Assembly (NCBI RefSeq): GCF_003382285.1
Contig: NZ_QTJR01000011.1
Coordinates: 1 to 64,000 of the forward strand
Direction of reading: 5' to 3'
From: Lysobacter soli
GTDB lineage: Bacteria > Pseudomonadota > Gammaproteobacteria > Xanthomonadales > Xanthomonadaceae
DNA: 64,000 nt
Shown in pieces: positions 1-64,000 of the stretch; the first letter of the stretch is position 1, and each line of letters begins with the position of its first letter. The position numbers and the translations under genes were made by a program. Under the pieces are notes generated by a model. That model was not told the origin of the DNA and did no database searches. It was given only the letters and a program-made list of their open reading frames with translations.

Positions 1-29
1 CCGTTCGTTCACCGCTACGGCTTCGTTAC

Positions 30-69
30 CCCTCACCCCAACCCCTCTCCCGGTGGGAGAGGGGCTTGA
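30..69. repeat. REP-like hairpin repeat, family A
   Basis: A C-rich stretch followed by a near-perfect hairpin built on CCTCTCCC and GGGAGAGG arms around GGT. Related copies occur at about 48124-48162 and 57685-57713, all between genes. Bases 1-200 hold no gene that I can support; this repeat is the only recognisable structure there. Confidence 0.6.
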
Positions 70-200
70 AGCGCGCCTCGTCATTCCAGCGGAATATGGA
101 ACCCATCAGCCCGCAGCGACCGCTACGCGTCGCGAGCGCGCAGAAACAAAAAGGGCGCGTCACCGACGCGCCCCTTCGCAAACACTTCAAACCGAACCGC

Positions 201-1283
201 TTACGCGGCCTGCGCTGCCGACGGCTCCACCAGATCGCGCCATTGCGGCAGGCGGTCCAGGACATTGACGCCTCGCAGGTAACCCTCGTCCACCGGCGCA
301 CCGGCGACCAGCGACGAGGCCACGTGCACGGCACCGGCGACCCAGAAGCCGCTCGCCTTCAGGCGACCCGGGCGGTGCTGGAACGCGACGCCTTCGACGA
401 TCGGCATCGGCAGGCCCCACAGGCCCAGGAGGTACGCACCGGCCTCGGCGTAGTGCGGGCCGCTCGAACCTTCCGAACCGTCGGACACGCCCGGCAGCAG
501 CTTGCCGACTTCCGCCAGCAGGCCGGCGGTGGCAGCGAGTTCGGCGCTCGGGCCCGCGAGCAGGCGACGCGCCAGGCGCGAGGTCCGCAGCGCGCGGTCC
601 TGGATCGCCTCGCGTTCCTTCCCGGCCAGCTGGTTCGGGCCGAAGGCCTCGCTGGCCAGCACCAGGCGCAGCAGCTGCTGATGGCCCAGTCGCGTGACCG
701 CAGCGCGGATGTCGGTGATCTCGCGACCGCCGGAGAAGTACGCCGAATTGCACAGGCGCAGCACCTTGGCGACGATCGCCGGGTCCTGCGAGAGCATCTG
801 CGCGATGGCCGCGTTGCTCGCATCCGGATCGCGCAGCAGGCGCGAGAGTTCCAGGTACAGGCGCGGCGGCGGCGGGAGCGAGCCGACGCGGCCCACCGCC
901 TGCTTGAGTTCCTCGCTGCCCAGCACGTTGCGCAGTTCGGCCACGCTGTCGATGGCCTCGATCAACTCGCCGGCATCCAGCGGTCGCGACAGCAGCCGGT
1001 GCGCGCAATCCAGGCCCTGCATGCTGCCGCTGTCCTCGTCCGGATCCAGCAGCAGGATGCGCACCGCCTGCGGGTGCAGCGCCGCCACCTGGCTCAGCAG
1101 GACCGGACCCGGCACGACGCCCAGGCGCAGGCCGCAGATGAAGACGTCGACGGGCTCGCCCGACGACAGTGCCGCATCGGGTTCGGCCAGCCACTGCACA
1201 TTCCAGCCCAGATCGAAATAACTCAGCGACTCCTCGAATTCGCCGGCGCGGCCGGCGTCCTCACCCACGATCACGATGCGCAC
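201..1283 (-). CDS. HDOD-domain signalling protein with degenerate receiver domain
   Basis: 360 aa from a GTG start (MRIVIVGEDAG). The frame stays open far upstream through a repeat region, but that extension is low-complexity and starts lie outside recognisable protein. Residues 1-110 fold like a response-regulator receiver, yet the usual phospho-acceptor stretch reads DVFICGLRL, with no Asp at the acceptor position, so it is probably a pseudo-receiver. Residues about 125-330 match an HDOD domain (PPPPRLYLELSRLL, DPAIVAKVLRLCNSAYF, AVTRLGHQQLLRLVLAS), a relative of HD hydrolases that lacks catalytic His/Asp and acts in signalling scaffolds. Neighbouring genes give no pathway. Family call is firm; the partner is unknown. 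Confidence 0.82.
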   Translation of the reverse strand: MRIVIVGEDAGRAGEFEESLSYFDLGWNVQWLAEPDAALSSGEPVDVFICGLRLGVVPGPVLLSQVAALHPQAVRILLLDPDEDSGSMQGLDCAHRLLSRPLDAGELIEAIDSVAELRNVLGSEELKQAVGRVGSLPPPPRLYLELSRLLRDPDASNAAIAQMLSQDPAIVAKVLRLCNSAYFSGGREITDIRAAVTRLGHQQLLRLVLASEAFGPNQLAGKEREAIQDRALRTSRLARRLLAGPSAELAATAGLLAEVGKLLPGVSDGSEGSSGPHYAEAGAYLLGLWGLPMPIVEGVAFQHRPGRLKASGFWVAGAVHVASSLVAGAPVDEGYLRGVNVLDRLPQWRDLVEPSAAQAA

Positions 1284-1429
1284 TGCAACCCCCGGAAATA
1301 CGGAATGCGAATATCCATGACGGGTAGCGGCACGCATAGGCCGGGCTTTAGGAACTGCTGAACGGGGATGTTCTGAATTGGGAGCGGGCGCACACTTTCG
1401 GTTCCGGCCCGTCTGACGGGGCTTGGGCA

Positions 1430-1735
1430 TCGAGCTCGGAGCTCGAGCGGCGGAGCAATTCGCTCGGACCGTCGAGCCGTCTGCTCGTGACGCCGAGTCC
1501 GGAGCTCGGACTGCCGAGCTATTTGCCCCGAACGCCGAGCTCGGAGCCCGGACCGCCGAGCTATTTGCCCCGAACGCCGAGCTCGGAGCCCCGACCGCCG
1601 AGCTATTTGCTCCGAACGCCGAGCTCGGAGCTTGAACCGCCGAGCTCTCAGCTCCGAACACCGAGTCCGGAGCTCGGACGGCCGAGCCACAAGCTCCGGA
1701 CGCCGAGCCCGGAGCTCGGATCGCCAGGCTTTCAG
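1430..1735. repeat. 21/42-bp imperfect tandem repeat (minisatellite)
   Basis: About 14 degenerate copies of a 21-bp unit resembling GCCGAGCTCGGAGCTCGGAAC. In the centre, three copies fall on an exact 42-bp period: the word CCGAGCTATTTGC recurs at 1514, 1556 and 1598. Each unit contains the palindrome GAGCTC, so both strands look alike. It lies between the divergent HDOD gene and prfC. It is open in several frames (a 14-residue repeat on the plus strand), but I see no ribosome site or protein-like composition. Confidence 0.85.
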
Positions 1736-1798
1736 CCAGGATATCGTGTGCCCGAACGCCGGCCGCCCTGCTCCCGACGGCCGCCCGGGCCAGCCGCG

Positions 1799-1804
1799 TA
1801 TAAT
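1799..1804 (+). promoter_or_regulatory. Possible -10 box (TATAAT) for prfC
   Basis: A perfect TATAAT lies 66 bp before the prfC start. No convincing -35 hexamer is visible at the usual distance in the very GC-rich upstream sequence, so this is a tentative promoter. Confidence 0.4.
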
Positions 1805-1869
1805 TCCCGCCCTTCCCGACTACCGACCCGCGGACCGCCGTCTCCGGCCCGTCCGCGCCCGCCGTTGCC

Positions 1870-3474
1870 ATGTCCGACGTTTCCCTCGAAGCCGCCCGCC
1901 GCCGCACGTTCGCGATCATCTCGCACCCCGACGCGGGCAAGACCACGCTCACCGAAAAGCTGCTGCTGTTCGGCGGTGCGATCCAGATGGCCGGCTCGGT
2001 CAAGGGCCGCAAGGCCGCGCGCCATGCGACCTCCGACTGGATGGCGCTGGAAAAGGAGCGCGGCATCTCGGTGACCAGCTCGGTGATGCAGTTCCCCTAC
2101 GAGGGCAGCATCGTCAACCTGCTCGACACCCCGGGCCACGCCGACTTCGGCGAGGACACCTACCGCGTGCTCACCGCGGTGGACTCGGCGCTGATGGTCA
2201 TCGACGTCGCCAAGGGCGTCGAGGAGCGCACGATCAAGCTGATGGAGGTGTGCCGCCTGCGCGACACGCCGATCATGACCTTCATCAACAAGCTCGACCG
2301 CGAAGGCAAGAACCCGATCGAGCTGCTGGATGAAGTGGAAAGCGTGCTGAAGATCCAGTGCGCGCCCATCACCTGGCCCATCGGCATGGGCCAGCGCCTG
2401 AAGGGCGTGGTGCACCTGGTCACCGGCGAGGTGCACCTGTACGAACAGGGCCGCAACTTCACGCGCCAGGATTCGACGATCTTCCCGTCCATCGACGACC
2501 CGGCGCTGGAAGCGCGCATCGGTGCGCAGATGCTGCAGGAACTGCGCGACGAGCTGGAACTGGTCGAAGGCGCCTCGCATCCGTTCGACGTCGCGAAGTA
2601 TCTGGCCGGCGAACAGACGCCGGTGTTCTTCGGCTCGGCCGTGAACAACTTCGGCGTGCAGCTGCTGCTGGACTTCTTCGTCGAGCACGCGCCCTCGCCC
2701 AAGCCGCGCGCCACCACGTCGCGCGAAGTCGCCGCGTACGAGCCCAAGCTCACCGGCTTCGTCTTCAAGATCCAGGCGAACATGGATCCGCAACACCGCG
2801 ACCGCGTGGCGTTCATGCGCGTGTGCTCGGGCAAGTTCAGCGCCGGCATGAAGGCGTTCCACGTGCGCAGCGGCAAGGAAGTGAAGCTCGCCAACGCGCT
2901 GACCTTCATGGCGAGCGATCGCGAGATCGCCGAGAGCGCGTGGCCGGGCGACGTCATCGGCATCCACAACCACGGCACGATCTCCATCGGCGACACGTTC
3001 ACCGAAGGCGAGAACCTGAGCTTCACCGGCATCCCGAACTTCGCGCCCGAGCTGTTCCGCCGCGCGCGCCTGCGCGATCCGCTGAAACTCAAGCAGCTGC
3101 AGAAGGGCCTCGCGCAGCTGTCGGAAGAAGGCGCGACGCAGTTCTTCCGCCCGCTGATGAGCAACGACCTGATCCTCGGCGCAGTCGGCGTGCTGCAGTT
3201 CGATGTCGTCGCGTACCGCCTGAAGGACGAGTACGGCGTGGACGCGAGCTTCGAGCAGGTCAGCGTGGCGACCGCCCGCTGGATCCGCTGCGACAACGAG
3301 AAGAAGCTGGAAGAGTTCCGCGACAAGAACGCGATGAACCTCGCGCTCGATGCGGCCGGCCAGCTGGTTTACCTCGCTCCCACGCGCGTGAACCTGCAGC
3401 TGGCGCAGGAACGTGCGCCGGACGTGACGTTCCTGGCCACGCGCGAGCACGCGCACGCGGCGGCGTTCGACTGA
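1870..3474 (+). CDS. prfC: Peptide chain release factor 3 (RF-3)
   Basis: 534 aa, the normal size for RF-3. This translational GTPase recycles RF1/RF2 from the ribosome after termination. The G-domain motifs are all visible: P-loop SHPDAGKTT (residues 18-26), switch I region RGISVTSS, G3 DTPGH and G4 NKLD. The rest carries RF-3 specific sequence, including the C-terminal part with [16 protein letters not shown]. The stop codon overlaps the start of the next gene (TGATG), so the small DUF1294 gene is probably translationally coupled. The start ATG has no strong Shine-Dalgarno, but the protein aligns from its first residues. Confidence 0.97.
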
Positions 3475-3752
3475 TGTCGCCGGTGGCGCTTTGGTGGCTG
3501 GCCGCGTGGCTGGCGCTCAACGCCGCCACCGTGCTCGTGTTCGCCTACGACAAGGCGATTGCGGGCGGTACGCGCCGGCGCGTGCCGGAACGGACGCTTT
3601 TGACGCTCGCGCTACTCGGCGGCTCGCCGGGCGCCCTGCTGGCGATGGCGTTGTTCCGCCACAAGACGGCGAAGGCGGCGTTCCGCCGGGCCATGATGGC
3701 GATCGTCGCGCTGCAGGTCATCGTGCTGGGGCTGTTCTACCTGTTCCGCTGA
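3474..3752 (+). CDS. DUF1294 small membrane protein
   Basis: 92 aa. Contains an N-terminal membrane segment (ALWWLAAWLALNAATVLVF), then the DUF1294 signature with YDK, RRVPERTLL and LLGGSPGALLAMALFRHKT, and a C-terminal membrane segment ending in LGLFYLFR. The role of the family is unknown. The ATG overlaps the prfC stop by one base, indicating co-transcription. Starting at this ATG gives a full-length family member; the longer open frame upstream only overlaps prfC in another frame. Confidence 0.85.
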   Translation: MSPVALWWLAAWLALNAATVLVFAYDKAIAGGTRRRVPERTLLTLALLGGSPGALLAMALFRHKTAKAAFRRAMMAIVALQVIVLGLFYLFR

Positions 3753-3762
3753 CGCGCGCGCG

Positions 3763-4407
3763 TCACTTCCGCGCCGGCAACTTCCCCACCCAGTCCGGGA
3801 TCGTCTGGTCCGCGTCGAAGTATTCGAAGATCAGGTGGATGCGGTCGGTGTCGCCGTTGTTCTCCACGGCGTGCACGGCCATGTTGCTCACTTCCACCGC
3901 CTCGCCTTCGACGAAGTGGTAGCCGGTGCCGTCGATGAAGAACACGACGCGGTCGTTGGTGAGAAGCGGCACGTGGATCTTGTGCGGCCACTTCGCGGCC
4001 GGGTTCGCGTCGCGATGCGGCTTGATCACGCCGCCCGGCGCCATGCGCGCGAGCATCACGCGCGGGAATTCCGCGTTCGCATAGCCGTACGGCGCCACGG
4101 CCTGCGCCATGACGGGCTCGAGCAGCTCGCGCCATGACGACCACAGCGGCCGTTCGTAGTGCTTGCGCCAGTCCTGGAAGTCGCTGACGAAGCGGAACAC
4201 GATGTGGCGCGTGCGATCGAGCGCTTCGAAGCGGTTGGGCTTGTCGGCGTTCTCCGCGTCCCACGTCGCCTCGGGCAGCGCGAGCACCGCCTCGCGCAGG
4301 CGTGCGATGTCGACATGGCCCAGGCGTCGCACCGATGTCGTCTTGCGCGGATTGGGCTGGATGTCTTCCGGTTTGAAGCCGGCGGGCGGGAACGTCGTGG
4401 TGGCCAT
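3763..4407 (-). CDS. Aspartyl/asparaginyl beta-hydroxylase-like 2OG oxygenase
   Basis: 214 aa. The Fe(II)-binding residues of the cupin fold can be placed: His131 and Asp133 in the stretch PHRDAN, and His191 in DRIHLIFEY. The stretch HKIHVPLLTNDRVVFFIDG matches the family core. Members hydroxylate Asp/Asn side chains or related substrates using 2-oxoglutarate; the substrate here is unknown. The gene starts 2 bp after the stop of a sulfotransferase-like gene on the same strand, so the two form an operon and probably act together. The convergent plus-strand gene ends 10 bp away. Confidence 0.82.
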   Translation of the reverse strand: MATTTFPPAGFKPEDIQPNPRKTTSVRRLGHVDIARLREAVLALPEATWDAENADKPNRFEALDRTRHIVFRFVSDFQDWRKHYERPLWSSWRELLEPVMAQAVAPYGYANAEFPRVMLARMAPGGVIKPHRDANPAAKWPHKIHVPLLTNDRVVFFIDGTGYHFVEGEAVEVSNMAVHAVENNGDTDRIHLIFEYFDADQTIPDWVGKLPARK

Positions 4408-4409
4408 GG

Positions 4410-5033
4410 TCAGAACTCGTAGCCGAACAGTTCGAGGTCGCGCCTGTATACGGACGCGACGTCCTGGATCAGCGCATCGTCGTAGTAATCGCGGTAGCTG
4501 CCGCGGCGCGAGCTGTTGACCTGACCGAGCGTCGCCCCGGGGATCTTCAGGCGTTCGCAGATCAGATCGTACGACCCCTGCATGTCCTCCACGCGCCCGA
4601 CGTGGTCGGCGAGCACCGCGCCATCTTCGCCGGTGACGAACGTGTGCTGCGGCTGGAACAGGATGTGCTGCCGGGCGCGCGGGTCCTGCAGGATGTAGCG
4701 CATCACCTGCTGCGGGTTCTTCAGGAACGCTCCGTCGGCGCGCGTCATGAACGCGCAGTACGAGATGAAGCGGTCGAACGGGTTACGCACGAAGGCGAAC
4801 TTGAAGTACGACGCGAATGCCTCGTCGCCGAGGAACGGACGGATCTGCTGCAACGTGATGTGGCCGTGCTTGATCGCGGCGAGTTCCTCGAACGGGAACC
4901 GCTTGTTGACGAACAGGCCGACCTGTTCGAGATCGTCCTCGCTCATGTGCTCGCGCAGCGCCTGCCGCACCGAATGCGTGCCGGTCTTGGGAATGGCGGC
5001 GAAAACGAAGCGGTGCTGGTGCGAGATGATCAT
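4410..5033 (-). CDS. Sulfotransferase family protein
   Basis: 207 aa from MIISHQHRFVFAAIPKTGTH. The 5'-phosphosulfate loop is visible as IPKTGTHSVRQAL (about residues 14-26) and the 3'-phosphate-binding region as FVRNPFDRFISYC, typical of PAPS-dependent sulfotransferases of the Sulfotransfer_2 type. The acceptor substrate cannot be told. I chose the internal ATG at 5033 because sequence upstream is low-complexity and derives from a 44-bp direct repeat. It is followed after 2 bp by an Asp/Asn hydroxylase-like gene, an oxygenase/sulfotransferase pairing that recurs near 25-28 kb. Confidence 0.82.
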   Translation of the reverse strand: MIISHQHRFVFAAIPKTGTHSVRQALREHMSEDDLEQVGLFVNKRFPFEELAAIKHGHITLQQIRPFLGDEAFASYFKFAFVRNPFDRFISYCAFMTRADGAFLKNPQQVMRYILQDPRARQHILFQPQHTFVTGEDGAVLADHVGRVEDMQGSYDLICERLKIPGATLGQVNSSRRGSYRDYYDDALIQDVASVYRRDLELFGYEF

Positions 5034-5071
5034 CGGTCCCCGACGCGATTGGCTCTGCCGGCCATCATAGA

Positions 5072-5159
5072 GCGCGACGCGGCGCACGAGCGGGCCGCGA
5101 CGGCGTGCGCATCCTGCGCGACGCGGCGCACGAGCGGGCCGCGACGGCGTGCGCATCCT
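5072..5159. repeat. Two perfect tandem copies of a 44-bp unit
   Basis: The unit beginning GCGCGACGCGGCGCACGAGC is present at 5072-5115 and again, unchanged, at 5116-5159, followed by a few bases of a third copy. It lies just upstream of the sulfotransferase start and before the divergent hemolysin III gene. Exact identity suggests a recent duplication. Confidence 0.9.
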
Positions 5160-5239
5160 GCGCGCCGCGTCACAGCCCGGGCGAACGGGACGGCCCACAT
5201 CAGAGCAAATACTCCAGCCTGCGCTAGGATGCTCGAACC

Positions 5240-5974
5240 ATGCCCCCCGCACGCTCCGTCCATGACGGCTCCGCTCCTGTCGAGCCGCCCATTGCGCCCT
5301 CCGCGCGGCCTTCCGCGGCGGACGAGCCGCATTCGGTCCGCGAGGAACTCGTCAACGCGCTGACCCATGGCCTGGGCGCCACCGCCGCGCTCGCCGGCGG
5401 CGCGGTCCTGATCACCCTCGCCGCGCTGTTCGGCGACGGCTGGCAACTGGGCAGCGCGATCGTATTCGGCATTTGCCTGCTGGCGCTCTACCTCGCGTCC
5501 ACGCTGTACCACGCGATCCAGCATCCGGTCGCCAAGGCCCGGCTGAAGGTGGTGGATCACTGCGCGATCTACCTGCTGATCGCGGGCACCTACACGCCCT
5601 TCACGCTCATCGGCCTGCGCGGGCCGTGGGGCTGGGGACTGTTCGCAGCGATCTGGACGCTGGCGCTGGCGGGCGTCGTGTTCAAGCTGTTCTTCACCGG
5701 GCGCTTCAAGTTGCTGTCGACCGGCATCTACATCGCCATGGGCTGGCTGGTGCTGGTCGCAATCAAGCCGCTGATCGGCGCGCTCGACGGCTGGACCATC
5801 GGTTGGCTGTTCGGTGGCGGCCTCTTCTATACGCTGGGCACGGTGTTCTATCACCGGCCTTCGCTGCCGTACTCGCACGCGATCTGGCATCTGTTCGTCG
5901 TCGCCGGAAGCGTGTGCCATTACGTCGCCGTGATGGCGCAGGTCGTCACGCCGGGAACGCTGCTTCCGACCTGA
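5240..5974 (+). CDS. trhA: Hemolysin III family (PAQR-like) membrane protein
   Basis: 244 aa with about seven membrane segments after a 40-residue Pro/Ala-rich cytoplasmic start. Signature stretches are ELVNALTHGLGA, STLYHA, DHCAIYLLIAGTYTPF and SHAIWHLFVVAGSVCHY; the conserved His, Ser and Asp residues are those proposed to bind metal in PAQR receptors and hemolysin III proteins. In Escherichia coli the family affects membrane energetics and fluidity; a cytolysin role is not established. The gene stands alone, with a short non-coding gap on each side. Confidence 0.88.
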   Translation: MPPARSVHDGSAPVEPPIAPSARPSAADEPHSVREELVNALTHGLGATAALAGGAVLITLAALFGDGWQLGSAIVFGICLLALYLASTLYHAIQHPVAKARLKVVDHCAIYLLIAGTYTPFTLIGLRGPWGWGLFAAIWTLALAGVVFKLFFTGRFKLLSTGIYIAMGWLVLVAIKPLIGALDGWTIGWLFGGGLFYTLGTVFYHRPSLPYSHAIWHLFVVAGSVCHYVAVMAQVVTPGTLLPT

Positions 5975-6115
5975 ACTGCTCGCAAACGCATTCACTTTCG
6001 CTTTACCGCGCGCCGCCGATGGTGGGGGCGATTCTTGCGGAAGTGTGCAGTGAACCGATTGCGTCTCCCATTCATTCCCGAGCTTCGCGTGCGCTGCGGC
6101 GCGCGCGCGTGACGC

Positions 6116-8080
6116 ATGCCCTGGCGCAGCGCACACGCAGCGGGACCGGACGACGCGAACGGCCGCGCGTGGCCGCATCGCCATCCGGTAATGACGGCAC
6201 TGGCAATCGTGGCGGTGCTCGTCGCCGTCCTCATCGCGATCTGGGACTGGAACTGGTTCAAGGGCCCGGTCGAGCGCCAGGTCAAGGCGCGCACCGGCCG
6301 TGAGTTCCACATCGGCGGGAACCTCGATGTCGACCTGGGCTGGACGCCGGTCGTCTCCGCCGAAAAGGTCAGCTTCGGCAACGCCGAATGGTCGCGCGCG
6401 CCGCAGATGGCGACCGCCGACCGCGCCGAAATAGGCATCGCATTGTGGCCGCTGCTGCGTCGCCAGGTGTTGTTGCCGTTGATCCGGCTCGACAACCCGC
6501 GCCTGCTCCTGGAGACCAACCCGAAAGGCGGCGACGGCAACTGGATCTTCGGCGAGAAGGGCGGCGACACCGACGTGCAATTCCGTCGCGTCGATATCCA
6601 GCGGGGCTTCGTGCAGTTCCTCGATGCACCCAACCGCACTGACATCCGCGTCGGCGTGAGCAGCCAGCACAAGGCCGCGCGCGATGCTTCCGCGCCGGTG
6701 TCCGTGGTGGGCGGCGGCCTGTGGCAGAACAACCGGTTCGTCCTTCAGGGCAATGCCGCTTCGCCGCTGTTGCTGCGCGATCGCACCGCGCCGTACCGCA
6801 TCAACGTGCGCGCCTCCGCTGGCGCGACGCACGCGCATGCGCGCGGCACGCTGCTCGATCCGCTCCGCCTTCGCGGGTTCGACCTGCAGATGAAGCTGTC
6901 GGGGCGCGACCTGGGCGACCTGTATCCGCTGCTCGGCCTGGCGATTCCACACACGCCGCCGTACTCGCTCGACGGGCGCTTCAGCCGCGAGGGCGAGGTC
7001 TGGCATTACCGCAAGTTCGACGGCCGCATCGGCGACAGCGACATGCATGGCGATGCGAGCGTCGACACCTCCGGCAAGCGTCCGTACCTGCGCGCGGACC
7101 TGACCTCGCGCCGCCTGGACTTCGACGACCTCGCCGGTTTCGTCGGCGGCACGCCGCAGACCGGTCGCGGCGAGACCGCCAACGCCGAGCAGGACAAGGA
7201 TGCGGCGCAGCAGGATGCGAGCGGGCGCCTGCTGCCGCAGACGCCGTACAACCTCACCAAACTGCGCGCGATGGATGCCGACGTCCGCCTGCGCGCGATG
7301 CGCATCAACGCGCCCAGCCTGCCGCTGGACGACATGGACGCGCACCTGCTGCTCGAAGGCGGCATGCTCAAGCTCGACCCGCTCAACTTCGGCGTGGCCG
7401 AAGGCGACATCCGCTCGCGCATCCGCATGGACGCGCGTACCGACACGATCCGCACGCGCGCCGACGCGGACATCGCCGGATTGAACCTCGGCAAGCTGCT
7501 GCCCAAGGTCGAGATCACGCAGAACGCGATCGGCAAGATCAGCGGCAAGGTCGGCATCGAAGGCACCGGCAATTCCATCGCCGCGATGCTCGGCAGCAGC
7601 GACGGCAACATTGCCGTCGGCATGGGCCAGGGCCGCATCAGCAACCTGCTGATGGAGATGGCCGGCATCGACCTGGCCGAGATCATCAAGTTCAAGCTCG
7701 GCGGCGACAAGCAGATTCCCGTGCGCTGCGCGTTCGCCGACTTCGGCGTCGACGACGGCCTGATGACCACGCGTTCGCTCGCCTTCGATACGAGCGACAC
7801 GATCCTCATCGGCTCCGGCACGGTGAACCTGCGCGACGAGAAGCTCGATCTCACGATCCGGCCGCGTCCGAAGGACCGCAGCCTGCTCGCCTTCCGCACG
7901 CCGCTGCGCGTGGATGGCACGTTCAAGAAGCCTGCGGTGCATCCGGACCTGGCGAAGGTCGGCCTGCGTGGCGCGATCGCGCTGACGTTGGCGACGATCA
8001 CGCCGCCGGCGGCGTTGCTGGCGACGCTGGAACTTGGTCCGGGCGAAGACTCGGGTTGCGGCGGGAAGTACGCGAAGTAG
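6116..8080 (+). CDS. AsmA family inner-membrane protein
   Basis: 654 aa. One N-terminal membrane segment (ALAIVAVLVAVLIAIW, about residues 28-43) is followed by a large periplasmic domain. The AsmA signature is visible after it: FKGPVERQVKARTGREFHIGG, and a C-terminal AsmA_2-like part (AMLGSSDGNIAVGMGQGRIS, ...LLMEMAGIDLAEIIKFKLGG). The family resembles lipid-transfer bridge proteins and is tied to outer-membrane assembly. An alternative start is the ATG at 6191, directly before the membrane segment; neither has a clear Shine-Dalgarno. Confidence 0.85.
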   Translation: MPWRSAHAAGPDDANGRAWPHRHPVMTALAIVAVLVAVLIAIWDWNWFKGPVERQVKARTGREFHIGGNLDVDLGWTPVVSAEKVSFGNAEWSRAPQMATADRAEIGIALWPLLRRQVLLPLIRLDNPRLLLETNPKGGDGNWIFGEKGGDTDVQFRRVDIQRGFVQFLDAPNRTDIRVGVSSQHKAARDASAPVSVVGGGLWQNNRFVLQGNAASPLLLRDRTAPYRINVRASAGATHAHARGTLLDPLRLRGFDLQMKLSGRDLGDLYPLLGLAIPHTPPYSLDGRFSREGEVWHYRKFDGRIGDSDMHGDASVDTSGKRPYLRADLTSRRLDFDDLAGFVGGTPQTGRGETANAEQDKDAAQQDASGRLLPQTPYNLTKLRAMDADVRLRAMRINAPSLPLDDMDAHLLLEGGMLKLDPLNFGVAEGDIRSRIRMDARTDTIRTRADADIAGLNLGKLLPKVEITQNAIGKISGKVGIEGTGNSIAAMLGSSDGNIAVGMGQGRISNLLMEMAGIDLAEIIKFKLGGDKQIPVRCAFADFGVDDGLMTTRSLAFDTSDTILIGSGTVNLRDEKLDLTIRPRPKDRSLLAFRTPLRVDGTFKKPAVHPDLAKVGLRGAIALTLATITPPAALLATLELGPGEDSGCGGKYAK

Positions 8081-8104
8081 GTCCCGGCCGCCGTATCGCT
8101 CGCG

Positions 8105-8533
8105 TCAGCTGGCGATGTAGCGCTGCAGCTGGTCCAGTTCGAGTTGCTGGTCTTCGATCACCGCCTTCACGAGGTCGCCGATCGACACCACGCCAAGCAC
8201 CTGCCCGTTGTGCACGACCGGCAGGTGGCGGATGCGGCGGTCGGTGACGATCTGCATGCAGCGATCGGTGGTGTCGTCCAGGCCGATGCTGATGACTTCG
8301 GCCGTCATGATCGTGCGCACCGGTGTGTCGGCCGAGGAGCGGCCCTGCAGCACGATCTTCCGCGCGTAATCGCGTTCGGAAAGAATGCCTACCAGCCGCC
8401 CGCCCTCAAGCACCAGTACCGCACCGATGCGCTTTTCGGCCATGAGGCGGATCGCGTCGATCACGGGCGCGTCCGGGCCGATCGCGAACACTTCCGGCGC
8501 CTTGGCTTCCAGCAGTTGCCGCACGGTACGCAT
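8105..8533 (-). CDS. CBS-domain pair protein
   Basis: 142 aa made almost wholly of two CBS motifs: residues about 15-65 (APVIDAIRLMAEKRIGAVLVLEGGRLVGILSERD) and about 78-130 (DTTDRCMQIVTDRRIRHLPVVHNGQVLGVVSIGDLV). Such stand-alone Bateman modules bind adenine nucleotides and regulate unknown partners. The ATG at 8533 has GGAG six bases upstream; a second ATG 12 bp earlier has a poorly spaced site, so the shorter start is preferred. Confidence 0.88.
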   Translation of the reverse strand: MRTVRQLLEAKAPEVFAIGPDAPVIDAIRLMAEKRIGAVLVLEGGRLVGILSERDYARKIVLQGRSSADTPVRTIMTAEVISIGLDDTTDRCMQIVTDRRIRHLPVVHNGQVLGVVSIGDLVKAVIEDQQLELDQLQRYIAS

Positions 8534-8646
8534 GGCCGACTCCATGTTCCTGGGGGCTCGCGGCCGAGCATACTCCAGCGCGGCGTCAACGCATGCGAAG
8601 GCGTGAACGCGCGACGGGACCCGCATCGAGCGCTCTCGAAGCCCGC

Positions 8647-9660
8647 TCAGTCCACCGCGGAACCGTGCAGACGGTGGACGCGATCGCCCTCGTCGGCCGC
8701 ATGCGCCGGCCGGGCGGGAGACGCGGGCTGCCAGCTGTCCACCAGATAGAGCGGGCGTTGCTTGGATTCGTCGTAGAGGCGACCGAGGTATTCGCCGATC
8801 ACGCCCAGCGCGATCAGCTGTACGCCGCCGAGGAAGAGGATCACCGACATCATCGTCGGCCAGCCCGCGACCGGATCGCCCCACAGCAGTGCCTTGACGA
8901 TGATCGCCACGCCATAGAGGAAGGCGACCAGCGCGGTCAGCAGGCCCAGATACGTGGCCAGTCGTAACGGCGCGGTCGAAAAACTGGTGATGCCTTCCAG
9001 CGCGAGGTTCCACAGGCGCCAGAAATTGAACTTGCTGCTGCCGGCCATGCGCGGGTCGCGGTGATAAGGAATCGCGATGCGGTTGTAGCCGACCCAGCCG
9101 AACAGGCCCTTCATGAAGCGATGGCGTTCGCGCAGCTGCTGCAATGCATGCAGCGCGCGGGCCGAGAGCAAGCGGAAATCGCCGGTGTCGGCAGGAATCG
9201 GCGTTTTCGAAAGCGCGCCGATCACGCGATAGAACGCGTGCGCGGTGACGCGCTTGAGCCACCTTTCGCCTTCGCGCTCCATGCGCGTGCCGTGGATGTC
9301 GTCGTAGCCCTCGCGCCACTTGGCGACGAATTGCGGGATCAGTTCCGGCGGATCCTGCCCGTCGGCGTCGAGGATCAGCGCCGCGCCCTCGTCCACGCGA
9401 TCCAGTCCCGCGGTCAGCGCCAGCTCCTTGCCGAAATTGCGCGACAGGCGCAGCAGTGCGATCCGGCGATCGGCCGCCGCGAGGTGCTGCATCACCTGCC
9501 AGGTCGCGTCGCGGCTGCCGTCGTCGACATACAGCACCTGCGCGTCGATGCCGTCGCGCGCGAGCGCGTCGAGCTGCGCCTCGATGCGCGGGTGCAGCAC
9601 CGGCAGGCTGTCGGCCTCGTTGAAGGCGGCAATGACGATCGTGAGGCGTTCGGCGGTCAT
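8647..9660 (-). CDS. Family 2 glycosyltransferase (polyprenyl-phosphate sugar transferase, GtrB/DPM1-like)
   Basis: 337 aa. Residues 1-230 form a GT-A domain starting ERLTIVIAAFNEADSLP, with YVDDGSRDATW and the DxD-type ILDADGQDPPELI. The C-terminal third carries two membrane segments (ATYLGLLTALVAFLYGVAIIV and MMSVILFLGGVQLIALGVIGEYL) and ends with a YDESKQRPLY tail, the layout of enzymes that load glucose or mannose on undecaprenyl or dolichyl phosphate. The upstream open frame beyond 9660 is antisense to other sequence and was trimmed to this ATG. No flippase or polymerase lies nearby. Confidence 0.88.
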   Translation of the reverse strand: MTAERLTIVIAAFNEADSLPVLHPRIEAQLDALARDGIDAQVLYVDDGSRDATWQVMQHLAAADRRIALLRLSRNFGKELALTAGLDRVDEGAALILDADGQDPPELIPQFVAKWREGYDDIHGTRMEREGERWLKRVTAHAFYRVIGALSKTPIPADTGDFRLLSARALHALQQLRERHRFMKGLFGWVGYNRIAIPYHRDPRMAGSSKFNFWRLWNLALEGITSFSTAPLRLATYLGLLTALVAFLYGVAIIVKALLWGDPVAGWPTMMSVILFLGGVQLIALGVIGEYLGRLYDESKQRPLYLVDSWQPASPARPAHAADEGDRVHRLHGSAVD

Positions 9661-9694
9661 GACGGGATGGTACTGGGTGATCGGGAGCCGGAGC

Positions 9695-10486
9695 TCATTC
9701 GAGGCGTTGCAGGTATCCGGTGCCGCCCATGTAGCGCATCTGGCGTTGGATCGCCTGAGCACGCCGCTGCACATATGGACCGGGCTTGGCGATGCTGTAG
9801 CGACGCGGGCTCGGCAGCACGGCGGCCATGCGGGCAGCCTCTGCTGCGGTGAGCCGCGCGGCGTCCTTCCGGAAGTACGTGCGCGCGGCGGCCTGCGCGC
9901 CGTACACCCCGTCACCGAACTCGGCGACGTTGACGTACACCTCGACGATGCGGTGCTTGGGCCACATCGTCTCGATGAGCACGGTGTACCAAGCCTCGAT
10001 GCCCTTGCGCACCCAGCTGCGTCCGCTCCACAGGAACAGGTTCTTCGCCGTCTGCTGGCTGATGGTGCTGCCGCCGCGCACCTTGCGGCCGCGCTCGTTG
10101 TTCTTGCGCGCGCGCTCGATGGCCTTGAGGTCGAAGCCGTAGTGCTCGGCGAAGGTCTGGTCTTCCGAGGCGATCACCGCAAGCGGCACGTAGGGCGAGA
10201 TGTCGTCCAGATCGCGCCAGTCATGGGCGATGCGGAACGACCAGTCGCCATCGCCCCAGGCTTCGAGCTGGCGCCAGACCATGAAGGCACTGAAGGGCGG
10301 ATCGACGAAGCGCAGCGTCGCCACCTGCACCACGCTCAGCACCAGAGCCGCAAGCGGAAGCGCGATCAACCAGCGCAGCCAGCGACGGCGTCGGCGCGGC
10401 AACGCGTGCCCGTGCGCCGGCGATGCCGCGGCGTCCAACTCTTGCACGGGCGATGCTCCGTCCCCATGGTGGTGTCGACTTTTCAA
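9695..10486 (-). CDS. mtgA: Monofunctional biosynthetic peptidoglycan transglycosylase
   Basis: 263 aa. A short basic cytoplasmic tail and a single membrane segment ([20 protein letters not shown], near residues 39-58) precede a GT51 domain with the motifs [14 protein letters not shown] (catalytic Glu), [15 protein letters not shown] and RKGIEAWYT. The enzyme polymerises glycan strands from lipid II on the periplasmic face. The start codon at 10486 is TTG, with GAGG eight bases before it; a GTG at 10447 with GGAG upstream is an alternative. It is divergent from hslO. Confidence 0.93.
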
Positions 10487-10553
10487 ACTTGACGCCTCTT
10501 CACACGACCGCGCGCATTATTCCAACGACGCGCGCCAACCGCACGAGTTCCGC

Positions 10554-11474
10554 ATGCCCCAGACCGATACCGCGCCCGTCGGCGACCGCGACAAGTTGAC
10601 CCGCTTCCTCATCGAGACCGCCGGCGTACGCGGCGTGCGCGTGCACCTGGCCGATACGTGGACGCAGGTCCGCGAACGCGCCGAGTACCCGCAGGCCGCG
10701 GCCGAACTGCTCGGCGAGGCGCTCGTCGCAGCGGCTGCATTCACCGGCCACGCCAAGGTCGACGGCCGGCTGTCGGTGCAGCTGCGGGGCCATGGCGCGC
10801 TGCGCACCCTGTTTGCCGAGTGCACCGCCGCCGGCACCTTGCGCGGCATCGCGCAGGTCGACGAGGACGCCGGGACCGTTTCGCGCGACCTGCGCGACCT
10901 CGGCGAAGGCGCGCTGCTGGCCATCACCATCGAGAACCCGTCGCTCGATGGACGCGAACCCATGCGCTACCAGGGCCTGGTGTCGCTGGAGTCGGACTCG
11001 CTCGCCGGCGCCTTCGAGGACTACTTCCGCCAGTCCGAGCAGTTGCCGACGAGGCTCCTGCTCGCCGCCGACGAACGGCAGGCCGCGGGGCTGATGTTGC
11101 AGAAGCTGCCGGGGGATCATGGCGACGACGACGGCTGGTCGCGGGTGGGTGCGCTGTTCGACACGCTCACCACGCGCGAGCTGCTGGAATGGTCCGCGGA
11201 TGACCTGCTGACCCGACTGTTCCACGAGGACGGGGTGCAGGTGCTGGGGCAAAGGCCGCTTCGCTTCGCATGCTCGTGTTCGCGCGAGCGGGTGGAGTCG
11301 ATGCTCGTCTCCCTCGGCCAGGCCGAGGCGGAGGCGGCCGTCGAGGCGGCCGGTGGCGCCGCCGAGATCCGTTGCGAGTTTTGCGGACAGAGTTACCGTT
11401 TCGACGCAGAGGAAATCGCTAGCTTGTTCACCGTGGCAACGACGGAACTGGCGGCCCCGGACAGGGTCCAGTGA
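10554..11474 (+). CDS. hslO: Redox-regulated holdase chaperone Hsp33
   Basis: 306 aa. The redox switch cysteines are present as Cys240-x-Cys242 (CSCSRERV) and Cys274-x-x-Cys277 (CEFCGQSY); they bind zinc when reduced and form disulfides on oxidative unfolding, activating the cytosolic chaperone. The N-terminal domain contains LIETAGVRGVRVHLADTW and QLRGHGALRTLF, typical for the family. I chose the ATG in MPQTDTAPVGD because upstream frame sequence overlaps mtgA antisense. Confidence 0.96.
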   Translation: MPQTDTAPVGDRDKLTRFLIETAGVRGVRVHLADTWTQVRERAEYPQAAAELLGEALVAAAAFTGHAKVDGRLSVQLRGHGALRTLFAECTAAGTLRGIAQVDEDAGTVSRDLRDLGEGALLAITIENPSLDGREPMRYQGLVSLESDSLAGAFEDYFRQSEQLPTRLLLAADERQAAGLMLQKLPGDHGDDDGWSRVGALFDTLTTRELLEWSADDLLTRLFHEDGVQVLGQRPLRFACSCSRERVESMLVSLGQAEAEAAVEAAGGAAEIRCEFCGQSYRFDAEEIASLFTVATTELAAPDRVQ

Positions 11475-11495
11475 CCGTCCGGACGCCCTGGGGAA

Positions 11496-11524
11496 TTGTT
11501 AAATAAACATAAACGGTCTATAGT
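11496..11524 (+). promoter_or_regulatory. Promoter: TTGTTA - 17 bp - TATAGT
   Basis: A sigma-70 type promoter with ideal 17-bp spacing in an unusually AT-rich patch, 55 bp before the start of the secreted protein gene at 11579. Confidence 0.7.
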
Positions 11525-11578
11525 CGCGGTCCTCAGGAGAGGGGAACTCCGCCCGGTTAAACCGGTCGTATCCAAGAC

Positions 11579-12439
11579 ATGAACACGCGCCTGCTTCGAC
11601 TGCCGTTGACCCTGATGCTCGCCATTGGCGTGGCGGCAGGCGTGCACGCGCAGTCCCGCACCACGGCCGCGGATACGACCTACCTGCCGGTCTGGAACCA
11701 GAGCAGCGGCAAGCTCGAATACCTCCTGCAGCTCGAACCTACCGGCGCGCCCGTCGCAGGCGCCCGCTGGCGCGTGGGCAGCAACACGCTCGATGCGGCC
11801 TTCGGCCTGGAAGCAGGCGACACGCTCGGCCTGGTCTGCGATCGCAAGACCGGCCTGGCCGGCGCCATCGGCAACCTCGCCAACCATTGCGCACTCGCCT
11901 CGCTCGACGAGGACGACGATCGCACCGCGGCCCGTACCGGCACGCTTGGCGCAAGCCTGAGCCGCGCCGGCGGCAAGGTCGGCCTGGCGCTCGGCACCGG
12001 GCGCGACACCCTGCCTGCCTGGCTGAGCCCGAACGCGAAGTTCAGCAAGGTCGACCAGAACACCCTCACCGTCTACGGCCAGAAGAACATCGGCCGTGAA
12101 GCCACGGTTTCGATCGGCGGCACGTGGGCGCGGGCCAAGCTCATCCCCGCGGGCGAAATGCCTGCGCTGGCCGATCGCTGGAGCAGCCACAGTCTTACCG
12201 TTGGCGCGGGCATGGGCAATTTCAGCGCCAACATCGTCGGCCGCGTGGTCGACACGCCGGGCGAACCCGGCCAGTGGGAAGGCTTGGGCGTCGGCCTGAC
12301 TTGGCGCACGCCGTGGAGCGGACAGCTCACGGTCGGTGCAGAGAACGTCGTGACTCGCGGCAAGAATCCGTTCGCACCGGAGAACGTCGACAAGGACGAA
12401 GGCACCGTGCCTTACGTCCGATACGAGCAGGATCTCTGA
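11579..12439 (+). CDS. Secreted beta-rich protein, putative outer-membrane barrel
   Basis: 286 aa. A clear Sec signal peptide (MNTRLLRLPLTLMLAIGVAAGVHAQ, cleaved near residue 25) is followed by a chain dominated by alternating polar/nonpolar stretches such as TVSIGGTWARAKLI, SLTVGAGMGNFSANIVGR and GQLTVGAENVV, consistent with a small outer-membrane beta barrel. An acidic run LDEDDDRT sits near residue 105. I do not recognise a named family. It has its own promoter and a terminator 45 bp past the stop, so it is monocistronic, directly upstream of the TBDR triplet. Confidence 0.8.
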   Translation: MNTRLLRLPLTLMLAIGVAAGVHAQSRTTAADTTYLPVWNQSSGKLEYLLQLEPTGAPVAGARWRVGSNTLDAAFGLEAGDTLGLVCDRKTGLAGAIGNLANHCALASLDEDDDRTAARTGTLGASLSRAGGKVGLALGTGRDTLPAWLSPNAKFSKVDQNTLTVYGQKNIGREATVSIGGTWARAKLIPAGEMPALADRWSSHSLTVGAGMGNFSANIVGRVVDTPGEPGQWEGLGVGLTWRTPWSGQLTVGAENVVTRGKNPFAPENVDKDEGTVPYVRYEQDL

Positions 12440-12483
12440 CGTGAGCCGCGGCGCATTGCGCCGAACTCCGGGCACGAAACCAC

Positions 12484-12514
12484 GACGGCCGCGCAACCAG
12501 CGCGGCCGTTTTGC
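12484..12514 (+). terminator. Rho-independent terminator
   Basis: Stem ACGGCCGCGC / GCGCGGCCGT-like with a short loop, followed by TTTTGCGTTT. It ends transcription of the secreted protein gene before the TBDR promoter. Confidence 0.8.
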
Positions 12515-12599
12515 GTTTGATCACAGGCCTGTGGACTCCATACGTCGCAGTACCAAGGCGTACGGATTTCACATGTTTCAAACTGTGCGTTAACGACAC

Positions 12600-12628
12600 T
12601 TTCACTTCTCGCGCAAGCTGGTTAGGAT
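12600..12628 (+). promoter_or_regulatory. TBDR promoter 1: TTTCAC - 17 bp - TAGGAT
   Basis: First of three equivalent promoters. The -35 TTTCAC and -10 TAGGAT are 17 bp apart, preceded by a GTTAACGACAC block that is also repeated in the other two. The expected transcript begins just before a conserved CCTTGCCG. Confidence 0.75.
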
Positions 12629-12635
12629 CCGGTTG

Positions 12636-12713
12636 CCTTGCCGATTTTGGCGTTCCGTTTGACGCCACCGGCCAGGTCCCATGGGATCCATCGACTCACG
12701 CTTGGAGAGAGAG
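12636..12713 (+). promoter_or_regulatory. Conserved TBDR leader, copy 1
   Basis: Between promoter and start codon lie blocks shared with copies 2 and 3: CCTTGCCG, TTGGCGT, a TTTG-C-CC block, and the palindrome TCCCATGGGA (12678-12687). The ATG within the palindrome (12681) is in frame with the receptor and would add MGSIDSRLERE to its N-terminus; the preferred start at 12714 has GGAGAGAGAG in front. Function is not known to me. Confidence 0.65.
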
Positions 12714-15698
12714 ATGAACTTGAAGACCACCCCGCTCCGCGACGCGATCGTCTATTCGCTCGCGGTCGGCGCTACCGCGGTCGCCAGTACCGGCATCGCC
12801 GTCGCACAGGAACAGCAGCAGACCACCACGCTCGACCGCATCGAAGTCACCGGCTCGCGCATCCGCCAGGTCGACATCGAGACCGAAGCGCCGGTGCTCA
12901 CCATCAGCCGCGCGGACATCGAACAGCAGGGCTTCCAGTCGGTCGCCGACATCCTGCAGAACATTTCCGCCGTCGGCGCCCCGGCCATCAGCCGCGCCTC
13001 CCCGCTCAGCGCGGGCGAGAACGTCGGCGGCCAGTTCATCAGCATGCGCAACCTCGGTACGACGCGCACGCTGATCCTGGTCAACGGCAAGCGCCTGGGC
13101 ATCAGCACCAGCGGCCTGCAGGACGTGTCGCTCATCCCGACCGTCGCGGTCGAGCGCGTCGAAGTGCTGAAGGACGGCGCCTCGTCGATCTACGGCTCGG
13201 ACGCCATCGCCGGCGTGGTGAACATCATCACGCGCTCGAACTTCGAAGGTGCCACGGTCGATGCGTACTACGGCCAGTACAGCGAAGGCGACGGCGAGAC
13301 CACGCGCGCTTCGGGCATCCTCGGCTTCACCGGTGACCGCGGCTCGCTGACGGCGGCCGTCGAATACCGCAAGGAAGAGGAAGTCTTCGCACGCGATCGC
13401 GAGTATTCGGCGTACCCGCAGAGCTACAAGCACCCGACCCGCGGCTGGACCACGGCTTCGCAGTGGGGCCAGGTGACCGACGCCCGCAACGCCACGACCA
13501 ACCCGTTCGGCGTGGGCAACCTGGTGCTCAACGAGGGTGCGGACTGGCGCCGCATCGCCAACTACCACACGCAGAACACGAACACCGGCACTACGGCTGC
13601 AGATCCGAACGGTTCCCCGGTCGACAAGAGCAACACCAACCAGCAGACGCACCTGCGCACGCCGCTGGAGAGCAAGTCGCTGTTCGTCAACGGCCTGTTC
13701 GACATCACCGAGAACGTGCGCTTCCGCGGTGACGTGCTGTACACCGACCGCACCTCCGAGCGCCAGGTCGCCGGCTATCCGTTCCAGAGCGCCTCGGCCG
13801 GCGTCGTGCCGGGCGGCTTCAAGATGGCCGCGAACAGCTACTACAACCCGGTCGGCACCTGGCACGGCTTCGCCAATCCGCACGCGGTGAACTTCACCCG
13901 TCGTACGTGGGAAGTGCCGCGCGTCGACCAGCCGCAGTCCACCACGTGGCGTTTCGCCGCGGCCGTGGAAGGCAGCTTTGGCGTCGCCGACCGCATGTTC
14001 GACTGGGACGTCAACTACCTCTACAACAACAACAAGGTCCACCAGGAAAACTACGGCAACCTCAACATCGAGCGCGCCCGTCAGTCGACCGGTGCCTCGT
14101 TCCTGGACACCGACGGCGTGGTCAAGTGCGGCACGCCGGGCAACGTGATCCTGGGCTGCGTGCCGTGGAACCCGTTCATCCCGTACGGTCGCGTCGGCGA
14201 CGGCGGCCTCACCGGCAACCAGGCCCTGCAGGACTGGCTGTTCCAGCGCCTGAATTCGTCGGGCGAAACTGAAACGACGGTGTACGCGGCGAACCTGAGC
14301 GGTTCGCTGGCGACGTTGCCGGCGGGCGACCTGGGCGTGGCGGTGGGCGTCGAAAACCGCAAGGAAGAAGGTCGCTTCATTCCCGACGCGCAGGCGGTCA
14401 CGGGCAACTCGACCACGCTCGCGAGCGGTCCGACGCAGGGCAGCTACTCGGTGGACGAAATCTACGCCGAGTTGTTCATCCCGGTGCTGGCCGACCTGCC
14501 GGGCGCGAAGGAACTGAGCTTCAGCCTCGCCACCCGCTACTCGGACTACGACACCTTCGGCGACACGCTCAACAGCAAGTTCGGCTTCAAGTGGAAGCCG
14601 CTGGATTCGCTGCTGTTCCGTGGTACCTACGCTGAAGGCTTCCGTGCGCCGACGATCGCCGACCTGTACGGTGGCGGCTCGCAGACGTTCTCGTTCTTCA
14701 CCGACCCGTGCGACACGAGCTTCGGTGCGGCGGCGTCCAACCCGACCGTTCGTGCTGCGTGCGGCACCCAGGCGCCGGTGGTTCCGAACCCGAACACGTT
14801 CCGTCAGCTGGCGCAGGGCTTCACCCCGGCGACCGCGGCCGGCGCACAGTCGCCGGTGGCGTTCTTCTCCGGTTCGAACCCGAACCTGATCCCGGAAACC
14901 TCGGAGTCCAAGACGCTGGGCACCGTGTGGAGCCCGGGCTTCATCGAAGGCCTGAACATCAGCCTGGACTGGTGGAACATCCGCATCGACGACACCATCG
15001 TCGCCGACTCGCCGACGCAGATCCTCAACGACTGCTACATCCAGAACGATCCGACGCGCTGCGCACTGTTCACGCGTGACGCGGCCCAGGGTTACGTCAA
15101 CAACCTCGCCTTCGCCAGCATCAACGCCGGCTACCGCGAGGCCGAGGGCTGGGACATGGACCTGAGCTACCGTCTGGCGACGGAAGGCTTCGGTACGTTC
15201 AACCTGTCCTGGCAGACGACGTACACCACCAAGGACGAGATCAAGACCGACACCAACCCGGCGACCAAGGCGCAGCAGCTGGTCGGCTACGCGACCTCGC
15301 CGGGCTTCGTGGGTACCTTCCGCGTCCGCTCCAACACCAGCCTGACGTGGGATCTGGGCATGTGGAGCGCGACCTGGGGCATGCGCTACTACTCGGGCAT
15401 GAAGGAAACCTGCTTGTCGGCCGCGCTGTTCCCGGATGAGTGCTCCAATCCGGAGTTCGCCGTCGCCAACCCGGTGCCGGCACAGGCGCGCGCGATCAAC
15501 GAGATCGGCTCCAACACCTTCCACGACCTGGAATTCCGCTGGAAGGCGCCGTGGAACGCGACCGTCGCGGTCGGTGCGAACAACGTGTTCGACCACCAGG
15601 GTCCGGTGGTGTACAGCCAGCCGAACGCGAACGTGTCCTACCAGGGCCAGTTCGACATCGGTCGTTTCTTCTACATGAAGTACCAGCAGCGCTTCTGA
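12714..15698 (+). CDS. TonB-dependent receptor 1 (TonB-Xanth-Caul type)
   Basis: 994 aa outer-membrane transporter. Signal peptide residues 1-32 (MNLKTTPLRDAIVYSL... ending AVAQ), then the plug domain with LDRIEVTGSRIR, LKDGASSIYGSDAIAGVVNI, and a 22-strand barrel ending in FFYMKYQQRF with the terminal aromatic residue required for BAM insertion. No N-terminal STN signalling domain, so surface signalling to an anti-sigma factor is unlikely. Substrate is unknown. It begins like receptors 2 and 3 (LKTTxLRDAI) but is clearly more divergent from them than they are from each other. It has its own promoter and terminator. Confidence 0.93.
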   Translation: MNLKTTPLRDAIVYSLAVGATAVASTGIAVAQEQQQTTTLDRIEVTGSRIRQVDIETEAPVLTISRADIEQQGFQSVADILQNISAVGAPAISRASPLSAGENVGGQFISMRNLGTTRTLILVNGKRLGISTSGLQDVSLIPTVAVERVEVLKDGASSIYGSDAIAGVVNIITRSNFEGATVDAYYGQYSEGDGETTRASGILGFTGDRGSLTAAVEYRKEEEVFARDREYSAYPQSYKHPTRGWTTASQWGQVTDARNATTNPFGVGNLVLNEGADWRRIANYHTQNTNTGTTAADPNGSPVDKSNTNQQTHLRTPLESKSLFVNGLFDITENVRFRGDVLYTDRTSERQVAGYPFQSASAGVVPGGFKMAANSYYNPVGTWHGFANPHAVNFTRRTWEVPRVDQPQSTTWRFAAAVEGSFGVADRMFDWDVNYLYNNNKVHQENYGNLNIERARQSTGASFLDTDGVVKCGTPGNVILGCVPWNPFIPYGRVGDGGLTGNQALQDWLFQRLNSSGETETTVYAANLSGSLATLPAGDLGVAVGVENRKEEGRFIPDAQAVTGNSTTLASGPTQGSYSVDEIYAELFIPVLADLPGAKELSFSLATRYSDYDTFGDTLNSKFGFKWKPLDSLLFRGTYAEGFRAPTIADLYGGGSQTFSFFTDPCDTSFGAAASNPTVRAACGTQAPVVPNPNTFRQLAQGFTPATAAGAQSPVAFFSGSNPNLIPETSESKTLGTVWSPGFIEGLNISLDWWNIRIDDTIVADSPTQILNDCYIQNDPTRCALFTRDAAQGYVNNLAFASINAGYREAEGWDMDLSYRLATEGFGTFNLSWQTTYTTKDEIKTDTNPATKAQQLVGYATSPGFVGTFRVRSNTSLTWDLGMWSATWGMRYYSGMKETCLSAALFPDECSNPEFAVANPVPAQARAINEIGSNTFHDLEFRWKAPWNATVAVGANNVFDHQGPVVYSQPNANVSYQGQFDIGRFFYMKYQQRF

Positions 15699-15721
15699 TC
15701 CATCCACGGATGGAGCAATCG

Positions 15722-15751
15722 AGCGGCCCCGAAAGGGGCCGCTTTTTTTTT
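15722..15751 (+). terminator. Rho-independent terminator of TBDR 1
   Basis: AGCGGCCCC-GAAA-GGGGCCGCT stem followed by nine T residues. Very strong. The same GGCCCC/GGGGCC core is used after TBDR 2 and TBDR 3. Confidence 0.93.
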
Positions 15752-15911
15752 GCCCCGTGCAAGCCGCACTGCCCGCCTGCCGCTCCGCCGCGAGCACGAA
15801 AGCGGCTCTGCCACCCCGGCGGATTCGGCGGGGCCTTTCGATGTGCCGATTCAGGCTTCCGGCCTTGCTGGTTTCACTTGTCACGATCCGATAACCGGTA
15901 GTTAACGCGTC

Positions 15912-15940
15912 TTTCACTTTTCTGTTGAGGGGGTTAGGAT
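15912..15940 (+). promoter_or_regulatory. TBDR promoter 2: TTTCAC - 17 bp - TAGGAT
   Basis: Same hexamers and the same 17-bp spacing as promoter 1, preceded by GTTAACGCGTC. Confidence 0.75.
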
Positions 15941-15949
15941 CGGGTTAAG

Positions 15950-16029
15950 CCTTGCCGTTTTTGGCGTCTGATTTGACTCCGTCGGCTGGGCCCCATGGGA
16001 AGTACCACCTGAGTTTTTCGGAGAGAGAG
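15950..16029 (+). promoter_or_regulatory. Conserved TBDR leader, copy 2
   Basis: CCTTGCCG, TTGGCGT, TTTGACTCC and CCCATGGG (15992-15999) in the same order as the other leaders. Here the ATG in the palindrome (15995) opens a five-codon ORF, MGSTT then stop, out of frame with the receptor. A GGAGAGAGAG ribosome site precedes the receptor ATG. Confidence 0.65.
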
Positions 16030-19014
16030 ATGACCTTGAAGACCACCCAGCTCCGCGACGCGATCACCTTCGCGCTCGCCGTGGGCTCTACTGCGGCGGC
16101 CGGTACCGGCATCGCCTTCGCCCAGGAAGGCGAGAAAGCCACGACCCTCGATCGCATCGAGGTGACGGGTTCGCGCATCAAGCGCGCCGACATCGAAACG
16201 TCCCAGCCGATCTTCTCGCTGAGCCGCGACGACATCACGGCGCAGGGCCTGACCTCCGTCGGCGACGTGATCCAGAACATCACCGCCAACGGTTCGACGC
16301 TCAACAGCACCTTCAACAACGGCGGTAACGGCGAGACGCGCGTCAGCCTGCGCAACCTCGGTTCCAACCGCACCCTGGTGCTGGTCAACGGTCGTCGCTG
16401 GATCGGCGGCACGGGCCTGGGTGGCGCGGTCGACCTCAACACCATCCCGTCGGCAGCCGTCGAGCGCATCGAAATCCTGAAGGACGGCGCCTCCACCATC
16501 TACGGTTCGGACGCCATCGCCGGCGTGGTGAACGTGATCCTGCGCCAGAACTTCGAAGGCGCCGAAGCCAACGCCTACATCGGCCAGTTCGACAAGGGCG
16601 ACGGCGAGCGCCAGGCGTACGACTTCACCATCGGCACGAGCGGCGACCGCTTCTCGGCGATGCTGGGCTACGGCTACGTCAAGGAGGAGCCGGTCATGGC
16701 CGGCGACCGCTACATCTCGAAGGAGCCGACCTACACGACCGGCAACTTCTTCGGTTCGGGCACCAGCCCGAATGGTCGCTTCGCTCTGTGCCCGGGTGGT
16801 TACAACATCACCACCAACACCTGCACCGGCGGCCAGACCAACTTCAATGGCGGCGCTGGCACCTTCACCTACGACGGCGCAGGCACCCCGGCCCGTCCGT
16901 ACGTGCCGGGCGTGGATGCGTACAACTTCGCTCCGGAAAACTACCTGCTGACGCCGCAGGAGCGTCGTTCGGTGTTCGGTAACGCGTCGGTCGACATCAC
17001 CGACAACGTCCGCTTCAAGACGACCGTCACCTACAACGAGCGCGTTTCCGAGCAGCTGCTGGCCGCCATGCCGGTCGTGCTGGGCTCCGCCCCGGGCGCG
17101 ACGCCGCTGGCGCAGGACGTCTTCATCAGCCGCAACAGCATCTACAACCCGTTCGGTGCCGACGTCTCGCGCATCAACCGCCGCATCACCGAGACCGGCG
17201 GTCGTTCGTTCAACCAGGACGTCCGCACGTTCGCGATGAACGCCGGCTTCGAAGGCACGCTGAACTTCGGCGACAACTACTACGACTGGGAAGCGGGCTA
17301 CTTCCGCGGCCAGAACAAGGCGAACAACACCACCTACGGTCTGTTCAACCTGATCGCGCTGGGCCAGGCGCTCGGCCCGTCGTTCCGCGACGCCGACGGC
17401 ACCCCGCGCTGCGGCACGGCGACGGCTCCTATCGCCGGCTGCGTTCCGATGAACATGCTGGGCGGCGTGGGCGGCATCACGCAGGACATGCTCGACTTCG
17501 CCAGCTTCACCGCGCATGACGAGTACAGCTACACGCAGAAGAACTACTACGCGAACTTCAGCGGCGACCTGTTCGACCTGCCGGCTGGCGCGCTGGGCTT
17601 CTCGGTTGGTGCCGAACACCGCACCGAAGAGGGCTACGATTCGCCGGACGCGCTGATCAACTCGGGCAACACCACCGGCAACGCGCGTACCGCGACCGCC
17701 GGCGGTTACAAGGTCGACGAGGCCTACATCGAACTCGCGATCCCGGTCCTGGCCGACCAGCCGTTCGCCAAGCTGCTCGACTTCTCGGTGGCCACGCGCT
17801 ACTCGGATTACTCGAACTTCGGCGACACGCTCAACAGCAAGTTCGGTTTCCGCTGGAAGCCGATCGAAGACCTGATGGTTCGCGGCAACTGGTCGGAGGG
17901 CTTCCGCGCTCCGTCGATCGCCGAGCTGTTCGCCGGTCAGGCCGACTCGTTCCCGAGCCTGGCCGATCCCTGCAACACGGCCAACTACAACACGCAGACC
18001 ACCGTCGGTCAGGCGCAGTGCCGTGCCGAAGGCGTTCCGGCCGGTGGCTACCGCCAGGACAGCGCGCAGATCCGCATCACGGTCGGCGGCAACCCGAACC
18101 TGCTGCCTGAGAAGTCCGAGTCGTACACATTCGGCTTCGTGTACAGCCCGCACTTCGTCGAAGGCCTGGACGTCTCGCTGGACTGGTGGAAGATCACGCT
18201 GGAAGACCAGATCACCACCATCGGTGGTGCGACGATCATCCAGCAGTGTCTGGATTCCGGCGGCGCCGGTCCGACCTGCGATCTGTACACGCGTAATCCG
18301 GCCGGCGACATCAGCACGCTGCTCAACACCACCACGAACATCGGTGGTACGCGCGTTGAGGGTTACGACCTGACCGTCGGCTACAGGCTGCCGGAAACCC
18401 CGTGGGGCAAGTTCAGCTTCACGTGGGATACCACGTACCTGGCCGAGCAGATGGACGACATCGACGGCGACGGCCGTTACGGCGAGGACAACCAGCGTGA
18501 GCCGGCGATCGGCCAGCCGTTGAACTACAACGAAGGCGGCAACCTGGTCGGCGAATACGCGCAGAACGACAACAAGTGGCGCATCCGTTCGAACCTGGCC
18601 ACCCGTTGGGAAATGGGCGACTTCGGCGCGACCTGGAACATGCGCTTCTACTCGCGTCAGGACGAAGTCTGCGATCCGGGCTTCGAAGAGTACGGCTTCG
18701 GTTACCTCTGCACCGAGACCGACCGCTTCGTCGGCGTCCCGACGGACGCGAACGCCAATGGCGTCTGGGACGGCACGGCCGGCGGCGACACGATCGAGTC
18801 GCAGAAGGAAAGCCAGCACCACATCGGCGGCACGACGTACCACGACGTGAGCGTTTACTGGAACGCGCCGTGGAACGCCAAGATCTCGGTCGGTATCAAC
18901 AACGTGTTCGACAAGAACCCGCCGATCGTGCTCAACGCCTTCGCCAACACGTTCGACCCGCAGTACGAGGTCCCGGGCCAGTTCTTCTACATGCGCTACT
19001 CGCAGAAGTTCTGA
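16030..19014 (+). CDS. TonB-dependent receptor 2 (TonB-Xanth-Caul type)
   Basis: 994 aa. Signal peptide to about residue 32 (ends AFAQ), plug domain with LDRIEVTGSRIKRADIETSQ and LKDGASTIYGSDAIAGVVNV, barrel ending FFYMRYSQKF. Closely related to receptor 3 over its whole length, with long identical runs in plug and barrel, so the two arose by tandem duplication. Near residue 810 an acidic loop DIDGDGRYGED and further on DANANGVWDG look like EF-hand type calcium loops, placed between barrel strands. Start chosen at the ATG after GGAGAGAGAG; upstream frame is leader. Confidence 0.93.
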   Translation: MTLKTTQLRDAITFALAVGSTAAAGTGIAFAQEGEKATTLDRIEVTGSRIKRADIETSQPIFSLSRDDITAQGLTSVGDVIQNITANGSTLNSTFNNGGNGETRVSLRNLGSNRTLVLVNGRRWIGGTGLGGAVDLNTIPSAAVERIEILKDGASTIYGSDAIAGVVNVILRQNFEGAEANAYIGQFDKGDGERQAYDFTIGTSGDRFSAMLGYGYVKEEPVMAGDRYISKEPTYTTGNFFGSGTSPNGRFALCPGGYNITTNTCTGGQTNFNGGAGTFTYDGAGTPARPYVPGVDAYNFAPENYLLTPQERRSVFGNASVDITDNVRFKTTVTYNERVSEQLLAAMPVVLGSAPGATPLAQDVFISRNSIYNPFGADVSRINRRITETGGRSFNQDVRTFAMNAGFEGTLNFGDNYYDWEAGYFRGQNKANNTTYGLFNLIALGQALGPSFRDADGTPRCGTATAPIAGCVPMNMLGGVGGITQDMLDFASFTAHDEYSYTQKNYYANFSGDLFDLPAGALGFSVGAEHRTEEGYDSPDALINSGNTTGNARTATAGGYKVDEAYIELAIPVLADQPFAKLLDFSVATRYSDYSNFGDTLNSKFGFRWKPIEDLMVRGNWSEGFRAPSIAELFAGQADSFPSLADPCNTANYNTQTTVGQAQCRAEGVPAGGYRQDSAQIRITVGGNPNLLPEKSESYTFGFVYSPHFVEGLDVSLDWWKITLEDQITTIGGATIIQQCLDSGGAGPTCDLYTRNPAGDISTLLNTTTNIGGTRVEGYDLTVGYRLPETPWGKFSFTWDTTYLAEQMDDIDGDGRYGEDNQREPAIGQPLNYNEGGNLVGEYAQNDNKWRIRSNLATRWEMGDFGATWNMRFYSRQDEVCDPGFEEYGFGYLCTETDRFVGVPTDANANGVWDGTAGGDTIESQKESQHHIGGTTYHDVSVYWNAPWNAKISVGINNVFDKNPPIVLNAFANTFDPQYEVPGQFFYMRYSQKF

Positions 19015-19040
19015 TCGGTACCAACGGCACTTGCAACACA

Positions 19041-19071
19041 ACTACGGCCCCGAAAGGGGCCGTAGTTTTTT
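19041..19071 (+). terminator. Rho-independent terminator of TBDR 2
   Basis: ACTACGGCCCC-GAAA-GGGGCCGTAGT stem of 11 bp followed by a T run. Confidence 0.93.
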
Positions 19072-19127
19072 GCGAGCGTTTCAGAAATGAAACAATGCGC
19101 GTTCAGACTGTTGAAGATTAACAACAC

Positions 19128-19156
19128 TTTAAGTATTCGCTCCGCGGGTCTACCAT
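19128..19156 (+). promoter_or_regulatory. TBDR promoter 3: TTTAAG - 17 bp - TACCAT
   Basis: Third copy of the shared promoter at identical 17-bp spacing, with weaker hexamers (TTTAAG, TACCAT) and the upstream ATTAACAACAC block. Likely weaker or more dependent on an activator than promoters 1 and 2 (inference). Confidence 0.6.
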
Positions 19157-19165
19157 CGGGCCCGA

Positions 19166-19245
19166 CCTTGCCGGACTTGGCGTGGTTGTTTGCTCCGCCC
19201 GGCGTGGTTCCCATGGGAACAACTTAGACCGACTTGGAGAGAGCG
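19166..19245 (+). promoter_or_regulatory. Conserved TBDR leader, copy 3
   Basis: CCTTGCCG, TTGGCGT, TTTGCTCC and a 14-bp perfect palindrome GTTCCCATGGGAAC (19207-19220). Its ATG (19213) opens a four-codon ORF, MGTT then stop, in frame with but upstream of the receptor. The distance from this ATG to the receptor start is 33 bp, as in copy 1. Confidence 0.65.
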
Positions 19246-22200
19246 ATGATCTTGAAGACAACAAAGCTCCGGGACGCAATTCGCGTAACGCTCGCACTGG
19301 GCACCACGACTGCGGCCGGCATCGGCGCAGCACAGGCCCAGGACCCTGCTCCCGCCCCCGCCCAGGAAGCGACGACCCTCGACCGCATCGAAGTCACCGG
19401 TTCGCGCATCAAGCGCGCCGACATCGAGACTTCGCAGCCGATCTTCTCGCTCAGTCGCGATGACATCACCGCGCAGGGCCTCACTTCCGTCGGCGACGTG
19501 ATCCAGAACATCACCGCCAACGGTTCCACGCTCAACACGACCTTCAACAACGGCGGCAACGGCGACACCGGCGTCAGCCTGCGCAACCTCGGCGCGAACC
19601 GGACGCTGGTGCTGGTCAACGGCCGCCGCTGGGTCGGCGGCGCATCCGGCACCGGCCTGGGTGGCCAGGTCGACCTCAACTCGATCCCGACCGCGGCCGT
19701 CGAACGCGTCGAAGTGCTGAAGGATGGCGCCTCGGCGATCTACGGTTCCGATGCGATCGCAGGCGTGGTCAACATCATCCTGCGCCAGAACTTCGAAGGC
19801 GCCGAAGCCAACGCCTACATCGGCCAGTTCGACAAGGGCGACGGATTCCGCCAGTCGTACGACTTCACCATCGGCAGCACGTCCGACCGCTTCGCGGTGA
19901 TGCTGGGCTTCGGCTACGTCAAGGAAGATCCGGTGATGGCGGGCGACCGCTACATCTCCAAGGAGCCGATCTACACCACCGGTGCGGCGCTCGGCGGCAG
20001 CTCGACGACGCCGAACGGCAACTTCTCGGTGCGCTTCGGCGAGTGCTTCACGGACCCGACCGATCCCGACACCGCCACGCGCTGCCGTCCGAACGGCACG
20101 CCCGGCAGCTTCACCTACGATCCGGGTGCAGGCGCGGCGAACTGGCGCAACTTCACCGGCGCCGACATCTACAACTTCGCGCCCGACAACTACCTGCTGA
20201 CGCCGCAGGAACGTCGGTCGGTCTTCGGCAACGCGTCGGTGGACATCACCGACAACGTGCGCTTCAAGACCACGCTCACTTACAACGAGCGGCAATCCGA
20301 ACAGTTGCTCGCGGCGATGCCGATCACGCTGGGCGTGCCGGTCACCGGCACCAACGCCGGCAACGTCGTCATCAGCGCCGACAGCATCTACAACCCGTTC
20401 GGCGAAGACATCGACTGGGTGCAGCGCCGTGCAGTGGAAACCGGCGGTCGTCGCTTCAGCCAGGACGTGCGCACCTTCGCGATGAACGCCGGCTTCGAGG
20501 GCACGCTCAACTTCGCCGACAAGTACTACGACTGGGAAGCGGGCTACTTCTACGGTCGCAACAAGGCCAACAACACCACCAACGGCCTGTTCAACGTGAT
20601 CTCGCTGGGCAATGCGCTGGGACCGTCGTTCATCGATGACGAAGGCGTGCCGACCTGCGGAACGCCCGATTCGCCGATCGCCGGCTGCGTGCCGATGAAC
20701 ATGCTGGGCGGCGTGGGCAGCATGACGCAGGACATGCTCGACTACGCGACCTTCGTCGCGCACGACGAGTACAGCTACACGCAGAAGACCTACTACGCCA
20801 ACATCGGCGGCGACCTGTTCGACCTGCCCGGCGGCCCGCTCGGCTTCTCAATCGGCCTCGAACACCGTACCGAGGAGGGCTACGACTCGCCCGATGCGCT
20901 GATCAACTCCGGCAACACCACCGGTAACGCACGCACCGCCACCAACGGCGGTTACGACGTGGACGAGGCGTACCTCGAACTCGCCATCCCGGTGCTCGCC
21001 GACGTGCCCGGCGCGAAGCTGCTCGATTTCTCGGTCGCCACGCGTTATTCCGACTACAGCAACTTCGGCGACACGCTCAACAGCAAGTTCGGTTTCCGCT
21101 GGAAGCCGATCGAAGACCTGCTGGTCCGCGGCAACTGGTCCGAAGGTTTCCGCGCGCCGTCGATCGCCGAACTGTTCGCCGGCCAGGCCGACTCGTTCCC
21201 GCAGGTCAGCGATCCCTGCAACCAGGCCAACTTCGGCAACCAGACGCCGCCGGCGCAGGCACGCTGCCAGGCCGAAGGCGTACCCGCGGGCGGCTACGCA
21301 CAGAACAACACGCAGATCCGCATCACCGTCGGCGGCAATCCGAACCTGCTGCCGGAGAAGGCCGAATCGACCACGGCGGGCCTGGTCTACAGTCCGAGCT
21401 TCGTCGAAGGACTCGACGTTTCGCTGGACTGGTGGAAGATCAAGATCGAGGACGCCATCACCACCGTCGGCGCGACCGCGATCATCCAGCAGTGCATCGA
21501 CTCCGGCGGCACCGGCGCGACCTGCGATCTGTACAGCCGCCAGCCCGGTGGCGAAATCCTCACCCTGCTCAACACCACGACCAACATCGGCGGCACGAAG
21601 GTCGAAGGCTGGGATATGACGGTGAGCTATCGTCTGCCCGAGAACTCGTGGGGCAAGTTCAGCTTCACGTGGGACACGACCTACCTGTCGGAATTCCTCA
21701 ACGACAACGACGGCGACGGCATCTACGGCGAGGACATCTTCAAGGAACCCGCGATCGGCTCGCCGATGGCGGCGAACGAAGGTGGCAACCTCGTCGGCGA
21801 ATACGACGGTCCGAACCTGCTCAACTACTGGCGCATCCGTTCGAACCTCGCGGCACGCTGGGAGAAGGGCGACTGGGGCGCGACGTGGAACGTGCGCTAC
21901 TACTCCGACCAGACCGAGCCTTGCCAGACCTTCGAGGATTACGGCTACGGTTGGCTGTGCACCACCACCGACCGCTTCCGCAGCATCCCGACCGACGCCA
22001 ACGGCAACGGCACCTGGGACGGTACGGCCGGCGGCGACGACTTCACCGTCGTCGCGGCGAACGAGCACCATGTGGGCGCCTCGACCTTCCATGACGCGAG
22101 CCTCTACTGGAACGCGCCGTGGAATGCGAAGGTGACCGTCGGCATCAACAACATCTTCGACAAGAACCCGCCGATCGCGTACACCGCCTTCGCCAACTCG

Positions 22201-22263
22201 TTCGATCCGCAGTACGACGTGCCGGGACGCTTCTTCTACTTCCGGTATTCGCAGAAGTTCTGA
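19246..22263 (+). CDS. TonB-dependent receptor 3 (TonB-Xanth-Caul type)
   Basis: 1005 aa. Signal peptide ends near AQAQ (residue 29), short Pro/Ala linker DPAPAPAQEA, plug with LDRIEVTGSRIKRADIETSQ, barrel ending FFYFRYSQKF. Near-duplicate of receptor 2; differences cluster in extracellular-loop-like insertions, for example around residues 248-300. The acidic loop DNDGDGIYGED near residue 820 matches the DIDGDG loop of receptor 2. A TTG 12 bp upstream extends the frame, but the ATG has a well-placed GGAGAG. Substrate unknown; duplication suggests widened or diversified substrate range. Confidence 0.93.
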   Translation: MILKTTKLRDAIRVTLALGTTTAAGIGAAQAQDPAPAPAQEATTLDRIEVTGSRIKRADIETSQPIFSLSRDDITAQGLTSVGDVIQNITANGSTLNTTFNNGGNGDTGVSLRNLGANRTLVLVNGRRWVGGASGTGLGGQVDLNSIPTAAVERVEVLKDGASAIYGSDAIAGVVNIILRQNFEGAEANAYIGQFDKGDGFRQSYDFTIGSTSDRFAVMLGFGYVKEDPVMAGDRYISKEPIYTTGAALGGSSTTPNGNFSVRFGECFTDPTDPDTATRCRPNGTPGSFTYDPGAGAANWRNFTGADIYNFAPDNYLLTPQERRSVFGNASVDITDNVRFKTTLTYNERQSEQLLAAMPITLGVPVTGTNAGNVVISADSIYNPFGEDIDWVQRRAVETGGRRFSQDVRTFAMNAGFEGTLNFADKYYDWEAGYFYGRNKANNTTNGLFNVISLGNALGPSFIDDEGVPTCGTPDSPIAGCVPMNMLGGVGSMTQDMLDYATFVAHDEYSYTQKTYYANIGGDLFDLPGGPLGFSIGLEHRTEEGYDSPDALINSGNTTGNARTATNGGYDVDEAYLELAIPVLADVPGAKLLDFSVATRYSDYSNFGDTLNSKFGFRWKPIEDLLVRGNWSEGFRAPSIAELFAGQADSFPQVSDPCNQANFGNQTPPAQARCQAEGVPAGGYAQNNTQIRITVGGNPNLLPEKAESTTAGLVYSPSFVEGLDVSLDWWKIKIEDAITTVGATAIIQQCIDSGGTGATCDLYSRQPGGEILTLLNTTTNIGGTKVEGWDMTVSYRLPENSWGKFSFTWDTTYLSEFLNDNDGDGIYGEDIFKEPAIGSPMAANEGGNLVGEYDGPNLLNYWRIRSNLAARWEKGDWGATWNVRYYSDQTEPCQTFEDYGYGWLCTTTDRFRSIPTDANGNGTWDGTAGGDDFTVVAANEHHVGASTFHDASLYWNAPWNAKVTVGINNIFDKNPPIAYTAFANSFDPQYDVPGRFFYFRYSQKF

Positions 22264-22288
22264 TCCTTCCCCGCGAAGGTTCATTCGC

Positions 22289-22315
22289 AGCGGCCCCGCA
22301 AGGGGCCGCCGCTTT
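22289..22315 (+). terminator. Terminator of TBDR 3
   Basis: CGGCCCC-GCAA-GGGGCCG hairpin, same core as the two preceding terminators but with a poor T tract (CGCTTTATC). Confidence 0.7.
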
Positions 22316-22372
22316 ATCCGGGACGCGCCGACCGGGCTAAACTCGGCATTCCCAACGCGCCGCAGCGATCGC

Positions 22373-23032
22373 ATGAGCTTCGAGATCAGCCCCGTCTTCT
22401 CGGTCCCCTTCGCGCAGGACATGCTGCCCGACGCCGCGGCGCTCAACCCGCAATTACGGGCGCTGATCCTGGCGCGCGAATCCGAAGGCGCGCGCTACGC
22501 CAATCCGAATCCGTCGCTTCAGCAGCAACCGGGCGTGTTCGAAAGCGACTTCAACCTCTTCGCCTGGCCGGACGCCTGCATCCAGCAGCTTCGCCAGTTC
22601 TGCTGGACGGCGCTCGGCCGCACGATCGCCGATCTGAACGGCTACAGCGCCGAAGAAATGAAGCGGCTGCAGATCTTCTCGCACACGTGGTTCCACGTGA
22701 CGCGCAAAGGAGGGTTCACGATCAACCACACGCATCCGATGGCCTCGTGGTCCGGCGTGTACTGCGTGGATCCGGGCACGACGCCGGCCGATCGCCCCGA
22801 TTCGGGCGTGCTGCGCTTCCACAATCCGCACCATTACAGCAACTACTTCCTCGACGCCGGCAACGCACGGCTGCGTGCTCCGTATCACCACGGCACGTGG
22901 AACGTCCGCTTCCAGGCCGGGCAACTTGTTTTGTTCCCGTCCTGGTTGCAGCACGAAGTGATGCCGTTCTTCGGGGACGACGAACGCATCACCATCGCGT
23001 TCAACTGCTGGTTCGGGATGAAGAACGGCTGA
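22373..23032 (+). CDS. Putative 2OG-Fe(II) oxygenase (TIGR02466 / 2OG-FeII_Oxy_5 type)
   Basis: 219 aa. Core motifs INHTHPMASWSGVYCVD (His119, His121), DSGVLRFHNPHHY, and LVLFPSWLQHEVMPF (His194), then DERITIAFNCWF, match the TIGR02466 oxygenase family, whose substrates are unknown. Fe ligands are assigned by analogy with the family. The gene follows TBDR 3 after 109 bp and a hairpin, and is closed by its own strong terminator, so it may be a separate unit or receive read-through from the receptor. Such oxygenases often sit near TBDRs in Xanthomonadales and Caulobacterales. Confidence 0.8.
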   Translation: MSFEISPVFSVPFAQDMLPDAAALNPQLRALILARESEGARYANPNPSLQQQPGVFESDFNLFAWPDACIQQLRQFCWTALGRTIADLNGYSAEEMKRLQIFSHTWFHVTRKGGFTINHTHPMASWSGVYCVDPGTTPADRPDSGVLRFHNPHHYSNYFLDAGNARLRAPYHHGTWNVRFQAGQLVLFPSWLQHEVMPFFGDDERITIAFNCWFGMKNG

Positions 23033-23066
23033 TGCCGGCGTACTGCCGCTGATCTGCAAAGGCATC

Positions 23067-23095
23067 AAAAAAGCCGCAAAAAATGCGGCTTTTTT
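23067..23095. terminator. Bidirectional terminator
   Basis: AAAAAAGCCGC-AAAAAAT-GCGGCTTTTTT: a T run on both strands, between the convergent oxygenase and DUF4097 genes. Confidence 0.9.
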
Positions 23096-23121
23096 GCTTT
23101 TTCGCACCTGCCTCGACGCAC

Positions 23122-24039
23122 TCATTCCAATCGAAGCGTCGCATCTCCCGAGAAGCTTTCGATCGACACGTCGCCATCGCCGTTGCCGTAGCGGTGGTCG
23201 AAGCTCGAACCCGGACCGTGCTTGGGACGATTGATCTGCGCGCCCGGTGCGGCCAGGTCGCCGCTGAAGCTTTCGCCGCGCACGTTCGCCGACAGGTTCT
23301 TCGGCAGCGTGAGGTCGAGGTCGCCGCTGACGGTTTCCAGCGTGACGCGCCCGTTGTTCGCCAGCGCGGTGTTGATGCGGATGTCGCCCGACACCGTCGA
23401 ACCGGACAGCTTCTGCACGCGCGTGTTGAGCGTGCTCACGTCGACGCGGCCCGACACGGTTTCCACGCGCACCTCGCCGTCCAGGCGGCCGCGCAGGTTG
23501 AGGTCGCCGCTCACCGTTTCGGCGCTGACACGGCTGGAGTTGACGGTGAGCATCAGGTCGCCGCTGACGCTGTCGAAGTCGGCTTCGCGCGGTGCGGCGG
23601 CGACGGTCACCTCGCCGCTGACCGAGTCGATGGACAACTCGTTCGACGCGACGCCTTCGACGTTGACGTCGGCGGAGACCACGTCGATGTCGAGGTCGGC
23701 GCGGATCGGCACCATCAGGCGCAGGTCGGTCGGCTCGCTCTTGTCGCCGCCGCCGAACACGCCCATGCCGCTGCGGTTGGGATACTTCACGCGGATGCTG
23801 AGGTGTTCGCGGTCGCCGTCGATCTCCAGGCGCTCGACGCCTTCGCCGAGGCTGCCTTCGATCTTCACTTCCGGCTTGTCCCAGGCGCGCACTTCGACGC
23901 TGCCCTTGACGTTCTCGATCTCGACCCGGCCACGCGGGTCCAGCGGACGCGACTCGTTGATCGGCGTGGCGGCGAAGGCGCCGTGCGCCGTCAGCAGGGC
24001 CAGGCCGAATGCGAGGCGTTGGATGTGGGCGCGGGTCAT
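23122..24039 (-). CDS. DUF4097-type secreted repeat protein
   Basis: 305 aa. Signal peptide residues 1-23 (ends AFAA). The rest is a series of short repeats with the core VSGDL or FSGDL (VSGEVTV, VSGDLMLTV, VSGDLNLRG, VSGRVDV, VSGDIRI, VSGDLDL, FSGDLAA, FSGDATLRL), about eight copies, the pattern of beta-solenoid DUF4097 / putative auto-transporter adhesin heads. Function unknown; probably periplasmic or surface exposed. It ends the sigma/anti-sigma run: the anti-sigma gene stops 71 bp before its start. Confidence 0.85.
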   Translation of the reverse strand: MTRAHIQRLAFGLALLTAHGAFAATPINESRPLDPRGRVEIENVKGSVEVRAWDKPEVKIEGSLGEGVERLEIDGDREHLSIRVKYPNRSGMGVFGGGDKSEPTDLRLMVPIRADLDIDVVSADVNVEGVASNELSIDSVSGEVTVAAAPREADFDSVSGDLMLTVNSSRVSAETVSGDLNLRGRLDGEVRVETVSGRVDVSTLNTRVQKLSGSTVSGDIRINTALANNGRVTLETVSGDLDLTLPKNLSANVRGESFSGDLAAPGAQINRPKHGPGSSFDHRYGNGDGDVSIESFSGDATLRLE

Positions 24040-24110
24040 GGACGTTCTCCGGGAATCAGGCTTCGGTTCTTGGGTGGTGAAAGTGGTCAGCGGCATCTGG
24101 ATGGCACCGG

Positions 24111-24632
24111 TCATGCGTAGGCGACGCGTTGCGCCAGTGCGAGGCGCCGTGCGTAGGTCTTGCGGAGCTGTTCGAGCAGCAGGCGCGAGTTCGGATCGTG
24201 CGCCAGCGCGTCGAGGATCAGCGCGGCGTTGCGGTCGAGTTCGTCGAACGCCGGCTGCAGTTCCGCCGGCGGCCGGCCCGTACCGACTTCGATCATCGCG
24301 GCCTGGTACTGGCGGCGCATGCCCTGGGCTTCCAGCTGCACGAGCGTGTCGCGCTGCGCGGTCGCGGTGCCGGGAAGCGCCGGGCCTTCGCCACCGCTGC
24401 GCCACAGCCCGACCATGCCCACGGCGAGCACGAGGGTGGCGGCCATCGCGACCGGCGCGATCCAGCGCGGACGCTGCTTCTGCACCTGGCGCGGCTGCGC
24501 CTGGATGCGCTCGGCGATGCCGGCCCAGAGGTCGCGCTCGGGCGCTTCGTCGCGGCGCATCGCCCGCAACTGCCAGCGCAGCGCATCGGGGAGGTCGTCG
24601 CGACCGGTGTTTTCGGTGTGGTTCGTGTTCAT
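24111..24632 (-). CDS. Anti-sigma factor-like single-pass membrane protein
   Basis: 173 aa. Cytoplasmic N-terminus (about residues 1-57), one membrane segment (IAPVAMAATLVLAVGMVGLW), then a periplasmic helical tail. The start overlaps the stop of the ECF sigma gene by 4 bp (ATGA), the classic arrangement for a sigma and its anti-sigma. There is no zinc-binding HxxxCxxC motif, so the assignment rests on topology and context rather than on a recognised domain. Confidence 0.7.
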   Translation of the reverse strand: MNTNHTENTGRDDLPDALRWQLRAMRRDEAPERDLWAGIAERIQAQPRQVQKQRPRWIAPVAMAATLVLAVGMVGLWRSGGEGPALPGTATAQRDTLVQLEAQGMRRQYQAAMIEVGTGRPPAELQPAFDELDRNAALILDALAHDPNSRLLLEQLRKTYARRLALAQRVAYA

Positions 24633-25231
24633 GCGTGTGCCTCCAACCGGTCGCGCAGCAGGTTGCGCGCGCGGTGCAATTGCGCCTTCGAACTGCCGAC
24701 CGCCATGCCGAGTTCGGCGGCGATCTCCTCGTGCTTCCAGCCTTCCACGTCGTACAGGACCAACACCGCCCGGGCGCGCGGCGGCAGGCTGGCGACGGCG
24801 CGTTCCAGGTCCATGGACAGCGCGGTGGTATGTCCGGCCGAATCGGCACTGCCGATCAAGTCGAAAACTTCTTCGTCCGAGTCGCCCTCGTCCTGCGGGC
24901 GGCTGCGGCGGCTGCGCAGTTCCATCAGCGCGGTGTTCACGGCCAGCCGGTGCAGCCAGGTCGAGAACGCCGACTCGAAGCGGAACGCCGGCAGCGCCTG
25001 CCATGCGCGCACGAAGGCTTCCTGCGTCAGGTCCTCCGCGCGGGCGCCGTGACCGCCGACCAAGCGGGCGATGACGCCATGGACGCGCCCGGCATGGCGG
25101 CGATACAGCGCCTCGAAGGCGCGCATCTCGCCGCGCGCGGCCGCCGACACGAGGCTGCGTTCCTCGCTGCCGTCGTCCGGGACGGCGGGGGCATCGGTCA
25201 GGCTTTCGGTCACGACGGTCAGCATGTCCAT
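24629..25231 (-). CDS. ECF RNA polymerase sigma factor
   Basis: 200 aa. Region 2 is seen as AFEALYRRHAGRVHGVIARL and EDLTQEAFVRAWQALPAF; region 4 as ASLPPRARAVLVLYDVEGWKHEEIA followed by the HTH (AELGMAVGSSKAQLHRARNLLRDRL). No FecI features. The start ATG (MDMLTVV) lies 26 bp after the stop of the TPR-sulfotransferase gene, and the next gene overlaps by 4 bp. Likely regulates an envelope-related regulon including the DUF4097 gene (inference). Confidence 0.92.
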   Translation of the reverse strand: MDMLTVVTESLTDAPAVPDDGSEERSLVSAAARGEMRAFEALYRRHAGRVHGVIARLVGGHGARAEDLTQEAFVRAWQALPAFRFESAFSTWLHRLAVNTALMELRSRRSRPQDEGDSDEEVFDLIGSADSAGHTTALSMDLERAVASLPPRARAVLVLYDVEGWKHEEIAAELGMAVGSSKAQLHRARNLLRDRLEAHA

Positions 25232-25257
25232 ATGGATGCGCCGGACGGGGCGCGGGT

Positions 25258-26838
25258 TTAAGGGGACGCCTGCGGCTCGCGCCAGGGCGCCAGGGCCTCG
25301 AGCAGCGGCCCCAGCTTGTCGACGTACGGGGCCCAGGCCGCCTTGCGGTCCTTGATGATGCCTCCGCGCATCTGCGGGCTGCTCGCGGTGGCCACGGCGC
25401 CGGGGCGGTCGAGCGTGGTCGCGGCCGTGTCCCACGGCAGCTCGCAGAAGGCGAGGACCCGGCGCATCGCGCCCTCCGGATCGGCGACCAGCTCGTCGTA
25501 GCGCACGTCCAGGATCCGGCCCGGCATCACCGCGTGCCAGTGCGCCATCAGGCCGCGGTACTGGCCGTACCACTCGGCCAGCTCGCGCTGGTCGTAGGAG
25601 AAGGTGTTCACGTCGGAGAACATCGTGCGCAGGTTCGAGAAGCACGTGTCGACCGGGTCGCGCACCATGTGCAGGATCCGCGCATGCGGCAGCGCGCGGG
25701 CGATGAAACCCAGGTGGAGGAAGTTCGACGGCAGCTTTTCGGTGAGCACCGCCCTGCCCTTCGCGCGCGCCGCCGTGTGTTCGAGGAAACGACGCCCGAG
25801 CGCGGCGTAATCGACCTTGTCCGCCCGGCGCACGAGTTCGGCGTCGAGCACGCCGCGGCTGCGGTAATCGGCGAAGTAACGCATCTGCGAGGCGAACGAA
25901 TACGTCTCGCCGCCGTCGGTGACGTCCGGATGCCCGCCGAGCAACTGTTCCAGGAGCGTGCTGCCGGAGCGGTGCATGCCGACGACGAACACCGGACGGT
26001 ACGGCGCCGGTTCGTCTGCATGCGCATGCCCTGCGGCGACGAACCCGGCATCGCACAGCTTCGCCAGGCCTTCGTACATGCGTCGCGCATCGGTGCGATC
26101 GTGCGGCGACAGCTGGCGCTTGGTGCGGCAGGCATGTTCCAGCGCCTGCCACGACTCGTCGTACGCGCCGATGTCGTGGGCCTCGTTGTGCACGGCGTAG
26201 GCGAGGTACACGCGGCTTTCGCTGCCGGCCGGGACGCGCGAGATGAGCGCCTTCATGCGCGCGACGTGGTTGTGCTCCGGCGTCTGCTTGCGCAGGCGCG
26301 AGAGCACCCAATGCGCCTGCGCGTACGTCGGCAGGATCGCGATGCACTGTTCGAGTTCGTCTTCCGCCTGCTCCATCTGGCCGAAGAACATGTGCACCAC
26401 CCCGCGGAAATAGCGCGCCGGCGCGTGGCGGGGATCGCGTTGCACGGCGAGGTCGAGCAGCTGCATCGCGAGCTCGTTCTCGCCGCTGGTGCTGACGAGC
26501 ATCGCCACTTCGGTGAGCCATGCCGCCGAGCGACGTTCCTGCCAGCGAGAATGCGCCAGGCACTCCATCAGCAGCGCAGGCTCGTTGAACAGCCGCAGCG
26601 CACGCGCGAGGTTGAGCACGGCCTCGTCGCCCTGCGGGCGCGCGGCGAGCGCGCGCACGGCGTACTCGCGCGAATCGCGATAGCGCCCCAGCGACAGCGC
26701 CATGCGGGAGGCACGCAGCATCGCCATGACGTGGTTCGGATCGTGTTCGAGCACGCCGTCGTACGCCGTCAGCGCGGCCGCCCATTGGCCCTGTTTCGCA
26801 TAGGTCTCGGCGCGCTGCCAGAGCGTTGCGGCGTTCAT
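25258..26838 (-). CDS. TPR-sulfotransferase fusion protein
   Basis: 526 aa. N-terminal tetratricopeptide repeats cover about residues 1-230 (for example AETYAKQGQWAAALTAYDGVLEHDPNH and ALSLGRYRDSREYAVRALAARP). A sulfotransferase domain follows from about residue 275, with the PAPS loop VFVVGMHRSGSTLLEQLL and the 3'-phosphate site HMVRDPVDTCFSNL. TPR-sulfotransferases are common near TBDRs and oxygenases in Xanthomonadales; tyrosylprotein sulfotransferases share the fold. The start overlaps the stop of the upstream gene by 4 bp, so they are coupled. Confidence 0.9.
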   Translation of the reverse strand: MNAATLWQRAETYAKQGQWAAALTAYDGVLEHDPNHVMAMLRASRMALSLGRYRDSREYAVRALAARPQGDEAVLNLARALRLFNEPALLMECLAHSRWQERRSAAWLTEVAMLVSTSGENELAMQLLDLAVQRDPRHAPARYFRGVVHMFFGQMEQAEDELEQCIAILPTYAQAHWVLSRLRKQTPEHNHVARMKALISRVPAGSESRVYLAYAVHNEAHDIGAYDESWQALEHACRTKRQLSPHDRTDARRMYEGLAKLCDAGFVAAGHAHADEPAPYRPVFVVGMHRSGSTLLEQLLGGHPDVTDGGETYSFASQMRYFADYRSRGVLDAELVRRADKVDYAALGRRFLEHTAARAKGRAVLTEKLPSNFLHLGFIARALPHARILHMVRDPVDTCFSNLRTMFSDVNTFSYDQRELAEWYGQYRGLMAHWHAVMPGRILDVRYDELVADPEGAMRRVLAFCELPWDTAATTLDRPGAVATASSPQMRGGIIKDRKAAWAPYVDKLGPLLEALAPWREPQASP

Positions 26839-27866
26839 GTCCAGTCCCGTGGCGGTTGCATGGGCAGCGGCGATCCCAGGTGCGGCAGCACGAAGCGCTG
26901 CGCCCAGTCGCGGGCGCGTGCGAGTTCAGCGCCGAAGCGTTCATGGACCATGCGCGCTTCCCGTGCGCGTTGCTCCGCACTGTATTCCACCGACATCGCC
27001 TTCGCATTGCGATGGGCGACCTCGCGCGCGCGAAGGCGCAGCGTGTCTTCCGGCGACGGCATCCGCCACCAGCGCGCGCAGTCGACGACGACGTTCTCGG
27101 GATCGTCAGCGAGGGTCGCGAAATCGAGCACGCGCACGCGTTCGCCGAAATCGCGCACGAGCCCGGCGAGCAGATCGCGCTGCGCCACCCATTGCAGTGC
27201 GACCGCGCACAGCAGGTCCGGCGGCTGCAACGCCTGCGCCGGAAGGCGCTGATGGAGCGTTCCGGCGCTCAGCGCGCGCCCGGCGAGTTCCGGTACTTTT
27301 GCCTGCGTTTCCGGGGTTTTCTTGATGTTGGAGACGAGGAAATCGTCCAGGGTCGAGGTCAGCAGCACCGCGCGGCTTTCGGGGGATGCACGCAGCAGCT
27401 CCGGCGCGATGTTGAGCGCCGCGTGCGTGGCCTTCACCAGTACGCTGCCATCGGGCGTCCACGGACGCGACAGCAGGCGCACCGTCGTGTCGCACAGCCC
27501 GTCGATCGACCAGCCCGAATGACGTGCATCGCCGAGGCGCCGCAGCACCAGCGGTTCCTTGAGCGCAACTTGGTAATCCGGCACGTGGACGGCGCGCGCG
27601 AGCAGCGTCGAGCCGCAGAACGAGGTGTGGAACAGCCAGGCCGGCGGGCGCTGTGACGGCAACGCGGCGAAACGGTCGGCCGGCACGTGCTCGATCGACG
27701 CGAGCGTCGCGTCCAGTCGCGTGTCGAGGAAGGTTGAGCGTTCGAGCACTTCGACGTCGAGCATCGCCATGTCGAAACGACGTTGCGGCACGTGAAGGTC
27801 GACGGGAAACCAGCGCGCATCAGTCGCGCGCACCGGCAACGTTGCATCGAAGCTCGCCGTCTCCAC
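26835..27866 (-). CDS. Sulfotransferase-like P-loop protein
   Basis: 343 aa. The stretch AWLFHTSFCGSTLLARAV (about residues 75-92) resembles the 5'-phosphosulfate loop with the GST core, and AVLLTSTLDDFLVSNIKK resembles the 3'-phosphate-binding strand/helix of the fold, although the usual Arg-Ser pair is altered. I therefore call it sulfotransferase-like rather than an enzyme of proven type. It is coupled to the TPR-sulfotransferase by a 4-bp overlap and lies 34 bp downstream of a 2OG oxygenase. Confidence 0.65.
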   Translation of the reverse strand: METASFDATLPVRATDARWFPVDLHVPQRRFDMAMLDVEVLERSTFLDTRLDATLASIEHVPADRFAALPSQRPPAWLFHTSFCGSTLLARAVHVPDYQVALKEPLVLRRLGDARHSGWSIDGLCDTTVRLLSRPWTPDGSVLVKATHAALNIAPELLRASPESRAVLLTSTLDDFLVSNIKKTPETQAKVPELAGRALSAGTLHQRLPAQALQPPDLLCAVALQWVAQRDLLAGLVRDFGERVRVLDFATLADDPENVVVDCARWWRMPSPEDTLRLRAREVAHRNAKAMSVEYSAEQRAREARMVHERFGAELARARDWAQRFVLPHLGSPLPMQPPRDWT

Positions 27867-27900
27867 GCGCCCTCCCGGGATGGTTGCCTGCTCGGGTGCG

Positions 27901-28485
27901 TCAGGCGGGAGCGCGCTGGCGCTCGAACTTGATCGCGAACGTGTACCGCGGCGCGTAGCAGATGCGGTTCGGCGGCCGACCGACGTGCTTGATCGCGCCG
28001 TCGAAGATCACCAGCCGGCCCGGGCGCGGCTGCACTGCCGCAGCGACTTCGTCGTTGGCGTCGAAAAACATCGTCTCGCCGCCCCATTCCAGGTCCCAGT
28101 GCTCGCACAGGTACCACAGCGCGGTGAGGTCGTGCTGGTCCGGGAGGCAGTCGGTGTGGCTGAAAAGCATGTCGCCGAAGGTCGCGACGTTGGTGTACGC
28201 GCGGTACGGGCGGTAGCCGTACTCGCGCGTGGTGAAGCCGAGCACCGCACGCGCGGTGACGTCGAAAATAGGCTGCTGCACGAGCGCTTCGAGCTTGATT
28301 TCGGTCGCCCAGTGCTTGTGCTCGGCAGTTTCCGGCCGGGCGACCTCGGTGCGCGTGAACGCGGCCTTGGCCAGGCCGCGCACGTAATCGGCCACGTTGG
28401 GAAGGTGGCCGTCGAACACCCGCAGCGGGCGGCCGTCGATCTCGAATTCACGACTGGCCGCGAGCGCGGCGGGGTTCGGTGTCAT
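27901..28485 (-). CDS. 2OG-Fe(II) oxygenase (prolyl 4-hydroxylase-like)
   Basis: 194 aa. Fe ligands can be assigned: His110 and Asp112 in FSHTDCLP and His167 in GAIKHVGRPP, with a downstream Arg in APRYTFAIKF for 2OG binding. WGGETMFFDANDE is typical for the prolyl 4-hydroxylase alpha-subunit type. The substrate is probably a peptide or small molecule. The gene begins 7 bp after pckG stops and is followed by two sulfotransferase-type genes, so hydroxylation and sulfation may act on the same target (inference). Confidence 0.85.
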   Translation of the reverse strand: MTPNPAALAASREFEIDGRPLRVFDGHLPNVADYVRGLAKAAFTRTEVARPETAEHKHWATEIKLEALVQQPIFDVTARAVLGFTTREYGYRPYRAYTNVATFGDMLFSHTDCLPDQHDLTALWYLCEHWDLEWGGETMFFDANDEVAAAVQPRPGRLVIFDGAIKHVGRPPNRICYAPRYTFAIKFERQRAPA

Positions 28486-28492
28486 GCAGGCC

Positions 28493-30301
28493 TCAGTTCT
28501 GCAGCGCCTTCGCGATGCGCTGCTGTTCGTCCTTCAGCGCCTGCGGCATGCGCGGACCGTATTCGTCCAGGTAGTCGCCGATGCTCGCGAATTCGGCTTG
28601 CCAGCCTTCGCGCTCGAAACCGAACAGCTTGGCGCGTGCTTCGTCGGTGAGTTCCACGCCGTCGAGGTTGATCTCGTCGTCCTTCGGCAGGTGGCCGATC
28701 GGCGTTTCGACCGAACCGGCTTCGCCCTTCACGCGCTGGATCATCCACTCCAGCACGCGCAGGTTCTCGCCGAAGCCCGGCCACAGGAATGAACCGTCGT
28801 CGCCCTTGCGGAACCAGTTGACGTGGAAGATCTTCGGCAGCTTTGCGCCGGCCTGGTCGAAGGAGAGCCAATGCGTGAAGTAGTCGGCGAAGTTGTAGCC
28901 GCAGAACGGCTTCATCGCCATCGGATCGCGGCGCATCACGCCCACTGCACCGGTTGCGGCAGCGGTGGTTTCCGAGCCCATCGCGGCGCCGACGAGCACG
29001 CCGTGCGTCCAGTCGCGGGCTTCGAACACCAGCGGCACCAACGACGGACGACGTCCACCGAAGACGATCGCGCTGATCGGCACGCCGGCGGCGTTTTCCG
29101 CTTCGGGCGAGTAGCTCGGGCACTGCCTGGCGCTCACGGTGAAGCGCGAGTTCGGATGCGCGGCCGGGCCCTTGGCCGCGTCGTACGCGTTGCCACGCCA
29201 GTCGGTGACCGGCTGCTGGCCGTCGTCGAGGCCTTCCCACCACGGCTGGTTGTCGGCGGTGACGCCGACATTGGTGAAGATCGTGTTGCTCTGGATCGAC
29301 TTGAGCGCGTTCGGGTTCGACTTGGCCGACGTGCCCGGCGCGACGCCGAAGAAGCCGGCCTCCGGATTGATCGCGTACAGGCGGCCATCGGCGCCCGGGC
29401 GCATCCAGCAGATGTCGTCGCCCACCGTCCAGACCTTCCAGCCGTCGGCGCGGTAACCTTCCGGCGGAATCAGCATGGCCAGGTTGGTCTTGCCGCACGC
29501 GGACGGGAATGCCGCGGCGATGTAGTGCGTTTCGCCCTGGGGATTTTCCAGGCCGAGGATCAGCATGTGTTCGGCGAGCCAGCCTTCCGAACGGGCCTGG
29601 TGCGAGGCGATGCGCAGCGCGTGGCACTTCTTGCCCAGCAGCGCGTTGCCACCGTAGCCCGAACCGAACGACTTGATCGTCAGTTCTTCCGGGAAATGCA
29701 TGATGAAGCGGCGCTCCGGATCGAGTTCGCCGATCGAATGCAGGCCGCGCACGAACTTCCCTTCGCGCTCGATGCGCGCCAGCGGAGCCGCGCCCATGCG
29801 CGTCATGATGCGCATGTTCGCCACGACGTACGGGCTGTCGGTGATTTCCACGCCGCAACGCGACAGCGGCGAATCGATCGGGCCCATGCAGTACGGGATC
29901 ACGTACATCGTCCGGCCCTTCATGCAGCCGTCGAAGAGCGCGTCCATCTTCGCGTGACCATCTGCCGGCGCCATCCAGTGGTTGTTCGGGCCGGCGTCGT
30001 CCTGCTTCGTCGTGCAGACGAAGGTGAGGTGTTCGACGCGGGCGACGTCGTCCGGATGCGAGCGGTGCAGGTAGCTGTTCGGGTGCGTGGTCTCGTTGAG
30101 CTTGATCAACGTGCCGTCGGCCTGCATCTGCGCGATCAGCGCGGCGTTCTCGGCATCGCTGCCATCGCACCAGTGGATGGCGTCGGGCTTGGTCAGCGCG
30201 GCGACTTCGGCGACCCACGCATTGAGCGCGGCGAGCTTGCTGCCTTCGCTCCCCGGGGCGACGGCAGGTTGTTTGGCGACGTCATGGGAAATGGCATTCA
30301 T
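28493..30301 (-). CDS. pckG: Phosphoenolpyruvate carboxykinase (GTP)
   Basis: 602 aa, full length. Converts oxaloacetate and GTP to PEP, the first step of gluconeogenesis from TCA intermediates. The GTP-class signatures are present: AAFPSACGKTNLAML with the reactive Cys in the kinase-1 loop (near residue 265), YVIPYCMGPIDSPLS, FGSGYGGNALLGKKC and EARDWTHGVLVGAAMGSET. Growth on fatty acids links it functionally to the nearby fadE. It is unusual that three genes of modification type follow at short spacing on the same strand. Confidence 0.97.
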   Translation of the reverse strand: MNAISHDVAKQPAVAPGSEGSKLAALNAWVAEVAALTKPDAIHWCDGSDAENAALIAQMQADGTLIKLNETTHPNSYLHRSHPDDVARVEHLTFVCTTKQDDAGPNNHWMAPADGHAKMDALFDGCMKGRTMYVIPYCMGPIDSPLSRCGVEITDSPYVVANMRIMTRMGAAPLARIEREGKFVRGLHSIGELDPERRFIMHFPEELTIKSFGSGYGGNALLGKKCHALRIASHQARSEGWLAEHMLILGLENPQGETHYIAAAFPSACGKTNLAMLIPPEGYRADGWKVWTVGDDICWMRPGADGRLYAINPEAGFFGVAPGTSAKSNPNALKSIQSNTIFTNVGVTADNQPWWEGLDDGQQPVTDWRGNAYDAAKGPAAHPNSRFTVSARQCPSYSPEAENAAGVPISAIVFGGRRPSLVPLVFEARDWTHGVLVGAAMGSETTAAATGAVGVMRRDPMAMKPFCGYNFADYFTHWLSFDQAGAKLPKIFHVNWFRKGDDGSFLWPGFGENLRVLEWMIQRVKGEAGSVETPIGHLPKDDEINLDGVELTDEARAKLFGFEREGWQAEFASIGDYLDEYGPRMPQALKDEQQRIAKALQN

Positions 30302-30358
30302 TGCGGAACTACCTCCAGCGGGGGCCGGCTTTATGGGAAATCTGGCTGACGATCGGGC

Positions 30359-31021
30359 TCATGCTGAAGGAATCAGCGTGGCCATCATGTGCTCGACATA
30401 GGCCTCGAATTCGTCGTGCTGCATGCGCGCCTGGTGCAGCTGCAGGTTCAGCTGCAGGAAGCCGACATAGGCGGCGTACAGCAGACGCGCGCGGTGCTGG
30501 GCGTCGGTACGGCTGAGCCCGGCCTGGCGGAACGATGCGGTGAGGTACTCCAGGCGACGCTCGGACACGCGTCCGATTACCGGCTGCACCGCCGGATGGT
30601 CCAGCGCCTTGAGCAGCTCGGAATAGATGACGTGCGACTTGAATTCGTGCGCGACCAGCGTGAACAGCGCGCGCAGGCGCTCGCGCGGGTCGGAAATGGG
30701 TTCGAGCTGTCCGAAGACGGTTTCCTGCTCGACCTTCTCCCAGCGCTCCAGCGCCGCGACGAGCAGCGCATCGCGGGACGGGAAATGCCAGTAGAAGCTG
30801 CCCTTCGTCACGCCGAGCCGGCGCGCGAGCGGTTCGACCGCGACCGCGGCGACGCCCTGTTCGGCAATGAGGTCCAAGGCGGCCTGGGCCCAGTCGTCGG
30901 CGCTCAGGCGGCCGGTGCGTTCAGGCGCGGATCGTGCCTGTGCCGTCCTCTCGCCGGTTGCGCGTTCGCCGGGACGGTCCTGTCCGGCTCCTTCGTGCTT
31001 GGTCTGGGCGTCTGAGCTCAT
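30359..31021 (-). CDS. TetR family transcriptional regulator
   Basis: 220 aa. An Ala/Arg/Glu-rich N-terminal tail of about 45 residues precedes the HTH (WAQAALDLIAEQGVAAVAVEPLARRLGVTKGSFYWHFPSRDALLVAAL), typical TetR. The ligand domain contains ERWEKVEQETVFGQLEPISDPRERLRALF. A longer start (MVKLET, 31039) is possible; the ATG at 31021 has GGAA upstream. Divergent from fadE, whose promoter carries an inverted repeat, so it is probably a repressor of acyl-CoA dehydrogenase sensing acyl-CoA or fatty acid (inference). Confidence 0.9.
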   Translation of the reverse strand: MSSDAQTKHEGAGQDRPGERATGERTAQARSAPERTGRLSADDWAQAALDLIAEQGVAAVAVEPLARRLGVTKGSFYWHFPSRDALLVAALERWEKVEQETVFGQLEPISDPRERLRALFTLVAHEFKSHVIYSELLKALDHPAVQPVIGRVSERRLEYLTASFRQAGLSRTDAQHRARLLYAAYVGFLQLNLQLHQARMQHDEFEAYVEHMMATLIPSA

Positions 31022-31121
31022 GGTTTCCAGTTTAACCATACGCCAGCGGCGGGAACAGTATGCAGGCCGTCAAGAACCCCGAAAGAAGGCATGAAGGCGA
31101 GCCGGTCTGGCAAAGGTGCGG

Positions 31122-31151
31122 TTGACAGTAGCGCGGCGATCTTACCATACT
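31122..31151 (+). promoter_or_regulatory. fadE promoter: TTGACA - 18 bp - CATACT
   Basis: Perfect -35 and a CATACT -10 at 18-bp spacing, directed at fadE, with a leader of roughly 135 bases. Confidence 0.7.
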
Positions 31152-31166
31152 CGCCCGTATGGCAAG
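31141..31166. promoter_or_regulatory. Operator-like dyad on the fadE promoter
   Basis: CTTACCATAC-TCGCCC-GTATGGCAAG: a 26-bp inverted repeat with only one mismatched pair per half, overlapping the -10. The half-site CCATAC also occurs at 31036-31041 near the TetR start. Likely TetR binding site. Confidence 0.65.
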
Positions 31167-31293
31167 CGTTTGATGCGCGCGCTTGAATGCCGAGCGGTAA
31201 ACGGGATGTTCCCGGAAAGGCACCTGCGCATCGCCGCGACCCGACCACACTTACCTTTAATACGTACCGCCGCACCGCTGCTGGAGCGCTGTC

Positions 31294-33762
31294 ATGAGCA
31301 TCGCGATTCCCTTCATTGCCTTCCTGCTGGTCGGCGCCATCGCCGCCTACCACCGCCTGCGACTGCCGGTCTGGGCGGCGCTGACCGCCACCGCGCTGGT
31401 CGCCTGCTGGCTGCTCGGCGCCAACGGCACGGCCACCGTCGTCGCCGCCATCGTCACCGCGGTGATCGCGGTGCCGCTGCTGCTGCCGCAGTTCCGCCTG
31501 CCGTTCATCACCAAGCCGCTGCTGGGCTTCTACACGAAGATCCTGCCGCCACTGTCGGAAACCGAACGCGTCGCGCTGGAAGCCGGCACCGTCGGCTGGG
31601 AAGGCCAGCTGTTCTCCGGCAAGCCCGATTGGGACGTGCTGCACAACCAGCCGCGCCCGACGCTGAGCGCCGATGAGCAGGCCTTCCTCGACGGCCCGGT
31701 CGAAGAGCTGTGCAAGATGATCGACGACTGGCAGATCACCCACGTCGACGCCGACCTCTCGCCGGAGCTGTGGGATTTCATCAAGAAGAACAAGTTCTTC
31801 GGCATGATCGTGCCGAAGGAATACGGTGGCCTGGGCTTCACCGCGCTGGGCAACCACAAGGTGATCCAGAAGCTGGCGTCGATGTCCTCGGTGGTGTCCT
31901 CCACCGTCGGCGTGCCGAACTCGCTCGGCCCGGCCGAGCTGCTGATGCACTACGGCACGCAGGAGCAGAAGGACCACTACCTTCCGCGCCTGGCCGACGG
32001 CCGTGAAGTGCCGTGCTTCGGCCTGACCGGCCCGTGGGCCGGTTCGGATGCGACGTCGATCCCCGACTACGGCATCGTCTGCATGGGCGAATGGAACGGC
32101 GCGCGCGTGGTCGGCGTGAAGCTGACCTTCGACAAGCGCTACATCACGCTCGCCCCGGTCGCGACGCTGATCGGCCTGGCGTTCCGCATGTACGACCCGG
32201 AAGGCCTGATCGGCGACAAGCAGGACATCGGCATCACGCTGGCACTGCTGCCGCGCGACACCGCCGGCGTCGAGATCGGCCGCCGCGCGATGCCGCTCAA
32301 CAGCCCGTTCCAGAACGGCCCGATCCGCGGCAAGGACGTCTTCATCCCGCTCAGCCAGCTCATCGGCGGAGAAGCCTACGCCGGCAAGGGCTGGCAGATG
32401 CTGGTCGAATGCCTGTCGATCGGCCGCTCGATCACGCTGCCGTCCACCGCGTCGGGCGGCTCGAAGTTCGGTGCGGTCGTCACCGGTTCGTATGCGCGCA
32501 TCCGCAAGCAGTTCGGCCTGTCGGTCGGCCGCTTCGAGGGCGTGGAAGAAGCGCTGGCCCGCATCGGCGGCAATGCGTACACCATCAGCGCGCTGGCCGA
32601 AGCCTCGGCCGCTGCCGTGGCGCGTGGCGAGTTGCCGGCGGTGCCGTCGACCATCTCGAAGTACCACTGCACCGAGCTGGGCCGTGAAGTCGCGCGCGAC
32701 ACGATGGACATCATCGGCGGCAAGGGCATCATCCTCGGCCCGCGCAACTTCGCCGGCCGCAACTGGCAGGCCGCGCCGATCATGATCACCGTGGAAGGCG
32801 CGAACATCATGACGCGCTCGCTGATGATCTTCGGCCAGGGCGCGATCCTGTGCCATCCGTGGGTGCTGAAGGAAATGAAGGCGGCGACGCTGCCCGATCC
32901 GGCCGAGCGCCTGCGCGAGTTCGACCGCAATCTGTTCGGCCATATCGGCTTCGCGATCTCCAACGCCGTGCGTTCGTTCTGGTTCGGCCTGACGTCGGCG
33001 CGCCTGGGCAAGGCGCCCGGTGACGCCTACACGCGTCGCTACTACCGCAAGCTCAACCGCTATTCGGCGGCGCTGGCGCTGTGCGCGGACACCTCGATGC
33101 TGCTGCTCGGCGGCAAGCTGAAGTTCAAGGAATCGCTGTCGGGCCGCCTGGGCGACGTGCTGAGCAACCTGTACATCGCCAGCGCGCTGCTCAAGCGCTA
33201 CCAGGACGAAGGCTGCCCGGTCACCGACCAGCCGCTGCTGGCGTGGTCGATCCACAACGCGACGTTCAAGATCGAGAAGGCGTTCTCCGGCGCGCTGCGC
33301 AACTTCCCGATCCGTCCGGTCGGCTGGCTGCTGTGGGCGCTGGTGTTCCCGCTGGGTCGTCGCGCGCAGTACCCGAGCGACCGCCTGGGCCACAAGGTCG
33401 CTTCCCTGCTGATGTCGCCGAACGAAGCGCGCGATCGCCTCGGCAAGGGCGTGTTCCTGACGCCGACCGCCAACAACCCGGGCGGCCGCATCGCCAGCTA
33501 CCTGCAGAAGGCCGTGCTCGCCGAGCCGGTGGAGCGCAAGTTCCTCAAGGCGCTCAAGCAGAAGGGCATCGAGGCGCACGATTTCGCCTCGCAGCTCGAG
33601 GAAGGCGTGCGCGAAGGCTGGATCACCGCCGACGAGCGCCGCCAGCTGGAAGAGCTGCGCGAGCTGACGATCGACACGATCAGCGTCGACGACTTCGATC
33701 CGTCCGAGCTGCGCGCCGCCACCTCGGAGATCGGCAAGCGCGACAGCCGCTACGCCGCCTGA
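31294..33762 (+). CDS. fadE: Acyl-CoA dehydrogenase FadE
   Basis: 822 aa, the large FadE form. Two N-terminal membrane segments (IPFIAFLLVGAIAAYHRL and AALTATALVACWLLGANG) precede the acyl-CoA dehydrogenase domain (FFGMIVPKEYGGLGFTALGN; CFGLTGPWAGSDATSIPDYG) and a C-terminal DUF1974 region. It catalyses the FAD-dependent first oxidation of beta-oxidation. The ATG is preceded by GGAG. Regulated by the divergent TetR protein in all likelihood. Confidence 0.96.
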   Translation: MSIAIPFIAFLLVGAIAAYHRLRLPVWAALTATALVACWLLGANGTATVVAAIVTAVIAVPLLLPQFRLPFITKPLLGFYTKILPPLSETERVALEAGTVGWEGQLFSGKPDWDVLHNQPRPTLSADEQAFLDGPVEELCKMIDDWQITHVDADLSPELWDFIKKNKFFGMIVPKEYGGLGFTALGNHKVIQKLASMSSVVSSTVGVPNSLGPAELLMHYGTQEQKDHYLPRLADGREVPCFGLTGPWAGSDATSIPDYGIVCMGEWNGARVVGVKLTFDKRYITLAPVATLIGLAFRMYDPEGLIGDKQDIGITLALLPRDTAGVEIGRRAMPLNSPFQNGPIRGKDVFIPLSQLIGGEAYAGKGWQMLVECLSIGRSITLPSTASGGSKFGAVVTGSYARIRKQFGLSVGRFEGVEEALARIGGNAYTISALAEASAAAVARGELPAVPSTISKYHCTELGREVARDTMDIIGGKGIILGPRNFAGRNWQAAPIMITVEGANIMTRSLMIFGQGAILCHPWVLKEMKAATLPDPAERLREFDRNLFGHIGFAISNAVRSFWFGLTSARLGKAPGDAYTRRYYRKLNRYSAALALCADTSMLLLGGKLKFKESLSGRLGDVLSNLYIASALLKRYQDEGCPVTDQPLLAWSIHNATFKIEKAFSGALRNFPIRPVGWLLWALVFPLGRRAQYPSDRLGHKVASLLMSPNEARDRLGKGVFLTPTANNPGGRIASYLQKAVLAEPVERKFLKALKQKGIEAHDFASQLEEGVREGWITADERRQLEELRELTIDTISVDDFDPSELRAATSEIGKRDSRYAA

Positions 33763-33782
33763 GGCGACGCGATCTGAAACCA

Positions 33783-33809
33783 ACGACGGCGGGCATGTCC
33801 CGCCGTCGT
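33783..33809 (+). terminator. Intergenic hairpin after fadE
   Basis: ACGACGGCGGG-CATGT-CCCGCCGTCGT, an 11-bp perfect stem without a T tract, between fadE and the DUF4442 gene. It may attenuate read-through or protect the fadE 3' end. Confidence 0.55.
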
Positions 33810-33837
33810 CGTATCCGGCCACTGGAACACGTCCGCC

Positions 33838-34305
33838 ATGTCCACGCCCCTGCTCTCGCTGTATCGCAAATTCACGCGCTGGCCCGCCGGCCGCTGGCTG
33901 TTCTCGCGTGCGATCTGTTTCAAGGCGCCCTACTTCGGCACGATCGCGCCGCGCATCGTGTCGCTGGAGCCGAACCGCTGCGAGGTGCGCATCGCCGACC
34001 GCCGCCGCGTGCACAACCACATCGGCACGGTGCACGCGATCGCGCTGTGCAACCTGGCCGAACTCGCCGCCGGCGTGATGACCGACGCGACGCTGCCCGC
34101 GTCGATGCGCTGGATTCCCAAGGGCATGACGGTCGAATACCTGAAGAAGGCAACCGGCACGATGCACGGCGTCGCGACGCCGGATGTTCCGTTGGTCGAA
34201 TCCACGTCGGGTTACGAACTGCCCGTCACCGTCATCGTGAAGAACGACGCCGGCGAAGCGGTATTCCGCGCGTCGATCGCGATGTGGGTGTCGCCGCGGA
34301 AGTAA
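33838..34305 (+). CDS. DUF4442 hot-dog fold thioesterase-like protein
   Basis: 155 aa. The stretch RVHNHIGTVHAIALCNLAELAAGVM is the hot-dog helix seen in DUF4442 and PaaI-like thioesterases, with RWIPKGMTVEYLKKATG following. A thioesterase acting on acyl-CoA is plausible because the gene lies 75 bp after fadE on the same strand. The catalytic residues are not certain. Confidence 0.82.
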   Translation: MSTPLLSLYRKFTRWPAGRWLFSRAICFKAPYFGTIAPRIVSLEPNRCEVRIADRRRVHNHIGTVHAIALCNLAELAAGVMTDATLPASMRWIPKGMTVEYLKKATGTMHGVATPDVPLVESTSGYELPVTVIVKNDAGEAVFRASIAMWVSPRK

Positions 34306-34315
34306 GTCTTCCGCG
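34295..34315. terminator. Hairpin between convergent genes
   Basis: CGCGGAAG-TAAGT-CTTCCGCG, a perfect 8-bp stem with the DUF4442 stop codon in its loop, facing the end of the DUF1304 gene. No T run. Confidence 0.45.
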
Positions 34316-34669
34316 TCAGCCGACGAACCACAGCGCGGCCAGCGCAAGCAGCGCCGGCACGGCCTGCACGACGAAGATCCGCTTGTTGACCGTCGCCGCG
34401 CCGTAGACGCCGGCTACGACAACGCACGCGAGGAAGAACGTCGCCACGTCTCGGCGCTCGCCGATGATCGACCACACCAGGCCCGCGGCGAGGAAGCCGT
34501 TGTAGAGGCCCTGGTTCGCGGCAAGGACCTTCGTCGATTCGGCCTTCTCGCGCGTGAGGCGGAAGACCTTCATGCCGAGCGGGCGCGTCCAGAGGAACAT
34601 TTCGAGCACGAGGAAATACGCGTGCAGGAGTGCGACGAGGGCGATCAGCAGCAGCACAAGCATGGACAT
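34316..34669 (-). CDS. DUF1304 membrane protein
   Basis: 117 aa with four predicted membrane segments. The family signature is clear: HAYFLVLEMFLWTRP, FRLTREKAESTKVLAANQGLYNGFLAAGL, and GVYGAATVNKRIFVVQAVPALLALAAL. Function unknown. Single gene, convergent with DUF4442. Confidence 0.85.
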   Translation of the reverse strand: MSMLVLLLIALVALLHAYFLVLEMFLWTRPLGMKVFRLTREKAESTKVLAANQGLYNGFLAAGLVWSIIGERRDVATFFLACVVVAGVYGAATVNKRIFVVQAVPALLALAALWFVG

Positions 34670-34699
34670 TCCGATTCTCCGCGTGACTGCTTCTGGAAG

Positions 34700-34854
34700 C
34701 CGTCATCCCGGCGAAGGCCGGGATCCAGGCTGGCAAGCGCACCGTAGCGTTTGCTGCGGCGTGATGCACGTGTTCGTTCCAGCGTGCCAGGCCTGAAGCG
34801 AAGCGATGGGGCGGACGGGTGATGGCCTGGATCCCGGCCTACGCCGGGATGACG
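34700..34854. repeat. Inverted pair of REP-like elements, family B
   Basis: CGTCATCCCGGCGAAGGCCGGGATCCAGG at 34701 and its inverted counterpart CTGGATCCCGGCCTACGCCGGGATGACG at 34827 flank about 95 bp. Further copies of the same core, CCCGGCCTTCGCCGGGATGACG, are at 48264 and 61094. The 233-bp gap here contains no gene. Confidence 0.75.
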
Positions 34855-34902
34855 TTGGTCTCGAAAAGTGCGAGCACGACTACGTTCGATCCTGGCTGAA
34901 AC

Positions 34903-36234
34903 TTACGACGTCGCCGGCTGCGCCTCCGCCGCCGGCGTCGCTTCCACGCGTCGCGACATGCGCCAGCCGATCGTCGCCGCGCTGAGCGCCGCCAGCGCGC
35001 TGATGCTCGCGAAGCCGCCGGTGGTCACACCCAGCGTGCGCAGCGCATTCATGCCGAGCGCGATTGCGGTGTCGCCGAAACGCCACACCGCCGTGTCCAC
35101 CGCGTTCTGGCCCTTGTAGCGGACGTTGCGCGGCACACGCGCGTAGAGGCTGTGGCGTGCGGGTTCGGCCATGCCGTAGGCGAGTCCGCGGCTGACGATC
35201 AGCGCCAGCGCCACGGCGGGCAGCCCGAAGGCCATCGGCGCGTGCGGATCGGGCGAGAAGACGACCAGCGACAACGCGAGCATGCTCACGACCGCCCACA
35301 CCAGGATCACCGGCCCCGGCCCGCGACGCGGCAGCAGCCAGCGCGTCAGCGTGAGCTGGGTAATGGCAGTAAGCAGGTTCGCCACCTGGTCCACGCGCGC
35401 GGCGAAGGCGGTGCGCGAGACCGCATCGGTCAACGCCGTGCCGGAATAGTCGGCCACCAGCGCGTAATTCACCGTGCCGATGCCGTCGGCAAGCAGCAAC
35501 AGGATTGCCATGTTCCGCATGAACGGATCGGTGAACACCTGCTTCAGGCCATCGAGCATGCCGCCGCCGATGGGCGCCTCCTGCGCGGCTTCGAAGCGGC
35601 GTTCGCCATGTGTTCGTGCCCATCGCCCGAGCAGCACGATGCACACCACCGCCAGCCCGAGCAGCGACGCCGACACCAGCAGCAGGGGCGCCACGCCGAT
35701 GATGTTCACCAGCGTCGCGGTGAGCGTCGGGCCCGACAGTGCGCCCGCGGTGCCCGCCACCGCAATGATCGGGAACAGACGCTTGGCCTGCTCGACGTTC
35801 CAGATGTCGGACATGAAGATCCAGAACACCGAGACGACGAACAGGTTGAACACGCTCACCCAGACGAAGAACACCGTCCCCAGCGCGCGCGGGCCGATGA
35901 GCGCCGGGTCGGCGAACAGCGGCACGAACGCAAACAGGCAGCCGATGAAGAACAGGTACACCAGCGGCACGACGATGCGCCGCGAGTAGCGGGCGATCAG
36001 CCACGCGAACACGGGCGTGAGGATGAGCGTCGCGATGAACGTCGCGCCGTAGAACCACGGCAGCTGCGTCGAACCGACCGCGGCCACGAGCTGCTCGCGC
36101 AGCGGCCGGATCACGTAGTACGCCGCGAGCACGCAGAAGAAATAGGCGAACGACAGCGCCACCGCGGGCCATTCGCCACCGCGGACGCGGGCGCCCGTTG
36201 CTGCGGGCACGCCTTCTTCGTGAGCCTGCGGCAT
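34903..36234 (-). CDS. MFS-type transporter related to ATP/ADP carriers
   Basis: 443 aa with about 12 membrane segments. The start of the chain (AVALSFAYFFCVLAAYYVIRPLREQLVAAVGS) and the stretches FVWVSVFNLFVVSVFWIFMSDIWN and RLFPIIAVAGTAGALSGP are shared by MFS proteins related to the NTP/NDP antiporters of the AAA family. In free-living proteobacteria their substrate is not established; ATP import should not be assumed. Divergent from the GMC oxidoreductase. Confidence 0.8.
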   Translation of the reverse strand: MPQAHEEGVPAATGARVRGGEWPAVALSFAYFFCVLAAYYVIRPLREQLVAAVGSTQLPWFYGATFIATLILTPVFAWLIARYSRRIVVPLVYLFFIGCLFAFVPLFADPALIGPRALGTVFFVWVSVFNLFVVSVFWIFMSDIWNVEQAKRLFPIIAVAGTAGALSGPTLTATLVNIIGVAPLLLVSASLLGLAVVCIVLLGRWARTHGERRFEAAQEAPIGGGMLDGLKQVFTDPFMRNMAILLLLADGIGTVNYALVADYSGTALTDAVSRTAFAARVDQVANLLTAITQLTLTRWLLPRRGPGPVILVWAVVSMLALSLVVFSPDPHAPMAFGLPAVALALIVSRGLAYGMAEPARHSLYARVPRNVRYKGQNAVDTAVWRFGDTAIALGMNALRTLGVTTGGFASISALAALSAATIGWRMSRRVEATPAAEAQPATS

Positions 36235-36430
36235 CGCGATGGGAACTCCGGGGACGATGGCGCGAGTCTAACCGGCCTCGATGACCGGGCTTTGCCTTGC
36301 CCGCCTGTCCGCCCTGCCTGCCATGCCCGAAGCGGGCTGGGCGCGGGAACGGGTGCGCACGGGGAGCATTTGCTCTAATGGCGCCACTTACGGTCGGCCG
36401 GCAACTCGGCGGTTCGGGACAAGGGCACAC

Positions 36431-38011
36431 GTGTTCGACTACATCATCATCGGCGCCGGCTCGGCCGGCTGCGTGCTCGCCAACCGGCTCTCCGCCGATC
36501 CCGACGTCAAGGTCCTGCTGCTGGAAGCCGGCCCGCGCGACAGCCACCCCTTCATCCACATGCCCGCCGGCCTCGCGAAGCTGGTGAACAACCGGCGCGT
36601 GAACTGGGATTACCACACCGCACCGGAGCCGGCGCTCGACGACCGCACGCTGTGGTGGCCGCGCGGCAAGGTGCTGGGCGGTTCCAGCTCGATCAACGCC
36701 ATGTGCTACACGCGCGGCGTGCCCGGCGATTACGACGAGTGGGCGACGCAGGGCGCGACGGGGTGGGACTGGAACTCGGTGTTGCCCTGGTTCCGCCGCA
36801 GCGAACGCAACTCGCGCGGCGCCGATGCGCTGCACGGCGACGACGGCCCGCTGTACGTGTCCGACCTTCGCTACAGCAATCCGCTTTCGCACGTCTTCAT
36901 CGAAGCCGGCCGGCAGGCGGGTTTCGCGGTCAACGACGACTTCAACGGCCCGCGGCAGGACGGCTTCGGCCTCTACCAGGTCACGCAGAAGAACGGTGCG
37001 CGTTGTTCGAGTGCGGTCGCCTACCTCGACCCGGTGCGCCGTCGCCCCAACCTCACCATCGTCACCGGCGCACAGGCCAACCGCATCACCTTCCAGCACG
37101 GCCGCGCGAACGGCGTGGTGTATCGGGCGAATGGGCGCGCCTTCCACCAGGCTGCGGCGCGCGAAGTGTTGCTGTGCGGCGGCGCGCTCAACTCGCCACA
37201 GATGCTGATGCTGTCGGGCGTCGGCCCGGCGATGCAGCTGCGCCGGTACGGCATCGACGTCGTGGTGGATGCGCCGCAGGTCGGCGAGAACCTGCAGGAT
37301 CACCTGGACATCTGCACGCTGCGGCATTGCCCGAAGCCCATCACCTACGACCGCCTCAGCGACGCGCGCATCGCGTTCGACTACTACCTGCGCGGGCACA
37401 GCGGCATCGGCTCGAGCAACATCGCCGAAGCCGGCGGCTTCGTGCGTTCGCGCCTTGCGCCCGACGAACGCCCCGACATCCAGCTGCATTTCGTACCGGC
37501 GATGCTCGACGATCACGGCCGCCATCGCCTGCCCGGCGACGGCTACACCGTGCACGCCTGTTTCCTGCGGCCGCGCAGTCGCGGTCGCGTGCGACTGATG
37601 AGCGCGCATGCCGGCGACCACGTCCGCATCGAGGCGAACTACCTCAGCGACGCAGACGGCTTCGACCTGAAGATGATGGTCGAGTGCGCGAAGCTGTCGC
37701 GCGAACTGCTCGCACAGCCCGCCTTCGACGAATACCGCGGCGCCCCGATCTTCCCCGCGCGCGACGACCTCGACGACCACGATCTCGTCGCCTTCATCCG
37801 CGCGAAGGCCGAAACCATCTACCACCCCGTCGGCACCTGCAGGATGGGTTCGGACGCGTTGTCGGTTGTCGATCCGCAACTGCGCGTGCGCGGCGTCGAA
37901 GGCCTGCGCGTGGTCGATGCGTCGGTGATGCCGACGCTTATCGGCGGCAACACCAACGCGCCGACGATGATGATCGCCGAGCGCGCGGCCGACCTGATCC
38001 GCGCCGGCTGA
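36431..38011 (+). CDS. GMC family FAD-dependent oxidoreductase (choline dehydrogenase-like)
   Basis: 526 aa from GTG. N-terminal FAD motif FDYIIIGAGSAGCVLANRLS, LWWPRGKVLGGSSSINAM, GGALNSPQMLMLSGVGP and the C-terminal YHPVGTCRMGSD with catalytic His are all present. Members oxidise alcohols such as choline, glucose or long-chain alcohols. There is no betaine aldehyde dehydrogenase or betI nearby, so the substrate is left open. The start was set at the residue before FDYIIIG; upstream frame is not conserved-looking. Confidence 0.93.
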   Translation: MFDYIIIGAGSAGCVLANRLSADPDVKVLLLEAGPRDSHPFIHMPAGLAKLVNNRRVNWDYHTAPEPALDDRTLWWPRGKVLGGSSSINAMCYTRGVPGDYDEWATQGATGWDWNSVLPWFRRSERNSRGADALHGDDGPLYVSDLRYSNPLSHVFIEAGRQAGFAVNDDFNGPRQDGFGLYQVTQKNGARCSSAVAYLDPVRRRPNLTIVTGAQANRITFQHGRANGVVYRANGRAFHQAAAREVLLCGGALNSPQMLMLSGVGPAMQLRRYGIDVVVDAPQVGENLQDHLDICTLRHCPKPITYDRLSDARIAFDYYLRGHSGIGSSNIAEAGGFVRSRLAPDERPDIQLHFVPAMLDDHGRHRLPGDGYTVHACFLRPRSRGRVRLMSAHAGDHVRIEANYLSDADGFDLKMMVECAKLSRELLAQPAFDEYRGAPIFPARDDLDDHDLVAFIRAKAETIYHPVGTCRMGSDALSVVDPQLRVRGVEGLRVVDASVMPTLIGGNTNAPTMMIAERAADLIRAG

Positions 38012-38222
38012 TGGGCCTCAGCCGCGCAATCTGAACGCGCCGGTTCGCGCAGTCTTCACGCAGTCGGGCGCATCTACAAAAGTGAATACGAAAAAAGGCG
38101 GCTCGCGAACTGCGACACAGTCCACTAAAGCCTGAAAAATCAGCGCTGTGTTGCGGAGTGTTGCGCTGCCCCCTGAGATTGGCGCTATGATCCCGCGAGA
38201 TCGTGAAGCAGGGGCGAAGGCC

Positions 38223-39599
38223 ATGAAAAGCAACGTGAAAAAGCCTTCGCGCAGCCTGCGCCGCATCGGTGCCATCGCGCTGCTGTTGCCGCTCACGCTT
38301 GGCTCGACCGCGCAGACGCCGCAGCACTCGGGCGCGCCGGTCGCCATGCCCAATGCCTTCACCACGGCGAACGTCCGCCCGGTCGCGGCACCACTTCCGC
38401 CTGCCGTGCCGCTGCCTGCCGACTTCGACGTGCGCCAGTTCGAATCGATGGCGCAGCAGCTCGTCGCCGGCCAGCGCGTGCCGGGCCTTGCGATGGCGAT
38501 GGTGCACAACGGCCGCATCCTCAGCGCGCGTGGGTACGGCATCACCGATACCAGCCGCGCGACGCCGGTCGATTCGCACACCGTGTTCCGCCTGGCCTCG
38601 CTGTCCAAGAGCTTCGCCGGCACGATGACGGGCCTGCTCGTCAATGACGGTTCGCTCCGCTGGGACAGCAAGCTCGTCGATTACCTGCCCTCCTTCCGCC
38701 TGAGCAATCCGGCCGCGTCGCAGCAGCTCACCGTCGCAGACCTGCTCAGCCATCGCGTTGGCTTGACGCACAACGCGTTCGATCGCGACCTGGAGCAGTA
38801 CGTCGATTTCCGCACGCTCACGCAGAAGCTCGCCTACGCGCCGCTGCAGTGCGCGCCGGGCACCTGCTACAGCTACCAGAACGTCGCCTTCAGCCTGGTC
38901 GGCGACATGGTCTTCGCCGCGACCGGCGACTTCTACGCGCAGGAAGTGCAGCGCCGCATCTTCAAGCCGCTGGGCATGAACGATGCGAGCCTGGGCCTTG
39001 AAGGTATCCAGGCCAGCCCGAGCTGGGCCCGCCCGCATGTGCGCGGTCGCGGCGGCTGGGTGTCGATGATGCCCAAGACCACCTACTACCAGGTGTTGCC
39101 GGCCGCGGGCGTCAACGCCAGCGCCAGCGACATGGCGCAGTACCTGCTCGCGCACACAGGCCATCGCCCTGACGTGCTGCCCGCGCCGCTGCTGGCCACG
39201 CTGCACCACCAGCTGGTCGACACGCCGAGCGAGATCCGCGGTTCTTCGTGGCGTCGCACGCGCCTGACCGGCGCCGGCTACGCACTCGGCTGGCGCACCT
39301 ACAAGTACGCCGGGCACGACGTGGTCTTCCACGGCGGCGCCGTGCAGGGCTATCGCGGCCTGATCGCGATGGTGCCGGAGCTCGATTTCGGCGTGGCGCT
39401 GATGTGGAACAGCGAGAGCTCGCTGCCCTCCGGCATGCTGCCGACCATCCTCGACACCGCTCTCGGCCTGCCGCCGGGCCAGTGGCTGGACGACGACATC
39501 GACCCAACGCTGTACGCCGAGGCGACCGACGATACGTCGCCCGATGCCCCGCACGCACCGGGCGCGCACGCGTCGGCTTCGACTGCCGCGCCGCAGTAA
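38223..39599 (+). CDS. Serine hydrolase of the beta-lactamase class C fold
   Basis: 458 aa. Sec signal peptide (about residues 1-30). Catalytic motifs: Ser126-Leu-Ser-Lys129, Tyr218-x-Asn220 in SYQNVAF, and His370-Gly-Gly in VFHGGAVQGY in place of KTG. HGG is typical of esterases and D-aminopeptidase-like members rather than of true AmpC enzymes, so I favour a periplasmic esterase or peptidase. The ATG at 38223 has GAAGG upstream; an ATG at 38187 is possible. The Ala/Ser/Pro-rich tail is probably disordered. Confidence 0.88.
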   Translation: MKSNVKKPSRSLRRIGAIALLLPLTLGSTAQTPQHSGAPVAMPNAFTTANVRPVAAPLPPAVPLPADFDVRQFESMAQQLVAGQRVPGLAMAMVHNGRILSARGYGITDTSRATPVDSHTVFRLASLSKSFAGTMTGLLVNDGSLRWDSKLVDYLPSFRLSNPAASQQLTVADLLSHRVGLTHNAFDRDLEQYVDFRTLTQKLAYAPLQCAPGTCYSYQNVAFSLVGDMVFAATGDFYAQEVQRRIFKPLGMNDASLGLEGIQASPSWARPHVRGRGGWVSMMPKTTYYQVLPAAGVNASASDMAQYLLAHTGHRPDVLPAPLLATLHHQLVDTPSEIRGSSWRRTRLTGAGYALGWRTYKYAGHDVVFHGGAVQGYRGLIAMVPELDFGVALMWNSESSLPSGMLPTILDTALGLPPGQWLDDDIDPTLYAEATDDTSPDAPHAPGAHASASTAAPQ

Positions 39600-40105
39600 G
39601 CGGCTTCGCTTCGACCCGCGCCACTCGCGCGTCATGGACGCCGGTGCAGTTCCCGGCGTTCGTTCCCCCTTGATTCCATGTTCGCCGTCGGGCGTTGCCG
39701 AAGCGTTCCGCATTCGCAGTGGTGCGCGCGTCGCGGTGCGAGGCCATGCCTCTCGTGACAGCGCCTGGCCGCGCGCCCGCTTACCCGGGCTGCAACAGCG
39801 TTCTGTTTCGAGCGCAGTGCGTCGGTGACGTGGCGGCGGCACGGCCCGGCCCGTCGCGGCGATGAGAGCCGGCAACCACCTATCACCGGTCCAGGCTATG
39901 CGTAGGGCAACCTGCTGCCGATGACGGCAACCGCGCCGTCCTTGGAGCGAACGCAGCAGGCAGGTTCGTGGCTGCCACTCGGCGGGATACTGGCTGTCGC
40001 CCAATCGTTCTGTGGAACCGCGCCTGCGGGAACGCGCTGCCAGGCGCGCACCTGTGACGGAAGAGCCACGGCCGACGATGCGTCGCCCGCGCCTTTCGAC
40101 CTCCC
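39600..40105. other. Intergenic region without recognised gene
   Basis: About 500 bp between the serine hydrolase and the terminator of the H1-like gene. I looked for protein-coding frames, tRNA, RNase P and cobalamin-type riboswitch signatures on both strands and found none. Several GC-rich short inverted repeats occur (for example CTGCTGCCGATGACGGCA), but nothing I can name. Confidence 0.5.
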
Positions 40106-40144
40106 AAAAAAAACTCTCCCCCCGCCTGGGCTGCGGGGAGAGAG
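40106..40144 (-). terminator. Rho-independent terminator of the H1-like gene
   Basis: On the minus strand: CTCTCCCCGCAG-CCCA-GGCGGGGGGAGAG-type stem followed by eight T residues. Very strong. Confidence 0.9.
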
Positions 40145-40169
40145 CTCGATTACGGTCTTCGGGGCTTTC

Positions 40170-40610
40170 TTAGATCATCGGCGCCGGGGTGGCCGGCATC
40201 GCCGTCACAGCCGCCTTCTTGGCGGTCTTCTTGCGGCTCGACTTCTTGGCAGCCTTCTTCGGAGCCGCCTTCTTGGTCGCCTTCTTGGCGGTCTTCTTCG
40301 CGCCAGCCTTCTTGGCGGTCTTGCGCGCGCCGGCCTTCTTGGTGGCCTTCTTCGCGGTCTTCTTGGCGGCGGTCTTGCGGGCGCCAGTCTTCTTGGTGGC
40401 CTTCTTGGCGGCGGTCTTGCGGGTCGCCTTCTTCGCGGTCTTGCGGGCGCCGGTCTTCTTGGCGGCCTTCTTCGCGACCTTCTTGGCCGGACGCTTGGTC
40501 GCCTTCTTGGCGGCCTTCTTCACGGTCTTCTTCGCGCCAGCCTTCTTGGCGACCTTCTTCGTCGCCTTCTTGGCGGCGGTCTTTTTCTTCGCAGCTTTCT
40601 TCATGGCCAT
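40170..40610 (-). CDS. Histone H1-like lysine/alanine repeat protein
   Basis: 146 aa, composed nearly wholly of K, A, T, R and G in degenerate repeats such as KKAAKKATKK and KTGARKTAKKA; the last residues are AVTAMPATPAPMI. This is the C-terminal histone H1-type DNA-binding composition (AlgP/HctB-like), expected to condense DNA or coat RNA. The ATG at 40610 has GGAG seven bases upstream; a second ATG two codons later is possible. Repetitive DNA makes copy-number changes likely between strains. Confidence 0.9.
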   Translation of the reverse strand: MAMKKAAKKKTAAKKATKKVAKKAGAKKTVKKAAKKATKRPAKKVAKKAAKKTGARKTAKKATRKTAAKKATKKTGARKTAAKKTAKKATKKAGARKTAKKAGAKKTAKKATKKAAPKKAAKKSSRKKTAKKAAVTAMPATPAPMI

Positions 40611-40761
40611 GGTATGGCTCCTCGTCAGTGGTTGATCAGCATTGATCAGTGGTCGTGCAGGTCTATCGCCCAGTAGAACCTAAGCCGCGGGAGTCGGACC
40701 CGCGAGCAGCCGCCGACGCGCGGACGCGCCGGTACGGATTTGGTGCCGCCCGCATGTGCGG

Positions 40762-40799
40762 GCAAACAAAAACCCGGCGCGCCATGAGCGGACCGGGTT
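40762..40799 (-). terminator. Rho-independent terminator of candidate ncRNA
   Basis: Minus strand: AACCCGG stem, GC-rich loop, CCGGGTT then TTTGTTTG. It lies 150 bp before the H1-like start and has no protein-coding gene in front. Confidence 0.75.
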
Positions 40800-40952
40800 G
40801 GATGGAGTGCCTGGCCTGCGTGTGCACGGTGCGCGTTTTCGCGGGGGAAACGAACCCTGCGTCCACCGTTTCGACAGCCCGGTCGGAGGTTCGTTTTGTG
40901 CCGCGAGTTGTCGCGTTGTCTGTACTCACTCTCTTCCGCAGGAGACGCTGCT
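40765..40952 (-). ncRNA. Candidate structured small RNA (about 190 nt)
   Basis: Bounded by a near-consensus promoter and a terminator with no ORF between. Predicted minus-strand transcript contains hairpins CGCGA-CAAC-TCGCG, a long-range pairing AAACGAACC with GGTTCGTTT, and CGCG-AAAA-CGCG, then the terminator stem. Size is near 6S RNA, but the two ends do not pair as in 6S, and no Rfam-type signature known to me is present. It could also be a long leader of the H1-like gene with an internal attenuator. Confidence 0.5.
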
Positions 40953-40958
40953 GGGCGA

Positions 40959-40987
40959 AACCTAATCACGCTTTTTCGCACTGTCAA
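40959..40987 (-). promoter_or_regulatory. Strong minus-strand promoter TTGACA - 17 bp - TAGGTT
   Basis: Perfect -35 and good -10 at ideal spacing; the best sigma-70 match on this strand in the window that I noticed. It points to the ncRNA candidate and not to an ORF. Confidence 0.75.
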
Positions 40988-40989
40988 CA

Positions 40990-41577
40990 ACTTCGCTCAT
41001 TTTTTTTTCAGGCAGGTCGGCGTGGCGTCACGGCCATCGCCGGTCCGGACGACGCGTCGAACGACGACGACGACGATCGCTGTTCGTCTGCATCGCCGAC
41101 ATGATTTTCGCAAACCGCTTTTTTTAAGGGGTTTGCGAAAACGCATCGAAGCAACGGCCTGTTCGACGACGCGTTCGCATCGATGCGTCGCGGTCGCGAC
41201 GGCCACCCGGAAAGCCGGTTCGAGACGCCCGAAAAAAATCTCCGACGACGCCCTCGTTTCGCGTCGCACAAACCCGATTTGCGCGAAAGTGCGCGAACTC
41301 CGACGAGGTGCCGACGTCGCTTCGACGACCATCCGACGCGTTCGCGAACATCGCATCGGGCATGTCGGCGACGACCTTCGCGATGCAGTCGATGCACTTC
41401 GACGCGCGACCCGCATCGCATCCGACGAACCCGTCGACACGGTTCGATGCGCATCCGGAACGTGTCGCCCGTCGCGTCGCGCGGGTCCACCGACGCGCTC
41501 GATCCGAGGTTTTTCGCGGAGGCGTGCGAGGGGTTGCTCACCGGACCGTCACTTTCCGCAACGCGCTTCGCCTGCCG
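40990..41577. other. Gene-poor region rich in CGA/TCG with a long hairpin
   Basis: About 590 bp between gcvH and the ncRNA promoter. Dense with TCG/CGA triplets and unlike neighbouring coding DNA. Contains a 37-base hairpin at 41105-41141. Open frames on both strands give Arg/Ser-rich products without family resemblance or ribosome sites. No CDS can be supported. Confidence 0.55.
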
Positions 41578-41612
41578 CAAAAACAAAACCGGCCGCACGA
41601 GGCGGCCGGTCG
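41578..41612 (-). terminator. Rho-independent terminator of gcvTH
   Basis: Minus strand: ACCGGCCGCC-TCGT-GCGGCCGGTTTTGTTTTTG. Strong stem and T-rich tail, 43 bp after the gcvH stop. Confidence 0.9.
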
Positions 41613-41654
41613 GTGATCGCTTGCTCCCGCGCGTGGCGGGAATGCGCAGTTCGA

Positions 41655-42050
41655 TCAGTGGTCTTCTTCTTCCAGCAGCTCGGCGTAGTCGTCCGGAGCG
41701 AGCAGCTCGTTGAGCTGGTCGGCGTCCTCGATCTCCAGCGTGTAGATCCAGCCTTCGCCGTAGGCGTCCTCGTTGATGGTCTCCGGCTTGTCGGTCAGCG
41801 CGGTGTTCACCGAGACGACCTTGCCGGTGACCGGTGCGTAGACGTCGGAAGCGGCCTTGACCGACTCGACGACGGCGGAAGCGGCGCCGGCTTCGACGCG
41901 GTCGCCGACGTTCGGCAGCTCGACGTACACCAGGTCGCCGAGCAGGCCCTGTGCGTGGTCGGAGATGCCGACGGTCACCTTGCCGTCGCCATCGACGCGG
42001 GCCCACTCATGGGACTTCATGAACTTCAGATCGCCGGGAATTTCACTCAT
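41655..42050 (-). CDS. gcvH: Glycine cleavage system H protein
   Basis: 131 aa, standard length. The lipoyl carrier of glycine cleavage: the modified lysine lies in [19 protein letters not shown]. The N-terminus [23 protein letters not shown] is characteristic, and the C-terminus ends LLEEEDH. It follows gcvT on the same strand with a 111-bp gap, closed by a strong terminator. gcvP is not in the window. Confidence 0.97.
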
Positions 42051-42161
42051 GACGGGAGCCTCGAAACGTTTGCGGGGGCACGGGACAGCGGTTGTCGGCG
42101 CCTAGTCTAACGGCGCCGGATGGGGCGTGCGACAGGGGGCTTCCGTCGCGGAACATGGCAC

Positions 42162-43283
42162 TCAGGCGAGCACGCCTTCCTGCGGCTGGCCATCGCGCAC
42201 GAACGGGAACTTCACGACGCGAACCGGCACTTCCTTGCCGCGGATGTCGACGCGCACGTTGCCTGCCGTGCCCAGCGCGATCTTGCCCGCGGGCACGCGG
42301 GCGAACGCGATCGCCTTGCCGAGCGTCGGCGAGAAGGTGCCCGAGAGGATTTCGCCATCGCCGTGTTCGGTGATCACCTTCTGGCCGTGGCGCAGCACGC
42401 CCTTCTCGTCCATCACCAGCGCGATCATCTGGCGCGGCGCACCGGCGGCCTTCTGCGCTTCGAGCACGTCGCGGCCGATGAAGTCCCGCCCTTCGTCGAG
42501 CGCCACCGTCCACGCGAGCGCGGCTTCATACGGCGAGACCGTGTCGTCCATGTCCTGCCCGTAAAGATTCATGCCGGCTTCCAGGCGCAGCGTGTCGCGC
42601 GCGCCCAGGCCCGCCGGCTTCACGCCCGCATCGAGCAGCGCGTTCCAGAACGCGACCGTCTGCGCTTCCGGTACGACGACCTCGAAACCGTCCTCGCCCG
42701 TGTAGCCGGTGCGCGCGACGAACACGTCGATGCCGCCGGTCGTCTTCGCTTCGCCGGCGGCGAACTTGCCGAGCTTGCCGATCGCATCACGGTCTTCCTC
42801 GCGCAGCAGGCCCAGCACCTTCGCGCGGGCGTTCGGGCCCTGCACGGCGATCATGCCGAAGTCGGGGCGTTCGGTGACGGTCACGTCGAAGGCCTTCGCC
42901 TGCTCGGTGATCCACGCCAGGTCCTTCTCGCGCGTGGCGGCGTTGACGACCAGGCGGAAGAAGTCCTCGGCACGGTAATAGATGATGAGGTCGTCGATCA
43001 CGCCGCCCTGCGGGTTGAGCATGCAGGTGTACAGCGCCTTGCCCGGCACCTTGAGCTTGTCGACGGAGTTGGCGACCAGGCGACGCAGGAAGTCGCGCAC
43101 CTTCGCGCCACGCAGGTCCACCACCGTCATGTGGCTCACGTCGAACATGCCGGCGTCGCGACGCACCTGGTGGTGTTCCTCGATCTGCGAGCCGTAGTGG
43201 ATCGGCATGTCCCAGCCACCGAAGTCGACCATCTTGGCGCCGAGGTCGCGGTGGGTCTGGTTGAGGATGGTCTTCTGGGTCAT
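42162..43283 (-). CDS. gcvT: Aminomethyltransferase (glycine cleavage T protein)
   Basis: 373 aa. Transfers the methylene group from the H-protein aminomethyl arm to tetrahydrofolate. Characteristic sequences include [45 protein letters not shown] and [14 protein letters not shown]. No glycine riboswitch signature was found in the short upstream region (43284-43406). Confidence 0.97.
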
Positions 43284-43406
43284 GGCGCTGGAAACCTGTC
43301 TGCGGGAGCGAGCCCGCGATTATCCCAGAACCCGGCGGCGCCGGCTTTCGTGCGGGTTTGCGCTGGCGCCTACGCCGGCGAATGGTCGCCGTCGAAAACG
43401 GTTCCG

Positions 43407-43922
43407 CTACTCGCTCAGGCCTTCGTTGTAGCAGCGCACGCTCGACGGCGTGACACGCAGGAACTTGCCGGTACCGCGATCCAGCCGCATCGCCCAGCGC
43501 ACGGCCGGAAGCATCTCCAGTCCGGACGCGCCGTCGGCACCGGTGTCGATGATCGCGACCACGCCGGTGTCGTCCACGCCGTTGCGCTGGCAGGTGGCGA
43601 TGGCGACGAGCTCGTCGCGACGCAATGCCGGATACGGAACCGAATCGGTGATGCGCCAGCGCGGCTGGTCGCCGACGCGGTCGACGAACTGCGCGGCGAG
43701 CAGCTGGACCGTGCGGTCCTCGTCGTCGTCGAGCGTGGCGATGCTGCGTGCGCACAACTGGTCGATGCCGGTGCCCACGCCCACGCAGCTGCCGGTGTTG
43801 GACCGGAAGCCCTCGGGATACGGCGGCACGACTTTGCCGATCATCATCGGATTGCCGCCCGCCCACGCGCTGCCCGCGACGCACAGCGTCGCGAGCCAGC
43901 ATGCAGCGGACGTTCGCCTCAT
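43407..43922 (-). CDS. Secreted protein of unknown function
   Basis: 171 aa. Signal peptide residues 1-22 (ends SAWAG). Mature part has four cysteines (CVGVG, LCARS, ATCQRN, VRCYN) that may form two disulfides, and an acidic stretch LDDDEDRTVQLL. No known family recognised. The start overlaps the NfeD stop by 4 bp, so it is translated with the SPFH-NfeD operon and may be its periplasmic partner (inference). Confidence 0.78.
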   Translation of the reverse strand: MRRTSAACWLATLCVAGSAWAGGNPMMIGKVVPPYPEGFRSNTGSCVGVGTGIDQLCARSIATLDDDEDRTVQLLAAQFVDRVGDQPRWRITDSVPYPALRRDELVAIATCQRNGVDDTGVVAIIDTGADGASGLEMLPAVRWAMRLDRGTGKFLRVTPSSVRCYNEGLSE

Positions 43923-44359
43923 ACGGCCGGCTCGACCAGCAGGCTCATGCCGCGACTGGAGACGATGCGCACTACCGTGCCGGCGGGAAGCTCGGGGCCG
44001 GTGACGTCCCAGAACGCGTCGGCGATCTGCACGCGACCGTGTCCGTTGACGATCGCGCGCTCCAGCGGCACGACCTGCCCGACCAGCGCTTCGGTGCGGC
44101 GGTTGAGCGTGGGCTTGTCGCTGCGCGGTTCGCGGCCGCGGAACCAGCTGCGGTACACCTGGATCGACACGAAGCTGAGCACGACGAATGCCGCCACTTG
44201 CGCGAGCACCGGCACGTTCGGGACCAGCAGCACGATGGCGAATACCGCGGCCGCCGCGAAGCCGAGCCACAGCATGAAGGCGCCCGGCGCCATCGCCTCG
44301 GCGGCGAACAGCAGCAGCGCCACCACCGCCCAGGTCACCGTTTCGGTGTTCCACTGCAT
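43919..44359 (-). CDS. NfeD-like membrane protein
   Basis: 146 aa. Membrane segments in residues 8-70 (WAVVALLLFAAEAMAPGAFMLWLGFAAAAVFAIVLL, AQVAAFVVLSFVSIQVY), then a soluble OB-fold (EALVGQVVPLERAIVNGHGRVQIADAFWDVTG). This short NfeD type is the usual partner of stomatin/SPFH proteins. It starts 3 bp after the SPFH gene ends, so the two are one operon, with a possible role in membrane microdomain organisation and quality control. Confidence 0.9.
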   Translation of the reverse strand: MQWNTETVTWAVVALLLFAAEAMAPGAFMLWLGFAAAAVFAIVLLVPNVPVLAQVAAFVVLSFVSIQVYRSWFRGREPRSDKPTLNRRTEALVGQVVPLERAIVNGHGRVQIADAFWDVTGPELPAGTVVRIVSSRGMSLLVEPAV

Positions 44360-44362
44360 GGG

Positions 44363-45340
44363 TCAGCCTCCCGGGCGCGGCGACGGCGGTGGCGTGCGCG
44401 TGGTCGAGGCCTGCGCGGCGAGCGCGTCGCTGCCCAGCGCGTTCTTCGCCAGTTCGGCGATGCCGGCGAGTGAGCCGATCACGCCGGTGGCTTCCATCGG
44501 CATCATCACGAACTTCTGGTTCGGCGCCTCGGCCAGCGCCTTGAACGCCTCGATGTACTTCTGCGCCACGAAATAGTTGATGGCGTTGACGTTGCCGCCG
44601 GCGATGGCGTCGGACACCAGCTGCGTCGCCTTGGCTTCGGCTTCGGCCAGGCGCTCGCGCGCCTCGGCTTCGCGGAAGGCGGCTTCGCGCTTGCCTTCGG
44701 CTTCCAGGATCGCCGCCTGCTTGTCGCCTTCGGCGCGCAGGATTTCCGACTGCCGGTGACCCTCGGCTTCCAGGATGTTGGCGCGCTTCTCGCGCTCGGC
44801 CTTCATCTGGCGCGCCATCGAATCGACCAGGTCGCGCGGCGGCTGGATGTCCTTGAGCTCGATGCGGTTGACCTTCAGGCCCCACGGGTGCGTGGCCTGG
44901 TCCACCGCGACGAGCACCTTCGCGTTGATCTCGTCGCGCTTGGACAGCGATTCGTCCAGGTCGAGCGAGCCGATCGCGGTGCGGATGTTGGTCATCACCA
45001 GGTTGAGGATGGCGACCTCGAGCTGCGCGACCTCGTAGGCGGCCTTGGCGGCGTCGAGCACCTGGAAGTAGACGATGCCGTCCACCTTCACCACGGCGTT
45101 GTCCTTGGTGATGACGTCCTGGCTGGGGACCTCCATCACCTGCTCCATCATGTTGATCTTGCGGCCCACGCCGTAGACGATCGGGATCAGGAAATGCAGG
45201 CCCGGGTCCATGGTGTGGGTGTAGCGGCCGAACCGCTCCACCGTCCATTCATAACCCTGCGGCACCATCCGCACGGCCTTCAGCACCAGGATGACGCCCG
45301 CGAACAGCAGGACGACGCTCAGCACCGCACTCAGTCCCAT
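44363..45340 (-). CDS. SPFH/band 7 stomatin-like protein (QmcA type)
   Basis: 325 aa. N-terminal membrane anchor (LSAVLSVVLLFAGVILVL), band 7 domain with VPQGYEWTVERFGRYTHTMDPGLHFLIP and PSQDVITKDNAVVKVDGIVYFQV, and a long Glu/Ala/Arg coiled coil (about residues 190-255). C-terminal Pro-rich tail. Such proteins oligomerise and regulate membrane proteases. The ATG has GGAGGGGAT in front. Divergent from the ECF sigma operon. Confidence 0.93.
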   Translation of the reverse strand: MGLSAVLSVVLLFAGVILVLKAVRMVPQGYEWTVERFGRYTHTMDPGLHFLIPIVYGVGRKINMMEQVMEVPSQDVITKDNAVVKVDGIVYFQVLDAAKAAYEVAQLEVAILNLVMTNIRTAIGSLDLDESLSKRDEINAKVLVAVDQATHPWGLKVNRIELKDIQPPRDLVDSMARQMKAEREKRANILEAEGHRQSEILRAEGDKQAAILEAEGKREAAFREAEARERLAEAEAKATQLVSDAIAGGNVNAINYFVAQKYIEAFKALAEAPNQKFVMMPMEATGVIGSLAGIAELAKNALGSDALAAQASTTRTPPPSPRPGG

Positions 45341-45446
45341 GATCCCCTCCTTGTTGTCGACCCGAGTATAGGCCGACGGCTGCGACGGTTTCCGCGCCCC
45401 CTGCATCTAGGGGAAGGACGATCCAACAAACGCAGGACGCGAGCCC

Positions 45447-46082
45447 TTGCCCACCAGCGTGCCAACCGCCACCGACGCGCCCCGGAGCAGCTTCGCCATC
45501 GACGTCCCCGAGGCGTTGCTGGCGCGCGTTCGCGCTGGCGAACGGGCGGCATTCGAACAGATCTACCGCCGTTTCGAGCGGCCCGTGTTCAACCTCGCGC
45601 TGCGCATGCTCGGCGGCGCGCACGGGCCCGACGGCGTCGAGGAGGCGGCCGACGTGCTTCAGGAAACCATGCTCAAGGTGTTCAACAAGATCGGCGACTT
45701 CCGCGGCGCGGCGAGCGGCGGCAACGGCGACGGCGCCAGTCCGTTCTGGGGCTGGGTGCGGCAGATCGCCGTGAACGAAACGTTGATGCGCCTGCGCGGC
45801 CAGCGTCGGCACCTGCACGACGTGGCGCTGGAAGACGACGAGTTCGCCGTCGACACCGGCCCGCTGCCCACCGCGGCGGCCGACGCGGCCGCACTGAACC
45901 GCGCCCTCGCCCGCCTGCCCGCCGCCACGCGCAGCGTGCTGTGGCTGTACCACGCCGAGGGCTACACGCACGAGGAAATCGCGTCGCTGATGCAGCGCAC
46001 GGCGAGCTTCTCGAAATCCCAGCTCGCACGCGGCGGTCGCCGCCTGCGTGAACTACTCGAACCGGAGAAGGCCCATGCCTGA
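45447..46082 (+). CDS. ECF RNA polymerase sigma factor
   Basis: 211 aa from a TTG start (MPTSVP) with AGGA upstream; no nearby in-frame ATG gives a full protein. Region 2: AFEQIYRRFERPVFNLALRML with an inserted AHGPDGVEEAADVLQETMLKVF; region 4: LARLPAATRSVLWLYHAEGYTHEEIASLMQRTASFSKSQLARGGRRL. Overlaps the next gene by 8 bp. Together with it and the PDZ gene it forms a three-gene envelope-signalling operon. Confidence 0.9.
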   Translation: MPTSVPTATDAPRSSFAIDVPEALLARVRAGERAAFEQIYRRFERPVFNLALRMLGGAHGPDGVEEAADVLQETMLKVFNKIGDFRGAASGGNGDGASPFWGWVRQIAVNETLMRLRGQRRHLHDVALEDDEFAVDTGPLPTAAADAAALNRALARLPAATRSVLWLYHAEGYTHEEIASLMQRTASFSKSQLARGGRRLRELLEPEKAHA

Positions 46083-46830
46083 CACCGACCGCAACGATTC
46101 GCCCGCCGACTGGAGCGGCGCCTTCGCCTCGCTGCCGATGGAAACGCCGCCGGCCGGCGGATGGCAGCGCATGCAGCGCGCGCTCGACGCGACGCCCGCC
46201 CGCCGGACGCGACGCCAGTGGCCGATGTGGCTCGCCGCGGCCGCGATCGGCGCCGTCGCGCTCGTGCCGGTGCTTCGTCTCGCCGATCGCCAGACTCCGT
46301 CGGAATCGACCGAACTGGCCGCCCGCAAGCGCGCGCCGATCGACACCTCGCGCCCGCCGCTGGCGGCATCGAAGCGTCCGGAAACGCGCGTGGCGGACAC
46401 GACCGAAGCCGCACCGTCCAACGGCGCGAAGCCCGCCGAAAGCGCGCCGCCTGCCTTGAAGCCGGACGACGCGACCCGCGTCGCGACCAAGACGCCGGAC
46501 GACGCCGAGCGCGATGCACGCGCCGCGCAACTTCGCGACCACGTGGCCGCGTTGCAGTCCGAGTCGGCGCAGCTGGAAGCGCTGCTGGCCATCGCGCGCG
46601 ACGACCGCGTCGCCTCGGCGAGCGGCGCGGCGCTCGCGGTCGAGTTCGATCGCCGCATCGGCCGCATCGACGCCTCGCTCTCGCAGCCGGGCCTGGACGA
46701 CGTCGATCGCGCGGCGCTGTGGCAGGCGCGCGTGTCGACGATGCGCGAACTGGCCGGCATCGAAACCACCCAGCGCTGGCTGCAGTCCAGCGGCGAACGC
46801 TACGACGGCGCGCTCGTGAGCGTCGACTGA
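46075..46830 (+). CDS. Putative anti-sigma factor, single-pass membrane protein
   Basis: 251 aa. Cytoplasmic part of about 47 residues, one membrane segment (WPMWLAAAAIGAVALVPVL), then a periplasmic Pro/Ala/Lys-rich linker and a helical, probably coiled domain (LRDHVAALQSESAQLEALLAIARDD). No zinc motif. Assigned as anti-sigma from topology and overlap with the sigma gene. Confidence 0.72.
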   Translation: MPDTDRNDSPADWSGAFASLPMETPPAGGWQRMQRALDATPARRTRRQWPMWLAAAAIGAVALVPVLRLADRQTPSESTELAARKRAPIDTSRPPLAASKRPETRVADTTEAAPSNGAKPAESAPPALKPDDATRVATKTPDDAERDARAAQLRDHVAALQSESAQLEALLAIARDDRVASASGAALAVEFDRRIGRIDASLSQPGLDDVDRAALWQARVSTMRELAGIETTQRWLQSSGERYDGALVSVD

Positions 46831-46857
46831 CCCCTTTCACCCGCAGGACCCACGCCC

Positions 46858-48078
46858 ATGATCCGTACCCGCAACACGACGCGCCTGACCGCGACGATCG
46901 CCCTGCTCCTGATGTGCATGGGCGCCGGCGCGCAGACGCCGAAGGCCGATGCCGAGCGCGCGCGCCAGGACGCCGCGAAGGCGCGGCAGGAAGCCGAGCA
47001 CGCCCGACAGGACGCCAGCAAGGCGCGGCAGGATGCCGAACGCACGCGACAGATCGAAGCCGCACGCGCCGACCTCAACCGCGCCGCGCAGCGCTACGCC
47101 GAGCTCACGCGGCGCCACGCGGACTTCGACCGCGCGCAGTTCGAGCGCGAATTCGAAAAGCGCTTCGCACGCCAACCCGTGCTTGGCGTGGTGCTGTCGC
47201 CCGATCCGAAGTCCGGCGTCCGCATCGCAGCCGTGACGCCCGACAGCGCGGCGGCGAAGGCCGGCCTGCGTACCGGCGACGTCCTCACCTCGATCGGCGA
47301 CACACGGCTGGATACCGGCAGTCCGACAGCGCGCCTTGAGAAGGCGCGTTCGCGGCTGCGCCTGCTGGAAACTGGCAAGACGGTGGCGCTGACCTACACG
47401 CGCGACGGACGCACCGCGACCGCGCGCGCCACGCCGATGCTCGGCGACCGCCTGGTGGTCGCGCGCGATGCCGACGGCAACCCGCTCGCACGCTCGATGC
47501 CGATGGTCGCGCCGCAGGTGCGCAACGAACTCATCCGGCTCGATTGCGAAGACGACGACAGCGACTGCCGCCTGCCGCTGCTGTCGGAAGCCTTCCGCTG
47601 GAACGGACTGAACCTGGCGACCGTCGACGCGCAGCTGGGCCGCTACTTCGGCGCCGATCGCGGCGTGCTGGTGCTGAGCACCGGAGCGGACCTGGCAGGC
47701 CTGCAGACAGGCGACGTGATCCAGCGCATCGACGGCAAGCCGGTGAGCTCGCCGCGCGAGGCGATGGCCGCCTTGCGCGACAAGCCGGCCGACAGCCGCG
47801 TCGCGGTGACCTACCTGCGCGATCGCAAGAGTGCGACGACGCAGATCACCGTGCCCAAGACCGCGATGCTGCGCATTCCGCGTCCGCCGATGCCGCCGGC
47901 GCCGCCCGCCGCGCCGAAGGCACCGGGCGCTCCGGCTGTGCCCGCACCGCCTGCCGCTCCGGCCGCACCGCCCGCGCTCCCCAAACCCGCGCAGGTGGTG
48001 ACGCCGCCGGCGCCTCCCGCGCCGCCGAAGGCGCCGGAACCGCCGGACGATCTCGTGAATTACGCGATCTCGCTCTGA
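46858..48078 (+). CDS. Periplasmic protein with coiled coil and two PDZ domains
   Basis: 406 aa. Signal peptide (ends GAGAQ, about residue 25), a heptad-like stretch of repeated RQDAxKARQ units to about residue 85, PDZ1 around 100-190 (QPVLGVVLSP...AAAKAGLRTGDVLTSIG), PDZ2 around 255-340 (GVLVLSTGADLAGLQTGDVIQRIDGKPV), and a Pro/Ala-rich tail. No protease domain. The sigma/anti-sigma context suggests it senses or escorts misfolded envelope proteins, perhaps presenting them to a separate protease (inference). Confidence 0.85.
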   Translation: MIRTRNTTRLTATIALLLMCMGAGAQTPKADAERARQDAAKARQEAEHARQDASKARQDAERTRQIEAARADLNRAAQRYAELTRRHADFDRAQFEREFEKRFARQPVLGVVLSPDPKSGVRIAAVTPDSAAAKAGLRTGDVLTSIGDTRLDTGSPTARLEKARSRLRLLETGKTVALTYTRDGRTATARATPMLGDRLVVARDADGNPLARSMPMVAPQVRNELIRLDCEDDDSDCRLPLLSEAFRWNGLNLATVDAQLGRYFGADRGVLVLSTGADLAGLQTGDVIQRIDGKPVSSPREAMAALRDKPADSRVAVTYLRDRKSATTQITVPKTAMLRIPRPPMPPAPPAAPKAPGAPAVPAPPAAPAAPPALPKPAQVVTPPAPPAPPKAPEPPDDLVNYAISL

Positions 48079-48123
48079 GCGGAACCACAGCAAGACACCA
48101 CACCAATAAGTAGTGAGTAAAAA

Positions 48124-48286
48124 AACCCTCCCCCGTAGCGCGGGAGAGGGTTGGGGTGAGGGAGGGAGCCCGCAAGTTGTTCGGCGTCGATCGCGATTGC
48201 TGTCGGAGAAAGAAGCAGCGATTGGACGATGACGCCGGAGTTCGGAAAGCGTGACGGCTTGGGTCCCGGCCTTCGCCGGGATGACG
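48124..48286. repeat. REP-like elements (family A then family B)
   Basis: A family A hairpin with CCCTCCCCC...GGGAGAGGG and GGTTGGGGTGAGGGA at 48124-48162, then a family B core GGGTCCCGGCCTTCGCCGGG at 48261-48286, in the gap between the PDZ and DUF6607 genes, which converge here. Nothing else is recognised in this 237-bp gap. Confidence 0.7.
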
Positions 48287-48315
48287 ATTCTTGTAGGCGA
48301 GGGCTTACCTCGCGA

Positions 48316-49263
48316 TCACCGCCGCGCCGAGGCCTCCGTCGGCGCGCGCTCGACCCACTTGTCGAACACCGCATCGATCTGGGCATCGCGCACCTTCCTG
48401 CCCTCTTCCAGCGAGCCGGCCTGTTCGAACAGCGGAATGATCATCGCCATGCCGTCGACCTTCGTCTTCAGATGCACGCCCGGCGGCTGGCCGAGGTAAC
48501 GCTCCCAGCGCGCGCGCACCTTCGCCCAGTACTCCTTCGTCGCCGTCCAGTACGTGTAGGCAGGCTTGAAGTCGACTTCGGTGGTCTTCTGGTAGTCGTT
48601 GAAACCGAACTCACGCGCCAGTTCCACGTGCGTGCCGTCCGGCTTGCGCAGCACCTTGGTGTTGAACTGCTCGTGCGTCCAGCCGTTCGGCGTCAGCGTG
48701 TGGCGGTTGACTGCGCTGATGGCGTTGTAGTCGCTGCGCCTGGTGTACTCGCGACGCGGCAGCGGGCGCCAGCTCGTGTCGCTGGTCCACGTCGGCACGT
48801 CGTTGTCGTAAGTCCACTGGCCCGTGCCGCAGTAGCGCGGCGCGTCGCTGACCTCGTACACGCACTGCGTCCACGCGCCACGCGTGAGTTCGGCCGGAAT
48901 CGCGCGGACCTGCCAGGTCTGGTCGTCGCTGAACTCGAAACGCGTGGCCGCCTCGAACGTCCAGTCCTGCCGCCAGTGTTTGGTCACGTGGCCGCTCTTC
49001 CCGTCCACGAGGATGTGCTGCAGGACGATCTTCGTCGGCGTGTCCTGCACGACGATCACCGTTTCGTTGCCGCCGCTGCGCATCGCCGGATGGCGCTCGT
49101 AACCCGGTTGCAGCAGCACGGTTTCATCGAAAGCGAAATCGACGATGTATTCGCCCTGCATCGCCAGGATCGAATCGTGGTCTCGCGAGGTGTCGGCGAA
49201 CGCGGCTGGTGAAACGGCAGCGGCGAGGAGGCCCAGGTTCAGGGCGAGCGTGCGGATCTTCAT
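48316..49263 (-). CDS. DUF6607 secreted protein
   Basis: 315 aa. Signal peptide ends AAFAD (about residue 24). Conserved-looking Trp/Tyr-rich stretches (WTSDTSWRPLPRREYTRRSDYN, NGWTHEQFNTKVLR) match the DUF6607 family, which often follows TonB-dependent haem receptors; function unknown. The gene starts 41 bp after the receptor stop and so shares the iron-regulated operon. Confidence 0.82.
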   Translation of the reverse strand: MKIRTLALNLGLLAAAVSPAAFADTSRDHDSILAMQGEYIVDFAFDETVLLQPGYERHPAMRSGGNETVIVVQDTPTKIVLQHILVDGKSGHVTKHWRQDWTFEAATRFEFSDDQTWQVRAIPAELTRGAWTQCVYEVSDAPRYCGTGQWTYDNDVPTWTSDTSWRPLPRREYTRRSDYNAISAVNRHTLTPNGWTHEQFNTKVLRKPDGTHVELAREFGFNDYQKTTEVDFKPAYTYWTATKEYWAKVRARWERYLGQPPGVHLKTKVDGMAMIIPLFEQAGSLEEGRKVRDAQIDAVFDKWVERAPTEASARR

Positions 49264-49304
49264 GGCTGGTTCGGCTTGGTTGAAAAGAGGAAAGGAAAGA
49301 CGGC

Positions 49305-51599
49305 TCACCAGCTCACCGCCAGGCTGACGCCGACGTTGCGACCCGAACTGGTGTAGCGGTCCAGCACCGCGCTCGACGCGAGTGTTCCGGACGGCACGTC
49401 CGCGGCGTCCCAGTACTTGCGGTCGGCAAGGTTGAACACGCCCACGTCGAACACCGCGCCCGGCGCGAAATTCCAATGTGCGAGCAGGTCGACGACGCCG
49501 TAGCCCGGCACTTCGAACTGGTTCGCGGCGGGCAGGTCGTCCTTGCGTGCGGCGAAGCGACCGGCGAGTTCGACACCCCACGCGTCGGCGTCGTACGCCA
49601 CGCCAAGCGTGGCGCGCAGCGGATCGATCGACGGCAACGGCTCGTTCGTCGTGCGGTCTTCGCCCTTCGACCACGCGGCGGCGCCGCGAACCGACCAGCC
49701 TGCCAGCGCATCGCTGTACGCGCCCAGGTCCACGCCCGCGCGCACTTCTATGCCATGGATTTCAGCGTCCTCGATGTTCTGCGACTGGAACACGATCAAC
49801 GGCGTCTGCGGCGGCGCGCTCACCTGCACGGACGATTCGATGAAGTCGTCGTAGCGGTTGTAATAACCCGACACCTCGGCGTACACCGCCTCGTTCGAGA
49901 AGCGCAGCCCGAGCTCGACGCCATTGCTCTTCTCCGGCTTCAGATCCGGGTTCGGAATCGCCGTGTAGCCGAACTGCAGGTTGGTGAAGCCAAGGTTGAC
50001 GTCGCTGTAGGGCGGCGCGCGGAAGCCGTGCTGGTATCCGCCGAACAGCGACCAGTCCTGACTGAAATGCCAGACCGCGCCGAGCTTGGGCGACACGCTG
50101 GTCTCGCTCAGCTCCGCCACTTCGACGCCGGGGTTGTCGTCGGTGAAGATCGCGTCGGGCTTGGGTTCGAGCTTGTAGTAATCCACGCGTACCGCCGGGA
50201 TCAGGCGGAACGTGCCGCCGGCGAACGACATCTCGTCCTGCACGAAGAGCGCGGCCTGCGTCGTGTCGCTGACGGGGAAGTCGCGCACCGGGAACGTGTC
50301 GGGCGAAATCACGTTCGTCACGGTGCCGGTCAGCAGGTTGGTCGCGTGGCCGTCGCGCTTCTGCCTGAACTCGGTGCGCGTGAGTTCCACACCGTAGGTG
50401 ATGGCGTGGTCGACCTGGCCGCTCGCGGCCTCCTTGTGCAACACGGCGTCGAAACCGGTGAGGCGCTGGTCGAAGTTGAACTCGCGTTCGCGCAGCACCG
50501 GATTGATGGCAACGCCACTGCGCAGCGTGGCGCGTTCCTCGCGCGTGCGCTGCGTGGTTTCGCTGTCCTGGCGATAGAGCTGCCACTGCAGCGAATCGGC
50601 GAACGCGGCATCCAGCGCATCGACTTCATGCGAGAACGCGATGCGGGCGCGGGGCTGCTTGTCGTCGCCGGTCTGCGAGGCGACGCGCACCGACGGTGGC
50701 GTGCCGGGAATCGTCGAGGTGTCGCCGAGTGCGGTGAGCACGTTGGTATCGACATTGTCCTCGTTGCCTTCGACGGTGAGCTTGAAACGCTGGTTTTCGC
50801 TGGTTTCGAACACCAGCTTCGCCAGCAGGCTGCGGCCGTCGTACTCCTGCGGGTTGGGCGCGGTGCGCGAAGCACCGCTGCTTCGGTTCTCGCCCATGTT
50901 CTCGCGCTCCTGGCCCTGGTGATGCCCGACCGCGACCAGGCCCGACCAGCGCTCGCCGCCGAAGGCCGCCGTCGCGCCGCCGGACAGCCCGTTGTCCTCG
51001 CCGAAGTAGCCGAACTTCAGGCCGAAGTAGGCGTCCTTGCCCTCCCTCAGATAATCCGACGGATCCTTCGTGACGAACGAGACCACGCCGCCCAGCGCGT
51101 CGGAACCGTACAGCGCGCTGCCCGGGCCGCGCACGACTTCGACGGCCTTGAGCGTGTCGAGGTCGACGAAGTTGCGGTTCGCGCTGGAGAAGCTGCCGAT
51201 CGAGAACGCGTCCGGCACCGCGATGCCGTCGGTTTCGATGCGCACGCGGTTGCCGCCGAGGCCGCGGATGCGGATGTCGCCCAGCCCGCCGAAACGCCCC
51301 GAACCGCCCGACACCGTGATGCCCGGTTCGTAGCGGAACAAATCCTTCAGGTCGCGCACGAGGTTGCGGTCCATCTCGTCGCGATCGATCGCCGTAACGA
51401 CGTTCGGCACGTCGTCCAGCGCGCGCTCTGTCAGCGTGGCGGTGACGACGATGCGGTCGAATTCGTTGGCGGCCATCGCGCTGGTGGCGGCGGCAACGAT
51501 CGAGGGATCGCTACCGTCAGGCGCTGCGTCGTCGGCGATCGCGACGGTTGGAATAGCCAGCATCAGGGCAAGGGCCAGGGTGTTGCGTACAGGGTGCAT
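49305..51599 (-). CDS. TonB-dependent haem/haemoglobin-type receptor
   Basis: 764 aa. Signal peptide to about residue 22. Plug with FDRIVVTATLTERALDDVPNVV and VVRGPGSALYGSDALGGVVSFVTKDP; barrel with FGGYQHGFRAPPYSDVNLGF and NPDLKPEKSNGVELGLRF (the FRAP and NPxL boxes of haem receptors), ending GVSLAVSW. The preceding hemP gene and Fur box indicate iron-regulated haem uptake. Specific ligand (haem, haemoglobin or other) cannot be resolved from sequence alone. Confidence 0.9.
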   Translation of the reverse strand: MHPVRNTLALALMLAIPTVAIADDAAPDGSDPSIVAAATSAMAANEFDRIVVTATLTERALDDVPNVVTAIDRDEMDRNLVRDLKDLFRYEPGITVSGGSGRFGGLGDIRIRGLGGNRVRIETDGIAVPDAFSIGSFSSANRNFVDLDTLKAVEVVRGPGSALYGSDALGGVVSFVTKDPSDYLREGKDAYFGLKFGYFGEDNGLSGGATAAFGGERWSGLVAVGHHQGQERENMGENRSSGASRTAPNPQEYDGRSLLAKLVFETSENQRFKLTVEGNEDNVDTNVLTALGDTSTIPGTPPSVRVASQTGDDKQPRARIAFSHEVDALDAAFADSLQWQLYRQDSETTQRTREERATLRSGVAINPVLREREFNFDQRLTGFDAVLHKEAASGQVDHAITYGVELTRTEFRQKRDGHATNLLTGTVTNVISPDTFPVRDFPVSDTTQAALFVQDEMSFAGGTFRLIPAVRVDYYKLEPKPDAIFTDDNPGVEVAELSETSVSPKLGAVWHFSQDWSLFGGYQHGFRAPPYSDVNLGFTNLQFGYTAIPNPDLKPEKSNGVELGLRFSNEAVYAEVSGYYNRYDDFIESSVQVSAPPQTPLIVFQSQNIEDAEIHGIEVRAGVDLGAYSDALAGWSVRGAAAWSKGEDRTTNEPLPSIDPLRATLGVAYDADAWGVELAGRFAARKDDLPAANQFEVPGYGVVDLLAHWNFAPGAVFDVGVFNLADRKYWDAADVPSGTLASSAVLDRYTSSGRNVGVSLAVSW

Positions 51600-51786
51600 G
51601 CGCGGTCTCGGAGTGATTCCGAGGCGGCTGGCAGCCGTTGCCGGCGGGCTTGCTTGCCTTGGGAGAGAGAGTTGGATTGAGAGAGAGGGTTGTGCCGCCG
51701 GGTGCGGCCGTGCGCGGCGTCCTTCCCCAAGGATCGCCGCGCGGTCGTGCATTGCGGCGGCCGCAGGGGCCGCCGTCAGGGAAGGA

Positions 51787-52026
51787 TTACTTGGTGAGGA
51801 TCAGCTTGTCGTTGCGCGTGTGGCGCAGGCGGTAGACCTCGTCGCCGTGGCGGATCAGCACTTCACGGCCACCCCGCAGCAGGTCGTCGCTGTCGAGTAG
51901 GCCCTGGGCGAACGGCGCGCTGGCGGGCATGGCCGAGGCCGACGGGATCGCGGCTACGGACGCGATGGGCGGCGACAGGCGTTGGGTTCGGGGTTTGAGC
52001 TGTAGCAGCGTGGGGCGCGTCGACAT
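51787..52026 (-). CDS. hemP: Hemin uptake protein HemP
   Basis: 79 aa. The C-terminal half reads LLRGGREVLIRHGDEVYRLRHTRNDKLILTK, the HemP signature. HemP is a small protein encoded in many haem uptake operons, in some bacteria acting as a transcriptional co-regulator of the receptor gene. The N-terminal half is a variable Pro/Ala-rich extension. It lies 187 bp before the receptor and just downstream of the Fur box. Confidence 0.9.
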   Translation of the reverse strand: MSTRPTLLQLKPRTQRLSPPIASVAAIPSASAMPASAPFAQGLLDSDDLLRGGREVLIRHGDEVYRLRHTRNDKLILTK

Positions 52027-52058
52027 GGGCGTGGCTCGTTCGAGGGCTCGCCACGGAT

Positions 52059-52077
52059 GATAATGATTCTCATTTGA
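52059..52077 (-). promoter_or_regulatory. Fur box upstream of hemP
   Basis: GATAATGATTCTCATTTGA on the plus strand, a good match to the 19-bp Fur consensus, 33 bp from the hemP start. Expected to repress the hemP-receptor-DUF6607 unit when iron is plentiful. Confidence 0.88.
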
Positions 52078-52100
52078 CAGTCAACCCGCCCCGCGACCGC

Positions 52101-53069
52101 TCATCCGACGGCGGCTTCGACCCGCTGCCAGTCGCCTTCGGCCAGGCGTTCGGCCAGCTCCAGCGCGTCGAGGTTCTGGATCAGCTGCTCCGGCCGGCTC
52201 GCACCCAGGATCACGCTCGACACATGCGGGTTGCGCAGGCACCACGCGATGGCGAGCGGCGCCGGCGCGACGCCGAGTTCCTGCGCGGTGGCGACGAAAC
52301 GACGCGCGCGTTCGACGCGTGCGCCCTCCTCGCCGAGCACCGAACGCTGCAGCCAGCCGAGGCCTTCGCGACCCAGGCGCGCTTCGGTTGGAACGCCGGC
52401 GTTGTACTTGCCCGTCAGCAGGCCCGACGCGAGCGGCGACCAGATCGTCGTACCCAGTCCGTATTCGGCGTACAGCGGCGCGTACTCGAGTTCGACGCGC
52501 TCGCGATGCAGCAGGTTGTACTGCGGCTGTTCCATCGTCGGCGCGTACCAGTTCCGCGCGTGCGCGATGCGGTGCGCGTCGCGGATCTGCGCCGCGGTCC
52601 ATTCCGACGTGCCCCAGTACAGCACCTTGCCCTGGCGGATCAGCGCGTCCATCGCGCCGACGGTTTCCTCGATGGGCGTGTCCGGATCGGGACGATGGCA
52701 GTAGTACAGATCGAGCGTCTCCACGCGCAGCCGCTTGAGCGCGGCGTGGCAGGCGTCGGTGACGTGCTTGCGCGACAGGCCGCGCTGCGTCGGGCCCGGA
52801 GCATCGACCGCGCCGAAGAACACCTTGCTGGAGACGCAGAAGCCGTCGCGCGGCAGGCGCAGGTCGGCGATCACGTCGCCCATGACCTTCTCGGCCTCGC
52901 CGTTGGCGTAGGTCTCGGCGTTGTCGAAGAAGTTGACGCCGTTGTCCCAGGCGGCGGCGACCAGGTCGCGCGCGGTCGAGCGCCCGATCTGCGCGCCGAA
53001 GGTGAGCCAGGCGCCGAAGGACAGCGCCGAAAGTTGCAGGCCGGATGAACCGAGGCGGCGGTATTGCAT
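52101..53069 (-). CDS. Aldo/keto reductase, voltage-gated K+ channel beta-subunit-like
   Basis: 322 aa. TIM-barrel AKR with catalytic tetrad residues inferred in FFDNAETYANGEAEKVMG (Asp, Tyr), SSKVFFG (Lys) and LYYCHRPDP (His). Cofactor tail stretch SVILGASRPEQLIQNLDAL is typical. The family includes YghZ/GSP69-type reductases of aldehydes and methylglyoxal; the substrate here is not known. It is divergent from the Mn exporter leader. Confidence 0.92.
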   Translation of the reverse strand: MQYRRLGSSGLQLSALSFGAWLTFGAQIGRSTARDLVAAAWDNGVNFFDNAETYANGEAEKVMGDVIADLRLPRDGFCVSSKVFFGAVDAPGPTQRGLSRKHVTDACHAALKRLRVETLDLYYCHRPDPDTPIEETVGAMDALIRQGKVLYWGTSEWTAAQIRDAHRIAHARNWYAPTMEQPQYNLLHRERVELEYAPLYAEYGLGTTIWSPLASGLLTGKYNAGVPTEARLGREGLGWLQRSVLGEEGARVERARRFVATAQELGVAPAPLAIAWCLRNPHVSSVILGASRPEQLIQNLDALELAERLAEGDWQRVEAAVG

Positions 53070-53141
53070 ATGGGGTGCTCCGGATTGGGGCTGGCGGGCG
53101 GAGTCGTTCAGTTTAGCCCTGCCGCCGTGCGCGTCCGGTCG

Positions 53142-53147
53142 GTACAA
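53142..53147 (+). promoter_or_regulatory. Possible -10 box (TACAAT) of the riboswitch transcript
   Basis: TACAAT about 15 bases before the conserved start of the riboswitch; no clear -35. Confidence 0.45.
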
Positions 53148-53162
53148 TGCGCGCACTTCCTC

Positions 53163-53390
53163 CTCCGGGGAGTAGCCCCTCCGCCCGCGACACGCCGGCG
53201 GGGACCCGCGTCAACACACTTGGCCCACAGGCCATGGCGCGGGAGCGGCAGCAGCCGGACGCCTTCGGGCACGGCCAGCGACCACGGGCAAGACCGAAGG
53301 CAGGCGTCGCACGCGCAACTGGCAATCAGCCGGGTCGGGCCGTGTGACGGCTGCCTTTCGCGTCCACGCGAAAGCCCGACCCCGGAGTTT
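53163..53390 (+). promoter_or_regulatory. yybP-ykoY (manganese) riboswitch
   Basis: Characteristic elements in order: GGGGAGTAGC (53167), GTCAACACACTTGGCC (53210-53225), and GGCAAGACCGAAGGCAGGCG near 53287. A terminal hairpin GGGTCGGGC (53332-53340) with GCCCGACCC (53374-53382) ends just before the ribosome site GGAG. The start CTCCGGGG (53163) is also complementary to CCCCGGAG (53380-53387), which includes the ribosome site. The class senses Mn2+ and turns on exporter genes, matching the downstream gene. Confidence 0.92.
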
Positions 53391-53394
53391 CACG

Positions 53395-53973
53395 ATGGAT
53401 CACTTTCCCCTGATGGCGGCCGCGATCTCCACCGGCACCGTCGCGCTGGCCGAGATCGGCGACAAGACGCAGCTGCTCGCGCTGCTGCTCGCCGCGCGCT
53501 TCCGCAAGCCGCTGCCGATCATCGCCGGCATCCTGGTCGCCACGCTGCTCAACCACGCGCTGGCCGGCTGGTTCGGCACGCTGGTGGCGCAATGGCTGAC
53601 GCCCGACGTGCTGCGCTGGGTCGTGGCGATCAGCTTCCTGGCGGTCGCCATCTGGACGCTCAAGCCGGACAAGCTCGACGAAGGCGAGGAATTGCTGCCG
53701 GCACGCGGCGCGTTCGTCGCCACGACGTTCGCCTTCTTCCTGGCCGAGATCGGCGACAAGACGCAGGTCGCGACCGTGCTGCTGGCCGCCAAGTATTCGC
53801 CCCTGTGGGAAGTGGTCGTCGGCACGACCGTCGGCATGCTGCTGGCCAACGTGCCGGTGGTGCTGCTGGGCAGCAAGCTGGCCGACCGCCTGCCGTTGAA
53901 GGCGGCGCGCTACACGGCGGCAGTGGTCTTCCTGGTGCTGGCGATCTGGGCCGCGGTGCGCGGCATCGGATAA
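53395..53973 (+). CDS. UPF0016/GDT1 (TMEM165) family manganese exporter
   Basis: 192 aa with six membrane segments and two inverted halves, each with the signature E-x-G-D-K-T: LAEIGDKTQLLALLLA in the first half (about residues 19-34) and LAEIGDKTQVATVLLA in the second (about 117-132). Bacterial members such as MneA export Mn2+ from the cytoplasm. Regulation by the yybP-ykoY leader strongly supports this role. The ATG follows GGAG by seven bases. Confidence 0.95.
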   Translation: MDHFPLMAAAISTGTVALAEIGDKTQLLALLLAARFRKPLPIIAGILVATLLNHALAGWFGTLVAQWLTPDVLRWVVAISFLAVAIWTLKPDKLDEGEELLPARGAFVATTFAFFLAEIGDKTQVATVLLAAKYSPLWEVVVGTTVGMLLANVPVVLLGSKLADRLPLKAARYTAAVVFLVLAIWAAVRGIG

Positions 53974-54082
53974 GCCTGGGTCGGCGCGCTGCTTCAGGCC
54001 GAAGGAGCGCGCCACGCGGCAAGCCGCCCGGGCGCGCTATGCTCGGCGCGGCCCGCGACGGGCCGGCAAGCGGGGGAAGCGC

Positions 54083-55219
54083 ATGCTCGGAACCGGCGGA
54101 AGGGTCCGCGACGTCGTCGCCGCGCTGCTGGCGCGGCCGGACGAAATCATGTTGGAGATCGGCGCCGGCGGCGAGCTGATGGTCGCGCGCCTGCGCGTGG
54201 TCATCGCCGCGCTGCTGCTGGTGCTGCCGGTGACGAGCGCGCTCGCCGGCGGCAGCGTCAAGGACACCCTGATCGGCCTCGCCGGCGCGATCGTCATCAA
54301 CATCTTCGCGCACCTGTGGCTCGCGCTCGCGCGTCGGCGGCGGCTGTTCCGCTGGCTGCCGTTCGCGTCGTCGGCGTTCGACGTCACCGCCACGACCGTA
54401 CTGCTGATCATCCTCGCCGCCGACCACCTGCCCGCCGGCCTCAACAACCTCACCGCCTGGTGTGGCTACGTGGTGGCGATCGTGCTCACCGCGCCGCGCA
54501 GCGACGGCCGAATCGCGCTGTTCGCGGGCGCGCTGGCGATCGGCCAGTACAGCCTGCTCGCGCTGTGGGCATTCGCTTCGGCCGGTTCGCCGGAGCAGCT
54601 GATTTCCAGCGACTACGGCGCGATCACCGTGCCCGGGCAGCTGCAGCGCGTGATCCTGCTGGGCGTGTTCACGCTGATCACCGCGATGGTGGTCTACCGG
54701 ATGCAGCGACTGGTCGAGATGTCCGGCACCGACGGCCTGACCCGCCTGCCGAATCGCACGTGGCTGATGTACCGCGTGCCGCGGCTGTTCGACAGCGTCC
54801 GCCACGACGGCGACAGCCTCACCCTGGCGCTGATCGACCTGGACCACTTCAAGCGCATCAACGACGCCCACGGCCACCACGCCGGCGATCGTGCGCTTCG
54901 CCACGTCGTGTCGGTCCTGCGCGAGCTGGCCGAACCGGGCGAATGGCTGGTGCGCATCGGCGGCGAGGAATTCGTGCTGCTGCTGCGCAAGCCGATCGGC
55001 ACCGCCTGGGAACGCGTGGACGCGATCCGCCGCGCCCTCGGCGAGCGGCCGTTCGAACCCGAGCGCGGCGCGGACACGGTCGCGCTGAGCTTCAGCGCCG
55101 GGCTGGCGGGCTTCCCGCACGAGGGCTCGGACCTCTCGCGCCTGCTGCGCCGGGCGGACGGGCGCCTCCAGCAGGCCAAGCTCCAGGGACGGAACCGGGT
55201 CGTCGCGCGCGATACCTGA
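54083..55219 (+). CDS. Membrane-bound diguanylate cyclase (GGDEF)
   Basis: 378 aa. N-terminal region of about six membrane segments (residues about 40-205, no recognised ligand domain), then a GGDEF domain: SGTDGLTRLPNRTWLM, LIDLDHFKRINDAHGHHAGD and the active site RIGGEEFVLL. GGEEF is a fully active variant. No RxxD inhibitory site is present five residues before it, so c-di-GMP product inhibition at that site is unlikely. Confidence 0.92.
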   Translation: MLGTGGRVRDVVAALLARPDEIMLEIGAGGELMVARLRVVIAALLLVLPVTSALAGGSVKDTLIGLAGAIVINIFAHLWLALARRRRLFRWLPFASSAFDVTATTVLLIILAADHLPAGLNNLTAWCGYVVAIVLTAPRSDGRIALFAGALAIGQYSLLALWAFASAGSPEQLISSDYGAITVPGQLQRVILLGVFTLITAMVVYRMQRLVEMSGTDGLTRLPNRTWLMYRVPRLFDSVRHDGDSLTLALIDLDHFKRINDAHGHHAGDRALRHVVSVLRELAEPGEWLVRIGGEEFVLLLRKPIGTAWERVDAIRRALGERPFEPERGADTVALSFSAGLAGFPHEGSDLSRLLRRADGRLQQAKLQGRNRVVARDT

Positions 55220-55409
55220 CCCTGCGACGCGCATTTTTCCGACACGCCGCCGCGGCGGTCCCCTCTGGAAGTACCGGCCCTCGCGGCCGGGCGGCCTCGT
55301 CGTAAACTACGCGCCGCCGCAGCCGTGACCCGCCCCCGCGAGGGCGCAGGCCGCATCATTCCTGAACGACAAGACTCGCTGCCGGCCGCCGGTTGCAGGG
55401 GAGAACTGA

Positions 55410-56708
55410 GTGGAAGCCATTACCCGGGTGGCCTTTGGCCTGTTTGGTCTTGCGGTGCTCATCGGCATCGCGTGGCTGTTCTCGAACAACAAGCGTCGCG
55501 TGGACTGGAAGCTGGTGATCACCGGCGTCAGCCTGCAGGTCGCCTTCGCCGCGCTGGTGCTGCTGGTGCCCGGCGGCAAGGACGTCTTCGACGCGATCGG
55601 CCACGGCTTCGTGAAGGTGCTCAGCTTCGTCGGCGAAGGCTCGAAGTTCATCTTCGGCAACCTGATGGACGTGAACACCTACGGCTTCATCTTCGCCTTC
55701 CAGGTTTTGCCGACGATCATCTTCTTCGCCGCGCTGATGGGCGTGCTCTACCACCTGGGCGTGATGCAGGCGGTCGTGCGCGGCATGGCGTGGGTGATCA
55801 CCAAGGTGATGCGCGTGTCCGGTGCGGAAACCACCAGCGTCTGCGCCAGCGTGTTCATCGGCCAGACCGAGGCGCCGCTGACGGTGCGCCCGTACATCCC
55901 GAAGATGACCGAGTCGGAGCTGATCACGATGATGATCGGCGGCATGGCGCACATTGCCGGCGGCGTGCTCGCGGCGTACGTGGGCATGCTCGGCGGCGGC
56001 GATCCGGAGCAGCAGGCGTTCTACGCCAAGCACCTGCTCGCGGCTTCGATCATGGCCGCGCCGGCGACGCTGGTCATCGCCAAGATCCTCATCCCCGAAA
56101 CCGGCGAACCGCTCACGCGCGGCACGGTGAAGATGGAAGTGGAGAAGAACACCGCCAACATCATCGACGCCGCCGCGGCCGGCGCGGGCGACGGCCTGCG
56201 TCTGGCGCTGAACATCGGCGCGATGCTGCTGGCCTTCATCGCGCTGATCGCGCTGGTGAACTGGCCGCTGTCGTGGTTCGGCGAGGTCACCGGCATCTCG
56301 GCCGCCATCGGCAAGCCGTTCGACCTGGCGACCATCTTCGGCTACGTGCTCGCGCCGCTGGCGTGGGTGATCGGCACGCCGTGGCAGGACGCGTCCACCG
56401 TCGGCAGCCTGATCGGCCAGAAGATCGTCATCAACGAATTCGTGGCGTACCTGCAGCTGGCCGACATCGTCAACGGCAAGGTCGCCGGCGTGACGCTGAC
56501 CGACCAGGGCCGCCTGATCGCGACCTACGCGCTGTGCGGCTTCGCCAACTTCTCGTCGATCGCGATCCAGATCGGCGGCATCGGCGGCCTCGCGCCGGAA
56601 CGTCGCCAGGACCTCGCCCGCTTCGGCCTGCGCGCGGTGCTCGGCGGTTCGATCGCGACGTTCATGACGGCGACGATCGCGGGCGTGCTGACGTGGTTTG
56701 GCAGCTGA
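55410..56708 (+). CDS. nupC: CNT family nucleoside:cation symporter (NupC-type)
   Basis: 432 aa from GTG with GGGGAG upstream. Around ten membrane segments with the family sequences FIFGNLMDVNTYGFIFAFQVLPTIIFFAALMG, SVFIGQTEAPLTVRPYI and YALCGFANFSSIAIQIGGIG. Imports nucleosides with H+ or Na+. The next gene, a ribokinase-type sugar or nucleoside kinase, starts 1 bp after its stop, so both act in nucleoside salvage as an operon. Confidence 0.94.
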   Translation: MEAITRVAFGLFGLAVLIGIAWLFSNNKRRVDWKLVITGVSLQVAFAALVLLVPGGKDVFDAIGHGFVKVLSFVGEGSKFIFGNLMDVNTYGFIFAFQVLPTIIFFAALMGVLYHLGVMQAVVRGMAWVITKVMRVSGAETTSVCASVFIGQTEAPLTVRPYIPKMTESELITMMIGGMAHIAGGVLAAYVGMLGGGDPEQQAFYAKHLLAASIMAAPATLVIAKILIPETGEPLTRGTVKMEVEKNTANIIDAAAAGAGDGLRLALNIGAMLLAFIALIALVNWPLSWFGEVTGISAAIGKPFDLATIFGYVLAPLAWVIGTPWQDASTVGSLIGQKIVINEFVAYLQLADIVNGKVAGVTLTDQGRLIATYALCGFANFSSIAIQIGGIGGLAPERRQDLARFGLRAVLGGSIATFMTATIAGVLTWFGS

Positions 56709-56709
56709 C

Positions 56710-57678
56710 ATGACGGCTGCGCGCGTCGTCGTCGTCGGTTCGTTCAACGTCGACCACGTGTGGACCGTCGCGGCGCTGCCGCGGCCGGGCGAGACGCTCA
56801 GCGGGCAGTACCACACCGGCCCCGGCGGAAAGGGCTTCAACCAGGCCACCGCCGCGGTCCGCGCGGGCGCGGCGACGACGTTCGTGTGCGCGCTTGGCGA
56901 GGACCTTGGCGGGCAGCTCGCACGCGCACTCGCCACCGCCGATGGGCTCGATCTTCGCGAGCACTCCAGCCAGGCGCCGACCGGCACCGCCGGCATCTAC
57001 GTCGATCACGACGGCCGCAATTCCATCGTGATCGGCCCTGGTGCCAACGCCGACCTGCCCGTCGATTTCGTGCAGTCGCAACGCGACGTCATTCACGGCG
57101 CGCACGTGCTGCTGGCGCAGCTGGAATCGCCGCTGGCATCGATCGAAACAGCATTCGCGATCGCACGCGAAGGCGGCGTGCGCACGATGCTCAATCCCGC
57201 GCCGGCCGACGCGCGGGTGCCGGCTTCGCTGCTCGCGTTGAGCGACGTGATCACGCCGAACGAAAGCGAGTTCTGCGCGCAGCTTGAACGGCACGTCGGT
57301 GAGCGCGTCGATGCGTCGATCGTCGCAACGCAGGGCGACGACACGCTGCACGCCTGGTGCCGCCGCCTGCTGCCGCACGGCACGGTGGTCGTGACGCTGG
57401 GCGCGGCGGGGTGCTTCGTTTCCCACGCCGAGAACGCGCTGCATCGCGATGCCCAGACGCATTACCGCGTGCCCGGCGCGAAGGTGCAGCCGCAGGACAC
57501 CACCGGCGCCGGCGATGCGTTCAACGGGGCGCTCGCGGCGTCGTGGGCGCTGCGGCCGGAGGCGGCGTTCGCCGACCACCTGCACTACGCGAACCGGTAC
57601 GCGGCGTTGTCGACGGAAAGCGCGGGCGCAGCCGCTTCGATGCCGCGCGAAGTGGATGTGCGGAAGCGCTTCAGCTGA
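56710..57678 (+). CDS. PfkB family carbohydrate/nucleoside kinase (ribokinase-like)
   Basis: 322 aa. N-terminal VVVVGSFNVDHVWTVAALPRPGET and GPGGKGFNQATAAVRAGA, C-terminal ATP-binding signature QDTTGAGDAFNGALAASW with the catalytic Asp. Ribokinase-like in layout. Placement directly after the nucleoside transporter suggests a ribose or nucleoside substrate. Confidence 0.93.
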   Translation: MTAARVVVVGSFNVDHVWTVAALPRPGETLSGQYHTGPGGKGFNQATAAVRAGAATTFVCALGEDLGGQLARALATADGLDLREHSSQAPTGTAGIYVDHDGRNSIVIGPGANADLPVDFVQSQRDVIHGAHVLLAQLESPLASIETAFAIAREGGVRTMLNPAPADARVPASLLALSDVITPNESEFCAQLERHVGERVDASIVATQGDDTLHAWCRRLLPHGTVVVTLGAAGCFVSHAENALHRDAQTHYRVPGAKVQPQDTTGAGDAFNGALAASWALRPEAAFADHLHYANRYAALSTESAGAAASMPREVDVRKRFS

Positions 57679-57684
57679 CGCTTG

Positions 57685-57713
57685 AGCCCTCTCCCACCGG
57701 GAGAGGGGCTTTC
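57685..57713. repeat. REP-like hairpin repeat, family A
   Basis: AGCCCTCTCCC-ACC-GGGAGAGGGGCTTTC, nine or more paired bases followed by TTTC. It probably also ends transcription of the nucleoside operon. Confidence 0.75.
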
Positions 57714-57766
57714 ACCGCGGGATGCGCGCGCCTGCCCGGACGCTACCACAAACCCGCGCCCTATCA

Positions 57767-57785
57767 AATAAGAATTATTCGCATT
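57767..57785 (+). promoter_or_regulatory. Fur box upstream of siderophore-type receptor
   Basis: AATAAGAATTATTCGCATT resembles the Fur half-site arrangement (AATGAGAATnATTCTCATT), 35 bp before the receptor start. Iron repression is expected. Confidence 0.82.
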
Positions 57786-57819
57786 ACCATGGCGGGCTTC
57801 GAAAGTCCCGGATCCCACG

Positions 57820-59961
57820 ATGCTCCGCCGCCATGCCCTCGCCAGCGCCCTGCTGGCCGCCCTTGTCGTGCCCGTCGCCCATGCCGATGAGGCCACCGAC
57901 ATCGATCGCGTCACCGTCTCGGCCAGCACCAGCCGCGTTCCCGATTCCGAAGCCGCGCTGCCCAACACGATCACGGTGATCGACCAGGCGCAGCTGCAGC
58001 AACAGCTCGCGCTGACTCAGGACGTCTCGCAGGTGCTGGCGAACCTGATTCCGTCCTTCGCGCCGTCCCGCCAGAAGCTCACCAACAGCGGCGAGACGCT
58101 GCGCGGCCGCAAGCCGCTGTACCTGGTGGACGGCGTGCCGCAATCCACGCCGCTGCGCGACGGCGGCCGCGACGGTCACACCATCGATCCGTCGATGATC
58201 GAACGCATCGAGGTCATCCACGGCGCCAACGCGTTGCAGGGCCTGGGCGCGTCGGGCGGCATCATCAACATCATTACCAAGCGCGCGCCGCGCGAGGACG
58301 GCGCGACGCTCCAGGACGTCTCCGTCGCCGCATCGACGGCCGTCCCGCACGAAAGCGACAGCACCGGCTATCGCGCCTCGTATCTGTTCGGCACGCGCTC
58401 GGGTGCGTTCGATTTCGTCGGCGGCGCGTCCTTCGCCAGCGAAGGCCTGTACTACGACGGCGACGGCGACTCCATCGCGGTCAACGACGTGCAGGGCGAC
58501 CTGATGGACGCGGAGAGCTACAACCTCTTCGCGAAGGCCGGCTGGAACTTCGGCGAAACCCGCCGCCTGCAGCTCAGCGCGAACCGCTACGAATTGCAGG
58601 GCAACAACAACTACCACGCTGTGAACGGCAACCCCGCGACAGGCCAGCTGGCGACGTCCGCGCGCGGCGGCAGCATCGGCGAAGGCCCGCGCAACCGCTC
58701 CACGTCGCTGACGCTGGACTACACCGACAAGGCGCTTGCCGGCGGCTACTTCCAGGCGCAGCTGTACTGGGTCGATTTCGAAGCCCTCTACGGCGGCAGC
58801 TACTGGGGCGATTTCTGGGGCGACGGCCGCGATCCGAACTGGTTCGACCAGTCGCAGAACCTCTCCGAGAAGCTGGGCGGCAAGTTCAGCTGGTCGCGCG
58901 GCGACCTGTTCGGCCTGCGCCTGCGCGCCACGGTCGGCCTGGACATCGCGCGCGACACCACCTCGCAGGAACTCGTGCGCGCCGGCATGGACTGGGTGCC
59001 GGAAACCTCGTACGAATCGGTGTCGCCCTTCGTGCAGCTGGAATGGTGGGTGGCCGACTCGGTCATGCTCACCGGCGGCCTGCGCCACGAGCGCGGCAAG
59101 CTGGACGTCGACGACTACCTCACCATTCCCGACCAGCGCCTCGCGCCTGCCGTGCACGGTCGCCGCTACCTGGTCGAAGGCGGCTCGCCGGAAACCAGCG
59201 AAACGCTGCCCAACGTCGGCATCGTGTGGGAAGCCACCGACGCGCTGAAGCTCTACGCGTCGTATTCGGAAGGCTATACGGTCGCCGACATCGGCCGCGT
59301 GCTGCGCGCGATCAACACGCCGAACCAGCGCGTGGACACCCTCGTCGACCTGCAGCCGGTGATCGCCGACAACCAGGAAATCGGCCTCGACTACGACAAC
59401 GGCCGCTGGCTGGTGCACCTGGCGGCGTACTGGTCGGATTCCGACCTCGGTTCGCGCCTCGCGTTCGACAACGCGACGCAGACGTACAACGTCGTGCGCG
59501 AGCGCACCGAGATCGACGGCTTCGAAGGCAGCGTCGCCTACCAGTTCACCGATGCCACGCGTATCGGCTTGGCGTACGCGCAGACCGACGGCCGCTACGA
59601 CAGCAACGGCGACGATCGCGTCGACAGCGACCTTCCGGGCATCAACGTCGCGCCCGACCGAGCGACCGCGTTCTGGGACCAGACGTGGACACAGGCGATC
59701 TCCACGCGCCTGCAGGCCAGCCATTCGTTCGATCGCGATTTCGACTATCGCGGCACCACGCTGCCGGACGACTTCGAGGGCTACACGACGGTCGACCTGC
59801 AGGCGCGCTTCCAGCTGCCGCTGGGTGCGTTGAACGTCGGCGTCGAGAACCTGTGCGGCGAGCAGTACACGACGTACTACTCGCAGACCACGCCGCGCGC
59901 CGACACCTACACCGCAGGCCGCGGTCGCGTGCTGACGGTGGGCTGGTCGCACCGGTTCTGA
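57820..59961 (+). CDS. TonB-dependent siderophore/ferric receptor
   Basis: 713 aa. Signal peptide to about residue 22 (ends VAHAD). Plug with VTVSASTSRVPDSEAALPNTITVI, LRGRKPLYLVDGVPQSTPLRDGG and RIEVIHGANALQGLGASGGIINIITK; barrel ending in VLTVGWSHRF. No STN domain, so no transcription-linked signalling. Substrate likely a ferric siderophore because of the Fur box and the PepSY partner downstream. An acidic loop (YYDGDGDSIAVND) may bind metal. Confidence 0.9.
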   Translation: MLRRHALASALLAALVVPVAHADEATDIDRVTVSASTSRVPDSEAALPNTITVIDQAQLQQQLALTQDVSQVLANLIPSFAPSRQKLTNSGETLRGRKPLYLVDGVPQSTPLRDGGRDGHTIDPSMIERIEVIHGANALQGLGASGGIINIITKRAPREDGATLQDVSVAASTAVPHESDSTGYRASYLFGTRSGAFDFVGGASFASEGLYYDGDGDSIAVNDVQGDLMDAESYNLFAKAGWNFGETRRLQLSANRYELQGNNNYHAVNGNPATGQLATSARGGSIGEGPRNRSTSLTLDYTDKALAGGYFQAQLYWVDFEALYGGSYWGDFWGDGRDPNWFDQSQNLSEKLGGKFSWSRGDLFGLRLRATVGLDIARDTTSQELVRAGMDWVPETSYESVSPFVQLEWWVADSVMLTGGLRHERGKLDVDDYLTIPDQRLAPAVHGRRYLVEGGSPETSETLPNVGIVWEATDALKLYASYSEGYTVADIGRVLRAINTPNQRVDTLVDLQPVIADNQEIGLDYDNGRWLVHLAAYWSDSDLGSRLAFDNATQTYNVVRERTEIDGFEGSVAYQFTDATRIGLAYAQTDGRYDSNGDDRVDSDLPGINVAPDRATAFWDQTWTQAISTRLQASHSFDRDFDYRGTTLPDDFEGYTTVDLQARFQLPLGALNVGVENLCGEQYTTYYSQTTPRADTYTAGRGRVLTVGWSHRF

Positions 59962-59973
59962 TAAATCGCTCCG

Positions 59974-61062
59974 ATGGACATGGCCGCGACAACGCCCGCC
60001 ACGAAAGCAGTGCCGAAACGGCGGCTGCGGGCGGTGCTGTCCTGGCTGCACCTGTGGACCGGGCTGACGGCGGGGCTGGTGTTCGCGCTGGCCTCGCTCG
60101 CCGGCACGGTGCTGGTGTTCCATGTCGACCTGCTCAAGCTGCAGCATCCGCAACTCGCGCAGCACGCGCCCGTTGCCGATGGACGCGTGCTCGCGCAGCT
60201 GATCGAACGCTGGGGCCCGGACGGCATGCGCTCGCTCGACGTTCCACGCGATGAACTGCCGGTCTGGCAGGCGTATTTCGAGGACGGCCACCGCCAGTAC
60301 TTCGCCCCCGAGGACGGCGCGCTGCTGCTCTATCGCAGCCAGCACGATGACGTGCTGCTGTGGCTGCACGAATGGCACGTCGACCTGCTCGGCGGAAAGA
60401 CCGGGCGCGAAGTGTGGGGCGTGATCGGCTGCATCAGCCTGGCGATGATCCTCATCGGCCTGTACCTGTGGTGGCCGAAGCGCGGGCGCCTCATTGCGCA
60501 GCTGAAGATGCACGCCGGCCCGCCGGTACGGCGCTGGCTCACGTGGCATCGCAGCACCGGCGTGATCCTGCTTCCGTTGCTGTTGCTGGCGACGGTGACC
60601 GGCGTGGGCATGGTGTATTCGAAGGCCTTCCAGAAGGCACTGACGGCAACGCTCGGCGGGAAGAACGTGAAGGCGCCGGAACTGCCTGCCAGCGAGGCGG
60701 CGATCGACTGGACGACCGCGATCGCGAACGCGCGCGTCGCGATTCCCGATGCGCGGCTGGCGCGCGTGTCGGTGCCCGATGCGAGTGAAGGCGCGGTGTC
60801 GTTCCGCCTGCAGGCGAAGGACGAATGGCACCCCGTCGGCCGCAGCACGGTGGTGATGTCGCGCGATGGCCGCGTCGTGCAGGCCTTCGACGCGACGACG
60901 CACAAGCTCGGCATGCGCATGAGCCAGGCGTTCTACCCGCTGCACGTCGGCGCGGTGGGCGGCACGGCGATGAAATGGATCACCGCGTTCACCGGCCTGT
61001 TGCCGATGTTCCTGCTGGTCACCGGTTTCCTGTTCTGGCGGCGGCGGCGCGGGAAGCGCTGA
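59974..61062 (+). CDS. PepSY-associated membrane protein (PiuB/FhuF-partner type iron reductase-like)
   Basis: 362 aa with four membrane segments: LSWLHLWTGLTAGLVFALASLAGTVLVF, VIGCISLAMILIGLYLWW, STGVILLPLLLLATVTGVGMV and ITAFTGLLPMFLLVTGFLFW, and a large periplasmic loop with PepSY-like sequence (DGHRQYFAPEDGALL). Several membrane His residues suggest haem coordination. The family is thought to reduce iron released from siderophores. It follows the receptor after 12 bp, so it is in the same Fur-controlled operon. Confidence 0.88.
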   Translation: MDMAATTPATKAVPKRRLRAVLSWLHLWTGLTAGLVFALASLAGTVLVFHVDLLKLQHPQLAQHAPVADGRVLAQLIERWGPDGMRSLDVPRDELPVWQAYFEDGHRQYFAPEDGALLLYRSQHDDVLLWLHEWHVDLLGGKTGREVWGVIGCISLAMILIGLYLWWPKRGRLIAQLKMHAGPPVRRWLTWHRSTGVILLPLLLLATVTGVGMVYSKAFQKALTATLGGKNVKAPELPASEAAIDWTTAIANARVAIPDARLARVSVPDASEGAVSFRLQAKDEWHPVGRSTVVMSRDGRVVQAFDATTHKLGMRMSQAFYPLHVGAVGGTAMKWITAFTGLLPMFLLVTGFLFWRRRRGKR

Positions 61063-61089
61063 TCCGGGCTCGCGGATGGTTCGGGGCCC

Positions 61090-61116
61090 CGGGTCCCGGC
61101 CTTCGCCGGGATGACG
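61090..61116. repeat. REP-like element, family B
   Basis: CGGGTCCCGGCCTTCGCCGG-type core, same as the copies at 34701, 34827 and 48261, located between the PepSY gene and dusB. Confidence 0.7.
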
Positions 61117-61141
61117 GTTGGGGGCCGGTACAATCGACCCA

Positions 61142-62152
61142 ATGTCCGCCCCCTCCTTCCGCATCGGTCCGCACGAGATCGCCCCGCGCGTCGTCCTGGC
61201 GCCGATGGCGGGCGTGACCGACAAGCCCTTCCGCATCCTGTGCAAGCGCATGGGGGCCGGGCTGTGCGTGTCGGAGATGACGACGTCCGATCCCCGCTTC
61301 TGGTCGACATCGAAGTCGCGCCATCGCATGGACCACGACGGCGAACCGTCGCCGATCAGCGTGCAGATCGCCGGCACGGTGCCCGAGGTGATGGCCGACG
61401 CGGCGCGTTACAACGTCGACCACGGCGCGCAGGTCATCGACATCAACATGGGCTGCCCCGCGAAGAAGGTGTGCAACGCATGGGCGGGCTCGGCGCTGAT
61501 GCGCGAACCCGAACTCGTCGCGCGCATCCTCGACGCCGTCGTGCGCGCGGTGGACGTGCCGGTCACGCTGAAGATCCGCACCGGCTGGGCCGAAGGCCAG
61601 CGCAACGCGCTGCAGATCGCGCGCATCGCGCAGGACGCCGGCATCGCCGCGCTCGCCGTCCACGGCCGCACGCGCGACCAGCAGTACTCCGGCGTCGCCG
61701 AGTACGACACGATCGCCGAGGTGAAGGCCGCGCTGTCGATCCCGGTGTTCGCCAACGGCGACATCGATTCGCCGCAGAAGGCCGCGCAGGTGCTGGCGCA
61801 TACGGGCTGCGACGCAGTGCTCGTCGGCCGCGCCGCGCAGGGCCGGCCGTGGATCTTCCGCGAGATCGCGCATTACCTCGAACACGGCGAAGTGCTTGCG
61901 GAGCCGACGCTGGCCGAGGTGCGCGACGTGCTGCTCGGGCACCTGGAACACCTTCACGCGTTCTACGGCGAGACTTCCGGCGTTCGCATCGCGCGCAAGC
62001 ACCTGGGCTGGTACGCGAAGGACCGGCCGGAGAACGCGGCGTTCCGCGCTGTGGTCAATCGTGCGGAGACTGCCGAAGCGCAGCTGTCGCTCACGCGCGA
62101 CTACTTCGATGCGCTGATCGCGGGCGTGCAGCCGCTGGGCGTGGCAGCGTAG
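61142..62152 (+). CDS. dusB: tRNA-dihydrouridine synthase B
   Basis: 336 aa. FMN-dependent reduction of uridine at tRNA position 17 (DusB subfamily, assigned by sequence). Motifs: RVVLAPMAGVTDKPFRILCKRMGAG, INMGCPAKKVCNAWAGSALM with the catalytic Cys, and VHGRTRDQQYSG, ANGDIDSPQKA. Starts at the ATG in MSAPSFRIGPHEIAP; there is a possible -10 TACAAT 10 bases upstream. fis, the usual neighbour in enterics, is absent. Confidence 0.96.
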   Translation: MSAPSFRIGPHEIAPRVVLAPMAGVTDKPFRILCKRMGAGLCVSEMTTSDPRFWSTSKSRHRMDHDGEPSPISVQIAGTVPEVMADAARYNVDHGAQVIDINMGCPAKKVCNAWAGSALMREPELVARILDAVVRAVDVPVTLKIRTGWAEGQRNALQIARIAQDAGIAALAVHGRTRDQQYSGVAEYDTIAEVKAALSIPVFANGDIDSPQKAAQVLAHTGCDAVLVGRAAQGRPWIFREIAHYLEHGEVLAEPTLAEVRDVLLGHLEHLHAFYGETSGVRIARKHLGWYAKDRPENAAFRAVVNRAETAEAQLSLTRDYFDALIAGVQPLGVAA

Positions 62153-62230
62153 GCGCAAGGCCGCGACCACGGCCCGCCCTTAACTTCTCCCGTGCGAGCA
62201 TCTGCGCATCCGAACGCCAAGGGTGCGGCC

Positions 62231-63067
62231 ATGTCCGACACGTCGTCTTCCTGCTCCGACTTCCCCTATCTGCACGGCTTCTCCTCGACCGAACAGGCGC
62301 GCCTGGTAAAGCAGGCCCGGCTGGCAGAGTCGACGATCTTTCACGACATCGACTACAGCAACGCGCGGCGGCTGCTCGAAGTGGGGAGCGGCGTCGGCGC
62401 GCAGACGGAGATCCTGCTGCGCCGCTTCCCCGAACTGCACGCGACCTGCGTCGATCTCAACGAGGCGCAGCTCGATGCGGCCCGCACCAACCTCGAGGCG
62501 ATGCCGTGGCTGAAGGGACGCTACGAACTGCACCAGTCCGACGCGACGAACCTGCCGTTCGAACCGCGGACCTTCGATGCCGCGTTCCTGTGCTGGGTGC
62601 TCGAGCACGTGCCCTCGCCGGCGCGCGTGCTCAACGAGGTGCGTCGCGTGCTCGCGCCGGGCTCGCCGGTGTACATCACCGAGGTGATGAACTCCTCGTT
62701 CCTGCTCGACCCGTATTCGCCGAACGTCTGGCGTTACTGGATGGCCTTCAACGATTTCCAGTACGACAGCGGCGGCGATCCGTTCGTCGGCGCCAAGCTC
62801 GGCAACCTGCTGCTGGCCGGTGGGTTCCGCGACGTCACCACCGACGTGAAGACGTTCTATTTCGACAACCGCGAACCCGCGCGGCGCAAGACGATGATCG
62901 CGTTCTGGGAAGAGCTGCTGCTGTCCGCCGCCGACCAGCTCATCCAGGCCGGCAAGGTCACGCAGGACGTCGTCGATGGCATGCGGCGCGAAATGCATCA
63001 GGTGCAGAACGATCCGAACGCGGTGTTCTTCTATGCGTTCGTGCAGGCGCGCGCGGTGGTTTACTGA
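62231..63067 (+). CDS. Class I SAM-dependent methyltransferase
   Basis: 278 aa. SAM motif I LLEVGSGVGAQTEILL (near residues 50-65), motif II-like CVDLNEAQLDAA, motif III LPFEPRTFDAAFLCWVLEHVPSPARVLNEVRRVLAPG. Substrate unknown. It follows dusB by 78 bp on the same strand; the start is the ATG in MSDTSSSCSD since no strong ribosome site lies elsewhere. Confidence 0.88.
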   Translation: MSDTSSSCSDFPYLHGFSSTEQARLVKQARLAESTIFHDIDYSNARRLLEVGSGVGAQTEILLRRFPELHATCVDLNEAQLDAARTNLEAMPWLKGRYELHQSDATNLPFEPRTFDAAFLCWVLEHVPSPARVLNEVRRVLAPGSPVYITEVMNSSFLLDPYSPNVWRYWMAFNDFQYDSGGDPFVGAKLGNLLLAGGFRDVTTDVKTFYFDNREPARRKTMIAFWEELLLSAADQLIQAGKVTQDVVDGMRREMHQVQNDPNAVFFYAFVQARAVVY

Positions 63068-63284
63068 AGTTTCCGGTTTCGTGAGAAAGGTGAAGAAGGC
63101 GAAGCGCTTTCGCATGAAACCTTCATGCGCATGTGCGCTCGTCGCGCTCGCGACGAGCGGTGCAGGTCGAAAGTAACAGCCCCCTTCGGCCGATGTTTTT
63201 CTGGTCCGCATGACCCAACCTGCAAGCGTCGGGGCGTCCCCTCTGCGGGCCACCGCAGCGCCCCGGCGGACCAGGAGGCCACAC

Positions 63285-63602
63285 ATGAAAGCCAAGATTG
63301 CATTCATCGCGCTGGCGATGGCGGTAACGGCGCCGGCATGGGCCGCCGATCCGGTGGGCGATCTGTCGAAGATCACCGGACTGTCCGAGCGCAAGGTCAC
63401 GATGATCGTCGGCAATCGCACCGCGTTTGCCGAGTATCCGTATACCTACGATCGCGCGCTCGACAAGTTCGTCGCCGCCATCGGCAAGGACAACTACAAC
63501 CGCCTCATGGACGGCGAAGCCGTCGCGCTGCACGACGCCAAGGGCAACGAGTACATCGTGCAGATCGACGACGCGTTGCTGGAAGCGCATAACGCGCTGT
63601 GA
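63285..63602 (+). CDS. Small secreted protein of unknown function
   Basis: 105 aa. Signal peptide of about 20 residues (ends PAWAA). Mature part of 84 residues has no cysteine and reads as a compact alpha/beta domain (LSKITGLSERKVTMIVGNRTAFAEYPYTYDR). The ATG is preceded by AGGAGG at good spacing. No family recognised. Confidence 0.78.
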   Translation: MKAKIAFIALAMAVTAPAWAADPVGDLSKITGLSERKVTMIVGNRTAFAEYPYTYDRALDKFVAAIGKDNYNRLMDGEAVALHDAKGNEYIVQIDDALLEAHNAL

Positions 63603-63745
63603 GTCGGTTCGGGGCGCACGCGACGCGCGCGCTCCGGACCGGCCGGGTTTCGTCCTTCACAAGGTGCTGAAAGTGAAAAGCTCAACGTCCGCCTGAAGGG
63701 ACCGCGTGTGCACGCCACGCGGCCCCGGCGGCAATGTTCGCCTTT

Positions 63746-64000
63746 TCAGTTTCCAGATCCTGGGGATCGTTCGATCGTCACGCCGTCGGCGTCGGCCGCA
63801 GCGGTTCCGTCTGCGGGTTCGTGCCAGATGCGCTCCCACATCGTGCGCAGGCGACGCCCGGCTTCCCACGGCCACTGCAGCTGTCGCGGTGGGATTTGCG
63901 TCCAGCTGCCGTCCGCGTCCTTGCGCGCGACGGCGAAACGGAAGCTGTAGTCGGGCTCGGCGCCCATGCGCAGGTCGGAGAGCACGAGTTCGCCTTCGCG
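63746..64000 (-). CDS. C-terminal part of a membrane-bound metal-dependent hydrolase-like protein
   Basis: Runs off the right edge of the window; only the last 84 residues are seen. VLSDLRMGAEPDYSFRFAVARKD resembles the C-terminus of YfhO/YdjM-type inner-membrane hydrolases (DUF457), but this is a short fragment. The start codon and membrane part lie outside. Confidence 0.5.
   Translation of the reverse strand, partial: REGELVLSDLRMGAEPDYSFRFAVARKDADGSWTQIPPRQLQWPWEAGRRLRTMWERIWHEPADGTAAADADGVTIERSPGSGN

Follow-up and report, generated by a model that had tools for sequence, protein, structure and literature searches.

The stem-loop in the 5' untranslated region of Escherichia coli ompA, reportedly the subject of work by Emory and Belasco, forms the 5' terminus, or nearly so, of an mRNA that encodes an outer-membrane beta-barrel protein and has its ribosome site downstream of the structure. 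The leader examined here resembles it in placing a stem-loop near the 5' end (as counted from a predicted start) of an outer-membrane barrel mRNA, with a ribosome site downstream. Unlike that of ompA, the receptor hairpin has two helices and a bulge, is widespread in one family and sits at a locus of receptor replacement, and its stabilizing role is a prediction. A structured, conserved leader ahead of transport genes also recalls the riboswitch and attenuator leaders of Rfam, from which the receptor leader differs in having no Rfam match and no conserved aptamer sequence or alternative fold. Loci of the Pseudomonas pyoverdine-receptor (fpvA) type hold highly divergent TonB-dependent receptors at a fixed position among close relatives. 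Our locus is likewise a single fixed position with divergent receptors, but here a constant promoter-like block, hairpin and signal-peptide motif precede each Lysobacteraceae variant. In autotransporters, the extended signal peptide region is a conserved n-region motif before a variable exported protein; the receptors share this arrangement, whereas their motif is K-x-x-x-LRDA(I/V) and the proteins at the module that carry it are TonB-dependent receptors.

The window, that is, the whole stretch of DNA analysed, comprises positions 1–64,000 of the forward strand of contig NZ_QTJR01000011.1 from Lysobacter soli (assembly GCF_003382285.1; genome 3.95 Mb). The host family is Xanthomonadaceae in the GTDB lineage and is written Lysobacteraceae for the survey of relatives. 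Three neighbouring receptor genes are preceded by leaders with core blocks at 12636–12686, 15950–16000 and 19166–19218, in which CCTTGCCG, TTGGCGT, CCCATGGGA and the ribosome site GGAGAGAG follow in the same order (Table 1). Searched for across the genome, the ordered pattern had 3 matches, all at these leaders, and its reversed control had 0; a covariance model of the leader recovered the same three with E-values of 2e-12 or lower, and the best of the remaining genomic matches had E 0.17. A preliminary description of this DNA had noted a TTAAC block, 17-bp spacing and ordered leader blocks common to the three upstream regions, and all were seen again on the sequence. Its statement that the -35 and -10 hexamers are identical holds for copies 1 and 2 and fails for copy 3, while its distance of 86–90 bp from -10 to ATG came close to our recount from the -10-like hexamer (85, 89 and 89 nt in copies 1, 2 and 3).

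Table 1. Features of the receptor locus, in window coordinates; starts of transcription (+1) are predicted.
Feature	Position	Strand	Remarks
hslO (Hsp33)	10554..11474	+	PF01430; next conserved neighbour
XOO1806-family protein, 286 aa	11579..12439	+	NF052276; conserved left-hand neighbour
Copy 1 promoter-like block	12590..12628	+	TTAACGAC; -35-like TTTCAC 12600-12605; 17 bp; -10-like TAGGAT 12623-12628
Copy 1 bulged hairpin at the 5' terminus, P2 inside P1	12635..12677	+	predicted +1 12635; MFE fold, arm-swap tests
Copy 1 leader 3' part	12678..12713	+	CCCATGGGA block, ribosome site GGAGAGAGAG; swap test without native advantage
TonB-dependent receptor copy 1, 994 aa	12714..15698	+	Pfam Plug and barrel; signal peptide with LRDAI
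Copy 2 promoter-like block	15902..15940	+	-35-like TTTCAC, -10-like TAGGAT
Copy 2 5'-terminal hairpin	15949..15991	+	predicted +1 15947; MFE fold, arm-swap test
Copy 2 leader 3' part	15992..16029	+	CCCATGGGA, ribosome site
TonB-dependent receptor copy 2, 994 aa	16030..19014	+	Pfam Plug and barrel
Copy 3 promoter-like block	19118..19156	+	-35-like TTTAAG, -10-like TACCAT
Copy 3 5'-terminal hairpin	19164..19209	+	predicted +1 19163; family hairpin formed by the 56 nt starting at +1
Copy 3 leader 3' part	19210..19245	+	CCCATGGGA, ribosome site
TonB-dependent receptor copy 3, 1005 aa	19246..22263	+	Pfam Plug and barrel

With a combined promoter and leader model, the module was found in 108 of 197 sampled Lysobacteraceae genomes, representing 33 of the 54 genera sampled, as well as in a single genome from a different family of the same order; a class sample of 369 yielded it in no further family. 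The blocks had been thought to be under selection, and their conservation in many relatives bears this out. The opposite case, blocks confined to these three copies through one recent duplication, disagrees with that distribution and with the receptors themselves, copies 1 and 2 being 46.7% and copies 2 and 3 76.3% identical. Comparative analyses used two sets of leaders. From 88 model matches we dropped three duplicates (L042, L050, L052), a partial match (L124) and, in L121, an additional weak match, which left 83 R1 matches; three of these (L116, L118, L123) were not upstream of such a receptor and were excluded as false, and merging an identical leader reduced 80 to the 79 unique leaders of the first set. 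The second, divergent set holds 60 leaders, L160 being excluded as identical in position to L109. Six matches with a 63-nt span (L019–L024) were excluded on spacing and sequence.

Each of the three copies has TTAAC and two hexamers, one -35-like and one -10-like, separated by exactly 17 bp. Most of the 79 unique leaders keep the TTTNAN-to-TANNAT register, and 73 of the 79 have the exact TTAAC. Because a scan of 12450–22450 for sigma-70 consensus promoters (at least 9 of 12 hexamer bases) gave 0 matches, -35 and -10 serve here as labels by position and conservation. The predicted +1 is the seventh base after the -10-like hexamer, and we infer the promoter identity and transcription start of the leaders on this basis.

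The first ~44 nt of the leader are a bulged hairpin maintained through compensatory change. In arm-swap folding of +1 to +44, native hairpins reached -18.29 kcal/mol versus -15.24 kcal/mol for permuted ones (z -7.3, n = 40), and in divergent leaders outside the model-building set the values were -16.46 and -11.24 kcal/mol (z -13.4, n = 49). Controls from the promoter, coding sequence and leader 3' part were flat (z between -1.3 and 0.6), and P2 tested alone gave z -5.9 to -8.9. Across the whole-leader structure, double changes occur at 15/23 pairs, with a covariation score of 0.185 versus 0.140 in shuffled and 0.05–0.09 in slid controls. A covariation check on the leaders of relatives had been proposed beforehand, and its outcome, with the swap tests, upholds the earlier suggestion of a cis-acting RNA, which had been offered with a binding site as the alternative. 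The hairpin sequence itself diverges across the family, and the pairing is maintained; among 46 representatives read by eye, one (L073) lacked the P1 fold. For the aligned 79 leaders RNAalifold predicted no structure, and for 17 close sequences it gave next to no covariation; single full-leader folding energies were ordinary in six leaders (z -0.3 to -1.8). The 89-nt leader of copy 3, folded alone, favours a different fold.

Other pairings were considered and set aside. P3 has double changes in 3/4 pairs, but the last 47 nt gave a flat swap test; P4 was likewise rejected as a covarying helix, its outer four pairs having no double changes and its fifth only two sequences with them. Native sequences had no advantage in forming another hairpin at the 5' end (z 0.6 to 1.9) or in pairing the loop with the ribosome site (z 1.4 and -0.9). 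An on/off switch at the ribosome site was discarded, accessibility being 0.39 versus 0.38 in shuffles (computed without L057, whose leader is cut by a contig end). Three short stretches are conserved in sequence: CCTTGCC in 49/79 leaders of the first set; CCATGGG in 63/79 of the first set and 2/60 of the divergent set, X. massiliensis and S. maltophilia PC315 being two divergent leaders that lack it; and GGAGAG, within the ribosome-site stretch, in 79/79 and 55/60, respectively. A leader peptide or uORF attenuator starting at the ATG of CCATGGG was also rejected, as frame and stop vary in 19 leaders and some frames run into the receptor.

In 126 of 139 leaders (91%) pairing starts at an offset of 0–2 nt relative to the predicted +1, versus 1503 of 2780 shuffles (54%); the short overhang by itself exceeds shuffles only moderately. 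Within 4 nt the figures are 134/139 leaders versus 71% of shuffles, and a hairpin both terminal (<=4 nt) and at least 36 nt long occurs in 125/139 leaders versus 35% of shuffles. The position and swap tests did not include L210, L196 and L223, whose -10 was not readable in the usual way or whose sequence contains an insert.

Most module loci (124/143) are tied to one conserved locus. Upstream of the module lies an XOO1806-family gene on the same strand in 98/143 and another receptor in 26/143, and hslO is present in 20/20 larger regions selected for inspection. The receptor regulon suggested earlier is not supported by this arrangement, which is not a scattered one, nor by the finding that only 3 of the 36 Plug-domain matches of the genome carry the leader. 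The assignment to TonB-Xanth-Caul was likewise dropped: against a TIGR01782 cut-off of 310, copy 3 scored 36.8 bits and copies 1 and 2 were not listed, and the proteins are Plug and barrel receptors. At the module locus, neighbour proteins can be 99% identical while the receptors are 34–36% identical. Receptor units differ between near-identical flanks, and swapped units carry leaders that differ in sequence and agree in shape. The module precedes receptors of different clades (tree of 63 chosen rows), and the body of copy 1 is 52% and 49% identical to module-less paralogues versus 46% to copy 2. These comparisons indicate that receptor bodies are replaced at the locus while the form of promoter and leader stays.

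As far as Rfam 15 and the literature searched show, the leader is an undescribed RNA element. Rfam 15 gave 0 matches in the window, in line with the preliminary description, which recognised no described riboswitch class; at E <= 10, eight matches in 12450–19300 all fell under gathering scores, the best being sbrA (E 0.03) at the terminator after copy 1. A literature search by titles and abstract openings, with most subscription papers and preprints outside its scope, found no description of the leader or locus.

We propose, as an evenly balanced judgement, that the hairpin is an ompA-like 5'-terminal stabilizing stem-loop at a preferred receptor locus of single-gene units. Each receptor gene would be its own transcription unit, its mRNA initiated by the promoter-like block (TTAACGACACTTTAAT, 17 bp, -35-like hexamer to TANNAT). 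The first ~44 nt would fold into a single static bulged stem-loop with 0–2 unpaired nt ahead of it, followed by a short stretch with the ribosome site. By withholding a free 5' end from RppH and RNase E, the stem-loop would make the receptor mRNA long-lived, as with the ompA leader. Genes of the RNase E/G and RppH families score over cut-offs, and a review citing the ompA-leader papers describes 5' stem-loops as protective and the ompA message as stable and growth-rate-dependent (PMC7509114). Single-gene transcripts and decay protection are what we infer from the computational analysis. Terminator-like hairpins lie at 12484–12510 after the XOO1806-family gene and at 15721–15744 after receptor copy 1, within a scan total of 9 that is no more than shuffles yield. 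The conservation of CCTTGCC, CCATGGG and GGAGAG in the first set exceeds the need of a structure-only stabilizer and counts against the ompA-like reading.

That the hairpin is instead a platform for a protein, RNase III or an Hfq/ProQ-type factor, tuning receptor translation or decay to a signal, seems unlikely. A two-helix bulged shape retained under little sequence constraint would suit it, as would the conserved GGA-containing stretch downstream; and in L. enzymogenes lesR overexpression is reported to have raised the mRNA of one receptor, which may be encoded at a different locus, and lowered its protein (PMC4886534). Against such a platform stand the ordinary accessibility of the ribosome site and the lack of native advantage in the last 47 nt. 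Those same 3' stretches, CCCATGGGA and CUUGGAGAGAG, conserved in sequence in the first set and neutral in the swap test, could be targets through which a trans-acting small RNA represses or activates the receptors. The mRNA of the Xanthomonas receptor XCV3572, which may belong to a different locus, was reduced without the small RNA sX13 in one medium (PMC3771888); the near-absence of CCATGGG from the divergent set speaks against this pairing, which we hold improbable.

A structured leader before transporter-like genes, with no known family, might also be a riboswitch sensing the receptor's ligand. We consider this very improbable, because the hairpin sequence diverges, leaving no family-wide sequence-conserved pocket, and neither an alternative fold nor a switch at the ribosome site is conserved; moreover, the same hairpin type precedes receptors of only 34–36% identity, and a shared ligand is therefore unlikely. 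If, finally, promoter, leader and signal peptide were conserved merely because they give recombining receptors a homology arm, with the RNA idle, the differing units between near-identical flanks, the varied receptor clades and the affinity of copy 1 to module-less paralogues would be expected. Recombination of this kind requires identical sequence, but the hairpins have diverged in sequence with pairing retained, and exchanged units bring differing leader sequences of equal shape. Given the compensatory changes, the homology arm is already disfavoured and we rate it as quite improbable.

Returning to the stabilizing stem-loop, receptor units may be replaced or duplicated between related bacteria, each retaining its own hairpin copy. 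More tentatively, the hslO–XOO1806 locus could be a receptor slot for swappable units of promoter, portable hairpin, LRDAI start and divergent receptor, in which outside pressure would drive the swaps and the hairpin would guarantee high, uniform receptor output. That pressure might be phage, bacteriocin or a changing ligand. The 139 leaders, most with the hairpin and many unrelated in its sequence, form a natural comparative set with which to ask what traits a 5'-terminal stem-loop needs for mRNA protection. Likewise, a locus of wholesale receptor replacement with expression signals of constant form would make the ecology of TonB-dependent receptor turnover testable.

Searched for in 12 genomes of the genus, TTAACGACNCTTTMA was matched 11 times, the matches being spread over 10 genomes. 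One, which has no leader match and is taken as chance, was seen only in the window's genome, ~336 nt upstream of a gene for an OmpR-family response regulator; the other 10 belong to the module, as judged from position for seven and from closer inspection for three.

Three TonB-dependent receptor genes are arranged in tandem in the window, with an upstream layout common to all three. Direct reading and alignment confirmed the shared promoter and leader cassette of the preliminary description: its ordered blocks are TTAAC, a -35-like and a -10-like hexamer set 17 bp apart, CCTTGCCG, TTGGCGT, CCCATGGGA and GGAGAGAG, with 85, 89 and 89 nt separating the -10-like hexamer from the ATG in copies 1, 2 and 3. 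This ordered pattern occurs three times genome-wide, and its reversed control not at all. The hexamers of the three leaders do not fit the sigma-70 consensus. Because an ATG inside the CCCATGGGA block is in frame with receptor 1, gene callers may start this receptor 11 codons early; the frame of that ATG is not kept among relatives.

Features of the receptor locus (window positions)
Feature	Position	Remark
XOO1806-family gene	11579-12439	upstream of receptors
ATG inside CCCATGGGA block	12681	in frame with receptor 1
TonB-dependent receptor copy 1	12714-15698	Plug + barrel domains
K-x-T-x-x-LRDAI start, copy 1	12714-12750	signal peptide
TonB-dependent receptor copy 2	16030-19014	Plug + barrel domains
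K-x-T-x-x-LRDAI start, copy 2	16030-16066	signal peptide
TonB-dependent receptor copy 3	19246-22263	Plug + barrel domains
K-x-T-x-x-LRDAI start, copy 3	19246-19282	signal peptide
2OG-Fe(II) oxygenase	22373-23032	after receptors
TPR sulfotransferase	25258-26838	after receptors

The module is not confined to one recent duplication: R2, a covariance model of promoter plus leader built from 62 sequences, matches in 108 of 197 genomes and 33 of 54 genera. R1, a model of the 58-nt core, matches in 64 of the 197 genomes and 21 of the 54 genera. An initial pattern search of 149 family genomes had given 25 matches in 21 of them; six matches (63-nt span, six genomes) were discarded as false. R2 matches 34 of 250 genomes in an order sample, one from outside the family (G225, E 8.7e-7), and 3 of 369 in a class sample, every one a family member; genome counts are lower bounds since filters were stricter for large samples. 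The sole extra-family match in the order sample, L185, comes from a genome of a different family in that order (G225); the open frame behind it has a related signal peptide, and the match could have been acquired by horizontal transfer. An exact TTAACGACNCTTTAATT scan of named genomes returned at least 120 stretches. Among the matches listed, 26 of 80 came from Lysobacter, Luteimonas, Vulcaniibacterium, Pseudoxanthomonas, Arenimonas, Xanthomonas massiliensis, Stenotrophomonas maltophilia, one Lysobacteraceae MAG and one Lysobacterales MAG, the named genera all being Lysobacteraceae; every one of the 26 has a leader match, at 40-142 bits and with one truncated by a contig end, and the remaining 54 listed score at most 23.1 bits.

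The leader keeps company with a particular signal peptide. The motif LR[DESN][AS] was present in 79 of 80 R1 matches kept from 83 listed, where the start was readable (L057 is cut by a contig end), and in 58 of 63 leaders of the divergent set; of the other five, one is cut and four differ in the motif. The K-x-T-x-x-LRDAI start of the window's receptors accompanies the leader in most relatives and is reminiscent of the autotransporter extended signal peptide region. The receptor regulon proposed earlier is not supported in scattered form, as only 3 of 36 Plug matches in the window's genome carry the leader; among the 30 fetched, LRDAI is confined to these three receptors. Two paralogues in this genome that lack the leader (L353, C25; L348, C7) share another 5' block, CATAACAGATATCTGGAGAGAGA, and a different signal peptide, MxHRNxRTAxRVG, and may typify a second promoter-leader-signal class. 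A promoter-like motif, TTAACGACCCTTTAA, lies outside the window (G000:C3:76437-76451, L127), with an OmpR-family response regulator about 336 nt downstream of it; with no second such site in 12 genus genomes and no leader match, it is probably a chance occurrence.

An XOO1806-family gene lies upstream at 98 of 143 module loci, all 98 matches being on the module's strand; a receptor C-terminus, and hence a tandem copy, precedes 26 more, and neither was found within the roughly 1.5 kb fetched at 19. All 20 larger regions inspected, hand-picked from genomes with long contigs as an illustration rather than a sample, have hslO and the XOO1806-family gene on the left. Over its C-terminal ~55 residues, receptor copy 2 weakly resembles the final part of the XOO1806-family profile (NF052276, E 0.0005, below cut-off), hinting that the upstream gene and the receptor may share a C-terminal outer-membrane signal. 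The oxygenase and sulfotransferase recur at the locus in several relatives and may have the receptor or its ligand as their target.

Behind these neighbours the receptor itself is replaced. Among 551 locus pairs (94 loci used) with XOO1806-family proteins at least 75% identical, receptor bodies were <45% identical in 272, some low values perhaps reflecting translations that are cut short or out of frame (in the tree, L076 and L080 occupy about one third of the columns). Pairs with long open frames behave likewise: XOO1806-family and receptor identities are 0.99 versus 0.34 for L163/L171 and 0.99 versus 0.36 for L178/L183. The L375/L376 flanks are 97.2% and 96.7% identical; between them, the sole match (66.6% over 649 columns) runs from the promoter into the receptor start, one of the pair holds ~6.7 kb of extra DNA, and the leaders differ in sequence and agree in shape. 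For L379/L380 the left match (87.3%) extends into the beginning of the receptor, and identity in the right flank is 98.7%. The copy 1 body is 52% and 49% identical to two module-less paralogues versus 46% to copy 2 and 42% to copy 3; a tree of 63 hand-chosen rows, made by a quick method and with several long branches, places both paralogues among module-bearing receptors.

That the cassette encodes a cis-acting RNA, as previously suggested, is supported by compensatory pairing. In the first ~44 nt of the leader, an outer helix P1 (CCUUGCCG paired with CGGC..GG, in most cases mismatched or bulged) encloses an inner helix P2 (GGCGUC-loop-GACUCC), and the hairpin's 5' side includes a U-rich stretch that stays unpaired. 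On visual inspection, the minimum-energy fold had P1 around P2 in 45 of 46 representatives (<80% identical). Swapping arms between leaders raised the mean folding energy from -17.9 (native) to -15.1 (chimeric), the native mean being reached by 0 of 100,000 permutations. A second swap test, its split point chosen without structural knowledge, gave z -7.3 over +1..+44 (n=40) and -13.4 for divergent leaders outside R2 building (n=49), with flat controls in the promoter (0.2 and -1.3), coding start (0.6) and last 47 leader nt (0.3 and -0.7). Alignment-based counting found double changes at 15 of 23 pairs and covariation of 0.185 (shuffles 0.140, slid versions 0.05-0.09). Kinship among sequences can inflate such counts, but the controls, drawn from the same genomes, are flat and argue against it as the explanation. 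Single full leaders are of ordinary stability (six leaders, z -0.3 to -1.8), copy 3 prefers a different fold at full length, and RNAalifold gave a nearly nil covariation term (-0.15) for 17 close sequences and no structure for the alignment of 79 unique leaders (first set). We attribute this weak signal to close relatives hardly varying and distant ones aligning poorly by sequence. CCTTGCC occurs in 49 of 79 first-set leaders versus 3 of 60 divergent ones, and CCATGGG in 63 of 79 versus 2 of 60.

The hairpin sits at the predicted transcript start (+1), set as the seventh base after the -10-like hexamer. Pairing begins 0-2 nt from +1 in 126 of 139 leaders versus 1503 of 2780 shuffles (54%), and at most 4 nt away in 134 of 139 versus 71%; a terminal hairpin of at least 36 nt was found in 125 of 139 versus 35%. 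The -10-like TANNAT was the pattern used for cutting leaders and is present by construction; at fixed distances from it, exact TTAAC occurs in 73 and -35-like TTT in 77 of the 79 unique leaders.

Several functions were considered. The leader matches no Rfam family and holds no conserved uORF. A riboswitch would call for a conserved alternative fold; none was found, and the static hairpin, its sequence free to change, does not resemble one. Neither an alternative 5' hairpin (z 0.6 to 1.9) nor loop-ribosome-site pairing (z 1.4 and -0.9) is conserved, and the ribosome site is as accessible as in shuffled leaders (0.39 versus 0.38, 78 leaders). The hairpin does look like a 5'-terminal stabiliser, which would protect the mRNA. 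A review (PMC7509114) describes 5' stem-loops as protective and the ompA message as stable and dependent on growth rate, and it cites the ompA-leader papers. The likeliest mechanism, to which we give roughly an even chance, would be a stem-loop at the 5' end that stabilises receptor mRNAs at an exchange locus. In the window's genome, two genes of the RNase E/G family and one of the RppH family score above their cut-offs. RppH requires a few unpaired 5' nucleotides.
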